A stretch of 45,538 nt of DNA from Lentisphaeria bacterium (lineage in GTDB: Bacteria; Verrucomicrobiota; Lentisphaeria; Victivallales; Victivallaceae). A model generated the notes under the pieces. The model searched no databases. It was given only the letters and a program-made list of their open reading frames with translations, and was not told the origin of the DNA. The stretch spans positions 1 through 45,538 of the forward strand of contig JAFTIE010000187.1 of assembly GCA_017457065.1 (NCBI GenBank). The letters are read 5' to 3'. Positions 1 through 45,538 of the stretch are shown one piece after another; position 1 is the first letter of the stretch, and each line of letters opens with the position of its first letter. Made by a program: the position numbers and the translations under genes.

Positions 1-210
1 CTCCGCCGTATGAAGCATTTTCCTGCGGAAAATATGAAGCGCCCCGTTGGGGCATGAAGCGCTTTCTTCGCAAGCATAATAAGGCATTTTTTTGTTCTCT
101 TTTTTCAGGTAATACAACGGCAAAACACCTGTTTGACAAGTAGTACTCACAAGGAGTTCGATGAGGGTAAAAACTCTTTTTTCCGGCTTCGGCTGATGAT
201 GATTTTTCAT
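1..210 (-). CDS. Pseudopilin N-terminus with hairpin-rich insert (partial, runs off left edge)
   Basis: Reading the minus strand from ATG at 210 gives an open frame of 70 codons with no stop before the window edge. An AAAGG ribosome site lies upstream. Residues 14-21 are FTLIELLV, the start of the type IV pilin/pseudopilin N-terminal helix. Directly after it the expected VIAIIAIL helix is missing. Instead come residues such as STTCQTGVLPLYYLKKENKK and, further on, a Cys/His/Arg-rich stretch. The DNA of that insert (1-147) contains alternating short palindromes and ATGAAGC heptamers. By analogy with the pseudopilin at 29829 the real helix probably resumes beyond the left edge with a second FTLIELLV; this is inference. 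It follows the LacI gene on the same strand after a 37-nt gap, so the two may be co-transcribed. The residue before F14 is Val, not the Gly normally needed by prepilin peptidase. It could also be a pseudogene. Confidence 0.7.
   Translation of the reverse strand, partial: MKNHHQPKPEKRVFTLIELLVSTTCQTGVLPLYYLKKENKKMPYYACEESASCPNGALHIFRRKMLHTAE
10..75. repeat. Alternating ATGAAGC heptamers and short perfect hairpins
   Basis: ATGAAGC occurs at 10-16, 34-40 and 54-60. Between and after these copies lie short palindromes of different sequence. Positions 17-33 have a 7-bp stem ATTTTCC/GGAAAAT with a 3-nt loop. Positions 41-53 have a 5-bp stem GCCCC/GGGGC with a 3-nt loop. Positions 61-75 have a 4-bp stem GCTT/AAGC. 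The bases at 1-9 could be the right arm of a further hairpin cut by the edge. The stems differ while the heptamer is constant, so this is a patterned array and not a simple tandem repeat. It lies inside the partial pseudopilin frame. Confidence 0.8.
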
Positions 211-247
211 AGGAGACCTTTGTGATTGATTTATAAAAATTTCGGAG

Positions 248-1240
248 TCACGAACTTTTTCTGATAACAAGGGGCGCATCAAGGAGAAGGGGGGAGACTG
301 AGTTGCCTTTGAGCAGTTCAAGGAGCATCTGTGCCGCTTTGATGCCCGTTTCCTCTTTGGGCTGGACAATGGTCGTCAGGGGATAAAGGATCTGGTTGGC
401 AGCAAGCTCCACATCACTGAAGCCTACGGCGGCAAATTGGGAAGGTATCAGTTTGTTCCGCTCCACTGCCGCCCGTAAAGCTCCCAGCGCCGCTGTATCA
501 GATGCGGCAAAGACAGCGCTCAGATCAGGATCTTCATCAAACATCTCATGGGTCATGGCACATACTGCTTCCAAAGTCATGCGGCAGTAGCGGAACTGCA
601 GAGGACGCCCTTTCATGCACCTTTCATACCCTTTGAACCGCTCCTGCTGGGCGGCGTTATCGGCGTTGTGACCTATATAAGCGATATGGGTGTGTCCTCC
701 GGAAAGCAGATGTTTCATTGCACTGCACGCTGCTTTGAAGTTATCCATGGTCACTGAGGAACCGCCGAATTCCGGCATATACTCCATGACCTGAACCACG
801 GGGACACCCATGGAACGGATAAGGTAAGCCATTTCAAGATCTTCCTTGCGGGGATAGAGTATGACCCCTGCGGCATTATGCTGCATGAGAGAGGAGATCA
901 CCCGCTCCTTCTGTTCCCTGGTGGGTTTGTCAAGGGAGTCAAGAAGCATCATAAAGCCATTCTGTCCAGCCACTTCGCCGATGCCGGCAATGATGTTGCA
1001 GAAAAAACTTTTGTTGAGATAAGGGATCAGAACCCCGATAAAACGGCTTTTGCGGGTCACAAGTGAACGGGCGGCGGCATTGGGTACGTAGCCCATCCGG
1101 GTGGCGGTCTCAATGATCCTCTTGCGGGTCTCGGGAGCAAGGCGACCGGAATTGTTCAAGCCGTTGGAAACAGCACGGGCGGAAAGGTTGAGCGCCTTGC
1201 CGATATCTTTCAAAGTTACATTGCCGTTCCGGGAACTCAT
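248..1240 (-). CDS. LacI-family transcriptional regulator
   Basis: A 330-residue protein of normal LacI/GalR length. Residues about 8-60 form the helix-turn-helix and hinge region (VTLKDIGKALNLSARAVSNG followed by RKRIIETATRMGYVPNAAAR). The rest is a periplasmic-binding-protein-like sensor domain (IGVLIPYLNKSFFCNIIAGI; later AVFAASDTAALGALRAA and the AAVGFSDVELA strand), which in this family binds a sugar or related ligand. The start at 1240 has a well placed AGGAG. A sigma-70 type promoter and a perfect 18-bp palindrome lie between 1261 and 1332, which suggests autoregulation. Ligand and regulon cannot be told from sequence. The downstream same-strand partner is the truncated pseudopilin at 210. 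Confidence 0.93.
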   Translation of the reverse strand: MSSRNGNVTLKDIGKALNLSARAVSNGLNNSGRLAPETRKRIIETATRMGYVPNAAARSLVTRKSRFIGVLIPYLNKSFFCNIIAGIGEVAGQNGFMMLLDSLDKPTREQKERVISSLMQHNAAGVILYPRKEDLEMAYLIRSMGVPVVQVMEYMPEFGGSSVTMDNFKAACSAMKHLLSGGHTHIAYIGHNADNAAQQERFKGYERCMKGRPLQFRYCRMTLEAVCAMTHEMFDEDPDLSAVFAASDTAALGALRAAVERNKLIPSQFAAVGFSDVELAANQILYPLTTIVQPKEETGIKAAQMLLELLKGNSVSPLLLDAPLVIRKSS

Positions 1241-1260
1241 GGAAATACCTGCTCCTTGCG

Positions 1261-1278
1261 TGGTTCAACGTTGAACCA
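1261..1278. promoter_or_regulatory. LacI-type operator, perfect 18-bp palindrome
   Basis: TGGTTCAACGTTGAACCA reads identically on both strands and has the central CpG typical of LacI/GalR operators. It lies between the predicted transcription start and the ribosome site of the LacI gene, where bound repressor would block its own transcription. Self-regulation is inferred. No second copy was noticed elsewhere in the window. Confidence 0.75.
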
Positions 1279-1303
1279 ATTTTAATGAAACCCAATTGAT
1301 ATA

Positions 1304-1332
1304 AATATAACCCTTTTATTTCAGTTTTTCAA
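1304..1332 (-). promoter_or_regulatory. Promoter of the LacI gene
   Basis: On the minus strand TTGAAA (1332-1327) is followed after 17 bp by TATATT (1309-1304). The same arrangement precedes most transcription units in this window. The operator at 1261-1278 lies downstream of the -10 box. Confidence 0.65.
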
Positions 1333-1395
1333 GTCCCGAAAGTAAAAGTTGTTGAAAAAATATTTTCCGTTTTTTAAAATCACCTCAAAGTTTGT

Positions 1396-2409
1396 TCAGA
1401 TCTCAAATATCAGCAGATCTGCTCCGGGGGCGGAGCCGGGAACTTTGGCAATGGGGGAAAAGTCCGCCTTTGCCAGAGCTTCAAGCTGCAGCTGGCAGTT
1501 GGAGCCAAGGTAAATGAGTATGGGCTCCCCGGGGAAAAGTTTACGGAACTCTGAAGCGGTGAACTCCAGAAGCTCTTTTATTTCGCCGGTGTTGTCAGGG
1601 TAGACCTTGAAGTTCAGGCAGTTCCTTCCGAAAGCCTTGACCGCATAAGCGTATGCACAGACCGTTCCGTTTCCGTTTTCAGCCACAGCGGTGACGGCGT
1701 TGCCGATCTTGTGGTCCTGCCAAACGACCCGGTACTCTGAAACGTAGGCATCGGGACCGGCGCTTCCCCCTGCCCTGCCCCGCATGGCGGCGGTGTGGAC
1801 AAGAAATTTGTCGCAGTCAAATTGATCCCCGGGAGTGCCGGGACGGACACTCTTGATCTTTGATCCGTCAAAGCAAAGTTTTTCAAGATCGGCGAAGTGA
1901 TTGCCGTATTTGGGGTCGATCAGGTGCATCATGCCGGTCTCTCCGCCGTAGGTCATCTGGAACCCCACTTTGCGGTAAGAGGCAGCGGCGTATGCGTTGC
2001 CCGTGCCGCAGCAGAGGAGCTTTGCAGGGGAGTCCATGAAATCCCTGATACAATAGGGCAGCAGTTGACTCATAAGTCCCAGACGGCGGAATTCAGGCTC
2101 GGTGAAAACATTGCCGAAGTTGCCGAATCCGGAGGAAGGAGAGTAGGCAAACCAGACACGGGCGGCAAAGGAGCCCTCCACTTCTGCAAGATAAAGGTGG
2201 TCAACGGCGCCCTCTCCGTCAAAGGCGGTACGGTAGTAGAGTCGCCAGTAGTTCTGGTCGTGAACAAACTTTCTGTAACTGTCAAAACCGATGGAGCCCA
2301 TCATGTAACGGATCAACCGTTCAGGGACACCGGCAGCATCAGGGGTTATCTGACGGAAGATACGCAGAGTACGTCCGTCAGCAAGAGAAGATTCTTTAAG
2401 AAGTTCCAT
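1396..2409 (-). CDS. GNAT-family N-acetyltransferase
   Basis: The 337-residue protein has a GNAT fold in its N-terminal half. Residues near 100-120 (NVFTEPEFRRLGLMSQLL) resemble the acetyl-CoA-binding motif A (R/Q-x-x-G-x-G/A) with Arg-Arg-Leu-Gly-Leu-Met. GTGNAYAAASYRKVGF resembles motif B, where a Tyr usually assists catalysis. The C-terminal half looks like a second, more diverged GNAT-like or accessory domain ending in LLIFEI. The substrate is unknown. It is the last gene of the long minus-strand run, 26 nt after the ROK gene. The start at 2409 has a GAAGGAAA-type ribosome site. No obvious terminator was seen before the LacI promoter. Confidence 0.75.
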   Translation of the reverse strand: MELLKESSLADGRTLRIFRQITPDAAGVPERLIRYMMGSIGFDSYRKFVHDQNYWRLYYRTAFDGEGAVDHLYLAEVEGSFAARVWFAYSPSSGFGNFGNVFTEPEFRRLGLMSQLLPYCIRDFMDSPAKLLCCGTGNAYAAASYRKVGFQMTYGGETGMMHLIDPKYGNHFADLEKLCFDGSKIKSVRPGTPGDQFDCDKFLVHTAAMRGRAGGSAGPDAYVSEYRVVWQDHKIGNAVTAVAENGNGTVCAYAYAVKAFGRNCLNFKVYPDNTGEIKELLEFTASEFRKLFPGEPILIYLGSNCQLQLEALAKADFSPIAKVPGSAPGADLLIFEI

Positions 2410-2435
2410 TGTATATTTTCCTTCAAACAGGGGGA

Positions 2436-3599
2436 TTATTCTTCCAGCCAGACTTTGTCTCTCATGCGGAGCGCCGCCCCCCGGGCGGTATCAAATTCGT
2501 CGGAGCGTGCCAGTTCCAGTTTCAGATCCTGCAAGGCACCCGCAAAACAGTTCAGTTCCAGAACTCTGCGGACTCCCGAAAGCAGTACCGACTCCAGTTT
2601 GCTCAAAGCTCCGCCGAAAACGATCATGGAGGGATTCAGCAGCATCACGACCGCCGACAGAGCCTGTCCGATATTCTCACAGACCTGATCTGCCACGATC
2701 CGTGCCGCTTTGTCAGTGTGTACCGCTTCAAGAAACGCCTCCAGAGTGAAGTGTTCCATATCCACGGCGCTCTTCATGCCGCTCCGGATCGCTTCTTCCA
2801 TTTTGCTGCGGATCCCTGCTTCGCCCACCAATGCTTCAACACAGCCCCGATTGCCGCATTTGCACACCGGTCCCGCGGGATCTATGACCAGGTGACCGAT
2901 CTCCATACCGCACCCTGAAGAGCCCACGAAGATCTCACCGTTGCGGATGAAGCCGCCGCCTACCCCCTCATCGAGGGTAAGCAGAAAGATACTTTCAGGA
3001 ACTTCCGGAAGTCTGAGCATATACTCCATACGGGTCTTTATCATGGTTTCGGGCCAGATACCCACAGGGAGATGGAACTCACCTTCCAGCCACTCCTTGG
3101 TGGCGGCATTTTCCCAACCCGGGATATGCACAGCTTTCCGGGAGACAGCATTGTCGGGATCCACCACTCCGGGATCGGCAAAGCCGATACCTGAGACAAG
3201 TTCCCACTCTTTCCCCGCAGCTTTACGCAAACGGCGGACCAGTTCTCCGATCTCTCTGCGGCAGTCATTGAGATCCCGTCTGGCACAGGAAAGCTCCTCA
3301 CGGCAGATGACCTCACCGCAACCGTCAATAATGACACCTGCAGTGCCTTCCTGCCTGAAGTCCACCCCCAGCCAGTAACCGGCAGTACCGTGGAGCGCCA
3401 GATCCGGAGCTTTTCTGCCTGTTCTTTTTCCTCTGCGCTCCGGTTCAACAAGGAAACCTGCGGTCTTGAGTTCGTCAATAACGTCAAAGACCGTCGCCGC
3501 CCGAGCATTGGTGTACTCCACCAGCTCCGGACGGGTCGCCTTGCCCCGGAGAAGGAAATACCTTAAGATCCGGCGGCGCAGTTCATCTTTGCGGCTCAT
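2436..3599 (-). CDS. ROK-family protein with N-terminal HTH (probable repressor, kinase site degenerate)
   Basis: A 387-residue protein. Residues 1-70 form a winged helix-turn-helix like NagC/XylR (ILRYFLLRGKATRPELVEYT). The rest is a ROK domain. Present are the ROK signature region (LDEGVGGGFIRNGEIFVGSS), the EIGH motif and the zinc-binding CKCGNRGCVEAL. The segment that normally holds the catalytic Asp (consensus like DNDANAAA) reads VGIWPETMIKTRMEY, so sugar-kinase activity is probably lost. A DNA-binding sensor of a sugar or sugar phosphate is the likeliest role. Its ATG overlaps the dapB stop by 4 nt (ATGA), which indicates translational coupling. Its partnership with wall-precursor and lipoate genes is unusual. 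Confidence 0.85.
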   Translation of the reverse strand: MSRKDELRRRILRYFLLRGKATRPELVEYTNARAATVFDVIDELKTAGFLVEPERRGKRTGRKAPDLALHGTAGYWLGVDFRQEGTAGVIIDGCGEVICREELSCARRDLNDCRREIGELVRRLRKAAGKEWELVSGIGFADPGVVDPDNAVSRKAVHIPGWENAATKEWLEGEFHLPVGIWPETMIKTRMEYMLRLPEVPESIFLLTLDEGVGGGFIRNGEIFVGSSGCGMEIGHLVIDPAGPVCKCGNRGCVEALVGEAGIRSKMEEAIRSGMKSAVDMEHFTLEAFLEAVHTDKAARIVADQVCENIGQALSAVVMLLNPSMIVFGGALSKLESVLLSGVRRVLELNCFAGALQDLKLELARSDEFDTARGAALRMRDKVWLEE

Positions 3600-4396
3600 T
3601 TGAAACCGAGCACATCCCGCATGTCATACAGCCCGTTGGGGGCACTTGCAAGATATTCAGCCGCCCGGAGCGCACCGTGGACAAAGGTATCACGGCTGCT
3701 TGCTTTATGGGTCAGTTCGATCCTTTCCCCTTCGGCGGCAAAGATCACCGTGTGATCCCCCACCACATCGCCCCCTCTCAGAGAGTGCATACCGATCTCC
3801 TTTTTCGTCCGTGCGCCCACCACTCCCTGACGGCCGTGGCGGGTATCTTTTTCATAATCCAGTCCCAGTTCGGCGGCGACGGTTTCAGCCAGAGTGACGG
3901 CGGTGCCTGAGGGGGCATCCTTTTTCTGGTTGTGGTGCATTTCAACGATCTCCACATCGTAGTCAAGTCCGAGGATCTTCGCAGCTTCTGCGGCAAGTTT
4001 GCAGAGAAGATTGACCCCCACACTCATATTGCTGGCAAAGACGATTCTGCCTTTTTTGCCCAGTTCAGCGATAGCGGCACGTTCTTCGGCGGGGAGTGCG
4101 GTAGTCCCCAGAACCACAGCGACTCCTTTTTCCACAGCGGCACGGACCATATCGATGGCGGAACCGGTGGAAAAGATAATGACTGTATCGGCACCTTTGA
4201 GCGCTTCATCCAGATCGGCGGTAATGGTGACATTGGCAGCGCCGCAACCGGCGTTCAAACCTGCGTCGATCCCCAGTTTGGGGCAGGAAGGATGCTCAAG
4301 AGCTCCTGAAAGCTCAAATCTTTCGTCAGCCATGATATTGGCGATCAGACGACCGCCCATACGTCCGGCGGCACCCACGATAACGACTTTGTTCAT
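3596..4396 (-). CDS. dapB: 4-hydroxy-tetrahydrodipicolinate reductase
   Basis: DapB makes tetrahydrodipicolinate in the diaminopimelate/lysine pathway. The N-terminus MNKVVIVGAAGRMGGRLI is the dinucleotide-binding GxxGxxG. MHHNQKKDAPSGTA holds the substrate-binding and catalytic His/Lys region, and HGRQG and HSLRGGDVVGDH are family-conserved. With the ATG at 4396 the protein has 266 residues, normal for the family. A longer frame from 4453 is rejected because it adds 19 unconserved residues, while an AAAGGTG ribosome site lies just before 4396. It is 28 nt after lplA and overlaps the ROK gene by 4 nt. The product feeds meso-DAP to MurE, whose gene at 43946 carries the DAP-type specificity motif. 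Confidence 0.96.
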   Translation of the reverse strand: MNKVVIVGAAGRMGGRLIANIMADERFELSGALEHPSCPKLGIDAGLNAGCGAANVTITADLDEALKGADTVIIFSTGSAIDMVRAAVEKGVAVVLGTTALPAEERAAIAELGKKGRIVFASNMSVGVNLLCKLAAEAAKILGLDYDVEIVEMHHNQKKDAPSGTAVTLAETVAAELGLDYEKDTRHGRQGVVGARTKKEIGMHSLRGGDVVGDHTVIFAAEGERIELTHKASSRDTFVHGALRAAEYLASAPNGLYDMRDVLGFK

Positions 4397-4424
4397 ATTT
4401 TCACCTTTCTTGTTGATATTGGTA

Positions 4425-5396
4425 TTATGATTCAAAAAGGGAAAGAAACTCATCTTTGCTCAATCCCCTGATTGATTTTTCCACTGTATTTTCCGGAAGA
4501 TTCGCCCCGACATCGCTGCGGCGGAAGAGTTGCCCCCCCAAGGCTTTTTCCAAAGGTGCGGCATCTCCGAAAAAGTCTCCTGTGATTTTTGCCTCTTCAA
4601 TGCGTCCATTAAGGAGCCTTATTTTCAACTCAACGATCCCGGCTCCGGGAAAGCGGGCACTGTTTTCCCACTGGCATGGGAAAACATTTCCCCAGTTCCA
4701 CGTCCATTGGCGGTACTTTTCAGAAGCAAGGTGTTCCGCTTTGGCGTTCCACTCATCCGGAAGATCTTCAGGCGTTCCGGCAAAGAACTGCAGCTCCTGC
4801 CGGAGCTGTTCCATAAAGGTTTCGACCTTCATCTCAGGCAGAAACTCTTTCAAATTTGCCACCCTGGAACGGACTGATTTGACCCCCTTGGACTCCATCT
4901 TGAGTTTCCCCGGAGTCAGGAGTTTTTCAAGCATTTCCATATCCGTATCAAAGAGCAGCGTTCCATGAAAGAGAGTCCGGTTTTTGATGCAGCACTGGGC
5001 GCTCCCTGAGATTTTTCTGTCCTCCACAAGAATATCGTTTCTGCCTGAAAAAGCGGCAGGCACTCCCAGCTTGTTGAGGGCGGATGTGACAGGACGGGCA
5101 AAACGGGCAAAGGAATCTGAATCAGGCTGCCTTTCATGGAGAATAAGAGAGTAGTTCACATTTTTCAAATCATGGTAGACAGCTCCCCCTCCTGTCATGC
5201 GCCGCACCACAGGGATCTTGTTTGCTTCGGCAAAGGCGGCGTTGACTTCGGCAAAGGTATTCTGGTTTTTTCCCACAATGACAGAAGAACTGTTGCGCCA
5301 GAGCATGAGCAGCGGTTCAGGGAACTCCCGGCAGAGTACCTCTTCCAGAGCCAGATTGAATGCGGGATCGGTTTGTGTGTTGATAAAGAAGCGCAT
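4425..5396 (-). CDS. lplA: Lipoate-protein ligase A family
   Basis: This enzyme attaches free lipoate (through lipoyl-AMP) to lipoyl domains of 2-oxoacid dehydrogenases or GcvH. The protein starts MRFFINTQTDPAFNLALEE and contains the family motifs RRMTGGGAVYHD, the catalytic-lysine segment DRKISGSAQ, and FHGTLLFDTD. The length is about 323 residues, including the C-terminal accessory domain typical of bacterial LplA. Two starts are possible. The ATG at 5396 has AGGTGA spaced 8 nt upstream. The GTG at 5408 would overlap the upstream stop as GTGA and add four residues. I prefer the ATG because the conserved N-terminus begins there. It is co-transcribed with the pseudokinase and dapB genes. Confidence 0.92.
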   Translation of the reverse strand: MRFFINTQTDPAFNLALEEVLCREFPEPLLMLWRNSSSVIVGKNQNTFAEVNAAFAEANKIPVVRRMTGGGAVYHDLKNVNYSLILHERQPDSDSFARFARPVTSALNKLGVPAAFSGRNDILVEDRKISGSAQCCIKNRTLFHGTLLFDTDMEMLEKLLTPGKLKMESKGVKSVRSRVANLKEFLPEMKVETFMEQLRQELQFFAGTPEDLPDEWNAKAEHLASEKYRQWTWNWGNVFPCQWENSARFPGAGIVELKIRLLNGRIEEAKITGDFFGDAAPLEKALGGQLFRRSDVGANLPENTVEKSIRGLSKDEFLSLFES

Positions 5397-5404
5397 AATG
5401 ATTC

Positions 5405-8083
5405 TCACCTGGCTCCTTTCTTCCGCAAAAGCCTTACGATAACGTTGGGGCTTTTGGCTTTGCGTGCCGTCTGCAAAGGCGTCAAATGATAGGTTTGCCA
5501 GCCCTTACTGCTCTTCAAATAGGAACTTTCTTTGCTTTGGACCTGAGCATTCCGATCAAGAAGAGCCTTGATCAGACCTGCTTTGTAACCGCTCATAAGC
5601 GCCTGATGGATCACAGCTTTATGTTTGGCGTGGGAAAAATCCCGGTAAAGATTGACAAGCCGTACCAGAATTTTTTCAGAAGCCTTGTAACGCATGGCAA
5701 CAGTCAGGTAGCAAAGGGAGCTGTTTTTCAGTTCACTGCTGTGGTGCTTCAGATAGAGCTCCAGATAGTCGTAAGCGTTGCTGCGCCGGAGTATCGCCTC
5801 CATGACCTGATCGTGGAAACGTGCCTGGGGAAAAGGTTTCACAACCAGCAATCTGAATGTCCTGAAAGAGCCGTTTCTGACAGCCATTGCCACCGGGATC
5901 TCTCTGTTGACCGCAGTGCTTTTGAAGGGGTCTGCTTTCTTCTTCAGAAGCAATTCCGCAGCTTTGAAGGAATCTGTTTCTGCCGCATGCTGCAGAAGGG
6001 TCATGTTTCTGGCGGCAGCATCAGGAGAAAGCCCTTCTTCAAGAGTTTTTTCCAGCTCTCCCAGACTATGACGTCTGATGGCTTTACAAGCCTTTTCTGC
6101 GAGATGAGGATTATTGAAATGCACCGGTCTGAAGGCTGTGGAAGAAACGGTGCTCTGGCTCTTCACTGCCGGGAAAAGTGCTGTGATGGCAGGCTCATCC
6201 AGACGTAAAAGGAGTTCATTCAAAACTTCGCTGCGGGGAACAGGGACCTTGCGTTCAAGCATGAGTCTGATCACATCGGCAGGCATTTTCCGGTTCAGTG
6301 CAACAAGGTACAGCTCTTTGTATTCATCACCGCTGAAATCCCCCCAATGCCTGACAAGAGCACTGAAAAGTGCCCCATTATTGGGGCGGCAGACATGGAA
6401 AAGCAACCGGGGATCTCTCCGGATTTTTTTTGATTTCAGCATAATTTCTGCAAAACGGGGAGACTCCGGGTGATTTGCAAAATCATGGCAGAGTACCGCC
6501 AGAAGATTTTCCCTGCTTCCGGAGCGGAGAACGGGGAGAGCTCCTTTGTTGAGAAGCAGTTCAAAAAGTTCCGGTGACCCCTCTTTGCCGGGAGGAAATG
6601 TTTCTGCCAGAGGGGAACGGCCCGCTTTTGAACATTTATTGACATCTGCCCCCTTTGCAATGAGCAGTTCTGCCATTGTAGTATTCTTTTTCTGACATGC
6701 GGCAATGAGAGGCGTAATGCCGCCGTCAAGAAAAGCATCGGCATCTGCTCCGCGGGCAATGGCACGTTGGACTTGGGCAAGATCATTTTTTCTGATGCCG
6801 GAAACAAGCTCCTCTGCTGCATCATATCGTTCTGACTTGCGGGAATTTTTCTGCATGGGAGAAACGGCACCGGCAAAGGCGGCTTTCTGCCGTTTCAAAG
6901 AACGCTTCCATGCAACATCTTTGATCTGACTCTCTGCCGGAGGGGTAGGTCCCGGAGAAACGTTTTTGCGAACCGTGGGAGAACGCCTCCGGGAAATCAC
7001 GGGCTCAGAGTTTTTCCGGGAAGTCTGTTTCCGGACTCTGATACGCTTCACAGCTTGAGAGGAGTATTTTTTTTCTGCAGGAGCGGGAGTTGTCTGAACA
7101 GCAGCGCCTTGAGGCAGCTTCCCCAAACCTTCTTTTGAGTGATCGGCAGAGCTGCGGCGCAGAAAGAATATGACAAGTACAATGGCAATGAGACAGAAGA
7201 GCAGAGCAAGGGCACTCCGGAAATATGGAGTGCAGAACAGGGGTTCTTTCATTCCAAAGAGCTTGAGGAGCTCTCTGCCTGAACTGATCCGGGCAGCGGG
7301 ATCTTTTTCAAGGAGATGGCTGAGGAGAGCAGTATCCCCCGGGATCTCTGCTCCGGGGAACTCCCCTTTCAGAAGCTTTGCCAGTACGGCATACTCATTG
7401 CCGGAACGGAAATACTCCCCCTTGCAGAGCATATAACTGTAAAGTGCTCCCAGAGAATAGACCGCTGCGGCAAAGGAGTATGGAGCGTTCCCGAGAAGGA
7501 GTTCAGGGGCAGTAAAAAGTGTGTTGCGCCGCAGCCGGGGCATCTTAAGAAGAGTGGCTCCGGAAAAAAGATGGCTCAGAGCCCCTGTTCCGGGGTAGAG
7601 ATATTTTACTTCCCCCGAAGCGCTGACAAAAAGATCATCGGGAGTGAATTCAAAAGCAGGAGCCTGGAACTTTTCGCCCGCCGCAAGAAGTCCTGCCAGC
7701 TGCTTTATGATCTTTTCAGCTGTAACGGGGTTCAGTTCTCCTCCTTCGACCAGCTCACGAATGGAGTGACCGTGAATGAGTTCCGTTGCAATACAGCGGT
7801 ACTCTTCTGTTTGAAAGACTCCCAAGACGGCAGCAAAGTTCCTGTGACGGAAAAAGCACGCCTTCTCAGCTTTTTTGAGAAGACGTGCCGCAACATCGGG
7901 CGAATGCCCGGAAATGGCAGCGCTGATCACCAGAAGAGAACAGCGCTTATTCGTTTTTTCTTCAGTGGCAGAGTACAATTCCCCTGTGCTGCTGCAGGCG
8001 GTAAAACCGTCAATACGGTATTTGCCCAACAGTGTGCCTTCCGGTAACGGACCGCAGGCCGCAGAAAAAGGCTCATCTGCCAT
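5405..8083 (-). CDS. Membrane pseudokinase with ankyrin repeats
   Basis: A protein of 892 residues. Residues about 20-280 align to a Hanks-type Ser/Thr kinase fold: glycine-loop region KYRIDGFTACSSTGELYSA, APE motif TAPELLLGNA near 191, and an YSLGALYSYML helix. The catalytic residues are missing. The VAIK lysine is absent (CSLLVIS), HRDLKPDN is replaced by FEFTPDDLF (about 144-152), DFG by YPG (about 163-165), and the Asp of DVYSLG by Ala. One membrane helix lies at about 289-308 (ALALLFCLIAIVLVIFFLRR), followed by a basic, Ser/Pro-rich linker (to about 410). Ankyrin-like repeats follow (GADADAFLDGGITPLIAACQ, LLIAKGADVNKCSKAGRSPL; another set near 670-740). Predicted topology: kinase-like domain in the cytoplasm, ankyrin part outside; this is inference. 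It has only a weak ribosome site, 14 nt after ntpK, so coupling to that gene is likely. Function unknown. Confidence 0.8.
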   Translation of the reverse strand: MADEPFSAACGPLPEGTLLGKYRIDGFTACSSTGELYSATEEKTNKRCSLLVISAAISGHSPDVAARLLKKAEKACFFRHRNFAAVLGVFQTEEYRCIATELIHGHSIRELVEGGELNPVTAEKIIKQLAGLLAAGEKFQAPAFEFTPDDLFVSASGEVKYLYPGTGALSHLFSGATLLKMPRLRRNTLFTAPELLLGNAPYSFAAAVYSLGALYSYMLCKGEYFRSGNEYAVLAKLLKGEFPGAEIPGDTALLSHLLEKDPAARISSGRELLKLFGMKEPLFCTPYFRSALALLFCLIAIVLVIFFLRRSSADHSKEGLGKLPQGAAVQTTPAPAEKKYSSQAVKRIRVRKQTSRKNSEPVISRRRSPTVRKNVSPGPTPPAESQIKDVAWKRSLKRQKAAFAGAVSPMQKNSRKSERYDAAEELVSGIRKNDLAQVQRAIARGADADAFLDGGITPLIAACQKKNTTMAELLIAKGADVNKCSKAGRSPLAETFPPGKEGSPELFELLLNKGALPVLRSGSRENLLAVLCHDFANHPESPRFAEIMLKSKKIRRDPRLLFHVCRPNNGALFSALVRHWGDFSGDEYKELYLVALNRKMPADVIRLMLERKVPVPRSEVLNELLLRLDEPAITALFPAVKSQSTVSSTAFRPVHFNNPHLAEKACKAIRRHSLGELEKTLEEGLSPDAAARNMTLLQHAAETDSFKAAELLLKKKADPFKSTAVNREIPVAMAVRNGSFRTFRLLVVKPFPQARFHDQVMEAILRRSNAYDYLELYLKHHSSELKNSSLCYLTVAMRYKASEKILVRLVNLYRDFSHAKHKAVIHQALMSGYKAGLIKALLDRNAQVQSKESSYLKSSKGWQTYHLTPLQTARKAKSPNVIVRLLRKKGAR

Positions 8084-8097
8084 AAATCAATGTTCCA

Positions 8098-8565
8098 TCA
8101 GGGCATTGCCATGAAGGAGAAGATCAGTGCGAAGATGGCGCAGGTTTCGATCACACCGAGGACCATCAGGGAGTTGGCAAACCCCTGTCCGGTTTCAGCG
8201 TAGGAAACGCAGCCGCCGGCAGCAGCACGCCCCTGGAAGATGGCAGAGGTCATCTGGGCAAGACCGCCGATGAGACCGATGCAGACATAAATGGGCATGT
8301 GCTCAGGATGGTTCATGATCTTGCCTTTGATAATGATCATCATGATCATGGCGTAGATGGTCTGGGAAAGGGGAGCACCCACCAGAGCCATGAGAAGGAA
8401 GGGGGCAGGTTTGCCCTGCTGATAGCACTTCTTCCATGCGCCGATGGCGGCGGCTCCGGCGTAACCGGTTCCGATGGATGAACCGATGGCGGCAAGAGCC
8501 ACTGCGGTGTAACCGGAGCCCAGAGAGATGAACTCCATGATCTTGAGAGCGATTTCTTTAGTCAT
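8098..8565 (-). CDS. ntpK: V-type ATPase proteolipid subunit K (c-ring)
   Basis: A 155-residue membrane protein with four hydrophobic helices in two tandem hairpins, the duplicated c-subunit form of V/A-type ATPases. The first hairpin has glycine-rich GSSIGTGYAGAAAIGA and ends PLSQTIYAM. The second has LIGGLAQMTSAIFQG and GVIETCAIFALIFSF, whose Glu is the expected ion-carrying carboxylate. The first hairpin has Gln, not Glu, at the matching place, so there is one carboxylate per four helices, as in other bacterial V-type rings. The Gln/Thr residues around it resemble Na+-binding rings, but H+ versus Na+ cannot be settled. GGAGG precedes the start, 5 nt after ntpI ends. No catalytic head subunits are nearby. 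Confidence 0.93.
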   Translation of the reverse strand: MTKEIALKIMEFISLGSGYTAVALAAIGSSIGTGYAGAAAIGAWKKCYQQGKPAPFLLMALVGAPLSQTIYAMIMMIIIKGKIMNHPEHMPIYVCIGLIGGLAQMTSAIFQGRAAAGGCVSYAETGQGFANSLMVLGVIETCAIFALIFSFMAMP

Positions 8566-8570
8566 TTTTA

Positions 8571-10331
8571 TTATTCCTCCATATTGTTGTTTTTGAATGG
8601 TTTGAATTTCTGTCCGCTCCAGCTCAGCCCTGTATGGTTTGAGAACTCAAGAGTGTTGAGGCGCACGCCGTGGACCAGCACACTCATGAAAGCCAGAGCA
8701 ATGTTGAGAAGATGTCCGCAGAGAATAGCAAGGATCCCCAGGGGAATGAACCAAACTGAAGCCTTGAAGATATCCAGCCCCATGTTGTTGAAACTTGAGG
8801 CGATACAGCCGCCTGCCATACCAACGGCAAAAAGACGGATATAACTCAGGACATCGGTAAAGCTGCCGATGACGTTGAAGGGAAACTGGAAACAATCAGC
8901 GGGATCTTTCCAATTCACATCGGCAACCATGACCATGAGCAATCCTATGCCGTAGACCCAATACATCCAGACGGGGAAGGCTCCCTGCCAGACGATGATC
9001 TTCAAAGTCAGCACAAAGTTGCCAAGAACGATGAGCGCCCAACCGATGTGGCGCACATAACTGCGCAATCCCCCCTCGTGGATGGCACGCCAGACACGTC
9101 CCAGTGCCAACTGACCGAAGGCAAGGAGAAAGCAGAAAAACTGGATATTGCCATCCTTCGTGGCAGGATCTGTGAGCCATTTGATGCCGGGGATACCGGG
9201 AATGCCGAACCAGCTTCCGGCAAGGGCACCCCAGATCACCGTTGCGGTACTCAGAAGGATGAGCATGTTGATGGGCAGACGCAAGGCTTCTTTGCTGCGG
9301 AACTTTACTTTTGCAATGAGGGCAAGGATCAGACAGAGAGCACCGTAACCCGCATCGCCGATGATCATGGCGTAGAAGATGGTGAAGAAGATCAGCACGC
9401 CGCCCGCCACATCCATCTCACGGTACCCGGGCAGTACGCCCAGAAAGTCAAAGAGAGGCTTGATCAAACGGGTGAACTTGTTTTCTTTCAGCAGCACAGG
9501 AACGTTCTCATTTTCATCCGGGTCGGTGATGACCAGCCCCCAGCCGTTTTTCTTTGCGGCACTGCGGAGCACTTCCAGTTCCGGTTCGGGCACAAAGCCT
9601 GTCAGATAGACCACACTTCCGGCAGCGGTCAAGGCATCCACTGCCTGCTGGAACTCAAGAGAATTCCCTAAAGCGGCAATGGCTTTTTTCAAAACTTCTT
9701 TTGAACGCGCAAGCTCTGCAAGTTCGGAGTTGCTCTCTTCAACGGCTGTTGAAAGCTCTGCGAATTTTTTTCGCAAGAGTTCAGGGTCATCATCTTCAGC
9801 AAGAACAATGCCGGGAAATTTCTCAGGATCGGCTTGAACCGTTCCCATAAGCACGAAATAGTGGACATGCCCTTCACTGGAAATTTCACGGCAACAGATG
9901 TTTTCAAGTGCCTGTGCTGCGGCGAATTTTTCATCATCTCCTTCACAGAGAGTGACGAAAACGCCCTGACTCTTGAGCTCTTCAAGGGTTTTGAGTTTGA
10001 AATCTCCCCAAGGCTCCAGACGGACCATCCGGCGGCGGATCTTTTCAGCCTCGCTTTCGGCGGCGGTACGCTTTTCAAGGGCGCTCTGAGCTTTTTCAAG
10101 AACCTGGGTACCTGTGAGCTTTGAAGCGGGATCTGCATCAGCATCAAATTTCTCCAATTCTGCAAGGACCCGTTCAGCTTTGCTGCGGTTTTCAACGATC
10201 AAAAGGGTGTCGTTGGAACTTTGTTCTGCATTGTTGATCTGCATGACTCCGGCGTTCCGCAGCTCCTCAAGGGCGTTGCGTGAATCGGACTCCAAAGCAA
10301 GGAGCAGAACTTTTTTCATTGGAACGATCAT
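8571..10331 (-). CDS. ntpI: V-type ATPase subunit I (a-type stator)
   Basis: A protein of 586 residues. The N-terminal cytoplasmic half (about 1-290) is rich in predicted coiled coil (EKAQSALEKRTAAESEAEK; ELAELARSKEVLKKAIAAL), as in the stalk-binding arm of subunit I. The C-terminal half has seven or so membrane helices (GGVLIFFTIFYAMIIGDAGY; MLILLSTATVIWGALAGSW; NVIGSFTDVLSYIRLFAVGM), the last containing the conserved Arg of the ion half-channels. The first residues MIVPMKKVLLLALES match the family. GAGG lies 8 nt before the ATG at 10331, 4 nt after the proA stop. It pairs with ntpK to form the membrane ring and stator. The A, B, D and E subunit genes must lie outside the window. Confidence 0.93.
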   Translation of the reverse strand: MIVPMKKVLLLALESDSRNALEELRNAGVMQINNAEQSSNDTLLIVENRSKAERVLAELEKFDADADPASKLTGTQVLEKAQSALEKRTAAESEAEKIRRRMVRLEPWGDFKLKTLEELKSQGVFVTLCEGDDEKFAAAQALENICCREISSEGHVHYFVLMGTVQADPEKFPGIVLAEDDDPELLRKKFAELSTAVEESNSELAELARSKEVLKKAIAALGNSLEFQQAVDALTAAGSVVYLTGFVPEPELEVLRSAAKKNGWGLVITDPDENENVPVLLKENKFTRLIKPLFDFLGVLPGYREMDVAGGVLIFFTIFYAMIIGDAGYGALCLILALIAKVKFRSKEALRLPINMLILLSTATVIWGALAGSWFGIPGIPGIKWLTDPATKDGNIQFFCFLLAFGQLALGRVWRAIHEGGLRSYVRHIGWALIVLGNFVLTLKIIVWQGAFPVWMYWVYGIGLLMVMVADVNWKDPADCFQFPFNVIGSFTDVLSYIRLFAVGMAGGCIASSFNNMGLDIFKASVWFIPLGILAILCGHLLNIALAFMSVLVHGVRLNTLEFSNHTGLSWSGQKFKPFKNNNMEE

Positions 10332-10335
10332 AGAC

Positions 10336-11601
10336 TTATCCTCTGGTCTGTCCGCTTCCGCGGACCAGGTATTTGTAGGTGGTCAGTTCATCAACCCCCA
10401 TGGGTCCCCGGGCATGGAGTTTGTCGGTGCTTATGCCGATTTCCGCCCCCATGCCGAATTCGCCGCCGTCGGTAAAACGGGTGGAGGCGTTGGCGTAAAG
10501 AGTAGAGGAGTCAACATTGCCGAAAAAGTATTCGATGTGCTCTTCGATATCAGACAGGATCCCGTCACTGTGGCGGGAACCGTATTTGTTGATGTGTTTC
10601 ACAGCCTCTTCAACACCGTCAACGGTTTTTACTGCCAGTGTCAGGTTGAGGAACTCTGCAAAGTAGTCCTCTTCCGTCGCCAAAGCGGCATCGGGGATCA
10701 GACGGCAGAAAGCTTCATCCCCCCGCAGTTCCACCTTATTCCGACGCATGGCAGCGGCGAAGAAGGGAACGAACTCAGAGGCAATTTTCCGGTCGATGAG
10801 CAGTGTTTCAAGGGCATTGCAGGTACCGGGTCTCTGACATTTGGCATTGACCACGATATCGACTGCCTGCTCCACGTTGCATTTTTCATCCACAAAAAGG
10901 TGGCAGACACCTTTGTAATGTTTGAGCACGGGCATCAAAGCTTCAGAAGTGACCATCCGGACCAGCCCTTCACCGCCCCGGGGGATGATGAGGTCGATGA
11001 CCTTATCCATCTTGAGCATCATCTTCACCGCTTCCCGGTCCCGCCAGGGGATCAGCTGCACGGCGCCTGAGGGGATCCCGGACTCCACCGCCGCACGATC
11101 GAGAAGCGAAGCCAGATACATGTTGGAGTTGAAGGCTTCACTGCCGCCCCGCAACATGACGGCATTTCCGGCTTTGAGACAGATGGCGGCGGCATCCACG
11201 GTCACATTGGGACGGGATTCGTAAATAATACCGATGACACCGAAGGGCACAGAAACTTTTGTGATCTCAAGTCCGTTGGGGCGGGTCCGCTTTTCAAGCA
11301 CCTTCCCTACCGGGTCTTCCTGTGCTGCAACGGTGCGGACCCCATCAGCCATGGCTTGGATCCGTTTTTCATCAAGTCTGAGCCGGTCAAGCATGGCATC
11401 TGTAAGACCTTTTTCTCTTCCATATTCCAGATCGGCGCTGTTCGCCTCAATGATCGCTGCAGTTTCTGATTCGATCAGGTCAGCCATACGGTGCAGAAAG
11501 GCTGTTTTGACGCCGCTCCCCAGCACGGCAAGGGCACGGGAGGCACTCAGTGCCTTTTCTCCCATGGCGTCGAGGGTCACTTGCATATCTTCATGCGTCA
11601 T
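10336..11601 (-). CDS. proA: Glutamate-5-semialdehyde dehydrogenase (gamma-glutamyl phosphate reductase)
   Basis: ProA reduces gamma-glutamyl phosphate to glutamate semialdehyde with NADPH, the second step of proline synthesis. The 421-residue length is normal. Visible family motifs are VPFGVIGIIYESRPNVTVDA (nucleotide-binding/entry region), LKAGNAVMLRGGSEA and NAKCQRPGTCNALET, in which the second Cys is the catalytic thiol. FGMGAEIGISTDKLHARGPM is the conserved C-terminal segment. It is the first gene of the long minus-strand run and has its own promoter. The ribosome site before the ATG at 11601 is weak (AGAAAGATT). proB is not in the window. Its position directly in front of the V-ATPase genes is not a functional pairing I recognise. 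Confidence 0.96.
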   Translation of the reverse strand: MTHEDMQVTLDAMGEKALSASRALAVLGSGVKTAFLHRMADLIESETAAIIEANSADLEYGREKGLTDAMLDRLRLDEKRIQAMADGVRTVAAQEDPVGKVLEKRTRPNGLEITKVSVPFGVIGIIYESRPNVTVDAAAICLKAGNAVMLRGGSEAFNSNMYLASLLDRAAVESGIPSGAVQLIPWRDREAVKMMLKMDKVIDLIIPRGGEGLVRMVTSEALMPVLKHYKGVCHLFVDEKCNVEQAVDIVVNAKCQRPGTCNALETLLIDRKIASEFVPFFAAAMRRNKVELRGDEAFCRLIPDAALATEEDYFAEFLNLTLAVKTVDGVEEAVKHINKYGSRHSDGILSDIEEHIEYFFGNVDSSTLYANASTRFTDGGEFGMGAEIGISTDKLHARGPMGVDELTTYKYLVRGSGQTRG

Positions 11602-11640
11602 AATTTTATAAATCTTTCTGAGTTGGAGTGTTTTTCTCTT

Positions 11641-11669
11641 AAAATATCACACTTGCAGAACAAATTCAA
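11641..11669 (-). promoter_or_regulatory. Promoter of the proA-ntpIK operon
   Basis: On the minus strand TTGAAT (11669-11664), a 17-bp spacer and TATTTT (11646-11641) lie about 40 nt before the proA start. Confidence 0.55.
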
Positions 11670-11682
11670 GCATTTGTCGTAA

Positions 11683-11698
11683 AAAAGAGCTCTTTTAA
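11683..11698 (-). terminator. Possible terminator after the LRR gene
   Basis: AAAAGAGCTCTTTT is a perfect palindrome and is followed on the minus strand by two more T residues. It lies 7 nt beyond the stop of the LRR gene and upstream of the proA promoter. The stem is short and AT-rich, so strength is doubtful. Confidence 0.45.
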
Positions 11699-11705
11699 GC
11701 GCTGT

Positions 11706-13757
11706 TCAGCGTAGAAATCCGCCGTTGAATCCCCCCGGAGCATCGATGTAGACCTGCTGCGCCACGCCGGCTTCCTTGCGGGGAGCGGGGATCATAGGAC
11801 GGCGGAAGGCTGAATATTTTTCAGGCACAGCCCGGTCAGGACGGGGACGGGCGTTGGTCAGGACCAGTGTGTCAAGCTCTTTTTTTGTACGCACCTGTTC
11901 CGGAGAGATGCCGTGACGGGAAATATCATCCACCTTCAACCTTTTGAGGTATTGGAACTCTCTGGCGAAATCGGCACGTTCAGCATACACGGAAAGATTG
12001 ACCAGTTTCAGTATTTTGAACCGTTCCCAGGGGAAATCATAGTTGACAATGCGTTCGCCTGCGGAAAACACACCGATTCGACCGATCCTGAGATTTTTCA
12101 GTTTTTTGAGCTTCAGGATCTCTTTTGAGAGCATATCACCGCAGACATAATCCAGATCAGGTTCGTTCAATGTCAGTCCGGCGGGGGAGAAAATACAATT
12201 TTCCAATGCCAGATTTTCGAGTTTTGAAAGTTTCCCCAAAGGCTTGATCCCGGTAAAATGGATCCGGTCAAGGATCAGCTCCTTCAGCATGGGAAACTTC
12301 AGCAAGGTCAAATCGGTTTTACCCTTGAAAACATTCCGCAGCAGAAGTGATCTGAGAGGCATTTTTCCCAGCAGCCGAAATGAGAAATTTTTCCCTCCGC
12401 CACTTAAAATAAGAGTGTGGAGTTTGAGTTTTTTCAGAAAACCCATATCGGCATTTTCCCCCAGTGCCAGATTGAGCTTTTTAAGGGGCAGTGTACCGAG
12501 TACGGCAGACGCATCATCGTTGATAAAGGGGGCATCGAGAGTCAGCGTGCTGACCTGAGCATTCTTCAGCCATTCAAGAGTTCTTCCGTAATAGCGGCAC
12601 TCAAGTTTTTTGAAACGGATCGTTTTGAGGGAAGCAAAGTCAAATTCATCCCGTTTCAGAGAGATTTTCAAAAACTCCAGATCCCAGTCGGGTGCAGCTT
12701 TAACAAGGCGCGCACCGGGGCGTTCCGGTTTCACGACACCGTATCTGCGGCGGGAGCGCTGCAGAGTCTGCCCCGGGATCCATCCCTCGATTTTTTCAAG
12801 GATGAGACGTTTGAGTTTCGGTGCATTGAGAGACTCCAGACCGATAACAGCTCCTGAGAGGCGCAGTTCTTCAAGTTCCGGGAAGGACTCCCCATTGAAC
12901 TCCACGGCATTGAGGGCGGTCAGATCCAGCATCTTCAAAGTTGCACGACTTCTGAGAAAAACGGAGACTTTAAGGGGGACCTTCCGTGAAAATGAACGCA
13001 GTCCCGGATACTCTTCAGGTTGGCGGGGGATCCCCTGGGGGGCACGCACTTCCGGAAACATTTCTCCGGCAAATCCTTTGAGCGCTCCGGCAGGAGGAGC
13101 AAAGCCCATGAAAGAAGCGCCTGTCACCTCTCCTTTCCCGTCTTTCTGCAGTGTCAGAGGCGGCAGAGTATCCCGCCCGCGGCGGTATGCGTGAGCGGTG
13201 CGGATCGCAACAGAAATTCCCAATCTGCGGCATACATCATCGGAGTTGATGACTCCCGGCACTGAAAGGGCACGGAAACTGCGCCCTTTCAAGGGGGTCA
13301 GGTCGGTAACGCTTTCCGGCAGATGAAGTATGCGGAGCCCCGGATAATTTTTGAGCCATGAAATATCCCTGACAATACTGCGAGAAAGATCCAGCCTGAC
13401 CAGATTGGGCAGAGAATATTTTTCAAGCCCGATGATCTGTGAAGCCCCCAGCCGCAGGGCGCGCAGTTCCTTGAAGTTGTCGATCCCCGTCAGATCCGCC
13501 TTTTCCACACCGGAAATATCCAGCATACTGATACGGGGAGAACCGTTAAGCAATGACAACTTGAAAACACCGCTGTTTTTTTTGCCGGGAAGAGTCCTGA
13601 CGGAACGGGTCACGCCGAACACATCATTGTATACCCGGAACTCAGGCAATCCCGGTGAACTCATTTGCAAACGCTTTTCAAGCTGCTGGAGCGTTTCGCC
13701 TTTCAACGGCAAAAGCATTGCGGCCAGAGTAATAAAAATAAAAGAGAGCTTTTTCAT
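11706..13757 (-). CDS. Exported leucine-rich-repeat protein
   Basis: A protein of 683 residues. The first 20 or so form a Sec signal peptide (MKKLSFIFITLAAMLLPLKG with cleavage likely after GE or nearby). The rest contains irregular leucine-rich repeats of about 20-24 residues, e.g. LRALRLGASQIIGLEKYSLP, NLVRLDLSRSIVRDISWL, LRILHLPESVTDLTPL, LEELRLSGAVIGLESL, LENLALENCIFSPAGLTL. Such proteins act as protein- or glycan-binding surfaces; no enzymatic motif is visible. The C-terminal 40 residues are Pro/Gly-rich without an anchor. It overlaps the lipoprotein hydrolase upstream by 4 nt (ATGA), so it is made with it and probably acts in the same envelope process. Specific function unknown. Confidence 0.8.
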   Translation of the reverse strand: MKKLSFIFITLAAMLLPLKGETLQQLEKRLQMSSPGLPEFRVYNDVFGVTRSVRTLPGKKNSGVFKLSLLNGSPRISMLDISGVEKADLTGIDNFKELRALRLGASQIIGLEKYSLPNLVRLDLSRSIVRDISWLKNYPGLRILHLPESVTDLTPLKGRSFRALSVPGVINSDDVCRRLGISVAIRTAHAYRRGRDTLPPLTLQKDGKGEVTGASFMGFAPPAGALKGFAGEMFPEVRAPQGIPRQPEEYPGLRSFSRKVPLKVSVFLRSRATLKMLDLTALNAVEFNGESFPELEELRLSGAVIGLESLNAPKLKRLILEKIEGWIPGQTLQRSRRRYGVVKPERPGARLVKAAPDWDLEFLKISLKRDEFDFASLKTIRFKKLECRYYGRTLEWLKNAQVSTLTLDAPFINDDASAVLGTLPLKKLNLALGENADMGFLKKLKLHTLILSGGGKNFSFRLLGKMPLRSLLLRNVFKGKTDLTLLKFPMLKELILDRIHFTGIKPLGKLSKLENLALENCIFSPAGLTLNEPDLDYVCGDMLSKEILKLKKLKNLRIGRIGVFSAGERIVNYDFPWERFKILKLVNLSVYAERADFAREFQYLKRLKVDDISRHGISPEQVRTKKELDTLVLTNARPRPDRAVPEKYSAFRRPMIPAPRKEAGVAQQVYIDAPGGFNGGFLR

Positions 13758-15619
13758 AGTTTCTTTCCCGTCTTTGAGTCTGTATGGATCAACAGTATAC
13801 GTCTGACCTCCTGGATCGCCAGTTCATTCTGCTGGACACTGTGCCCTGATTTTACAACGATTTCGCTCACGGCGCCGTCAAGGTGGCTGCTGCTGTAAGG
13901 GACGATCCCGTCGCTGCCCCCGGGAATCCCCTGAGCATGCCTGTTGCCGATGATGGAGTGAAAAGGAACGGCAGGAGCCATTTTCAGTGATCCCAGAAGC
14001 TGCAGCATCATGTCGTCAGGCCGCAGATTGTGGATCCCTGTCCCCCCCTGCAGACGCTCTGCCCCTTTTTCGCCGCGACGGATGAGATCTGCAACGATCT
14101 GGATATTGCGCCGGACAAGAGTTGCAGGCAGTCTGATAAGTGAAGCACCCGCCCTGCCGATCCAGGTCTTTGCCACAGCGGAACCCCGGTGGGGAACAGC
14201 AATGAATATGACCCGTCTGATAAAGGGAGCCGGATCAAAGTTAAGTATTTCTTCAAGGCGTTTTATCTCCTGCCGATCGAGCTTGTTTTTCAAGGAGCGG
14301 CTGTCTTTGATCTTGAGCTGATCGAGCAGAAGCTGTTCACGGCAGGTGGTGATTTGAAGTCTGCTGAGCAATCCCCCCATGGAGTGCCCGACAAGCACCA
14401 TCTTGTCGAAGGCTTCAGTAGAACGTTTCTGCCTGAGAAGTTTTTCTCTGAGCTCTTTCAGAGCTTTACGCAATATGGCAGCGGAAATGAAAATGGGATT
14501 GCCGCTGGAGTAGGCAAAGCCCAGAAACTGATATTTCTGCCGCAGTACCGGGTCGTGGAGCAACGTGTTGAGCATCTGCCCCCATGTTCTGGCATCAGAC
14601 ATGAGTCCGTGGACGAAGATGACGGGAATACGTTTGTCATCATAGGGTTCAAGATGATAAAGACCGGTGATCCTTGCCGCATCTGAGACCTTGACGGTAC
14701 GCTCGATGAAATTCATATCCTGAGGTTTCCCGGCGGCACTGGCAAGAGGGGTGGAAAAATCAGCGGCAAGAGGAAGAAGCCTTTTCCCGAATTTGACTTT
14801 GTTTGTGACCCTGGAGTAGATGTAGCGGAGCTGCGCCGTGATCTTACGGGTCTCAGTATCTATGTAAAAATCCCCCACCAGCGTGACGGCGACAGGCAAT
14901 CCGGCAATCATCTGCCCCCCCACATCACGGGTACCGGGCTTGAGTTCGGCGACCAGAGGCACCCCCAGTCCGAAAACTCTTGTATCGTGGGTCAGCCCCA
15001 CAGTCTTGTAGTTTGCACAGGGGGTAAAATCAGCAATATCCGCTTCTCTGACGGGCATATCGTAGGCGGGAGCAATAAAACGGACCTGCTGTTCGTTTTT
15101 TCCCGGCATGGGGATCTGATATCCTGAACGCCTTTCAAGAGCACGCTCTTTCAGATAAACAAAAAGTTCGGTCATTGCAAGGTTGTGGATACGGATCAGA
15201 CGGATACGGTGTTCATCGTAAGGCTCCCGGATATCGTCAAGTTCTTTCAGATAAAAGGAGCTGTAAACGGCGGAAGCAAGAAAATAACGGCTGCTCAGAT
15301 CTCTGTCGCTGCGTTTTTTGTATCCGGTCTGCAAGGCGACATCCGCCAGAGCGGAAACGATCTCCTGCCGGCGGTCCTGTTTGTAAAGCTCTTCCAGGAT
15401 CGACAACACCCGAGCCGGATCTTTTTCATAAAGATCGCTCAGCATGAAGTTGCTCAGCAGATTGACAGTTCTGGTGCTCAAAGTGCCTGCTGAATAATCG
15501 GCGACCCCGTAGGAGCGGCGTTCCAGAGCTGAATTTTCTTCAACTCTTATGGGGGAATTGCAGCCGCTGAGAGTTGCCAATACAGTCAAAAGCAATAAGA
15601 GCGCACAGACTCTCAACAT
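13754..15619 (-). CDS. Lipoprotein alpha/beta-hydrolase (lipase/esterase-like)
   Basis: A protein of 621 residues. The N-terminus MLRVCALLLLLTVLATLSGC is a lipoprotein signal with lipobox LSGC (Cys20). After an unrecognised N-terminal region of about 300 residues there is an alpha/beta-hydrolase core. VIFVHGLMSDARTWG forms the oxyanion strand. MVLVGHSMGGLLSRL carries the nucleophile Ser in GHSMGG. GSDGIVPYSSSHL supplies a likely Asp, and SGHSVQQ near the end the catalytic His. The architecture suggests a membrane-anchored lipase or esterase acting in the envelope or outside the cell. Substrate unknown. GGAG precedes the start. It directly abuts the PQ-loop gene (TAA followed by ATG) and overlaps the LRR gene. 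Confidence 0.85.
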   Translation of the reverse strand: MLRVCALLLLLTVLATLSGCNSPIRVEENSALERRSYGVADYSAGTLSTRTVNLLSNFMLSDLYEKDPARVLSILEELYKQDRRQEIVSALADVALQTGYKKRSDRDLSSRYFLASAVYSSFYLKELDDIREPYDEHRIRLIRIHNLAMTELFVYLKERALERRSGYQIPMPGKNEQQVRFIAPAYDMPVREADIADFTPCANYKTVGLTHDTRVFGLGVPLVAELKPGTRDVGGQMIAGLPVAVTLVGDFYIDTETRKITAQLRYIYSRVTNKVKFGKRLLPLAADFSTPLASAAGKPQDMNFIERTVKVSDAARITGLYHLEPYDDKRIPVIFVHGLMSDARTWGQMLNTLLHDPVLRQKYQFLGFAYSSGNPIFISAAILRKALKELREKLLRQKRSTEAFDKMVLVGHSMGGLLSRLQITTCREQLLLDQLKIKDSRSLKNKLDRQEIKRLEEILNFDPAPFIRRVIFIAVPHRGSAVAKTWIGRAGASLIRLPATLVRRNIQIVADLIRRGEKGAERLQGGTGIHNLRPDDMMLQLLGSLKMAPAVPFHSIIGNRHAQGIPGGSDGIVPYSSSHLDGAVSEIVVKSGHSVQQNELAIQEVRRILLIHTDSKTGKKL

Positions 15620-15904
15620 TTATTTTTCTCCGCGATTGAGCTTGCTCTGATAGTAGAGGCACAGACACATATCGGTGGCAACCATAAGGGCATTGATCAC
15701 ATAGAGGGCAAAGACCCAGTCCATCTTGTGGAGCACTTTGTGGACACATCCTGCGGCGTACCCCACGATGATCAATGTGAGGAAGAGATAGCTTTTCCCT
15801 GCCGGATTCTTTGCCCGGATGGTTTTGACGATGGCAAAGGGCCAGCTGAAACCGAAACAAACCATCATGATCACTTCCCAGATACTGAAATTACCGAAAT
15901 CCAT
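15620..15904 (-). CDS. Small PQ-loop (SemiSWEET-like) membrane protein
   Basis: A 94-residue protein with three predicted membrane helices: WEVIMMVCFGFSWPFAIVKT, SYLFLTLIIVGYAAGCVHKV and VFALYVINALMVATDMCLCL. The segment SWPFAIVKTIRAKNPAGKSY resembles the PQ-loop repeat (Pro in helix 1 and a basic loop with a Gly-Lys-Ser). Three helices is the size of SemiSWEET half-transporters, which work as dimers. A sugar-transport role is known for some relatives but is not shown here. It is the first gene of the operon with the lipoprotein hydrolase and LRR protein. A GAGGGG ribosome site lies in front of the ATG. Confidence 0.7.
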   Translation of the reverse strand: MDFGNFSIWEVIMMVCFGFSWPFAIVKTIRAKNPAGKSYLFLTLIIVGYAAGCVHKVLHKMDWVFALYVINALMVATDMCLCLYYQSKLNRGEK

Positions 15905-15942
15905 TTTTTCCCCTCAAAAATTATTATGTTGTACTTTTATAT

Positions 15943-15971
15943 ACTATATCGCCAAAAGGTGTTCAAATCAA
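15943..15971 (-). promoter_or_regulatory. Promoter of the PQ-loop/lipoprotein/LRR operon
   Basis: On the minus strand TTGATT (15971-15966), a 17-bp spacer and TATAGT (15948-15943). The -35 box touches the very end of the upstream same-strand esterase frame. Confidence 0.55.
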
Positions 15972-15972
15972 G

Positions 15973-17133
15973 TCAGCAAAGTGAAATTGCAAGCTGATGG
16001 GAGTAATCTTTGTCCCTCTGAAGCGCTTCCGGAAGAGCTTTGTACTCCCTGCCGTTGACTGTGACTGTGACCGCTTTTTCCACATCCGCCATTTCAGGAC
16101 TCAGAAAGAGTGTGAAAGCGCCCACATTTTCAGCGGCAGCTTCAAAACGGTTGCCGCCTTTGTTCTCAACCACCAGCCGGGCGCCCTCATGGGGGACCTG
16201 GGTGAGGGTGTAGCTTTGCTGCAGAAACTCTTTGACGCTCCAGGCGATATTGGGACCGTGGAGCAGGATCTTGTCAAGCATCACCGTACCGGGGAGCGTC
16301 TTGTCGATACGCAGATAACGTGAGCGCAGATTGGCTTCAAGAGTGGGGTCCGCAGAGCCCGAAGGGGAAACGACGGCGCAGCGCACAGGATAAGGATCTC
16401 TTTTGAAGCTCATGGCGTAGTCAATGAAGCGGTAAAATGCCATCTGCGCCGGTTCCCAACGCAGCCCGTGTCCGCCGTCGTGTTCGTCATAAACGTGTGT
16501 GACCCCGTCCCGGACCATGAGTTCGTGGGCGGCGCGGGCAAAATCCACACTGCACCAGTCGTGGTGGCGGGGCTCGATATGGAACTCTTTGTAGTTGGCG
16601 GCGCAGTCGTAACGTCCATGGAGAATATAGACGGGGGTCCCCAGAAATGCCTTGAAGTCGCTTTCAAGCCACGCTCCCGCACTCAGGAGTATACAGCTGA
16701 AACGGTCCGCCATGAGTGCGCCGTTGTGGTAGGCTCCGAAGCCCCCCATGGAGTGCCCGCCGAAGATGATCCGCTCCTCATCGACACAGATCCGCTCTCT
16801 GACAGCGGCAAGAATGGCGTCGATGTAGGCAACGCTCCCGGGATAGTTCCACCTTTTTCCGTCTTTGGCAAAGGGGGCGCAAGGGGCGACGGTGACGAAT
16901 GGGGCATCCTTTATGAGAGGGGCGAGATATCCCTTTTCCGGGTCAAGGTACATCTTGAAAGGGGCATCAACGGGGGTGTTTTTGTCTCCGCCGTGCATGA
17001 AAAAGAACAAAGGCACGGGAGTCCCTGGAGAAACGTTTTCCGGGATATGCAGATAAACGGGATAATCAGGGTACTCTTTCAGATAGAAAGGCTCCTGTAC
17101 GCCGGGCGTCAGTTTGGGGAATGAGGTCATCAT
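15973..17133 (-). CDS. Alpha/beta-hydrolase esterase (feruloyl esterase/PHB depolymerase-like)
   Basis: A cytoplasmic-looking protein of 386 residues without a signal peptide. Core motifs are VPLFFFMHGGDKNTP (oxyanion region), IIFGGHSMGGFGAY (nucleophile Ser), TPVYILHGRYDCAANY (Asp region) and DEHDGGHGLRWEP (catalytic His). This arrangement fits the esterase_D/dienelactone-hydrolase-like esterases used on acylated glycans. The last 130 residues (after SFKRDPYPVRCAVVSP) form a C-terminal domain of unclear type. It is a single gene with its own promoter, divergent from the ABC transporter. The start ATG at 17133 has AAGGAG about 10 nt upstream; an ATG directly after it is also possible. Confidence 0.82.
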   Translation of the reverse strand: MMTSFPKLTPGVQEPFYLKEYPDYPVYLHIPENVSPGTPVPLFFFMHGGDKNTPVDAPFKMYLDPEKGYLAPLIKDAPFVTVAPCAPFAKDGKRWNYPGSVAYIDAILAAVRERICVDEERIIFGGHSMGGFGAYHNGALMADRFSCILLSAGAWLESDFKAFLGTPVYILHGRYDCAANYKEFHIEPRHHDWCSVDFARAAHELMVRDGVTHVYDEHDGGHGLRWEPAQMAFYRFIDYAMSFKRDPYPVRCAVVSPSGSADPTLEANLRSRYLRIDKTLPGTVMLDKILLHGPNIAWSVKEFLQQSYTLTQVPHEGARLVVENKGGNRFEAAAENVGAFTLFLSPEMADVEKAVTVTVNGREYKALPEALQRDKDYSHQLAISLC

Positions 17134-17162
17134 GAATCAAAAACTCCTTCTGTTACGGCTAT

Positions 17163-17191
17163 AATGTACACCGGAGACAGGCTGTTTTCAA
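17163..17191 (-). promoter_or_regulatory. Promoter of the esterase gene
   Basis: On the minus strand TTGAAA (17191-17186), a 17-bp spacer and TACATT (17168-17163), about 30 nt before the esterase ATG. Confidence 0.6.
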
Positions 17192-17201
17192 GTTGAATGT
17201 G

Positions 17202-17230
17202 TTGCAATTTGGCCTTTGAAGTGCTATATT
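17202..17230 (+). promoter_or_regulatory. Promoter of the amino-acid ABC transporter
   Basis: TTGCAA (17202-17207), a 17-bp spacer and TATATT (17225-17230), 44 nt before the start codon. It is back-to-back with the esterase promoter. Confidence 0.65.
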
Positions 17231-17274
17231 ATGAGAATCGTTATTTCAACTTTTAAAAAAGGTTCTGTGATCCG

Positions 17275-18762
17275 ATGAAAGCAAAACTGTTCTTTCTCTT
17301 TTCCTTACTTCTTTTGCTCTGCGCCCTGTGCGGATGCGGCAAAGAGGCAAAGGAGGGAAATACCCTTACCCTTGTCACTTCTGCCCATTTCCCCCCTTAC
17401 GAATTTCTTGACCGCCAGAAGATCGTGGGCATAGATGTTGACATCATCAGGTATGCCGCAAAGAAACTGGGGAAAGAACTGGTCATCATCGACACCAAAT
17501 TTGACTCCGTGATCGGCCATATCGTCACCGGTAAGGCAGATGTGGCGGCATCGGGGATCACCGTGACTGAGGAACGGAAAAAAAGAGTGAGTTTCACCAT
17601 CCCCTACAGCCGTGCGGCGCAGATGATCCTTGTTCCCCGGAACTCCCCCATCAAAGGCAGTGAAGACCTGAAAAAGAACAAACGCATCGGCTGCCAGAGC
17701 GGGACCACCGCCTACGACTATCTGAGACAGCATATCATCACCGACAAAAATTCTCCCCTGCTCCAGCAGTTTGAAACTCCCGCCGTGGCGGTGAAGGCAT
17801 TGAAGATCGGCAAACTGGACGCCGTCGTCCTTGACGAACAGCCCGCTGTGGTGCTGTCAAAAATCAATGCCGCAGATGTGGTCATGCTGCCCCAGCCTCT
17901 GACCAGCGAAGAGTACGCCATTGCTCTCAGTAAAAACGCTTCTGAACTGCGGGAGTTTCTGAACACTGTCATCGCAGAACTGAAAAAATCAGGGGAACTG
18001 GAAAAGATCGTCGAAAGCAACACCCTTCTTGCCCAGAAGGTCAGAGAAGGGAAAAACAAGCTGCGTGTCTTTACATTTCTGCAAGGTTTTGCCGATGATT
18101 TCCACTCCAATTTTATTGCCGACAACCGCTGGCAGTATATCTGGGGCGGATTTTTGAAAACCGTGGAAATATCTTTCTTTGCCGTCATGCTGGGGATCGT
18201 GCTGGGCTTTATGGTGGCAGTGATCCGCTCCACATACGACAGAACAGGGAAATTGAAATTTTTGAGCAGACTCTGCTCCGTTTATCTGACGGTCATCCGG
18301 GGAACTCCCTGCGTGGTGCAGCTGCTCATCATCTACTTTGTGATATTGAAATCCTGTGACAACAAGGTGCTGGTCGCCTGTATCGCCTTCGGGATCAATT
18401 CAGGAGCGTATGTGGCGGAAATCATCCGCAGCGGCATCATGTCCATCGACAAAGGGCAGTTTGAAGCCGGTGACGCTCTGGGGCTGACCTATTGGCAGAC
18501 CATGATCCATGTCATATTGCCTCAGGCATTCAAAAATGTGCTGCCCGCACTGGGAAATGAATTTATCGTACTGATAAAAGAAACATCCATTTCAGGATAT
18601 ATCGCTTTACAGGATCTGACCAAAGCAGGAGACATCATCCGCAGTCAGACCTACGATGCCTTCATGCCGTTGATGGCGGTTGCCGCCATTTATCTGGCAT
18701 GTGTCATGTTTCTGACGTGGCTTCTGGGAATATTAGAGAGGAGACTTAAACGCAATGAGTAA
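17275..18762 (+). CDS. Amino-acid ABC transporter, substrate-binding protein fused to permease
   Basis: A 495-residue fusion. The start MKAKLFFLFSLLLLLCALCGC is a lipoprotein-like signal with Cys21. Residues about 30-255 are a polar amino acid binding protein (SBP family 3: AHFPPYEFLDRQKIVGIDVD, GKADVAASGITVTEERKKRV, GKLDAVVLDEQPA). Residues about 285-490 are a HisM/GlnP-type permease with several membrane helices and the ATPase-contact EAA motif EAGDALGLTYWQTMIHVILP. Such fusions are known in the glutamine-type transporters of Gram-positive bacteria. The binding domain would be tethered outside the membrane. Whether the Cys is lipidated or the signal stays as a first helix is open. The next gene supplies the ATPase and overlaps by 8 nt. 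Confidence 0.93.
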   Translation: MKAKLFFLFSLLLLLCALCGCGKEAKEGNTLTLVTSAHFPPYEFLDRQKIVGIDVDIIRYAAKKLGKELVIIDTKFDSVIGHIVTGKADVAASGITVTEERKKRVSFTIPYSRAAQMILVPRNSPIKGSEDLKKNKRIGCQSGTTAYDYLRQHIITDKNSPLLQQFETPAVAVKALKIGKLDAVVLDEQPAVVLSKINAADVVMLPQPLTSEEYAIALSKNASELREFLNTVIAELKKSGELEKIVESNTLLAQKVREGKNKLRVFTFLQGFADDFHSNFIADNRWQYIWGGFLKTVEISFFAVMLGIVLGFMVAVIRSTYDRTGKLKFLSRLCSVYLTVIRGTPCVVQLLIIYFVILKSCDNKVLVACIAFGINSGAYVAEIIRSGIMSIDKGQFEAGDALGLTYWQTMIHVILPQAFKNVLPALGNEFIVLIKETSISGYIALQDLTKAGDIIRSQTYDAFMPLMAVAAIYLACVMFLTWLLGILERRLKRNE

Positions 18763-19495
18763 CGAAAAATTTGTCTTTGAGGTGAGAGATCTTGCCTGTG
18801 AATTTCCCGGAGTCCGCGCCGTTGACGGCGTTGACTTTGCCATTGCCCCCGGTGAAGCGGTCTTTGTGGTGGGACCTTCAGGCAGCGGAAAAAGCACCTT
18901 TCTGCGCTGTCTGAATCAGCTTGAAAAGCCCAGTTCAGGGGAGATCCTTTTCCATAACGCCCCTGTGGGAAAAAGCGCTGCGGCAATCACAAAGTTCCGT
19001 CAGCAGGTGGGGATGGTCTTTCAGCAGTTCAATCTCTTCCCCAATATGACCATCAAGCAGAATATCACTCTTGCCCCAGTCAAAACGGGGAAGCTTTCTG
19101 CCGCCGCAGCGGATTCCAAAGCCATGGAGCTTCTGGAGCGTATCGGTCTTGCTGACAAGGCAAACGCCTACCCTATGCAGCTTTCAGGGGGACAGAAACA
19201 GCGCATTGCCATTGTCCGGGCTCTTGCCATGAATCCGGAAGTGCTGCTCTTTGACGAGCCCACAAGTGCCCTGGACCCGGAAATGGTGGGAGAGGTGCTT
19301 TCATTGATGAAAGAACTCATCAAAGAGGGCATGACCATGATCGTCGTCACCCACGAAATCGGATTTGCCTGTGAATGTGCTCACCGGATGGTCTTCATGG
19401 ACCACGGCAGGATCATCGCTTCAGACACGCCTGAAAATCTGGTCAAAAACAGCACCAATCCCCGAATCAGAGAATTTTTTGCCAAGGTTCTGTAA
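18755..19495 (+). CDS. Amino-acid ABC transporter ATP-binding protein
   Basis: A 246-residue protein of the GlnQ/HisP group. Walker A is GPSGSGKSTFLRCL, the Q-loop is GMVFQQFNLFPNMT, the signature is LSGGQKQRIAIVRAL, Walker B with its Glu is VLLFDEPTSALDP, and the switch His is in IVVTHEIGFA. All catalytic residues are present. It overlaps the binding-protein/permease gene by 8 nt (ATGAGTAACG against the TAA), and a GGAG precedes it, so the two proteins are made together. The stop is only 4 nt from the end of the convergent glycerophosphodiesterase gene, leaving no room for a separate terminator between them. Confidence 0.95.
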   Translation: MSNEKFVFEVRDLACEFPGVRAVDGVDFAIAPGEAVFVVGPSGSGKSTFLRCLNQLEKPSSGEILFHNAPVGKSAAAITKFRQQVGMVFQQFNLFPNMTIKQNITLAPVKTGKLSAAAADSKAMELLERIGLADKANAYPMQLSGGQKQRIAIVRALAMNPEVLLFDEPTSALDPEMVGEVLSLMKELIKEGMTMIVVTHEIGFACECAHRMVFMDHGRIIASDTPENLVKNSTNPRIREFFAKVL

Positions 19496-19499
19496 AAAT

Positions 19500-20285
19500 T
19501 TATTTTTTCATTGCCGCTACAGCCTGGGAGACCCGCCAGTAATCGTTGGCAAGGATCACGTCAATACCTGAATTGACGAGTTTGACCGCTTCAGCGGGAT
19601 CTTCGCAGTGGAAGAAGTTGCAGATGATACCGTGCCGGTGCGCCTTGTCGATCATTTCCTGATTGAAGTAAGGAGCAAAAAGCTGGACTTTGGCGCACTT
19701 GTAAAGAATGGCACGGTCAACGATCTCCCAGGGACCGGGGAATGCTCCGGCGCACCTGGGGATGTGGGGGGCATATTTGAGGGCACTTTCCATAACGGCA
19801 ACATCCCCCACGAAGTAGATGTGTTTTTCCTGACCGAAACGGTGGATCTCTGAGACGATCAGCTCCATCTTGTCCCGGGGGAACTCCGGATCTCCCTCTT
19901 TTTCAGCGGTTTTCAAATGAAGATTGATGATAATCTGACGGGCGAACTTTTCAAGGACCTCATCAAAACGCAGGATCTTCAAACCGGTGAATTCCTCGCT
20001 GAAACGGACTCCGAAATCCAGTTCCCGCAGTTCAGCGAAAGTTTTTTCTTCAATAAACCCGCTGCCGTTGGAAACCCGTTCAAGGCGGCTGTCATGGGCT
20101 ACGACCGGAACGCCGTCTTTTGAAAAACGGATATCCAGTTCTATTTCAGGCGCCCCCAGAGCGATGGCGGCACCGAAAGCCGCCAGAGAGTTTTCGGGCG
20201 CCACGGTGTTGAATCCACGGTGGGCGCACACCCGGGGATAAGGAAATTCCCCATCACCGGGGATGCTTTGAGCGGTCATGGACAT
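19500..20285 (-). CDS. Glycerophosphodiester phosphodiesterase family protein
   Basis: A 261-residue TIM-barrel protein. Family motifs are AHRGFNTVAPENSLAAF (His-Arg and Glu-Asn), APEIELDIRFSKDGVPVVAHD (metal-binding Glu/Asp and the second catalytic His), and FFHCEDPAEAVKLVNSGIDV near the end. No signal peptide, so it is probably cytoplasmic; relatives hydrolyse glycerophosphodiesters to glycerol-3-phosphate and an alcohol, but the family also contains other phosphodiesterases. It is the last gene of the operon with the GH39-like and alpha/alpha-barrel genes, 13 nt after the latter. A GAGGA site precedes the start at 20285; an ATG two codons later is an alternative. Confidence 0.88.
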   Translation of the reverse strand: MSMTAQSIPGDGEFPYPRVCAHRGFNTVAPENSLAAFGAAIALGAPEIELDIRFSKDGVPVVAHDSRLERVSNGSGFIEEKTFAELRELDFGVRFSEEFTGLKILRFDEVLEKFARQIIINLHLKTAEKEGDPEFPRDKMELIVSEIHRFGQEKHIYFVGDVAVMESALKYAPHIPRCAGAFPGPWEIVDRAILYKCAKVQLFAPYFNQEMIDKAHRHGIICNFFHCEDPAEAVKLVNSGIDVILANDYWRVSQAVAAMKK

Positions 20286-20298
20286 TGGATTTTCCTCG

Positions 20299-21489
20299 TC
20301 AGTTAAAGAGTTTTTCTTTCAGCAGTTCCAGGGCAATGACGATGGAAATGGGGGCATTGGTCCAGCCGGTGTAGATGCTTCCGGCTCCCCCTTCATAGCG
20401 GTCGCCGCCGCCCCAGCTCTGAGTGTTCATATCGTACATGCCCCGCCAGCACCCTTTGAAGTGGGGTTCGGGGGATTTGTCCTGAATGGAACAGACCAGA
20501 GCAAGGGCTTTCTGGAAGGGCTCTTCATAAGAAGGAGCCAGAGTTTTAAGTCCCAGCAATCCCAGAAGCGCCCAGTTGATGGTATAGATGGTATCAACCA
20601 GATGATCTCCCAGAGGGGCTTCATCGTGCTCAGAGGGCACATTGCCGTTTTCGCCCATGCGGGAAACAAGTTTCCTGCCGTAAAGTTCAGCAACTTCCCG
20701 GAATTTTTCTTTGCCGGTGTATTCATAAGAGGCACAGGCACCGATGATGGCGTAGCAGACTTCACTGACATCGAACTTGTCAGCGTATGAGTCCAGATAA
20801 GCGTGGTAGGCGTCGAGGAGTTCCATGAACTCAGCTTGGGGGTCTTCACGGTAAGCCCGTGCCAGAGCCATACAAGCCAGACTTCCCCAGTGGGGATAAT
20901 CGGGGCGTCCGACGAAGGTATTTGCTCTCCAATGCGTTTCGCCGTCAAGAACTTCCGGACCGGGCGCCATGGCTTCTTTCAGGGCTTTTCCCATTTCGGG
21001 TGCCAGCATCATGGCAAAGCGGCGCATTTCGTACTTTTTCTCAAGTTCCGGAAACTTTTCTGCGATCTCCAGCGCAAGGAAGATACACCATGATTCATCA
21101 TCGAACCACACAGTAGAATCCCGTCTGATATGAGACCAGTTCCAGCTGCCGGGGACGAATCTGTCAGCTCTGCGCCAGAGAAGTCCGCTGCGGAAGTAGA
21201 GAAAGTCAAGGATATTGACTGCCGTATCGTAGTAGAGTTTATCTCCGAAAAGTTTATAGCTCAGCAGATACATGTAAGCCGCCTGAAAATTGCAGTCGGC
21301 ACGGCGCTGCTCTATGATACAGTGTTTTTCGTGGACCGTCCAGGCGGGGAAGGCATTCATCATTTTTTCAATGGCTTCGTTGCCTTCTGTGACGGCGACA
21401 CGCTCTGCCACGCCCCAGAGACCGTTTTCGGGGATCATGACCCCGGAATCCCGGAACCATGCCAGATTGTTCAAAAGGATCTGTTTCAT
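20299..21489 (-). CDS. Putative alpha/alpha-barrel glycosidase-like protein
   Basis: A 396-residue soluble protein, rich in Trp/Tyr and helical repeats (AYMYLLSYKLFGDKLYYDTA; WCIFLALEIAEKFPELEKKY; YPHWGSLACMALARAYRED), ending in GGDRYEGGAGSIYTGWTNAP. This pattern fits the six-hairpin (alpha/alpha)6 toroid of several glycosidase, epimerase and lyase families, but I do not recognise the family or its catalytic residues. No signal peptide. The start is placed at ATG 21489, which has AAGGA about 10 nt upstream; a TTG at 21513 would overlap the previous gene and lacks a ribosome site. It is 13 nt downstream of the GH39-like gene and probably acts on the same sugar. Function is inferred from context only. 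Confidence 0.6.
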   Translation of the reverse strand: MKQILLNNLAWFRDSGVMIPENGLWGVAERVAVTEGNEAIEKMMNAFPAWTVHEKHCIIEQRRADCNFQAAYMYLLSYKLFGDKLYYDTAVNILDFLYFRSGLLWRRADRFVPGSWNWSHIRRDSTVWFDDESWCIFLALEIAEKFPELEKKYEMRRFAMMLAPEMGKALKEAMAPGPEVLDGETHWRANTFVGRPDYPHWGSLACMALARAYREDPQAEFMELLDAYHAYLDSYADKFDVSEVCYAIIGACASYEYTGKEKFREVAELYGRKLVSRMGENGNVPSEHDEAPLGDHLVDTIYTINWALLGLLGLKTLAPSYEEPFQKALALVCSIQDKSPEPHFKGCWRGMYDMNTQSWGGGDRYEGGAGSIYTGWTNAPISIVIALELLKEKLFN

Positions 21490-21502
21490 CAACTGTTTTT
21501 CC

Positions 21503-22864
21503 TTATTTGGCAATTTTTATCAATGCCACAGCTGAGTTGGATTCATTGGAAAACGAGATGGTATTTCCGGCGATCTCAGCTTCAAGGCAGGGGGAAAGAT
21601 TGTGGTTTTCATCCAAAAGCAGTACCTGACATTTGGCAGGATCGATGGTCTGATCCACAGTGACGGTAAAGGTATTGTCCCCTGTGGAGAAGGCTGAGAT
21701 CAGCAAAGCAAGGTTGCCTTTTTCATCTCTGCCGCCCAGAACGGTGGTCTTTTCCTGATCGACGGTCGCCACCGTGCGTTCAGGATAGCGGACGATCTCG
21801 CCGAAAGCCTTGAGCCCGAAGTAAGAGGGGGTGGGCTTGGAACTGCCTGTGACATAGCATCCCCATGCGGAGGTGGTACAGGTGTAGTAGGCGCCGTAAT
21901 CCAGAGGGGTATCCTGCCAGCGTGCCATGACGGCGGTGAGAGCGGCGGCTGAGTCGAGACCTTTCATTTCGTTGTTGTACATATTCTGTTTGTAGGTCGC
22001 ATCGGTACGCAGCCGGTGCCAGTCACCGGGGAAGTAGTGCCATTCGTTGAGGTGGATCTCGGTGTCGGTGTAGCCCAGTTCGTCCAGTTTTTTCCGTGCC
22101 AGTCCGGGCGTCTCCTGGATCCAGCCGAAGGGATCGGCAAAGTAGCAGTGGTAGGAGTAGAAATCCAGAGGCACTTTGGCTGCGGCGCACTGTTCAAGGA
22201 ACTTTTCGCTGCGGTACTCGCTCCAGCCGCAGTGGGCGGGACCGCCGAATTTCAGATGGGGGAAGCGTTTTTTGAGCTCTTTGCCGACTTTGGCGAAAAA
22301 TTCAAAGAACTCCTCTTCGGTGCCCAGCCACATGAGATTTTTTGCGTGGGGATCCAGGCGGGTGTTGCCGCCGCATTCGGGTTCGTTCCAGATCTCCCAG
22401 TATTGAATGTTGTAGTGGAATCCATCCCAGAGACCTTCCGTATAGTGACGGATGATGTTTGAGGCGATGTCGATCCATTTGTCCACATCGGCGGGGGGCT
22501 CAATAAAGTACTTGTTCACCGTGTGGTCGATGGATTCACCCAAACGCCAGAAGACAGGGGTTTCCGCATCGACGATACAGTTGTGCAAGTAGTCGTCGGT
22601 GTGTTTGAAACGGTAGTTCCGGGGATCGTTGGGATCCAGATGGAAGAGAGGGAAGATACAGTTGATATCCACAAGAGGACAGTTGGCGTTATCCAGAGGG
22701 GCGTCGTGGAGACGGGTGAAAGCAAGGTTGAGATCTTTGAAACTTTTGCGGATGTTGCGTCCAGCCATTTCGCCTGCGATACAGGGGGCAAGGTTGCCGC
22801 CGTTGAGTTTGCGGATCCTGCCGGTGATCTCACCGGTTTTCCATGTGATATTGATATTGCCCAT
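21503..22864 (-). CDS. Glycoside hydrolase, clan GH-A (GH39-like)
   Basis: A 453-residue protein without a signal peptide. The TIM barrel carries IQYWEIWNEPE (Asn-Glu-Pro, acid/base Glu) and TEIHLNEWHYFP (nucleophile Glu) after the sixth strand, the usual clan GH-A spacing. FTRLHDAPLDN and PLDFYSYHCYFADP are further GH39-like segments. A beta-sandwich typical of such enzymes makes up the last 90 residues. GH39 enzymes include beta-xylosidase and alpha-iduronidase; the actual substrate is unknown. It is the first gene of an operon with the alpha/alpha-barrel and phosphodiesterase genes and is divergent from a second clan GH-A gene. The ribosome site (AGGGA) is weak. Confidence 0.83.
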   Translation of the reverse strand: MGNINITWKTGEITGRIRKLNGGNLAPCIAGEMAGRNIRKSFKDLNLAFTRLHDAPLDNANCPLVDINCIFPLFHLDPNDPRNYRFKHTDDYLHNCIVDAETPVFWRLGESIDHTVNKYFIEPPADVDKWIDIASNIIRHYTEGLWDGFHYNIQYWEIWNEPECGGNTRLDPHAKNLMWLGTEEEFFEFFAKVGKELKKRFPHLKFGGPAHCGWSEYRSEKFLEQCAAAKVPLDFYSYHCYFADPFGWIQETPGLARKKLDELGYTDTEIHLNEWHYFPGDWHRLRTDATYKQNMYNNEMKGLDSAAALTAVMARWQDTPLDYGAYYTCTTSAWGCYVTGSSKPTPSYFGLKAFGEIVRYPERTVATVDQEKTTVLGGRDEKGNLALLISAFSTGDNTFTVTVDQTIDPAKCQVLLLDENHNLSPCLEAEIAGNTISFSNESNSAVALIKIAK

Positions 22865-22912
22865 AACAAAAAGTCCCTATGATATTTTGAAAGGATATTG
22901 TGACTTGGGTAT

Positions 22913-22941
22913 ACAATAATCTTGCAAAGTTGAAATTGCAA
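22913..22941 (-). promoter_or_regulatory. Possible promoter of the GH39-like operon
   Basis: On the minus strand TTGCAA (22941-22936), a 17-bp spacer and TATTGT (22918-22913). The -10 box is imperfect. The inverted repeat at 22921-22942 covers the -35 box and most of the spacer. Confidence 0.4.
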
Positions 22942-22942
22942 G
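22921..22942. promoter_or_regulatory. Inverted repeat, possible operator in the divergent GH region
   Basis: CTTGCAA and TTGCAAG are perfect 7-bp inverted arms separated by 8 bp. The site overlaps the proposed minus-strand promoter and lies about 60 bp from the opposite promoter, a suitable place for a regulator of one or both glycoside hydrolase units. No regulator gene is adjacent. Confidence 0.4.
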
Positions 22943-23004
22943 AGTACATTTTTGTTTTTTCCTGAAAATTCACTTTTTTGAGGGATTCCAAGCCATTCTT
23001 GCCC

Positions 23005-23033
23005 TTGACTAAAATGTTTTTCCGGTATACATT
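23005..23033 (+). promoter_or_regulatory. Promoter of the second clan GH-A hydrolase
   Basis: TTGACT (23005-23010), a 17-bp spacer and TACATT (23028-23033), 45 nt before the proposed ATG. Confidence 0.65.
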
Positions 23034-23077
23034 ATGTACCGGAGCAAAAACTGTACTCAAAAGGAGCTTTGGATTTT

Positions 23078-24565
23078 ATGGAATTTGCCGGATCGCCCGA
23101 ATTTTCTTCCCTTTTACAACGATTTCCAAGGGCGGCAGTTGCATACGCAGGCGAGTTGTCTCCAAAGACTCCTCTTCCCCCTGCTGAACGCCTTTCCATC
23201 GGCTGTGAGACTCTTGACCGGGATTACTGGGAGTTCGACCGGGGATTTGAGTCACTGAAAGAACTTTCCCCCGGTTGGGCAAGGATCCAGTCAGGATGGG
23301 ACAAATGTGAAAAAACCCCCGGAGTCTTCGACTTTGAGTGGCTGGATCATATTGTGGAAAGCCTTTGCTCAATACATATCCGTCCCTGGATGTGTGTCTG
23401 TTTCGGTAACAAAGCCTATTACGGCGGAGATACCTATATCCGCAAATGTCCCATCACCTTCAATGCTGAGATCACTGGTGCCTGGGAGCGTTACCTTGAA
23501 ACTCTGGCGCGCCGGTACAAAGGCAAAGTCAGTCATTTCGAGATCTGGAACGAACCCGATCTTTGCTGGGGCATCGGAAAACTTGAGAATATACAGCTTT
23601 ACACAGAGTTCGTCAAATGTTCCGCCGCCGCTTTGCGCAAAGGCAACAGGGAGGCATTTATACTGGGGGGCGCATTTGCCTGCGGTCCCCGCAATACCAC
23701 ACGCCACCACGGATATGCACTGGCAGAGCAATTTTTCAAAAACGGCGCCGGATCGTGTATAAATGCTTACAGTTATCACTCTTACGATGTTTTCCCGGAA
23801 CTTGTTCAAACGCCTGAGCTTGCCGCCATGAAACGGGTTTTCAAACGGCACGGCGTGGAAGATATGCCCCTGTGGCAGGGCGAAGGGGGATGTCCTGCGG
23901 CGTGGCAGAAGGACAACGCTCTTTCCAAGCATCCGTGGAACGATGCAAAACAGGCACGCCATCTGCTGCGAAACATGCTCTGCGACCTGCGCAACGGCGC
24001 TGAGGTAAGTTCATACTTCATGCTTTCAGACTTCACCTACAAATACGCTGACGGCACTCTGGGGCCCTGCCACTACGGACTTCTGGCGCACCCCGATTAC
24101 CGCAGACGGCCTTCATTTTATGCCTATAAGAGTTTGTGCGAACTTTTCACCGGCAGAGTGGAATTGGATGAGGAAAATCTCTTTTCGCTCCACAAAACCG
24201 ACGATCAGCGTCAGATGATCTCCATTGAAGACAGTGCAGATGTTGATGCCTTACGGGTCTCCATCCAGCGTTTCACCTTCAAAAATAAGGGATTCCCCCT
24301 CTTTGCCTGGTACCGGATCGTAAATCCCCATCGGGGAGAGCCTCTCTTTTTGAGCACAGTGCTCTGCGAAGGTCCTCAGGCAGAGATGTTCAAAGAGCCC
24401 TATCTTCTGGATCCCGTCACCCGCACCATCTGGCGGTGTGAAAAGGTGCGCCTTGAAGAACAATGGGGGAGTTCCATCGTCAGGATCGACGATCTCCCCA
24501 TAGGGGATTACCCCCTCTTTCTGGTTCCCGGAGCCTTTTTGAAAGAGGTGCTGAAAACTCTCTGA
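23078..24565 (+). CDS. Glycoside hydrolase, clan GH-A (GH39/GH5-like)
   Basis: A protein of 495 residues with no signal peptide. The barrel shows WARIQSGWDKCEKTPGVFDF (early strand as in GH39/GH42-type enzymes), VSHFEIWNEPDLCW (acid/base Glu in NEP), NAYSYHSYDVFPE and MPLWQGEGGCPAAW (probable nucleophile Glu). A C-terminal beta-domain follows after about residue 390. It is not a close copy of the divergent GH39-like protein but has the same fold and catalytic layout, so the two may work in sequence on one oligosaccharide. The start is set at ATG 23078: AAGGAG lies 11 nt upstream, whereas a TTG at 23069 is only 2 nt from it. The dehydrogenase gene follows 62 nt later. Confidence 0.8.
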   Translation: MEFAGSPEFSSLLQRFPRAAVAYAGELSPKTPLPPAERLSIGCETLDRDYWEFDRGFESLKELSPGWARIQSGWDKCEKTPGVFDFEWLDHIVESLCSIHIRPWMCVCFGNKAYYGGDTYIRKCPITFNAEITGAWERYLETLARRYKGKVSHFEIWNEPDLCWGIGKLENIQLYTEFVKCSAAALRKGNREAFILGGAFACGPRNTTRHHGYALAEQFFKNGAGSCINAYSYHSYDVFPELVQTPELAAMKRVFKRHGVEDMPLWQGEGGCPAAWQKDNALSKHPWNDAKQARHLLRNMLCDLRNGAEVSSYFMLSDFTYKYADGTLGPCHYGLLAHPDYRRRPSFYAYKSLCELFTGRVELDEENLFSLHKTDDQRQMISIEDSADVDALRVSIQRFTFKNKGFPLFAWYRIVNPHRGEPLFLSTVLCEGPQAEMFKEPYLLDPVTRTIWRCEKVRLEEQWGSSIVRIDDLPIGDYPLFLVPGAFLKEVLKTL

Positions 24566-24627
24566 AGAAAACAGAAGTCATTCAAGGGGAATATCTCCCC
24601 GTCAAAAATAAACGGAAAAGCAAAAAA

Positions 24628-25671
24628 ATGAAAAAGTATCTTCTCAATCTTATTCCCGGCGACGGGATCGGTGTGGATGTGATCCGTGAAGGATGCCGTG
24701 TTCTTGATGCTCTGGCTCAGAAACACGGGGGCGTAAAATTTGAGTACAACGATCTTCCCTGGAGCTGTGAATATTATTTGAAACACGGTTCCATGATGCC
24801 CGCTGACGGCATGAAGATCCTGCGGGAGTGCGACTCCATACTGCTGGGCGCCGTGGGATTCCCCGGTGTTCCCGATCACATTTCACTGCGTGATCTGCTT
24901 CTGCCCATCCGTACCGGATTTGACCAGTATGTGAATATGCGCCCCATCAAGCTTCTGCCGGGGCTGAGCTCCCCATTGAAAAATGAAAAGATCGACTTTG
25001 TGGTGATCCGTGAAAACTCCGAAGGTGAGTACTGCGGCAAAGGATCCACCGATGCCGAAAAGGCGGTACAGGAGTCCATCTTCACCCGCAAAGGTACCGA
25101 AAGGATCATCCGTTACGCCTTTGACTATGCGGTAAAAAACAACTTGACTAAGGTTCTGAGCGCCACAAAATCCAATGCTTTGAATCACTCAATGGTTTTC
25201 TGGGACAATATCTTTGCCGAAGTGAAAGAGGATTACAAAAACATCAAATCCTCCCAGATGCACATCGATGCACTGGCGGGCTACTTCATCATGCACCCGG
25301 AGAATCTTGACGTAGTGGTCGCCAGCAATCTTTTCGGAGACATCCTGACCGACCTGGGTTCCGCCATGCTGGGCAGTATCGGCATTTCCCCTTCCGGAAA
25401 CATCAATCCCGAAGGCAAATACCCCAGTATGTTTGAACCCATCCACGGCTCCGCACCCGATATTGCCGGCAAAGGCATTGCCAACCCCACAGGAACATTC
25501 TGGGCGATCGCCATGATGCTTGAGCAGCTGGGGGAACAGGCAATGGCAGATCTGCTTATGGACTCTTTGTGCAAAGTCCTTTTGAACAAAGAGGTCTGCA
25601 CCCCCGACATCGGCGGCAAAGGCAACACCACCGGCATGAGCGACGCCGTTATCGCAGAGATCCTGAACTGA
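24628..25671 (+). CDS. Isocitrate/isopropylmalate dehydrogenase family (tartrate/D-malate type)
   Basis: A 347-residue NAD-dependent beta-decarboxylating dehydrogenase. Motifs are NLIPGDGIGVDVIREG, YVNMRPIKLLPG (substrate Arg), VVIRENSEGEYCGKGS, KSNALNHSMVFWD (catalytic Lys), the metal-binding Asp segment NLFGDILTDLGSAM, and FEPIHGSAPDIAGKGIANP. The Glu-Gly-Glu-Tyr phosphate-loop variant resembles tartrate/D-malate dehydrogenases, although leuB-like activity is not excluded; there are no leuCD neighbours. A frame extending upstream into the hydrolase gene is rejected because conservation begins at MKKYLLNLIPGDG. The ribosome site is weak (GGAAAAG). The context of glycoside hydrolases and a tagaturonate epimerase favours sugar-acid catabolism. 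Confidence 0.85.
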   Translation: MKKYLLNLIPGDGIGVDVIREGCRVLDALAQKHGGVKFEYNDLPWSCEYYLKHGSMMPADGMKILRECDSILLGAVGFPGVPDHISLRDLLLPIRTGFDQYVNMRPIKLLPGLSSPLKNEKIDFVVIRENSEGEYCGKGSTDAEKAVQESIFTRKGTERIIRYAFDYAVKNNLTKVLSATKSNALNHSMVFWDNIFAEVKEDYKNIKSSQMHIDALAGYFIMHPENLDVVVASNLFGDILTDLGSAMLGSIGISPSGNINPEGKYPSMFEPIHGSAPDIAGKGIANPTGTFWAIAMMLEQLGEQAMADLLMDSLCKVLLNKEVCTPDIGGKGNTTGMSDAVIAEILN

Positions 25672-25689
25672 GTCTTTTGTTTCAATATA

Positions 25690-25756
25690 CGCTGTTCTCT
25701 TCAACAACAGGTAAAATAAGCTCTCTTCGGGGAAGCTGCCTTCACAGGGAACAGCG
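25690..25756. terminator. Possible bidirectional terminator between convergent genes
   Basis: Perfect 8-bp arms CGCTGTTC (25690-25697) and GAACAGCG (25749-25756) enclose a second hairpin near 25720-25738 whose AGCTCTC and GGGAAGCT arms surround a TTCG tetraloop. It fills the gap between the plus-strand dehydrogenase and the minus-strand nucleoside hydrolase. There is no strong T-run, so Rho-independent function is uncertain. Confidence 0.4.
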
Positions 25757-25759
25757 CCA

Positions 25760-26626
25760 TTATAAAAGCAGACGGGCGTTGATGGCGGCGGCGTAAAAGT
25801 CGTTGTTCCGGGTCTTTACCACATAGCGGTGGGGTCCATCGGCACTTTCGGCAAAGGTGTTGCTGCCGTCATCAGCACTGACCGAAGCTCTGCCCTGAAC
25901 GCAGCGGTAGCCGGCACGTTCAGGATCACCGATGAGCGCCAGCAGAACCAGCATAGGGTCCCAAGAGGCGCGTCCGTCAACTGAGCCGTGGTCGTTCATG
26001 ACCTGACGGAGCAGATCGTTTTCTGGCAATCCGGCGCCGGTTATGACGTCAAATCCCACTTCCCAGCCCAGAAAAGTGATGAGGGTCGGCCAGTGGGCGC
26101 ACAATTCATGACCGCTCCGCCGGGTGAGAGGATCAAGACAGAAGTTGTATTCTTTGCCGCCTTCTTCATCCCATTTCCCTGCCATGATCCAGAGGTGACT
26201 GACTTTGCGGCGCACCAGAGCGGCATCTTCAGGATCCCTGAGCACTCTTGCCAGCTCCTGAGTAAAGCCTATGGAAAGGATCTCAACAGAACCGTCTTCA
26301 ACCTCTTTCAGGATCTGACGGTAGAAATCAAGACTTTCGGGCACATCGATGTTGTGCCGCAAAACTTTGCCTGAATGGGCAAGATGTTCCTGATAAGAAG
26401 GTTTTCCTGGAAAATCCACAGCATCATGGGCAAGTCCCAAAGGAATTTCAACACCGCAGTTCCGGGTAAAAACGTCAAGAGAAGCAATGGAACAGGGCAT
26501 ACAGGCATCGACATTGATCCCCAGAAGTTCCACCTCTTTCTTCCGGTGAGCATTGCAAAGCAAACGGATCGCCACCGCATCATCACAGTCGGTCCACCAA
26601 TCTGAATCAAGTATGAATTTACGCAT
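25760..26626 (-). CDS. Nucleoside hydrolase family protein
   Basis: A 288-residue protein. The N-terminus MRKFILDSDWWTDCDDAVAI is the Ca2+-binding Asp cluster (consensus DxDxGxDDA, here with Trp-Thr for the Gly region). GKEYNFCLDPLTRR corresponds to the E-F/Y-N-x-x-x-D-P motif, and SWDPMLVLLAL near the end to the conserved Asp segment. Relatives split ribonucleosides into base and ribose; members in glycan-degrading bacteria can have other substrates, and the non-standard first motif leaves specificity open. The start is at 26626, with AAGGA 7 nt upstream; an extension to 26668 would read through repeat DNA. Single gene with its own promoter, divergent from the DUF4838 gene. Confidence 0.85.
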   Translation of the reverse strand: MRKFILDSDWWTDCDDAVAIRLLCNAHRKKEVELLGINVDACMPCSIASLDVFTRNCGVEIPLGLAHDAVDFPGKPSYQEHLAHSGKVLRHNIDVPESLDFYRQILKEVEDGSVEILSIGFTQELARVLRDPEDAALVRRKVSHLWIMAGKWDEEGGKEYNFCLDPLTRRSGHELCAHWPTLITFLGWEVGFDVITGAGLPENDLLRQVMNDHGSVDGRASWDPMLVLLALIGDPERAGYRCVQGRASVSADDGSNTFAESADGPHRYVVKTRNNDFYAAAINARLLL

Positions 26627-26655
26627 TTTTCTTTCCTTCTGAGGTTTTAAGTAAA

Positions 26656-26682
26656 GAGGTGATTTCAAAAGTCATTCAAAAA
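26656..26682. repeat. Interspersed repeat, copy 1 (other copy in the 3' end of murE)
   Basis: The 27 bases here match 45399-45425 with one difference. The core ATTTCAAAAGTCATTCAAAA is identical in both. This copy is intergenic, in the leader of the nucleoside hydrolase transcript. The bases directly after it (TTGCCTC) can pair with its GAGGTGA start to make a weak stem of about 10 bp including two G-T pairs. Confidence 0.75.
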
Positions 26683-26691
26683 TTGCCTCTA

Positions 26692-26720
26692 AATATACAA
26701 CCTGTCAACTCAAAATGCAA
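26692..26720 (-). promoter_or_regulatory. Promoter of the nucleoside hydrolase gene
   Basis: On the minus strand TTGCAT (26720-26715), a 17-bp spacer and TATATT (26697-26692). The transcript would start with the interspersed repeat in its leader of about 60 nt. Confidence 0.6.
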
Positions 26721-26788
26721 ATTGATCGCAGTACTGTGTCCCAAGCCGTTTACGGCAAATTTACCGGAAAAAAACATCAGTGGCACGG

Positions 26789-26816
26789 TTGCATTTTTTT
26801 CTTTTTCTGCTATATT
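26789..26816 (+). promoter_or_regulatory. Promoter of the DUF4838 gene
   Basis: TTGCAT (26789-26794), a 16-bp T-rich spacer and TATATT (26811-26816), 55 nt before the ATG. The same TTGCAT/TATATT pair occurs before the nucleoside hydrolase and before the pseudopilin at 30924. Confidence 0.6.
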
Positions 26817-26871
26817 AACAGCAAAACTCATTATAAAAGATCGATCAACATACTGTACATAAGGAGAAAAG

Positions 26872-29799
26872 ATGAAAAAATCACTGCTGTTTTTTTTAAC
26901 ATTAACAGCCCTGTTGTGCACTGCTGCCCCGCCTCTGAAACTGCCCTTCACCCTTGAGCCGCAGACTCCCCGGAATATTTCCATCGGCAAAAAAGCTGTC
27001 ATGACTCTTACAGCAAACAACTTTGATATCGTGGCAGGCAAGACTCCCACAGCAAAGTACGCCGCCAAAGAGATCGCCGATGCCTTGAGCAGCGTTTTCG
27101 GAACGAAGTTGAAAGTTGTGACACGCCCCGGCAAAAAAAGTTATCACATTTGCGTGGGCGACCAAGCACTTGCCAAGACTTTGAAAACAGATCCCAAAAA
27201 GTTCGACCGTGACGGGTTTGTGATGCGTACTGCCGGAAACAAGATCCTTATCATCGGCAACGATCACCCCACTAAGGATCCTTACCGCAACGCCTCCGGC
27301 GGCGGCGACCGGGGTGAAAAAGGGACCCTTTTCGGTGCATACGATTTTCTGGAGCGCTTTGCCGGAGTCCGCTACTTCTTCCCCGGCAGGATCGGTACCC
27401 ACACTCCCCCTGCCAAAAAGCTTGAGATCCCTGCCGTTGACATTTACGACCGTCCTGATTTCATCCAGCGCCGCTTCAACGACTACAACTACGCTCAAAT
27501 GCCCATCAAGCGTTATGAGGGATGGAGCCGGGCTCTGAACAATCTGCGCAACCGCAAAGAGACCTTCGAGATCCCCAACTGTCACGGACTTGCTTATCTC
27601 GGATATGTCCGGCGTTTTGCAAAAACCCATCCCGAATACTTCATGGTCAAAAAAGACGGTTCCAGAGCCGACGGCTCCGTGGTGGTCGAGCCCTCAAGCG
27701 CCAACGGACACCTCTGCTCCAGTTCCGGGATCAAAGAGGAGATCATCAAGGATGCTGTTTCCTTCTTCAAAAAAGAATCCCCTTCCGTCCGGGGCGTTCT
27801 GAACCGCAGGGGCAAAAGCTCCTGGGGGATGCACTCACTCACCTTGCCTTTCTTCAACATCATGCTCAACGACTGCTCCAACATCTGCCACTGCAAGGAG
27901 TGCTGGAAACACTTTTCCAAAGGCAAGCAGGCGACCTCCAATTATATGTGGAAATTTTTCAACGACATTGCCGACGGTGTCAAAAAAGCCGGTGTCCCCG
28001 GATATCTCACCACCATGGCTTACGGCGAATACCGTCCCATCCCCGATATGAAGATCGCCGACAATCTGCTGGTCATGCTGGCTCTGCGGGGTCCCTGGAA
28101 TGAATATCTGCCCAAAACCCAGAAAGAGGATCTGGCTCTGCTTAAAGCCTGGAGCGAAAAGCTGGGACAGAAAACATGGCTCTGGACCTATCCCGGCAAA
28201 TATTACGGACACATGCCCGGGATCCCCCACACCACTCCCCGCTCCCTTGTCAGTTTCATCAAAAAGGCAAAACCCTACATTTTCGGTCTTTATATCGAAT
28301 GTGAAAGTGATGTGCTGATTTTCAACTACCTGACCTACTACGTCTTCGGCAAGATCACATGGAACACCGATCTTGATGTAGAAGATCTTCTGAACGATCA
28401 CGCCAAAAGTTTCTACGGTCCTGCTGCAGCTCCCATGAAGGAGTTCTTTGACCGCATCGAGAAACACTGGGAACAAATCGCCGCCAATGTGGTGGAAACT
28501 GCCGAAGGTCCCAAGACCATCTATCCCTCAGAACTGGTGCTCTGGACCAGGATCTACTCCCCTGCTGAGCTGAAACGCCTGGATTCTCTCTTTGACAAGG
28601 CGGAAAAACTTGCAGCCGGAGAGAAGATCTATCTTGAAAGAGTCCGCTTTATCCGCAAGGAGTTTTTCGGCGCCATCCTGAAAGAGTCCGCCCATTTCAA
28701 CGATATGAACGATGCCGCCAAAGCATGGCGTTTCCCCATGACGGAATTCAAAGGCAAAGGCAGACCTTCTCTCAAAGAGTGGAATCAGGCTGTTCCCTTC
28801 CATCTTGCCGGAATGACCGGCAAACCCGCTGAGGTCAAAACCGTGGTCAAGGTCCTCTACGATGCTCAGAATTTCTATTTCCGCTTCGAGTGCGCCGAAC
28901 CCCACACAGCGGAAATGATCGCTGAAAACCACAAAAAAGACGGCAGAGTCTGGGATGACTCCGATGTGGAGATCTTCATTTCTCCTGACGGCAACCGGAA
29001 CCGTTACTATCAGATACTGGTCAACGCCAAAGGCGCTCTGGCTGATTTGAAATGGGTCAATGTGCCCGACTTCAAATGGGAGAGCAAAGCCAAAGTTTTC
29101 AGTCAGATCATCCCCGGCAAGGGGTGGAACGTTGAAGTCATACTGCACCGCAGTTCCATGGATAAATCCTCTCCTGAAGGTATCCTTGCCGAGTTCAGCC
29201 GCCAGCGGGTGCTGAAAAATGTCAAGTTTGACACCAAATACTACTGTTGGAGTCCCTTCGCCCGTAAATTCGGCGACGTGAGCCGTTTCGGAAATCTGCT
29301 CTTCAAGGCGGACAAAGAAAAAAATATCATCATCAACTCCGATCTGGACCCCAAAAAATACTACTGGGGTGTTTCCAAAGGCGGATTCAGAGACAATAAG
29401 ATCTTTGTAACAGGAGGGACCTCTGTCCGTCTGACACAAGCGGAGCCCTCTTCCTACCTGGTCCAGAAGCCCCTGAAGGGTCTCAAGCCCGACACGGAGT
29501 ATGAAGTCTCTTTCTTCGGCAGAATGGAAAATGTGAAGAAACTGACCGATAAGGCAAGCGGCTTCTATTTGCGCTTCGATTACGGCAACGGACGGCCCAC
29601 CTATTTCCCCAGACCTCCCGCCCAGATGGACGGCAGCTGTCCCTGGACCGGATTCAAGTTCAAGATCCGCACTCCCAAAGATCTTAAACCGGAAAAGAGC
29701 TATATCATCTTCACCCTGCGAAAAGCCACCGGCACCGCCTGGGTGGATCATGTGAAGGTCTGCGAAATCGGTAAAGCTCCGGCTGCAAAAGCAAAGTAA
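26872..29799 (+). CDS. Secreted DUF4838 glycosidase-like protein with C-terminal carbohydrate-binding domains
   Basis: A protein of 975 residues with a signal peptide ([20 protein letters not shown]). Residues about 25-190 resemble the alpha-glucuronidase-type N-terminal domain, with the characteristic [20 protein letters not shown]. Residues about 200-560 form the DUF4838 region, a TIM-barrel-like domain ([37 protein letters not shown]). Residues about 640-800 resemble a CBM9-like module ([20 protein letters not shown] and [20 protein letters not shown]). The last 150 residues form another beta-sandwich ([20 protein letters not shown]). No experimentally defined activity is known to me for DUF4838; action on polysaccharide in the periplasm or outside is inferred. 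AAGGAG precedes the ATG. A pseudopilin gene follows in the same unit after 29 nt. Confidence 0.85.
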
Positions 29800-29828
29800 C
29801 AGAAAGCGCATTTACAGGAGATTTGAAT

Positions 29829-30725
29829 ATGAAAAAAAGTATGAATGATCCAGAATTCCCAAATTGTAAATCTGATCTTCCGGTACGTTTTTTCACGCTG
29901 ATCGAACTATTGGTGAAAAGATCACATCTCTGCTGTGATCGTGTTTATGGCAAAGAAGAAGGTCTTTCACCTGCCCCTGGGCAGGTGAAGCTGTACAGCT
30001 TCACCTTAATAGAGCTTCTTGTCGTTATTGCAATTATCGCTATTCTTGCCGCTCTGCTGCTGCCCGCTCTGCAGCAGGCACGGGAGCGCGCCAAGATCTC
30101 CGGTTGTCTTAACAATCTCAAAAGCTGCGGCTTTTTTGCTCAGCAATATGCCGGAGACAACAAGGACTGGGCGCCTTTCGCCTACAGCGGCGTTTCGGGA
30201 ACAGCCGCCTACAGCGGTTATGCACCCTATTACTGCGGGACATGGTTTGTTTTGGTCGCTCCTTATACCGGAACTTACTACAGGTATGACTTCTACCGTA
30301 TTTCCATTCAGCCCCGCAAGTTTGTCACCACAAGGAAACCGGGTGTGTTTTCATGCTCAGGCAGAAAGAACAACACCAGCAACACCTGGGGCGCCAAGAT
30401 CGATTACTCTGTCAACAACAATGCCGCCGGATATGTCGTCAACAGTCTGGGCGCAAAACAGATGCAGTGGAGCAAAGTGCGCCGCCCCTCATGGAAGGTG
30501 TGGCAGACAGATGTCCGGAGAAATTCCGGTATCCCCGGCGGTACCAATATGAACGCCGGAGTCAACTTTGACGGATTGACCTGGTCCCATCTGGGAGGAA
30601 AGGTGGTCCCTGTGGTCTTTATGGACGGTCACACAGACACATTCCCCGTTGGACAGCTGCGCGTTTTCAATAATTCAAGTCCCTGGAAACGGTATTTGGA
30701 GAGTCCCTATTATTACGGATATTGA
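29829..30725 (+). CDS. Pseudopilin with duplicated FTLIELLV start and in-frame insert
   Basis: A 298-residue protein. FTLIELLV occurs at residues 22-29 and again at 58-65. Only the second copy continues into the normal hydrophobic helix [20 protein letters not shown]. The 28 residues between (30-57, KRSHLCC... to ...KLYS) are foreign to the family. The C-terminal domain is that of the H-x-DG type secreted pseudopilins common in Planctomycetes and Lentisphaerota ([16 protein letters not shown]). The residues before the two Phe are Phe and Ser, not the Gly that prepilin peptidase usually needs. The start ATG at 29829 has AGGAG 8 nt upstream; a TTG at 29823 is too close. It sits behind the DUF4838 gene with no promoter seen between, so it is probably co-expressed and involved in its export or display (inference). 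Confidence 0.85.
29916..29999 (+). mobile_element. 84-bp hairpin insert in pseudopilin coding sequence
   Basis: The insert lies between the two FTLIELLV coding segments (29892-29915 and 30000-30023) and keeps the frame (84 bp). It has a 7-bp stem GATCACA/TGTGATC with a 7-nt loop (29920-29940) and an 11-bp perfect stem TTCACCTGCCC/GGGCAGGTGAA with a 2-nt loop (29966-29989). A perfect 22-bp palindrome (29984-30005) shares the right arm and runs into the second FTLIELLV copy. No protein-coding capacity of its own and no classical insertion-sequence ends. The mobile nature is an inference from the flanking duplication and from the parallel insert at 1-147. Confidence 0.5.
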
Positions 30726-30773
30726 AGAAAATCCTCAGCAGAGGCAGGGGAGTTTCTGTGGAAATCATTCAGT

Positions 30774-30815
30774 AAACGCTCCCTTTATCAGATCGAATAA
30801 GAGGGCGCTTTGATA
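30774..30815. repeat. Interspersed intergenic repeat, copy A
   Basis: The 24 bases at 30774-30797 are identical to 45497-45520, and after 2-3 variable bases the block GAGGGCGCTTTGA is identical again. The two halves form an imperfect stem (AAACGCTCCC against GGGCGCTTT), and this copy is followed by TAATTTT, so it could act as a terminator for the DUF4838/pseudopilin unit. The other copy also lies just after a gene. Confidence 0.7.
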
Positions 30816-30849
30816 ATTTTGGGGAGTTTTGAAATTGCCTCTTTTGAAT

Positions 30850-30878
30850 TTGCATTTTGTTTCTTTGTGCGGTATATT
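30850..30878 (+). promoter_or_regulatory. Promoter of the second pseudopilin gene
   Basis: TTGCAT (30850-30855), a 17-bp spacer and TATATT (30873-30878), 45 nt before the ATG at 30924. Confidence 0.65.
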
Positions 30879-30923
30879 AACTGCAGTTTATAAAAGAAGG
30901 TGCAACTGCAAGGAAAATAGATC

Positions 30924-31586
30924 ATGTTTCGCAAGAACCTTTTTACTTTGATAGAATTGCTCGTCGTTATTGCAATTATCGCTATTCTTGCCGCCATGCT
31001 GCTGCCTGCTCTGCAGCAGGCACGGGAACGTGCGCTCAGCACCAAGTGCGAAAATAATCTGAGGCAAGTCAACATGGCAGCTTCAGCCTACCGGGACGAT
31101 CATCAGGACTGGAATATGGACTCCAATAAAAATTACCGCGCTGAAATCATCAAGTATACAGGGCTTGATAAAATCAAAGGATATACTGATAAAAATACTG
31201 TTATGACTTGTATCAAACATCCTGTGTGGAAGAATTCCGCCAAAGCGCCCGGTTATTACGGATTCTGCTACTGGATGCACCAGAATTTTTCTCTTGACCA
31301 CTATAAAAAACGCCATATCCGCCATTCGGAGATCCGTTATCCGTCACAGCTTGCCTATATTCTGGAAGCAAGTTCCGGGCAGATCCTCACCTCGCACCGC
31401 TACAAGTATTACGGAGACGGCGGCAGCTGGGGGCAGGTAATAGGACCTTTCCACAACGGAAAACACAATCTTATCTACTATGACGGTCATGTGGGGAGCT
31501 TCCGGTACGGACAGATGCCGGCGCACCTTGAAACTGCCCTGGGCGGTGAACGGCTCTGGTATTCCCGGGGCGGACAGTATTTGTGA
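30924..31586 (+). CDS. Pseudopilin (type II secretion GspG-like, H-x-DG type)
   Basis: A 220-residue protein, uninterrupted. The N-terminus is a short basic leader, then [20 protein letters not shown] at residues 7-26, the helix that in this family anchors the protein and assembles pseudopilus fibres. The C-terminus carries [16 protein letters not shown], the DGH motif typical of this group. The residue before Phe7 is Leu, not Gly. The DNA from 30963 to 31031 is nearly identical to 30021-30089 in the pseudopilin upstream, although the rest of the two genes differs. AAGGA lies in front of the ATG. The endonuclease/phosphatase-family gene follows after 19 nt and is probably in the same transcript. 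Confidence 0.9.
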
Positions 31587-31605
31587 AAACATACACAGGT
31601 GAAAA

Positions 31606-32394
31606 ATGAATAAAAATCTTATTGTCGGATCTTATAATTTGAGAACTTACGGGAGCAAAGATCCCTTCCCCAACGATTGGCAGAGCCGTATGCCCCGGAT
31701 CAATGCCGATGTAAAAAAAATGGGTTATCATATTTTCGGCACTCAGGAGACCTACGATTTTTACGCTGAGCATATCTGCGCCGGAACCGCTTTTGCCGCT
31801 ATCGGACACGGGCGGTGCGAAAATGCCGACGGCGAAGCGTGTGATATTTACTATGATACTCAAAGATTGGAACTTTTGCAGCATGGCACCTTCTGGCTCA
31901 GTGCCACCCCCGAGGTGTGTTCCGTTGTCCCAGGAGCCATCTACCCCCGTATCTGCACCTGGGGGATCTTTAAGGATAAGAGTTCCGGAAAAGAGTTTCT
32001 CTTTGCCAATACCCATCTGGAACACCGGGTCAAAGAATTGCAGAAAAATCAGCTGGAATTCCTCTTTGAACACCTTGAGAAATACCGGAAAAATCTTCCC
32101 CTCATTCTGACCGGGGATTTCAATGCTTATCCGGAAAGCCCGGCTGTTGAGTATGCCCTGAGCAAACTTCTGGATGCCCGGGCTGAATCCAAAACGCCGG
32201 TGCAGCACTCAGGAGCGACTTTTCACGGATATGTTTCCGACCCTGCTGCCCGCAAGCATACGGACCGGATCGATTATATACTTGTTTCTGAAGGGATCAC
32301 TGTTGAGAATTTCTGCGTTCCCGACAACTTTGTGGCTCCTGATACCGCTTCGTCGGACCATTTTCCTCTTGTTGCGGAAATTTCTTTGCCCTGA
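31606..32394 (+). CDS. Endonuclease/exonuclease/phosphatase family protein
   Basis: A 262-residue protein with all active-site segments of the EEP fold: IVGSYNLR (Asn), FGTQETYDF (metal Glu), FANTHLEH (His), ILTGDFNAYPESPAV (Asp and Asn), DRIDYILVS and the closing SSDHFPLVAEI (Asp-His). It therefore should be a metal-dependent phosphodiesterase or phosphatase. No signal peptide, so cytoplasmic. In glycan-degrading bacteria such proteins often sit in polysaccharide loci with unknown substrates; DNA is not necessarily the target. The start ATG at 31606 follows AGGTGAAAA, 19 nt after the pseudopilin. Confidence 0.88.
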   Translation: MNKNLIVGSYNLRTYGSKDPFPNDWQSRMPRINADVKKMGYHIFGTQETYDFYAEHICAGTAFAAIGHGRCENADGEACDIYYDTQRLELLQHGTFWLSATPEVCSVVPGAIYPRICTWGIFKDKSSGKEFLFANTHLEHRVKELQKNQLEFLFEHLEKYRKNLPLILTGDFNAYPESPAVEYALSKLLDARAESKTPVQHSGATFHGYVSDPAARKHTDRIDYILVSEGITVENFCVPDNFVAPDTASSDHFPLVAEISLP

Positions 32395-32430
32395 CAAGCA
32401 GAATTGTGTGCAAAAATTCCTTTATCTTTG

Positions 32431-32459
32431 TTGACTTTCACAGAGCATTGAGTTATATT
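32431..32459 (+). promoter_or_regulatory. Promoter of the tagaturonate epimerase gene
   Basis: TTGACT (32431-32436), a 17-bp spacer and TATATT (32454-32459), 62 nt before the ATG. It may also serve yajC-secDF downstream. Confidence 0.65.
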
Positions 32460-32520
32460 ATATCAATTGTATTGTGAAATTGTGTCTTGATTTCAACTTA
32501 TATATAAAGGAATGAATGAG

Positions 32521-34044
32521 ATGAAGAAAATTGCAGAGTCCGTACTTGCTTTGGTCAGCAAGGATTTGAACACCATCAAAAGCGGCATGTGTATGCAGTC
32601 AGGAGAGATTGAGATCTATCCTGCTTCAGTTCACAAGATCGGCGATGCCGCCGTTATGATGGGCCGCAACAGCGAAGAGCGTTTCCTGCTGGTGGTTGCC
32701 TACTCCGAAAAGACCATTCCTGCCGGTTTTGCCGGTGAAAAACTTGCCATCGCCGACGGCGGCGCCGCTCTGGTGGGTAAACTTGACAGCACCAATGCCG
32801 CCGCTCTGCGTCAGCATTTCCCCTGGTGCGCCCCCAGGAGTCTGCGCAATGTGAAGACCACCGTGGGATGCGGCGACCGTCTCGGTCTCGCCACTTCCGG
32901 ACATGTTGCCGCCGCTGTGAAGTTTCAGGTTTCCCCTGTGATCGCCCAGCAGTCCATGCGGGAACTTTCCATGACCAACCGTACCTTCCGCTCTGTGGTG
33001 GATGATACCGTCTTCGGTGTCTTCAAAAGCGACTACCAGCTGGGATGGGGCGCCGACGGCGACCATTTGAAAACCATTCCCGATATCGACGTGGCTCTGG
33101 AAGCCGGTATGCCCATGATCACTCTTGACCTCTCTGAAGTGATGAACGCCGCCGCCGGCGACTGGGAAGAGAGCAAAGTGGATGCCGCTTTTGCAGAAAT
33201 GTGCGGCGACTTCAGAAAACGGATCGCCGATGAATACTTTGACAAAGAGTTCGTTATCGGCGAAAGCTCCGTCAAGATCGACGCCGCCACCGCCCGCCGC
33301 TGCGCTGTCATGTACACTGCCGCTCTGGAATTTGCGGTCAAGGTCTACAACCACCTGAAATCCAAACGGGGCGACGAATTCGATCTGGAGATCTCCATCG
33401 ACGAGACCACCAGTCCCACCCTTCCTTCTCATCACCTCTACATCGTCCGCGAACTGCGCCGCAGCGGCGTTGAGTTCTCTTCACTGGCTCCCCGCTTCAT
33501 CGGCGAGTTCCAGAAGGCTATCGACTACATCGGCGACCTTGCCGAATTTGACCGTCAGTTCAAGGTCCACGCTCAGATCGCCAAAGCCTACGGCAACTAC
33601 AAAGTCTCTGTCCACTCCGGCAGCGACAAGTTTGCCGTCTATCCCACCGTGGGACGGGAAACCGGCGGCTATCTCCATCTCAAGACCGCCGGTACCAGCT
33701 GGCTGGTGGCTGTGACCGTCATCGCTGAGCACGCCCCCGCGCTCTACCGCAAGATGCACAAGGCGGCTCTTGCCAACTTCAACGACATGCTCAAACTCTA
33801 TCACATCACCGCAGACATCACCAAGATCGCCGATGTGGATACGCTTCCCGATGCCGAGTTGGTCAAGCTCATGGATATGCCTGAAGCACGTCAGTTGCTC
33901 CACATCACCTACGGTCCCATCCTCACCGGTGAACTCCGTGGTGAATTTTTCAAAGCCATGCACAAGCTGGAAAAAGAGTACGAAGCTGCCCTTGAAAAGC
34001 ACTTTGACAAGCACCTTTCACTGCTCGGCGTCCCTGCCCGCTGA
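32521..34044 (+). CDS. uxaE: Tagaturonate epimerase family protein
   Basis: A 507-residue protein resembling UxaE of Thermotoga, which converts D-tagaturonate to D-fructuronate and so links galacturonate breakdown to the mannonate branch. Segments I associate with the family are GCGDRLGLATSGHV, GWGADGDHLKTIPDID, LEISIDETTSPTLPSHHLYI, LAPRFIGEFQKAIDYIGD and YKVSVHSGSDKFAVYPTVGR; the His, Asp and Glu residues in these are likely metal ligands. The start ATG at 32521 has AAAGGA 9 nt upstream; the ATG at 32512 directly abuts that site and is rejected. It is followed by yajC after 29 nt, an unusual neighbour. Other uronate genes (uxaC, uxuA, kduI types) were not found in the window. Confidence 0.85.
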   Translation: MKKIAESVLALVSKDLNTIKSGMCMQSGEIEIYPASVHKIGDAAVMMGRNSEERFLLVVAYSEKTIPAGFAGEKLAIADGGAALVGKLDSTNAAALRQHFPWCAPRSLRNVKTTVGCGDRLGLATSGHVAAAVKFQVSPVIAQQSMRELSMTNRTFRSVVDDTVFGVFKSDYQLGWGADGDHLKTIPDIDVALEAGMPMITLDLSEVMNAAAGDWEESKVDAAFAEMCGDFRKRIADEYFDKEFVIGESSVKIDAATARRCAVMYTAALEFAVKVYNHLKSKRGDEFDLEISIDETTSPTLPSHHLYIVRELRRSGVEFSSLAPRFIGEFQKAIDYIGDLAEFDRQFKVHAQIAKAYGNYKVSVHSGSDKFAVYPTVGRETGGYLHLKTAGTSWLVAVTVIAEHAPALYRKMHKAALANFNDMLKLYHITADITKIADVDTLPDAELVKLMDMPEARQLLHITYGPILTGELRGEFFKAMHKLEKEYEAALEKHFDKHLSLLGVPAR

Positions 34045-34073
34045 TGACACTATCATAAAGGAGAAATCATATT

Positions 34074-34472
34074 ATGTTCAATGCTTTCCTTGCTACCGCC
34101 GCCAAAGCTGCCGCTCCCGCCGCTCAGGGAGCTCAGGGCACTGCCCAGCAGACTCAGACCAATCCCATGGGGATGCTTCTTCTCATGGGCGGTGCTTTCA
34201 TCCTGATGTTCTGGATGATGAGCCGCTCCAACAAAAAACAGCAGCAGAAGCGTGAAGAGCTTCTGGATTCCATCACCAAAGGTACTGAAGTCATGCTGGC
34301 AAGCGGTATTTACGGAACCGTTTCCGCTGTTCAGGATAAGATCTTCACTGTTGAGATCGCCGACCGTGTCTTTGTCAAAGTCAACCGTGCCGGTATCCAC
34401 GATGTGATCCGTCCTGAGGCTCCTGCCGAAGAGAAAAAAGAGGAAAAGAAAGAGGAAAAATCTGACAAATGA
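34074..34472 (+). CDS. yajC: Preprotein translocase subunit YajC
   Basis: A 132-residue protein with an Ala/Gln-rich N-terminus, one membrane helix (GMLLLMGGAFILMFWMMSRS, about 33-52) and the YajC cytoplasmic domain: KKQQQKREELLDSITKGTEV, ASGIYGTVSAVQDKIFTVEI. The tail is a charged Glu/Lys run (EEKKEEKKEEK). It is an accessory subunit of the Sec translocase together with SecDF, whose gene follows with a 4-nt overlap (ATGA). The length and domain order are normal. Confidence 0.95.
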   Translation: MFNAFLATAAKAAAPAAQGAQGTAQQTQTNPMGMLLLMGGAFILMFWMMSRSNKKQQQKREELLDSITKGTEVMLASGIYGTVSAVQDKIFTVEIADRVFVKVNRAGIHDVIRPEAPAEEKKEEKKEEKSDK

Positions 34473-37057
34473 ATAAAAGACCCCTTATTTTAAGAACCTC
34501 CATCGTGATCGTGGTGATGCTGGTTTTCTGCGCCGCCATGTATCCTCTCGTTCCCCCGGATTTTTATGATGCCTACGTCTCTTTGCTCAAAGACAAAAAT
34601 GACAAGAGTGCTCTCCAACTGGTGGATGAAGCAAAGGCTCTGCAGGCAAAAGATCCCCAGCTCTTTCAGTCTCAGGCTCTGCTTCAGGCGGCTGACGGCA
34701 AGGGTATCGATCTGACCAAAAAGGTCAAAGGTACCGACTTGCAGGACAACCGTGATGTCATGAGCCTGGTCCGCAAAGAGGCTTCCAGCTCCATCCGTTT
34801 GGGACTTGACCTCAACGGCGGTGTGGAGTTCATTTTGCAGCTGGTTCCCGATGAGGAGTTCCTCAAACGTCTCAAATCCGATACCAAAAAAGGTGAGACC
34901 CGTGAAGAGGTGGAGTCCCGTATGCGTAATGAATTTGACCGCTACCGCGACGTTGCCATTGAGATTTTGCGCAAACGTCTGGAAGGTCAGAAGATCTTTG
35001 AAGCTGAAATCGCTCCTTCAGGCGGCGATTATGTGGCTCTGCGTGCCCCCGTTGTCGCCAAAGATGAAAAGCTGAAACTTCTTGAACTCATCAAGATGAG
35101 CGCCAAGCTCCATTTCCGCTTTGTCCACCCCGACAACGACACTCTTGCCCAGAAATATCAGGAAGATCCCAAGAATTTCCGTGTCCCCAGCGGCTACGAG
35201 CTGATGAAGACGCAGGAGTTCCGTGCAGGCGAAAAACCCCTGATCCAGTATTTCTTTGTTGACCGCCATGTCGCCATGGACGGTAAAAACATCACCATGG
35301 CAATGCCCACCCGTGACCAGTTCGGTCAGCGGAAGATCGCCCTCAGATTCAATCTGCAGGGTGCCGAGGACTTCGGACGTATCACCTCCAACAATATCGG
35401 ACGTGCCCTTGCCATCGTCCTTGACGGCAAACTTTACTGTGCTCCCAGAATTCAGGGCGCCATCACCGGCGGCAGCGCAGAAATTTCCGGTTCCTTCACT
35501 GAAGATGAAGCCAAGAGCATCGCCGATGCCCTTGTTTCCGGCGGATTCCCCTTCCAGATCAAAGTCAACGCTGTCTTTGACACCGATCCCCAGCTGGGTA
35601 AATCCAACGTCAAAAACGGTGTCTGGGTGGGTATCATCGGTATGGTGCTGGTCTCTTTGTTCATGGTCATCTACTACCACGCAAGCGGTCTTATCGCTGT
35701 GGCGGCTCTCCTGCTCAACATCGTGCTGATCCTGGGGGCTATGGCTGCTTTCAACTGCACACTGACTCTGCCCGGTATCGCCGGTATCGTGCTGACCATC
35801 GGTATGGCTGTTGACGCCAACGTGCTGGTCTATGAACGTATCCGTGAAGAACTTGCCTCAGGCAAGGGGCTGCAGAACGCCGTTGACCGGGGCTATGGAA
35901 AAGCCTTTTCCGCTGTGCTTGACGCCAACGTCACCACTTTGATCACCTCTCTCATTCTTATGAATGTGGGTACCGGTGCCATCAAAGGATTTGCCATCAC
36001 TCTGAGTATCGGTATCCTCACCAGCTTGTTTACAGCTCTCTTTGTGACCCGTCTGGTTTACGACTATCTGTTCCGTTACTTCAACCTCAGCAAGATCTCC
36101 ATGTTGACCCTCTGGGATCGTCTGGATATCAACTTCATCGGCAAATGGCGCATCAGTGCTGTTGTGGTCAGCATTCTGACCATTGTCCTTATCGGGGCTG
36201 CGGTGATCAAGGGGAAGGAAAACTTGAGTGTTGACTTTACCGGCGGTACTGTTGTGACCTTCAGCTACGCCAAACAGATCCCTCAGGAAAGCATTGAAAA
36301 GACTCTGCGTGAGAGTGGATTCAAGCAGACCCGTGTGACCTACAAGTTCAACATCGGCGCCGGTGAATCCGCCAACAAAGTGGAGATCCTGATCCGTGGT
36401 GACCAGACCACCGGAAACTCTGACTCAAGTCCCATGGACCGGGTCCGGAAGATCCTTGACAAAAAATATCCTGAAGCCAAATTCAGCAACGGTCTTGAGA
36501 GCTCCATCGGCGGTCTTATCGGCAACGAATTCAAGAAGGCTGCCGCTATCGCCATCCTGCTTTCAATGATCGGTATCGGACTGTACATCTCTCTGCGCTA
36601 TGAGTGGACATTTGCCCTGGCGGCAACTCTGGCTCTGGTCATTGACGTGATCATGGTCATGGCAGTCTTCCTTGCTATGGGCAGAACCATCTCACTCACC
36701 GTGGTTGCCGCTCTGCTGACGGTGATCGGTTACTCCGTCAACGATAAAGTGGTGGTCTTTGACCGTATCCGTGAAAACCTCAGTCTGGGGATTTCAAGGA
36801 GCTTCCGTCAGGTGGTCAATACCTCTATCAACCAGTGTCTGAGCCGTACCCTCATCACCAGTATCACCACCTTTATCACGGTGCTGGTGCTCTTTGTGGG
36901 CGGCGGTGTTGCCATCAATGACTTTGTGCTCATCATGATGCTGGGTGTGATCCTGGGTACTGCATCCTCCATCTTCGTTGCGGCGCCTCTCCTCTGCCTC
37001 TGGCACAAGGAAGAGCTTAACAACAACGCACCCAAAGCGCAGAAAGAAGAGGCATAA
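34469..37057 (+). CDS. secDF: Protein translocase subunit SecDF (fused)
   Basis: A protein of 862 residues that joins SecD and SecF, the proton-driven parts of the Sec export machine. SecD part: first helix at 9-27, SSIRLGLDLNGGVEF (D1 motif), the large P1 domain, GSFTEDEAKSIADALVSGGF, then membrane helices with the D4 motif GMAVDANVLVYERIREEL. SecF part from about 560: SVDFTGGTVVTFSYA and VIGYSVNDKVVVFDRIRENL. All the Asp/Arg residues expected for ion coupling are visible. An extra stretch of about 80 residues after the first helix (DAYVSLLKDKNDKSALQLV onward) is longer than in E. coli SecD. Fused SecDF is common in several phyla. It overlaps yajC by 4 nt. Confidence 0.96.
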   Translation: MNKRPLILRTSIVIVVMLVFCAAMYPLVPPDFYDAYVSLLKDKNDKSALQLVDEAKALQAKDPQLFQSQALLQAADGKGIDLTKKVKGTDLQDNRDVMSLVRKEASSSIRLGLDLNGGVEFILQLVPDEEFLKRLKSDTKKGETREEVESRMRNEFDRYRDVAIEILRKRLEGQKIFEAEIAPSGGDYVALRAPVVAKDEKLKLLELIKMSAKLHFRFVHPDNDTLAQKYQEDPKNFRVPSGYELMKTQEFRAGEKPLIQYFFVDRHVAMDGKNITMAMPTRDQFGQRKIALRFNLQGAEDFGRITSNNIGRALAIVLDGKLYCAPRIQGAITGGSAEISGSFTEDEAKSIADALVSGGFPFQIKVNAVFDTDPQLGKSNVKNGVWVGIIGMVLVSLFMVIYYHASGLIAVAALLLNIVLILGAMAAFNCTLTLPGIAGIVLTIGMAVDANVLVYERIREELASGKGLQNAVDRGYGKAFSAVLDANVTTLITSLILMNVGTGAIKGFAITLSIGILTSLFTALFVTRLVYDYLFRYFNLSKISMLTLWDRLDINFIGKWRISAVVVSILTIVLIGAAVIKGKENLSVDFTGGTVVTFSYAKQIPQESIEKTLRESGFKQTRVTYKFNIGAGESANKVEILIRGDQTTGNSDSSPMDRVRKILDKKYPEAKFSNGLESSIGGLIGNEFKKAAAIAILLSMIGIGLYISLRYEWTFALAATLALVIDVIMVMAVFLAMGRTISLTVVAALLTVIGYSVNDKVVVFDRIRENLSLGISRSFRQVVNTSINQCLSRTLITSITTFITVLVLFVGGGVAINDFVLIMMLGVILGTASSIFVAAPLLCLWHKEELNNNAPKAQKEEA

Positions 37058-37058
37058 G

Positions 37059-37379
37059 ATGCTTGGAAATTTTGCCGAAATGGCAAAGCTCATGGGGCGT
37101 GCCAAAGAGATCCAGAACGAAATGAAGCGTTTCAAAGAGGAAATGCCCAATCTGGAGTTCTCTGCAACCGGCATGAACGGTGCCGTTAAAGTCGTTGTTT
37201 CAGGCGACTTTGCGGTAAAACAGATCGAAATCGCCCCCGGAGCAGGGAATGCTCCGGAGCTTGCGATGGAGATCCAGCGGGCAGTCAATACCGCGCTCTT
37301 TTCTGCCAAGCAGAATGTGCAGCAGCGTATGGCTGATATCACCGGCGGTATCGGTATCGATCTGCCCGGATTGATGTGA
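37059..37379 (+). CDS. ybaB: YbaB/EbfC family nucleoid-associated protein
   Basis: A 106-residue protein, MLGNFAEMAKLMGRAKEIQNE at the start, then a small alpha-beta domain (MNGAVKVVVSGDFAVKQIEI) and a Gly-rich end (ITGGIGIDLPGLM), as in YbaB, a dimeric DNA-binding protein. It stands directly in front of recR, the order found in many bacteria, which supports the call. The start ATG at 37059 is one base after the secDF stop, with GAGG in the end of secDF. A frame extended upstream lies inside secDF and is rejected. Confidence 0.93.
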   Translation: MLGNFAEMAKLMGRAKEIQNEMKRFKEEMPNLEFSATGMNGAVKVVVSGDFAVKQIEIAPGAGNAPELAMEIQRAVNTALFSAKQNVQQRMADITGGIGIDLPGLM

Positions 37380-37401
37380 TGATATCCTGCGGGATCTTTT
37401 C

Positions 37402-38019
37402 ATGAGCAGCTCCTATCCGGAAACTCTTGAAGCCCTTATGGCAGCTTTGCGCCGACTGCCCGGTGTTGGACGCCGGGCAGCCGAAAGGCTGGGATTGGCG
37501 CTTCTGGAGTGGGAGGAAGAGGAGCTGCACGAACTGGGGGAACTTATTTCTGAGCTCCCCCAAAGAGTTACCCGCTGCCCCCAGTGTGCGGGGCTGGCAG
37601 AAAATAACGGTCTCTGTGCGGTATGTTCCAACAGCAACAGGGACCGCACCACTTTGTGTGTGGTGGAAACCATGAGCCAGATGCTCGCCATTGAATCGGG
37701 CGGGCACTTCAAAGGGCGCTATCTGGTGCTGGGGGGGAGGATCTCTCCCCTTGACGGTGAAGATGGCTCAGGGCTCAACTTTGACCTTCTGGAAAAAGTA
37801 CTCCGTCAGGGAGAGGTCCGGGAGGTCATTCTTGCTTTAAGTTCCGATGTGGAGGGGCGTGCCACGGCGGCTTTTCTTGCAGAACAGCTCAAACAGTTTC
37901 AGGTACGCATTTCCCGTCCTGCCTCCGGACTTCCGGCGGGGGCGAACATCTCTTATGCCGATGGCGCCACCATCGCCGCCGCATTTGACGGAAGAATCAC
38001 TCTTACTGAAAATCACTGA
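37402..38019 (+). CDS. recR: Recombination protein RecR
   Basis: A 205-residue protein with an N-terminal helix-hairpin-helix (LMAALRRLPGVGRRAAERLG), a Cys4 zinc finger (CPQCAGLAENNGLCAVC), a Toprim domain starting TTLCVVETMSQMLAIE with YLVLGGRISPLDGEDG, and the C-terminal segment ISYADGATIAAAFDGR. RecR works with RecO and RecF to load RecA at gaps. Normal length. The ribosome site is weak (GGGAT). It is 22 nt after ybaB and 2 nt before rnhC. Confidence 0.96.
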   Translation: MSSSYPETLEALMAALRRLPGVGRRAAERLGLALLEWEEEELHELGELISELPQRVTRCPQCAGLAENNGLCAVCSNSNRDRTTLCVVETMSQMLAIESGGHFKGRYLVLGGRISPLDGEDGSGLNFDLLEKVLRQGEVREVILALSSDVEGRATAAFLAEQLKQFQVRISRPASGLPAGANISYADGATIAAAFDGRITLTENH

Positions 38020-38021
38020 CC

Positions 38022-38948
38022 ATGCCGAATTACTCTTATACTGCCGAACTTACTCCGGAGCAGATCGAAACTTTGCAGCAGCTCCTTGAAGAAAGAGGAT
38101 GGGCACTTTCAGAAGCTCCTTATGCCGTTTTCAGAGCAAAAAAAGAGAAGGTCAATGTGACCGCTTATGAAAGCGGCAAAACAGTCATTCAGGGCAAGGG
38201 CACTGAAGAATTTATTGAATTCATCCTTGAGCCTGAGATCCTTCACGGTCCTGCCGAAAGGGAGGTTCCCCCGGATGAATCTGCCGCAGAAGAGATCATC
38301 ACTCCCCACGGCGGCATCGATGAAAGCGGAAAAGGAGACTTTTTCGGTCCCCTTGTCATCGCCGGAGTCAATGTTACAAAAGAAACCGGCAAGGCGCTGA
38401 AAGCGCTGGGCGTGTGCGACTCCAAAAAGATCACATCCGACAAAAAGATCGCTTCACTTGCCCTTGAGATCAAAAAATGTGTGGGCAAAGAAAACTTTGC
38501 CATTGTCCACTTCAAGATGGAAACTTACAATCGTCTTTATGAGCGGTTCGGCAATCTGAACCGTATGCTGGCGTGGGGACATGCCACGGTCATTGAAAAG
38601 CTTCTTGAGCAGAATCCCCGGATCCCCCGGATGCTCTCTGACCAGTTTGCCGATCCCTCTCTCATCAACCGTGCCCTGATGGAACGGGGCAGAGAGATCA
38701 TTGTGGAACAGCGCACCAAGGCTGAAAGCGACATCGCTGTTGCGGCGGCAAGTATCCTTGCCCGTGACCGTTTTGTGTCATGTGTGGCGCTTCTGGAACA
38801 GGAAACAGGCTTTACACTCCCCAAAGGTGCCGGTCCCGGTGTCAAGGCGGTGGGATCTGAAATATTGAGAAAATCAGGCGTTGACGGATTGCGCCGCTGC
38901 TGTAAAAATCACTTCAAAACTTTTGAGGAGCTTGTCAATGGGGATTGA
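38022..38948 (+). CDS. rnhC: Ribonuclease HIII
   Basis: A 308-residue protein. The N-terminal 75 residues form the TBP-like substrate-binding domain specific to RNase HIII (ERGWALSEAPYAVFRAKKEKV; VTAYESGKTVIQGKGTEEF). The catalytic domain has GGIDESGKGDFFGPLVIAGV with the Asp-Glu pair, SDQFAD and ESDIAVAAASILARDRF with the further acidic residues. RNase HIII removes RNA from RNA/DNA hybrids. Its stop overlaps the CYTH gene by 11 nt, so translation is coupled. RNase HIII is best known in Bacillus-type and Chlamydia-type bacteria, and its presence here agrees with a PVC assignment. Confidence 0.94.
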   Translation: MPNYSYTAELTPEQIETLQQLLEERGWALSEAPYAVFRAKKEKVNVTAYESGKTVIQGKGTEEFIEFILEPEILHGPAEREVPPDESAAEEIITPHGGIDESGKGDFFGPLVIAGVNVTKETGKALKALGVCDSKKITSDKKIASLALEIKKCVGKENFAIVHFKMETYNRLYERFGNLNRMLAWGHATVIEKLLEQNPRIPRMLSDQFADPSLINRALMERGREIIVEQRTKAESDIAVAAASILARDRFVSCVALLEQETGFTLPKGAGPGVKAVGSEILRKSGVDGLRRCCKNHFKTFEELVNGD

Positions 38949-39435
38949 AATAGAAAGAAAGTTCCTGTTGAAAGATGAGAGTTGGCGGGATCAGGTCTCA
39001 GAGCTCCCTGAAACTCTGACACAGGGCTATTTTCTCAGAGCCCCCGGCGGTCCCACTGTCCGGGTGCGGATCGCTGACGACCGTGCCTTTCTGACCATCA
39101 AAGGGCGCTCCCGGGGAAATGAGGGTGTGGAGCGCAGCGAATTTGAATATCGACTGCCGGTCCCCGATGCAGCCGCCATGCTTGAGGAGTTCTGCGGTAC
39201 AAGGGTGGTGAAAAAATTGCGCTATTTTCTCCCCGCGGATAATGGGTTGTGCTGGGAGATCGATGAATATCTGGAGGAAAATCAGGGGCTCTTTACCGCT
39301 GAGATCGAATTACCCGCCCCTGATACTCCCTTTGAGCGCCCATTATGGCTGGGAGAGGAAGTCTCAGGGGACTCCCGCTACGGCAACGGTGCTCTCAGTG
39401 TCAAACCCTATTCCCGGTGGGAGGATCAAAAATGA
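38938..39435 (+). CDS. CYTH domain protein (triphosphatase family)
   Basis: A 165-residue protein. MGIEIERKFLL contains the hallmark ExExK (Glu4, Glu6, Lys8). Further CYTH strands are PTVRVRIADDRAFLTIKGRS with the Arg/Lys ligands of the triphosphate tunnel, RSEFEYRLP and LCWEIDEYLEENQGLFTAEI with acidic metal ligands. Such proteins mostly hydrolyse inorganic triphosphate or organic triphosphates; adenylate cyclase activity is another option in the family. The start is inside the rnhC end (11-nt overlap; GAGG about 12 nt before) and the stop overlaps rarA by 4 nt (ATGA). Confidence 0.9.
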   Translation: MGIEIERKFLLKDESWRDQVSELPETLTQGYFLRAPGGPTVRVRIADDRAFLTIKGRSRGNEGVERSEFEYRLPVPDAAAMLEEFCGTRVVKKLRYFLPADNGLCWEIDEYLEENQGLFTAEIELPAPDTPFERPLWLGEEVSGDSRYGNGALSVKPYSRWEDQK

Positions 39436-40736
39436 GCGACGGATTCCTTTTTGCCCCTGAAGCTCCCGCCCGTCCTCTGGCAGACCGCATGAGACCTGAA
39501 ACACTTGAAGAGGTGGCAGGGCAGGAACACTTGCTGGGACCCGGTATGCCCCTGCGGAAGATGATCGACTCAGGGAAGATGTTCAGTTTCATCCTCTGGG
39601 GTCCCCCCGGGTGCGGCAAAACCACTCTGGCACGGATCCTGGCAAGCCGTTCCAGCTTGCACTTTGTGGCGCTGTCGGCGGTCTTTTCCGGGGTCGCCGA
39701 TCTGAGAAAGGCTTTTGATGAAGCCGCCCGCCGCAGGGAGAATGGGGAGGGAACACTTTTGTTTGTGGATGAGATCCACCGTTTCAACCGTGCCCAGCAG
39801 GATGGTTTTCTGCCATACGTTGAAGACGGTACCGTGGTACTGGTGGGGGCGACCACAGAAAATCCCTCTTTTGAACTCAACAGCGCTCTTTTGTCAAGAT
39901 GTAAGGTATTTGTGCTCAAAGCCTTGAAAAATGAGGCTCTTGAAGAGATTATACAGCGTTCCGAAAAATTGATGGAACGCCCCCTCCCCGTGACTGCTGA
40001 AGGCAGAGCAAGACTTCTTGAGTTTGCCGACGGTGACGGCAGATATCTCATCAACCTTCTTGAAAGTATTTACGCTCTTGCAGGTCCCGATGAGGTCATG
40101 GGACCTGATGATGTGGCACGTTCACTGCAGCAGCGTTCCCCCATCTATGATAAGGACAGAGAAGGTCACTACAATCTGATAAGCGCTCTTCACAAATCAT
40201 TGAGGGGCTCCGACACTGATGCGGCGCTCTACTGGGCAGCGCGGATGATCCAGGGGGGCGAAGATCCCCTCTACCTCTTGCGGCGGCTGACCCGCTTTGC
40301 CGCCGAAGATGTGGGACTTGCCGACCCCATGGCGCTTCAGCTTGCCATTTCAGCGTGGGACACCTACGAAAGACTGGGCTCCCCCGAAGGGGAGCTTGCC
40401 ATTGCGGAGCTGGTGGTCTTTCTGGGGACTGCCCCCAAATCCAACGCCGTCTACAAGGCGTGGAACAGCGCTGTCAAGGCGGCGAAAGAGTCTGGCTCCC
40501 TGACGCCCCCGGCTCATATCCTCAATGCTCCCACCAAACTGATGAAAGAGATCGGTTACGGTGCCGGATATCAGTATGACCACGATACGCCGGAAGGATT
40601 TTCAGGACAGGACTATTTTCCTGAGAAAATGGGGCGCCGCAGTTTTTACAAGCCTGTGGAACGGGGATTTGAAAGAGAGATCGCCAGACGCCTTGCTTAT
40701 TGGGAAAAACTGCGTAATGAAAAGAATAAGCCTTGA
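39432..40736 (+). CDS. rarA: Replication-associated recombination protein RarA (AAA+ ATPase)
   Basis: A 434-residue protein. Walker A is LWGPPGCGKTTLARIL, Walker B LLFVDEIHRFN, sensor 1 VLVGATTENPSF, and the arginine finger lies in ALLSRCKVFVLK. The C-terminal part has the conserved RarA/MgsA tetramerisation region (LHKSLRGSDTDAALYWAARM, EDVGLADPMALQLA, YDHDTPEGFSGQDYFPE). RarA acts at stalled replication forks. The start at 39432 gives a 4-nt overlap with the CYTH stop. The TGA stop is part of the following promoter's -35 region (TTGAAA at 40733-40738). Confidence 0.95.
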   Translation: MSDGFLFAPEAPARPLADRMRPETLEEVAGQEHLLGPGMPLRKMIDSGKMFSFILWGPPGCGKTTLARILASRSSLHFVALSAVFSGVADLRKAFDEAARRRENGEGTLLFVDEIHRFNRAQQDGFLPYVEDGTVVLVGATTENPSFELNSALLSRCKVFVLKALKNEALEEIIQRSEKLMERPLPVTAEGRARLLEFADGDGRYLINLLESIYALAGPDEVMGPDDVARSLQQRSPIYDKDREGHYNLISALHKSLRGSDTDAALYWAARMIQGGEDPLYLLRRLTRFAAEDVGLADPMALQLAISAWDTYERLGSPEGELAIAELVVFLGTAPKSNAVYKAWNSAVKAAKESGSLTPPAHILNAPTKLMKEIGYGAGYQYDHDTPEGFSGQDYFPEKMGRRSFYKPVERGFEREIARRLAYWEKLRNEKNKP

Positions 40737-40761
40737 AAAATCACCTCTTGTATGGTATCTT
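40733..40761 (+). promoter_or_regulatory. Promoter of the GDSL hydrolase gene
   Basis: TTGAAA (40733-40738) includes the rarA stop codon; a 17-bp spacer and TATCTT (40756-40761) follow, 40 nt before the ATG. Confidence 0.55.
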
Positions 40762-40801
40762 ATAGAAAGTCAATTTTTCAAAATAATAAGGACCAAAAAA
40801 A

Positions 40802-41434
40802 ATGAAACGTATACTTTTTCAGGGAGACTCCATCACTGACGCCAGCCGCAACCGGGAAGCACTGCCCGAATCCAACAACGGTTTCGGCGCCGGATATCCG
40901 GGACTGGTCGCCGCACGCATTTTCGGAGATCACCTGGGCAATGAATACAATGTGATCAACCGGGGCATCTCCGGCAACCGGGTGGTTGATCTTTACGCCA
41001 GATGGAAGGTGGATTGCCTCAATCTGAAACCCGATGTCCTGAGCATCCTTATCGGAGTCAACGACACATGGCATGAAAAGGGTCACCAGAACGGCGTTGA
41101 AGTCGATCGCTACAAACTCATCTTTGATATGCTTCTTGACTGGACCGTAAAAACGCTTCCCGAAGTCAAACTTGTTCTCATGGAGCCCTTTGTTCTGGAA
41201 CACGGCGCCGTCACCGCCGACTGGCTCCCCGAGATCGCCGCCCGGGGCGCTGTGGTAAAGGAACTTGCCGCAAAGTACAATGCCATTTTCATTCCATGCC
41301 AGCAGATCCTCAACGATGCCGCCGCCAAGGCGGGCAGCGGTGAATTGATCCTCCGTGACGGTGTCCATCCCACACTTATGGGACATCAGGTGCTGGCTGA
41401 TGCCTGGCTCAAGTATGCCGCATCTCTCATCTGA
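40802..41434 (+). CDS. SGNH/GDSL hydrolase (esterase)
   Basis: A 210-residue protein without a signal peptide. Block I is [12 protein letters not shown] (nucleophile Ser), block [14 protein letters not shown] (oxyanion Gly), block [13 protein letters not shown] (oxyanion Asn) and block [14 protein letters not shown] (catalytic Asp and His). All four SGNH residues are present. Close relatives in glycan-degrading bacteria are acetyl-xylan or rhamnogalacturonan acetyl esterases, but substrate cannot be assigned. It has its own promoter; folE follows after 22 nt and may share the transcript. Confidence 0.92.
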
Positions 41435-41456
41435 AAAACAAGGAGTCACTGATACT

Positions 41457-41996
41457 ATGCAGGATTTGGTTCGTGATCTTCTGGTGAAGATCGGCGAAGA
41501 TCCCACCCGTGAAGGGCTGGTGAAAACCCCCGAAAGAGTGGAACGGAGCTGGAAATTTCTCACACGGGGCTATACTCAGGATCTCAATGCCGTGGTCAAC
41601 GGAGCCCTTTTTGAGGCGGAATCCGATGATATGGTCATTGTGAAAGATATTGAATTTTTCAGCATGTGTGAACATCATTTGCTCCCGTTTTTCGGCCGCT
41701 GTCATGTGGGATATATCCCCCGGGGCAAGATCATCGGGGTCAGCAAAGTTGCCCGTATCGTGGATATGTTTTCACGCAGGCTTCAGGTGCAGGAGCGCCT
41801 GACCCGTGAGATCTCTTCCGCTCTTGAAGAGATCCTGGGGGCTGAAGGTGTGGGGGTCGTTATGGAAGCCCGCCATCTCTGTATGCAGATGCGGGGAGTG
41901 GAAAAACAGAATTCCGTCATGACCACCAGCTCCATGCGGGGCAGTTTCCGCAGGGAACTTGCCACACGTAACGAATTTACAAGATTGATCCGATGA
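41457..41996 (+). CDS. folE: GTP cyclohydrolase I
   Basis: A 179-residue protein. Zinc ligands and substrate pocket are in [20 protein letters not shown] (Cys and His) and [16 protein letters not shown] (second Cys). [20 protein letters not shown] and [12 protein letters not shown] are further signatures. It converts GTP to dihydroneopterin triphosphate, which starts folate and also queuosine precursor synthesis. No other folate or queuosine gene is adjacent. The start ATG at 41457 has AAGGAG 11 nt upstream; a longer frame reads into the GDSL gene and is rejected. Confidence 0.96.
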
Positions 41997-42016
41997 TTTT
42001 TGAGGAGTCTTTCAAG

Positions 42017-42598
42017 ATGCTTAAACTGTTACCTGCTCTCTGTGCCGCCGTGCTGCTTTGCGCCGGATGCGCTTCCCCTGTGACCTTTTCTGAAGCTTTG
42101 CAGATGAAGGTTGACGACAAGGTCTACACCGCCTGTAATCTCTGGTATGAAGATGCCGCAGATATGGACTGCCGGAACATCCAGCGGGGGACCTTTATTC
42201 CTGTTGGAACCGAAATCATCCCTGTGGAAACCACCGGCTTTACTCAGAAGATCATCTTCAAGGATAAAGCAGGCAAGGTTTACACCATCAGATTTTCCGA
42301 AGATTACCGTCTTTGTTCCATGGCGGATTATATCGCTTACACCTTCACTACCAAAAACCGTGAAGAGCAGCTCAAAGGGATCGCTCCGAAGATCAGAGCC
42401 CGGATACTCCGGGGCGAAGTTGTTCCCGGTATGACCCAAAAACATGTGCTTCTGGCTTACGGATATCCCGCTGCCATCAGGACTCCTGATCTGCGGAACG
42501 ACAGCTGGTTCTACTTTCTCAATGACTCTGACACCGTCCGGGTCGTTTTCCGGGGCGGTATCGTAAGAAACATATTGAACTTCAATGAATCCCGCTGA
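42017..42598 (+). CDS. Lipoprotein with BamE/SmpA-like C-terminus
   Basis: A 193-residue protein. MLKLLPALCAAVLLCAGC is a lipoprotein signal with Cys18. The C-terminal 65 residues, from GEVVPGMTQKHVLLAYGYP to DSWFYFLNDSDTVRVVFRGG, have the pattern of SmpA/BamE-like domains (glycine-marked turn, V-x-x-L-G/Y-P, tryptophan-tyrosine strand, final VVF strand). The middle part (VDDKVYTACNLWYEDAADMD) is unrecognised. An outer membrane assembly or stability role is possible but not shown. The start at 42017 has GAGGAG about 9 nt upstream; the ATG at 41993, which overlaps the folE stop, would add eight residues before the signal and is less likely. It overlaps murF by 14 nt. Confidence 0.75.
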   Translation: MLKLLPALCAAVLLCAGCASPVTFSEALQMKVDDKVYTACNLWYEDAADMDCRNIQRGTFIPVGTEIIPVETTGFTQKIIFKDKAGKVYTIRFSEDYRLCSMADYIAYTFTTKNREEQLKGIAPKIRARILRGEVVPGMTQKHVLLAYGYPAAIRTPDLRNDSWFYFLNDSDTVRVVFRGGIVRNILNFNESR

Positions 42599-43949
42599 AG
42601 TGAAGTTCACTGCGGAGGAACTGGTTTCTTCCGGAGCCGGTGTCTGGCAGGGTAAGGGCGTTGCCGTCAAAGGAGTCTTTACCGATACCCGTATTTCTGC
42701 ACCGGGGGCGCTCTTTGTTGCCCTTGCCGGGGAACGTTTTGATGCCCACAACTTTCTTGACAAAGCTGTTGCCGCCGGAGCCGCCGCCTTGTGTGTGGAG
42801 CGCTCAAAGGCGCATTTGGCTCCTGCGGGGATCCCTCTGCTTCTGGCAGAAAATACCCTCGAAGCATGGCAGTGTCTGGGAGCATTTCACCGCCGCCGTT
42901 TTAAGGAGCTTACCGTTTTCGGCGTTACAGGCAGTGTGGGCAAGACCAGTGTCAAAGAGATGCTCCGTGCCATTTGTACCGCCGCCGCAGGCAGTGAAGA
43001 AAAGGTCCTCTGGACTTTGGAAAACACCAACAACCAGATCGGAGTCCCTCTGAATCTTTTCCGCCTTGATGAAGGACACCGCTTTGCCGTCCTTGAAGCG
43101 GGGAGCAATCACTTCGGTGAGATCGCCCCACTGGGGAAGTGCATTGCTCCTGATGTGGCTCTGGTCAACTCCGTTGCCCCCTGCCATCTGGAATTTTTGC
43201 GTGACCTTGAAGGTGTGGCAGAGGAAAAAAGCCACATCTGTGACGCTCTTTCACCTTCAGGAACTACCGTTTTTCCGGCAGAGTGCCCTCAACTTGAGAT
43301 ACTGAAAAAGCGTGTTTCCGGAAAAATCATGCTCTTTGGCAGGGATAAGGGGGATCTGCGCTGTCAATATCTGGGGGGAACGCTTCACGGTTCAAAGGTG
43401 AAGCTGATCTTCCCCGACGGAAAAGAGCACACCTTTGAATTGCCCCTTTCCGGCGCTCATCAGGCGATGAACGCCGCCGCCGCCGCCGCCGCCGCTTATG
43501 CCGCCGGGATCGACTGCGAAGCCATCTGCTCAGGACTTCGCCGTACCGTTCTTCCCGGGGGAAGAAACCGCATCTATAAATCATCAGGTGACATCACCTG
43601 TATCGACGACACCTACAACGCCAACCCTGCCGCTGTTGCCGCCGCTTTGAGGAATCTCAAGGAGTTTGCCGATCCTGAAAAACTCATTCTGCTTCTGGGG
43701 GAAATGCGTGAACTGGGCGCCGCAGCGCCTGAGGCACACGCCGGAGTCAAAGAGCTTGTCAGGGAACTTTTTCCCGGAGTCCGGCTGCTGCTGGTGGGTC
43801 ACGCATGGGGCGACGGCGCTCTGGCTGATGCTGAGAGGGCAAAAGAAGAGCTTGCCAAACTTCTCCGTCCGGGGGATCTCCTTTTTGCCAAAGGTTCACG
43901 GGGCGTAGCCCTTGAAAAAGCTCTCCCGGCTCCTGACGGTGCAATATGA
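42585..43949 (+). CDS. murF: UDP-N-acetylmuramoyl-tripeptide--D-alanyl-D-alanine ligase
   Basis: MurF adds D-Ala-D-Ala to the UDP-MurNAc tripeptide, the last cytoplasmic step of the wall precursor. The 454-residue protein has the Mur-ligase ATP loop FGVTGSVGKTSVKEMLR, the ENTNNQIGVPLNLF segment, AVLEAGSNHFGEI, the NxxxxHLEFL region (VNSVAPCHLEFL), and IDDTYNANPAAVAAAL. A run of alanines (residues about 295-305) comes from a GCC codon repeat at 43468-43500. No ribosome site is visible; the start lies in the end of the lipoprotein gene, so coupled translation is likely. It overlaps murE by 4 nt and, unusually, stands upstream of it. Confidence 0.95.
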   Translation: MNPAEVKFTAEELVSSGAGVWQGKGVAVKGVFTDTRISAPGALFVALAGERFDAHNFLDKAVAAGAAALCVERSKAHLAPAGIPLLLAENTLEAWQCLGAFHRRRFKELTVFGVTGSVGKTSVKEMLRAICTAAAGSEEKVLWTLENTNNQIGVPLNLFRLDEGHRFAVLEAGSNHFGEIAPLGKCIAPDVALVNSVAPCHLEFLRDLEGVAEEKSHICDALSPSGTTVFPAECPQLEILKKRVSGKIMLFGRDKGDLRCQYLGGTLHGSKVKLIFPDGKEHTFELPLSGAHQAMNAAAAAAAAYAAGIDCEAICSGLRRTVLPGGRNRIYKSSGDITCIDDTYNANPAAVAAALRNLKEFADPEKLILLLGEMRELGAAAPEAHAGVKELVRELFPGVRLLLVGHAWGDGALADAERAKEELAKLLRPGDLLFAKGSRGVALEKALPAPDGAI

Positions 43950-45457
43950 CACTTGCCAAAAAAATCTTGGGGGATCTGCTCATTTCTGAGCATAACGCCC
44001 TTACTCTTCCTTCCTCTTTTACCGCCGACTCCCGGCAGGTGAAAGAGGGCGTGGGTTTTGCCGCCATCCCGGGAACGCTGGCGGACGGACACACATTTAT
44101 TCCTGCTGCTCTTGAAAAAGGAGCAGCACTCATCGTTATGGAGCGCATGATGCCCCTGCCTGAGGGGACTCCCTTTCTCCTTGTCAAAGAGAGCGCCGCC
44201 GCCTTTGCTCTTCTGGTGCGCCATTGTGCCGGGGAGCCTGACAGGACCTTGCGCCTTATGGGGGTCACAGGAACCAACGGTAAGACCACCACCGCATTTC
44301 TGCTTGAACATATTTTCAACCATTCCGGGCGCTCTTGCGGACTTGTTTCCACTGTGGAATACCGCACCGGCAAAGAGATCATTCCGGGGGAACGCACGAC
44401 CCCCGACTCTCAAACCCTCTTTGCCCTTTTTTCCCGGATGAAAGAGAATTCCCTTTCCTGTGCCGCCATGGAGCTTTCAAGTCACTCTCTGGTCCAGAAC
44501 CGTGCCGCAGGCATCAAACTCCACGCCGGTATCTTCACCAATCTGACAGGGGACCATCTGGACTACCACGGCACCATGGAAAACTACTTTGCGGCGAAAA
44601 AGCGTCTCTTTACCCATTTTCTCCACCCGGAAGGGGTGGGGATCATCAATATTGATGATCCCTGGGGAAAAAGAGTTGCCAGTGAACTTGCAACGGAAAA
44701 ACGGATCGTGACCTTTTCGGTGGAAAAAGGAACCACTTGTCTTATTGATGCCATCTGCCTGGAAAAGGGGGGGAGCTCCTTTACACTGCACCATCCGGAG
44801 TACGGGGAGATCCCTTTGCGTTCCGATCTGACGGGAGCCTACAATGTTTACAATCTTGCCGGAGCCGCCATTGCCGCTCTGGAGCAGGGCATTACCCCTG
44901 TGGAGCTGCAGAACGCTCTCAAAGAAAAAATCCGGGTCCCCGGAAGACTGGAGTCCTTCCCCCTTCCCGGCGGCGGCTGTGCCTATGTGGATTACGCCCA
45001 CACCGATGATGCTCTTGTGAATGTGCTCAAAACTCTGCGTCCCCTGACTCCGGGCAAGCTCTGTGTTCTTTTCGGCGCCGGGGGGGACCGGGATAAAACC
45101 AAGCGCCCCCGCATGGGGAAAGCGGCTGCTCTTTTTGCAGACAAACTTTTTGTCACTTCTGACAATCCCCGCAGTGAAGAGCCTGAGAAGATCATTGAAG
45201 ATATTCTTTCAGGCATACCTGAGGGGAGCTCCTGCCGGGTGATCCCCGACCGGGGAGAGGCGATCCGGGAGGCGCTCAGTGAGATAAAAGAGGGGGATTC
45301 TTTGCTCATTGCCGGTAAAGGACATGAAAACTATCAGGAAATCAAGGGAATAAAATACCCTTTCAGCGATCTGGAAGAGATCCAAAGATTCATCAAAGGA
45401 GGTAATTTCAAAAGTCATTCAAAAAATGGCAAAGATGTCATTCGCAAAGAGCTGTAA
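43946..45457 (+). CDS. murE: UDP-N-acetylmuramoyl-L-alanyl-D-glutamate--2,6-diaminopimelate ligase
   Basis: MurE adds the third residue of the peptide stem. The 503-residue protein has SFTADSRQVKEG (UDP-sugar site), the ATP loop MGVTGTNGKTTTAFLLE, TTPDSQTLF, MELSSHSLVQNR, GDHLDYHGTMENYFAAK with the usual carbamylated Lys, and VTSDNPRSEEP. The DNPR motif is the mark of meso-diaminopimelate specificity, in agreement with dapB in this window. The last 16-18 residues (NFKSHSKNGKDVIRKEL) go beyond the usual end and are coded by the interspersed repeat at 45399-45425 and the bases after it. The 4-nt overlap with murF implies coupled translation. Confidence 0.95.
   Translation: MTLAKKILGDLLISEHNALTLPSSFTADSRQVKEGVGFAAIPGTLADGHTFIPAALEKGAALIVMERMMPLPEGTPFLLVKESAAAFALLVRHCAGEPDRTLRLMGVTGTNGKTTTAFLLEHIFNHSGRSCGLVSTVEYRTGKEIIPGERTTPDSQTLFALFSRMKENSLSCAAMELSSHSLVQNRAAGIKLHAGIFTNLTGDHLDYHGTMENYFAAKKRLFTHFLHPEGVGIINIDDPWGKRVASELATEKRIVTFSVEKGTTCLIDAICLEKGGSSFTLHHPEYGEIPLRSDLTGAYNVYNLAGAAIAALEQGITPVELQNALKEKIRVPGRLESFPLPGGGCAYVDYAHTDDALVNVLKTLRPLTPGKLCVLFGAGGDRDKTKRPRMGKAAALFADKLFVTSDNPRSEEPEKIIEDILSGIPEGSSCRVIPDRGEAIREALSEIKEGDSLLIAGKGHENYQEIKGIKYPFSDLEEIQRFIKGGNFKSHSKNGKDVIRKEL
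45399..45425. repeat. Interspersed repeat, copy 2, inside murE
   Basis: It matches 26656-26682 at 26 of 27 positions. This copy supplies codons for the C-terminal tail of MurE (from the GGNFKSHSK segment onward), so the repeat has replaced or extended the original gene end. Confidence 0.75.
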
Positions 45458-45469
45458 AGGGTAGTTTGA

Positions 45470-45494
45470 GGCTGCTACCTGCAAGGTAACAGCC
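45470..45494. terminator. Hairpin downstream of murE
   Basis: GGCTG and CAGCC form the outer stem and TACCT and AGGTA the inner stem, with one C-A mismatch between and a 3-nt loop. It lies 12 nt after the murE stop. There is no T-run after it; the intergenic repeat at 45497 follows at once, so together they may form a 3' end structure or part of a longer repeat element. Confidence 0.4.
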
Positions 45495-45496
45495 GA

Positions 45497-45538
45497 AAAC
45501 GCTCCCTTTATCAGATCGAAGCGAGGGCGCTTTGACAA
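45497..45538. repeat. Interspersed intergenic repeat, copy B (ends at window edge)
   Basis: The first 24 bases are identical to 30774-30797, followed after a short variable part by the same GAGGGCGCTTTGA block. Orientation is the same relative to the upstream gene. The element may continue past the window. Confidence 0.75.

Follow-up and report, generated by a model that had tools for sequence, protein, structure and literature searches.

Probable mobile hairpin cassettes inserted in frame at one position of the pilin motif in Lentisphaeria

The closest known kind of element to the inserts described here is the Rickettsia palindromic element (RPE), about 100-150 bp in length and present in many copies, nearly half of which lie in frame in protein-coding genes and leave the host gene open (PMC10969869). 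The inserts that we find in pseudopilin genes share with RPEs the multi-copy, palindromic and in-frame character; RPEs, however, occupy unrelated genes at many positions and bring back no host motif, whereas the present elements all occupy the same codon of a single gene family, whose motif they regenerate, can stack on one another and lie in a cleavable leader. Because the T1 and T2 families are seen only at FTLIELLV motifs or contig ends and the target is regenerated, we rejected filing them as RPEs. MITEs are likewise small, multi-copy, gene-free elements (PMC10969869). The present elements resemble them in all three respects, but an assignment to MITEs was rejected since the ends differ, terminal inverted repeats and ordinary target-site duplication are lacking, and the site specificity is strict. 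IS200/IS605 and REP/RAYT elements carry subterminal hairpins, insert 3' of a short fixed sequence without classical target duplication and have tiny non-autonomous derivatives; the present elements are like them in having hairpins near both ends and in inserting 3' of a fixed sequence, and unlike them in targeting a protein motif and in carrying a coding copy of that target at the right end. Integron cassettes and tRNA-gene islands regenerate their target with element sequence, stack in tandem and recombine at one dinucleotide. Target regeneration, stacking at one site and, as proposed, recombination at one dinucleotide recur here, but the present cassettes, unlike those of integrons, contain no genes, the target that they repair is a translated protein signal, and their junction, GT|G, looks unlike the attC G^TTRRRY. 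Inteins, group I/II introns and byp elements reside unobtrusively within conserved coding sequence, cost the host little and are self-removed from RNA or protein, or skipped, whereas removal of the present elements is proposed to proceed via the host prepilin peptidase. The literature searched, which comprised open-licence papers, held no description of these elements. We consider it probable (about 0.8) that they are site-specific, in-frame mobile hairpin cassettes, inserted at GT|N, which regenerate the pilin signal and whose peptide is discarded with the leader.

The window (the whole stretch of DNA analysed, 45,538 nt) belongs to a metagenome-assembled genome, G000, of a gut bacterium of the Lentisphaeria, of 3.52 Mb in 272 contigs, and its base 1 is the end of contig C154. 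The minus strand from 210 to 1 encodes a pilin start through FTLIELLV and then an unrelated open frame up to the contig edge (Table 1). Translation confirmed the claim of the first-pass annotation that this in-frame insert follows the same Val as the insert in the plus-strand gene at 29829, an insert of different sequence that is followed by a second FTLIELLV motif. The edge insert belongs to family T1 and the insert at 29829 to family T2. Three ATGAAGC heptamers alternating with palindromes had also been described at the edge, and both the heptamers and the palindromes between them (17-33 and 41-53) are present. The suggestion that TGAAGC-type junctions occur in both inserts is refined in that the ATGAAGC heptamer is a feature of the T1 family and not of T2. 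In other T1 copies the hairpin at 41..53 reads GCACT-GAA-AGTGC or GCTCC-GGA-GGAGC. A second pilin motif had been predicted beyond the left edge in the same frame, and this is what the sibling copies contain: those with 60-113 bases identical to the window edge that extend far enough continue in the same frame with PCFIRSA and then the second motif, with variants that carry FSLIELLVV (L139) or a second, stacked element (L027). A search for the orthologous locus of the edge gene via its LacI-type neighbour returned only distant relatives, of at most 44% identity. The heptamer ATGAAGC has 13 matches in the window against 8.6 expected, and with no enrichment there the idea that it is a genome-wide uptake-type signal was rejected.

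Table 1. Coordinates of the two occupied pseudopilin genes, their inserts and the adjoining genes in the window.
Feature	Position	Strand	Remark
Occupied pseudopilin gene, 5' part	1..210	-	Cut by contig edge
LacI-type regulator gene	248-1240		Directly upstream of the 1..210 pseudopilin
Gene-own first FTLIELLV copy	148..171	-	Element begins after GT at 149; first element base is wobble base 148
T1 element, initial 148 of 192 nt (168 nt insert + 24 nt motif)	1..148	-	Truncated by contig edge
T1 left-end hairpin ACTTGT-CAA-ACAGGT	127..141	-	7 nt from junction; A2 columns 10-24, 94% of cells paired
T1 hairpin GCTTGC-GAA-G(A/C)AAGC	61..75	-	A2 columns 76-90
GCTTCAT spacer	54..60	-	Heptamer match
T1 hairpin GCCCC-AAC-GGGGC	41..53	-	A2 columns 98-110; both sides changed in three pairs
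GCTTCAT spacer	34..40	-	Heptamer match
T1 hairpin ATTTTCC-GCA-GGAAAAT	17..33	-	A2 columns 118-134; elsewhere ATTTGCC-GCA-GGCAAAT
GCTTCAT spacer	10..16	-	Heptamer match
Pseudopilin gene occupied by T2 element	29829..30725	+	Pfam N_methyl matches second motif only, residues 58-78
First FTLIELLV copy	29892..29915	+	Gene-own through GT at 29913-29914
T2 element, 108 nt	29915..30022	+	Bounded by GT and by the Val wobble base of the gene itself
T2 left-end hairpin GATCACA...TGTGATC	29920..29940	+	Stem analysis
T2 hairpin CACCTGCC..GGCAGGTG	29968..29987	+	C-G to T-A, compensated in other species
T2 right-end palindrome GGTGAAGCTGTACAGCTTCACC	29984..30005	+	Overlaps start of second motif
Second FTLIELLV	30000..30023	+	Element-supplied through GT at 30022; proposed mature N-terminus
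Adjacent empty pseudopilin	30924..31586	+	5' region compared with occupied paralogue on C141

Both inserts are part of a much larger set, in keeping with the earlier argument that two insertions at the same site are hard to explain by chance. G000 has about 154 distinct FTLIELLV pilin starts; the mature start is readable in 126 pilins, of which 38-39 are empty and 87 have an element directly upstream (42 T1, 25 T2 and 20 T3), and many further FTLIELLV starts are cut by contig ends. Each of these 87 inserts is in frame and ends in a second FTLIELLV. The genome thus counted holds about 80-90 copies of small, hairpin-rich elements in three main families, T1, T2 and T3, with a single insert measuring 87-309 nt and a stop codon present in a few copies. 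Two consecutive elements, each with its own motif, occur at L015, L016, L027, L071, L091 and L143. Search matches to T1 and T2 in G000 fall at FTLIELLV motifs or contig ends only, which answers the question raised in the first-pass annotation of whether such arrays lie at random. Similar extended pseudopilins had been suggested to occur in other Lentisphaerota, and the same elements are indeed found in relatives: of 78 genomes of the same family, 20 carry T2 and 26 carry relatives of T1, and a scan of named genomes yielded 51 loci, all in metagenome-assembled genomes labelled Lentisphaeria or Lentisphaerae, many with isolate titles that mention sheep, roe deer or yak gut. The relatives contain stacked double inserts and also additional families at the same site, with peptides such as VTSQLCRDFF..., VIAQYC..., SSAVSS...SLSPAHS and SKACQICVY...SLPSPAP. 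The left ends of T2, VTSQLC and VIAQYC have a common TCACA-N-CTCTGC-N-GTGATC-like core and unrelated right parts, as if ends and middles had been exchanged. At L195, L206, L229 and L236 the inserts have long hairpins that encode SPLFLKEKGGAGER- or GEPFFKKGSLPSP-like peptides, and these hairpins presumably resemble the REP-type repeats of other phyla.

To locate the insertion point, we compared the motif copies on the two sides of the inserts. At wobble positions 2-20, the left copies in occupied genes and the motifs of empty genes are equally diverse (at nt 17, for example, H is 0.65 for T2 left copies and 0.65 in empty genes), and nt 23 of the left copy is G in 25/25 T2 and in 69/74 overall, where empty genes mostly have T or C. 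The right copy in T2 hardly varies through nt 20 and resembles the host gene from nt 23 on. Insertion always takes place at GT|N inside the DNA that codes for FTLIELLV, and all but the last base of the second FTLIELLV belongs to the mobile unit, so that the target site is regenerated. Given this one-base boundary of the left and right copies, the T2 mobile unit spans 108 nt, beginning with the base that follows the left GT and ending with the right GT. The ends of T2 differ (GAAAAGATC.. / ..CTTCTTGT), the only bases common to both at the junction being GT, and a test for ordinary target duplication in the tails of the left and right motif copies gave 0/21 for T2 and a weak excess in T1 and T3. 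The fixed GT|N, the placement of T1 and T2 at FTLIELLV or contig ends and the covarying stems described below uphold the earlier proposal of a site-specific family of hairpin elements. Since the occupied genes mostly differ from one another, without recognisable relationship, in both upstream region and mature body, the copies were not spread by gene duplication.

A pair of orthologues, empty in G055 and occupied by T2 in G048, is about 95% identical in the flanks and differs at the motif by a clean insertion of 108 nt; the left motif of this pair has about 4 mismatches in 23 bases, more than its flanks, a hint that flanking sequence was copied to some extent. The main rival explanation dispenses with dedicated mobility: an insert that arose once would have spread from paralogue to paralogue by ordinary homologous recombination or by gene conversion, with FTLIELLV...VIAIIAIL as the region of homology, together with interspecies DNA uptake. 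More than 150 paralogues have a short conserved stretch in common, and the surplus of left-motif differences in this fresh-looking insertion fits such a process. So does a comparison of L316 (G055) with L318 (G048), where a T3 element marks the point at which one pilin's promoter and leader meet the body of another; this pilin is a chimera, formed at the same junction as the inserts, with its 5' half and body from different genes. A further gene pair has a 5' region in common up to the GT only, with window positions 30824-30964 being 96% identical to an occupied gene on C141 and the identity ending exactly at ...CTCGT. Gene conversion predicts ragged tracts that carry flanking variants, yet the left copies are gene-diverse right up to the GT, diversity to the right of it is also gene-like, and the left homology amounts to 23 nt and is imperfect. 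Some gene conversion may occur, but a boundary sharp to one base in so many genes argues against conversion being the principal route, and we regard it as an unlikely account of the inserts as a whole.

The spread of T2 between species was examined by comparing the element with SecDF DNA and with its own flanks. T2 copies in G039 are identical at 108/108 positions to a copy in G000, although SecDF DNA is only 68% identical between the two; in another genus T2 is 97% identical and SecDF DNA 62%. Sequence adjoining T2 is only about 70-80% identical in most cross-species comparisons. An identity of the element so far above that of SecDF and the flanks suggests recent horizontal spread of the element alone, and we read T2 as a recent horizontal mover between species that appears to travel without its flanks.

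Stem substitutions distinguish selection on the fold from selection on the peptide. T1 has 98.2% of its stem cells paired, and 7 pairs are changed on both sides, vs 4.1 in shuffles and 0-2 in slid controls; in the right-end palindrome of T2 (GGTGAAGCTGTACAGCTTCACC), a compensated T-A to A-T change replaces Leu by Gln and Ser by Cys. Such covarying stems, with changes that alter amino acids, point to selection on the nucleic-acid fold and not on the peptide. The insert peptide appears to evolve almost freely (pN/pS of 0.82 in T1 and 0.61 in T2) and gave no significant match against Pfam, while the second motif has pN 0.004 and pS 0.42 in T1 and pN 0.003 and pS 0.26 in T2. These values also bear on the proposal that the inserts are useful host modules maintained by selection, acting either as extended leader peptides or, through their hairpins, as regulators of pilin expression. 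Near-identical element sequences across species would accord with such a role, as would the truncated copies that act as sole leader: at L083, at L087 and at the end of C182 the leader consists of the 3' half of T2 right after the start codon and is a 5'-truncated T2 now serving as the gene's only leader. A host function is nonetheless improbable given the 38 pilins of the same genome that have no insert, the several unrelated sequences at the same site, the peptide pN/pS of 0.6-0.8 with stem-preserving changes that alter amino acids, and an occupancy that differs between orthologues; the G048 orthologue of the window gene is empty and 88% identical across the mature part.

Which of the two motifs acts as the pilin signal can be judged from their decay. 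Prepilin peptidase cleaves class III signal peptide leaders before the F. The motif is changed in 9/79 first copies, 0/87 second copies and 0/38 empty genes (first vs second, p=0.001), and in a frame-blind search 20/22 distinct motif spacings were divisible by 3. At L184 and L240 the motif pairs lie 142 and 181 nt apart, which are non-multiples of three, and these may be frameshifted or decayed elements. Conservation of the second motif, the N_methyl match to it and the spacings in threes fit read-through with a mature pilin that starts at the second motif; from these we infer that the inserts are translated through and then removed with the leader. The opposite arrangement, in which the insert is removed before or during translation, by intron-like splicing or by byp-like ribosome bypassing between Val codons, and the signal is restored from the first motif, is very improbable. 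Bypassing would use hairpins and matching codons at both ends, and the elements do have hairpins and matching Val codons there; yet it is the first motif that decays and the second that stays unchanged, spacings are multiples of 3, and Rfam gives no intron match. Rfam covariance models run over seven loci found tRNAs only, and a known RNA family or group I/II intron was rejected on this result.

For the preferred reading, that of mobile cassettes at GT|N, we propose the following mechanism. Insertion would take place after ...GT|N in the DNA encoding FTLIELL-V, with the element's right end carrying its own copy of the coding motif. The original motif would then stay upstream inside a longer leader, and the element copy would join the gene's own VIAIIAIL helix. 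The ribosome would read through the insert and prepilin peptidase would cut before the second motif, so that the element peptide is lost with the leader and the mature pilin is unchanged; the regenerated motif would be a fresh target, on which elements could stack. Movement may depend on a recombinase supplied in trans that recognises hairpins in single-stranded DNA, or may proceed through a circular cassette that recombines at the GT. Hairpins lie 5 nt (left) and 17 nt (right) from the ends of T2 and 7 nt (left) and about 9 nt (right) from those of T1, and their nearness to both ends, the insertion 3' of a fixed sequence and the lack of extra duplication suggest a single-strand hairpin-recognising or circular-cassette route. 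The elements seem to be selfish, able to spread between species while the pilin gene stays intact. More tentatively, and at somewhat less than even odds, they may be mobile elements of a new class, with a protein-sorting signal as their homing site: gene-free cassettes that recombine at a single dinucleotide of the prepilin signal and restore the host gene at the protein level through the copy of the signal they carry, with the host signal peptidase as their removal step and an undescribed hairpin-recognising recombinase acting in trans. All of the evidence comes from metagenome-assembled genomes, and movement, translation and cleavage are deduced from sequence.

Candidate enzymes and carriers were sought in several ways. 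The IS110-type Transposase_20 (DEDD) is absent from G000 and present in only 1/34 genomes of the genus, and derivation from an IS110 bridge-RNA recombinase was rejected given its absence from G000. Y1_Tnp has one weak 166-aa match in G000 and none in the element-bearing G046, G048, G053 and G055; in these genomes, which are incomplete, no correlation between Y1 transposases and the elements is apparent. Among the loci retrieved, no larger, enzyme-coding version was seen at the insertion site. No carrier was found in IMG/VR with the T1 protein and the exact T2 pattern, in phage records with T2 DNA or in plasmid records with T1 DNA. Mobile elements usually spare their host by inserting in intergenic DNA or by splicing themselves out; in the present case protein processing appears to neutralise them. 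If this is correct, an element that sits in a discarded leader and supplies a new cleavage signal would give selfish DNA a new means of persisting within conserved genes. It would also be a natural tool for inserting sequence precisely and in frame at a coding motif, and a source from which chimeric pilins arise. The model is testable through the mature N-terminus and through the predictable circular T2 junction, ...GAGCTTCTTGT|GAAAAGATCACA....

An assembly or binning artefact, with a repeat collapsed onto pilin starts, would suit the many contigs that terminate within elements but is hardly credible given dozens of complete copies that lie within contigs, each flanked by distinct sequence, across many genomes assembled independently, and the clean empty allele in a relative. 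Many G000 contigs stop about 119 nt from the motif, within the element (e.g. C123, C147, C159, C173, C179, C219 and C254). The elements contribute to assembly fragmentation and help to explain the poor assembly of pilin genes in G000. An intergenic hairpin repeat family (..AAAGCGCCCTC..GGGAGCG.. / GACTTTTGAAATTACCTCTTT) has at least three copies in the window, at 26652-26688, 30774-30842 and 45396-45538; the right contig end falls inside this repeat, and the same repeat sequence precedes the pilin on C141. Elsewhere in the window, 5405-8083 encodes a protein of 892 aa in which a partial match to protein kinases precedes ankyrin repeats.

Follow-up and report, generated by a model that had tools for sequence, protein, structure and literature searches.

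Heptamer-tagged hairpin arrays behind tRNA genes and beside IVP four-helix-bundle genes in Lentisphaeria

The closest described systems are the REP/BIME and REPIN-RAYT repeats, in which palindromes scattered between genes carry an invariant unpaired tag (GTAG or CGTC), occur in mosaic and inverted arrangements and have a dedicated gene by some of the copies. BOX elements of Streptococcus pneumoniae are modular as well and resemble the arrays described here in that the number of middle units varies and hairpins can form, but their modules are fixed sequences, while in the arrays the tag alone is fixed. The 23S rRNA IVS, whose ends pair into a stem, have the four-helix-bundle family PF05635/TIGR02436 (23S_rRNA_IVP, hereafter IVP) in common with the arrays. 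IVPs are annotated as 'four helix bundle protein' or 'S23 ribosomal protein' and are widespread; we know of neither a function nor a catalytic activity for them. Finally, heptameric simple repeats with an intergenic, over-represented 7-nt unit were described for bacteria such as Xanthomonas and Nostoc (PMC4692102).

Apart from the tag word, which is neither GTAG nor CGTC, the arrays share these features of REP/BIME and REPIN-RAYT. However, their 7-nt tag stands on both sides of each hairpin, a four-helix bundle of the IVP family takes the place of a Y1 tyrosine transposase as the apparent partner, and the preferred site lies behind tRNA genes. An identity with 23S rRNA IVS was rejected: the loci contain heptamer-tagged hairpins as tRNA trailers, at terminators, as pilin leaders and between other genes, and in the loci read they lay outside the 23S rRNA gene. 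Unlike the arrays, the heptamers of PMC4692102 are tandem, have no hairpins and are tied to no gene family in that paper; nevertheless, Nostoc plasmid IVP genes are flanked by such heptameric repeats. A resemblance to CRISPR, drawn by an earlier note on this DNA, holds for the layout only, and a CRISPR-like array was rejected since unique non-palindromic spacers are missing and the palindromes are re-used across loci and genomes. An Rfam search of array loci returned tRNAs only and no known RNA family, and a literature search found no publication that connects IVP to heptamers or to arrays of hairpins.

The window, meaning the whole stretch of 45,538 nucleotides that was analysed, is contig C154 of a 3.5 Mb assembly with 272 contigs (genome 90% complete). 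Positions 10-75 read ATGAAGC-(ATTTTCC tgc GGAAAAT)-ATGAAGC-(GCCCC gtt GGGGC)-ATGAAGC-(GCTT tcttcgc AAGC), so that the heptamers and the palindromes with stems of 7, 5 and 4 bp were found where the earlier note had placed them. The array nevertheless extends beyond these elements, as bases 1-9 retain the right-hand portion of another hairpin (ACGGC tcc GCCGT) and the contig ends inside the array; complete sister copies have at least five hairpins. Read on the minus strand, it is the leader of a possible pseudopilin gene with the following parts:

1..9, minus strand: remnant of hairpin 4, ACGGC gga GCCGT on this strand, cut by the contig end and whole in sister copies
1..18, minus strand: possible start of a pseudopilin ORF (MLHTAE...) with a putative start codon ATG at 18-16, the remainder lying off the contig
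10..16, minus strand: heptamer tag, GCTTCAT on this strand
17..33, minus strand: hairpin 3, ATTTTCC gca GGAAAAT, 7 bp, with a GNA loop on this strand
34..40, minus strand: heptamer tag
41..53, minus strand: hairpin 2, GCCCC aac GGGGC, 5 bp
54..60, minus strand: heptamer tag
61..75, minus strand: hairpin 1, GCTTGCGAAGAAAGC, 6 bp with one mismatch in the window
76..81, minus strand: -10-like box TATTAT, abutting hairpin 1

In most sister copies hairpin 1 is a perfect 6-bp stem (GCTTGC..GCAAGC). The motif of a heptamer, a 13- or 17-nt hairpin and the same heptamer occurs four times in the window (both strands) compared to 0.01 times in shuffles; ATGAAGC alone showed no enrichment there (13 vs 8.5 expected). 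A LacI-family regulator adjoins the array (251-1240, minus strand), and two further N_methyl pseudopilins are encoded at 29823-30722 and 30924-31583 (both plus strand). The earlier note was right that no partner enzyme lies in the window.

The array turns out to be one copy in a cross-phylum repeat family found behind tRNA genes and beside IVP genes. A three-tag pattern gave 100 overlapping matches in the genome of the window, originating from about 60 arrays, and none in the reversed control; a lack of further arrays, named beforehand as the outcome that would speak against the element, was thus not observed. Many copies are situated at contig ends, as is usual for repeats, and like REPs and BIMEs they are palindromic, dispersed and of high copy number. 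The carrying family comprises Lentisphaeria of animal guts, among which the arrays are patchily distributed (32 of 78 genomes, 6 of 19 genera). Few carriers were found outside the order. The GCTTCAT tag also lies beside an IVP gene in Clostridia and Kiritimatiellae. Numerous contig matches to the tag pattern were coding or tandem repeats and were discarded. Viral carriage was rejected because viral contigs matched the pattern with palindromic units in only 2 of 318 cases. A viral contig contains an Rfam freshwater-2 RNA (L401, 10763-10837).

The stems retain their pairing while their sequence changes. A set of 28 distinct pilin-type copies, drawn from several genomes, had 98.1% of its 924 pair cells paired. 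Cells with changes on both sides numbered 54 compared to 20.9 after shuffling, a value reached by none of 500 shuffles, and the covariation score was 0.171, whereas sliding one arm gave 0.048 or less. Among 204 distinct inter-tag units, 5-bp stems predominate, whereas shuffled units almost never attain 4 bp. Covariation and stem-length statistics together support that the stems are kept complementary, either by selection or by copying from arm to arm. The proposal that structure and not sequence is maintained is therefore supported, and the compensatory changes whose absence among relatives would have counted against it are present.

Most arrays in the genome of the window are leaders of pseudopilin genes, read on the GCTTCAT strand. 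The genome encodes at least 132 N_methyl genes. Out of 46 complete pilin-type copies, 45 read in frame into FTLIEL, and in 39 a TATWAT box precedes hairpin 1 by exactly 6 nt. From about -70, across the array and as far as the signal peptide, the copies form a block with 83-93% identity; the gene bodies that follow show 46% identity, which is the level of shuffled sequences. Consequently, this block was spread or homogenised separately from the genes. Covariation extends into the FTLIE codons, which are mirrored by hairpin 5 of the pilin copies. These copies may by now simply be leaders.

In relatives, 52 of 76 arrays lie behind tRNA genes, 49 of them confirmed by ARAGORN, with a distance of 23-35 nt between array and tRNA end in nearly all cases. 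The hosts are mostly tRNA-Pro, -Val, -His, -Phe and -Ser. Their trailer is a palindrome with a median stem of 13 bp in filled loci compared to 4 bp in those without an array. For 16 of 49 the palindrome extends into the tRNA itself, so that the trailer contains an inverted copy of the tRNA end. At one tRNA-Glu/tRNA-Val site, a GCTTCAT array, an array with the linker TCTTCAC or an ordinary terminator was found depending on the species; this is gain, loss or exchange at a single site. Hairpins of the type AGC-GGA-AT-GAA-AT-GGA-GCT occur in the right half of tRNA-type arrays (L024-L029, L205-L213). They have symmetric GGA/GGA or GA/GA internal loops and a GAA loop, are not predicted by standard DNA folding parameters and resemble sheared G-A motifs known from DNA. 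Around the left half-array, a long-range stem forms from CTGAAAAGGC/GCCTTTTCAG or CGTCAGGC/GCCTGACG (L207, 1357-1480, and similar loci) and competes with the local hairpin GAAGCC/GGCTTC.

A search for PF05635 that was blind to the tag repeatedly found IVP genes adjoining arrays, in agreement with the check for adjacent four-helix-bundle genes that had been suggested. Conversely, an IVP gene lies within 600 nt of 18 of the 76 arrays found by the tag alone, and of 12 of the 44 whose flanks are complete; in most cases the distance to the last tag is about 102 nt. Three quarters of the arrays have no adjoining IVP. The IVPs at complete copies passed the Pfam and TIGRFAM cut-offs, with 85-97 bits against 33.8 for PF05635 and 93-107 bits for TIGR02436. 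Type I IVPs (MEKSSNKLVDLS...) pair with GCTTCAT arrays, type II IVPs (MAESRLRTLS...) with (T/A)CTTCAC arrays behind tRNA genes and a third type with CATCAT-like tags. At the tag-blind loci, GCTTCAT arrays accompanied six of six type I genes and CTTCAC arrays ten of eleven type II genes; one locus had neither. Over all loci, tag and IVP type were distributed 17:0 vs 1:10 (Fisher p=8e-7, from counts that share ancestry and are not independent), and the lone exception came from Clostridia. The second array family, behind tRNA genes with its own IVP paralog, is seen in L458-L467, L470, L220 and L222, and the third in L469 (G068), where the tags are CATCAT or CATCGTTTTGTG and the array and IVP again follow a tRNA gene.

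Two loci outside the Lentisphaeria were found by the tag alone, namely a clostridial one with the order tRNA-Cys, terminator hairpin, array and IVP (L066) and one of Kiritimatiellae with IVP genes on both sides of the array (L180). Their palindromes differ, so these loci are not the product of cross-contamination. Most clostridial loci with an array have no IVP next to it, the exception being L066, and in L158 one is located about 1 kb away. An intact type I IVP was not found in the genome of the window, which is 90% complete and holds the most copies; only remnants were detected on C106 and C191. The possibility that two arrays enclose a gene and form an autonomous element was considered and rejected, the sole relevant-looking candidate being the IVP gene in L324. 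The genomic link between arrays and IVP genes is thus established, and IVP probably handles the hairpin arrays.

IVP genes are accompanied by heptamers more generally. The flanks of 41-42 IVP loci across the phylum had a lag-7 self-identity of 0.384 upstream and 0.360 downstream compared to 0.251 in the control (s.d. 0.047), and values of at least 0.45 were reached by 17 of 83 IVP flanks vs 0 of 114 controls. The heptamer is locus-specific, often purine-rich before the IVP gene and present as its reverse complement after it. Such flanks, often inverted, were observed in L447-L457, L476-L505 and L506-L517, across Verrucomicrobiota and in Cyanobacteria/Bacteroidota. They are also found at most of the examined plasmid IVPs of Cyanobacteria, Riemerella (Bacteroidota) and Azospirillum (Pseudomonadota), for instance as (GTAGGGA)n-IVP-(CCCTACT)n in Nostoc edaphicum, whereas the plasmid IVPs of Calothrix PCC 7716 and Picosynechococcus showed little heptamer repetition. 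ATGAAGC matches the other IVP heptamers in length and, beside type I IVP genes, in orientation. As IVP genes are flanked by heptamers of their own, the constant heptamer looks like the conserved part of this element type. Some cyanobacterial plasmid IVPs are located in operons, between cas6 and cas4, between cas10 and cmr3 or between ribonucleotide reductase subunits (L511, L512, L516, L506). The 23S rRNA IVP was listed among CRISPR-linked genes without heptamer or array context (PMC10910872), and its position in cas operons may explain this listing.

The loops differ between the strands. On the tag strand, triloops were GNA in 27 of 52 distinct units and of the complementary class in two (p=1.6e-6), and tetraloops were GNNA in 17 of 25 and complementary in none (p=1.5e-5). 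The same bias was observed in Clostridia (11 vs 0), Kiritimatiellae (6 vs 0) and the second tag family (14 of 18 vs 0). Only 14 of 28 GNNA loops were GNRA and the rule for RNA is thus not followed. When closed by G-C pairs, GNA and GNNA loops form extraordinarily stable DNA mini-hairpins (PMC4686876), and the loop types favour single-stranded DNA. Under DNA parameters 84% of the real arrays folded exactly into the hairpin chain, under RNA parameters 5%. Arrays whose stems or loops had been randomised folded likewise, so this comparison was dropped as evidence for DNA over RNA. Exact DNA folding was lowered by scrambling of the tags only (33%).

The explanation we favour, with roughly even chances of being correct, is that of dispersed, modular REP-like repeats which have IVP as their partner and whose hairpins fold out to align single-stranded heptamers. 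The 7-nt tag GCTTCAT is their constant part, and the short hairpins strung between the tags are the variable one. Complete copies lie directly behind a tRNA gene or terminator and carry the IVP gene. Folded out in a single-stranded nucleic acid, most likely DNA, the palindromes would bring the unpaired heptamers almost end to end, like the plain tandem heptamers at other IVP genes. An IVP oligomer could bind this series, whereby the repeats would spread and be maintained. Each of the solved structures of IVP relatives, 2rld and 2gsc, contains five chains, which would fit a ring holding a series of words. Stem sequence would be free provided that pairing holds, and this fold-out model would account for a constant tag, stems of any sequence and short, even hairpins. 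In the genome of the window, arrays without an intact IVP would have been turned into the common leader of a large pseudopilin gene family. The inverted copies of host sequence at the array edges point to synthesis that was self-primed or switched templates, and such synthesis may also be what keeps the stems perfect. Against this explanation, the locus-to-locus differences of the heptamers outside the Lentisphaeria need explaining under sequence-specific binding by one protein. The missing intact type I IVP in the genome of the window, the three quarters of arrays that have no adjoining IVP, the mostly IVP-free clostridial loci and the absence of a known catalytic activity of IVPs count against it as well. 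More tentatively, and with prospects clearly below even, IVPs may represent a bacteria-wide mobile-element class of their own, ring-shaped cognate binders of their heptamers, which in some lineages form hairpin-spaced single-stranded chains, and may be the source of much of the heptamer excess.

Other explanations account for parts of these data. A structured leader RNA, with the array as a 5' UTR in which the hairpins protect the mRNA or mask the ribosome binding site and with the tRNA-linked copies as 3' trailers, agrees well with the pilin copies: the -10 box abuts hairpin 1, the array enters the coding frame, covariation reaches the FTLIE codons, and the promoter-array-signal block is conserved next to gene bodies of random identity. 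It leaves the IVP link unexplained, however, and relatives carry the identical tag and hairpins behind tRNA genes, outside leaders. Tetraloops of the GNNA and not the GNRA type, the lack of an Rfam family and the rare exact chain in RNA folding, which is though generic to such arrays, also speak against it, and we regard it as rather unlikely. Template switching at replication could make or repair palindromes by copying arm to arm, with the tag as microhomology and the structure unselected. The boundary palindromes composed of host sequence and its inverted copy, the long trailer stems reaching into tRNAs and the mirroring of the FTLIE codons by pilin hairpin 5 are in line with it, but the strand-biased loops, a tag constant across phyla and the IVP link would not follow. 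As the whole explanation it is improbable; it may act alongside the IVP-partnered repeats.

A REP-type transposase was among the partners suggested by the earlier note; the arrays would then be non-autonomous repeats moved by RAYT/TnpA-REP or another Y1 transposase, as ordinary REPs or BIMEs with a new tag. Tag and palindrome architecture, dispersed copies and paired inverted arrays are indeed as in REPs (PMC3733652). But the tag is neither GTAG nor CGTC, and the presence of Y1_Tnp does not track the arrays: it is absent from several array-rich, near-complete genomes (G052, G051, G015, G012 and G017), and the one weak match in the genome of the window has no ATGAAGC repeats in the examined flanks. 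This partner was rejected as very unlikely.

With IVP as the partner of the arrays, a tag that changes with the IVP paralog is a concrete candidate ligand for this protein family. The link would supply a cause for the excess of heptameric repeats, which was noted without explanation (PMC4692102), and it would add a non-RAYT class of tagged palindromic repeats that was co-opted as a gene leader.
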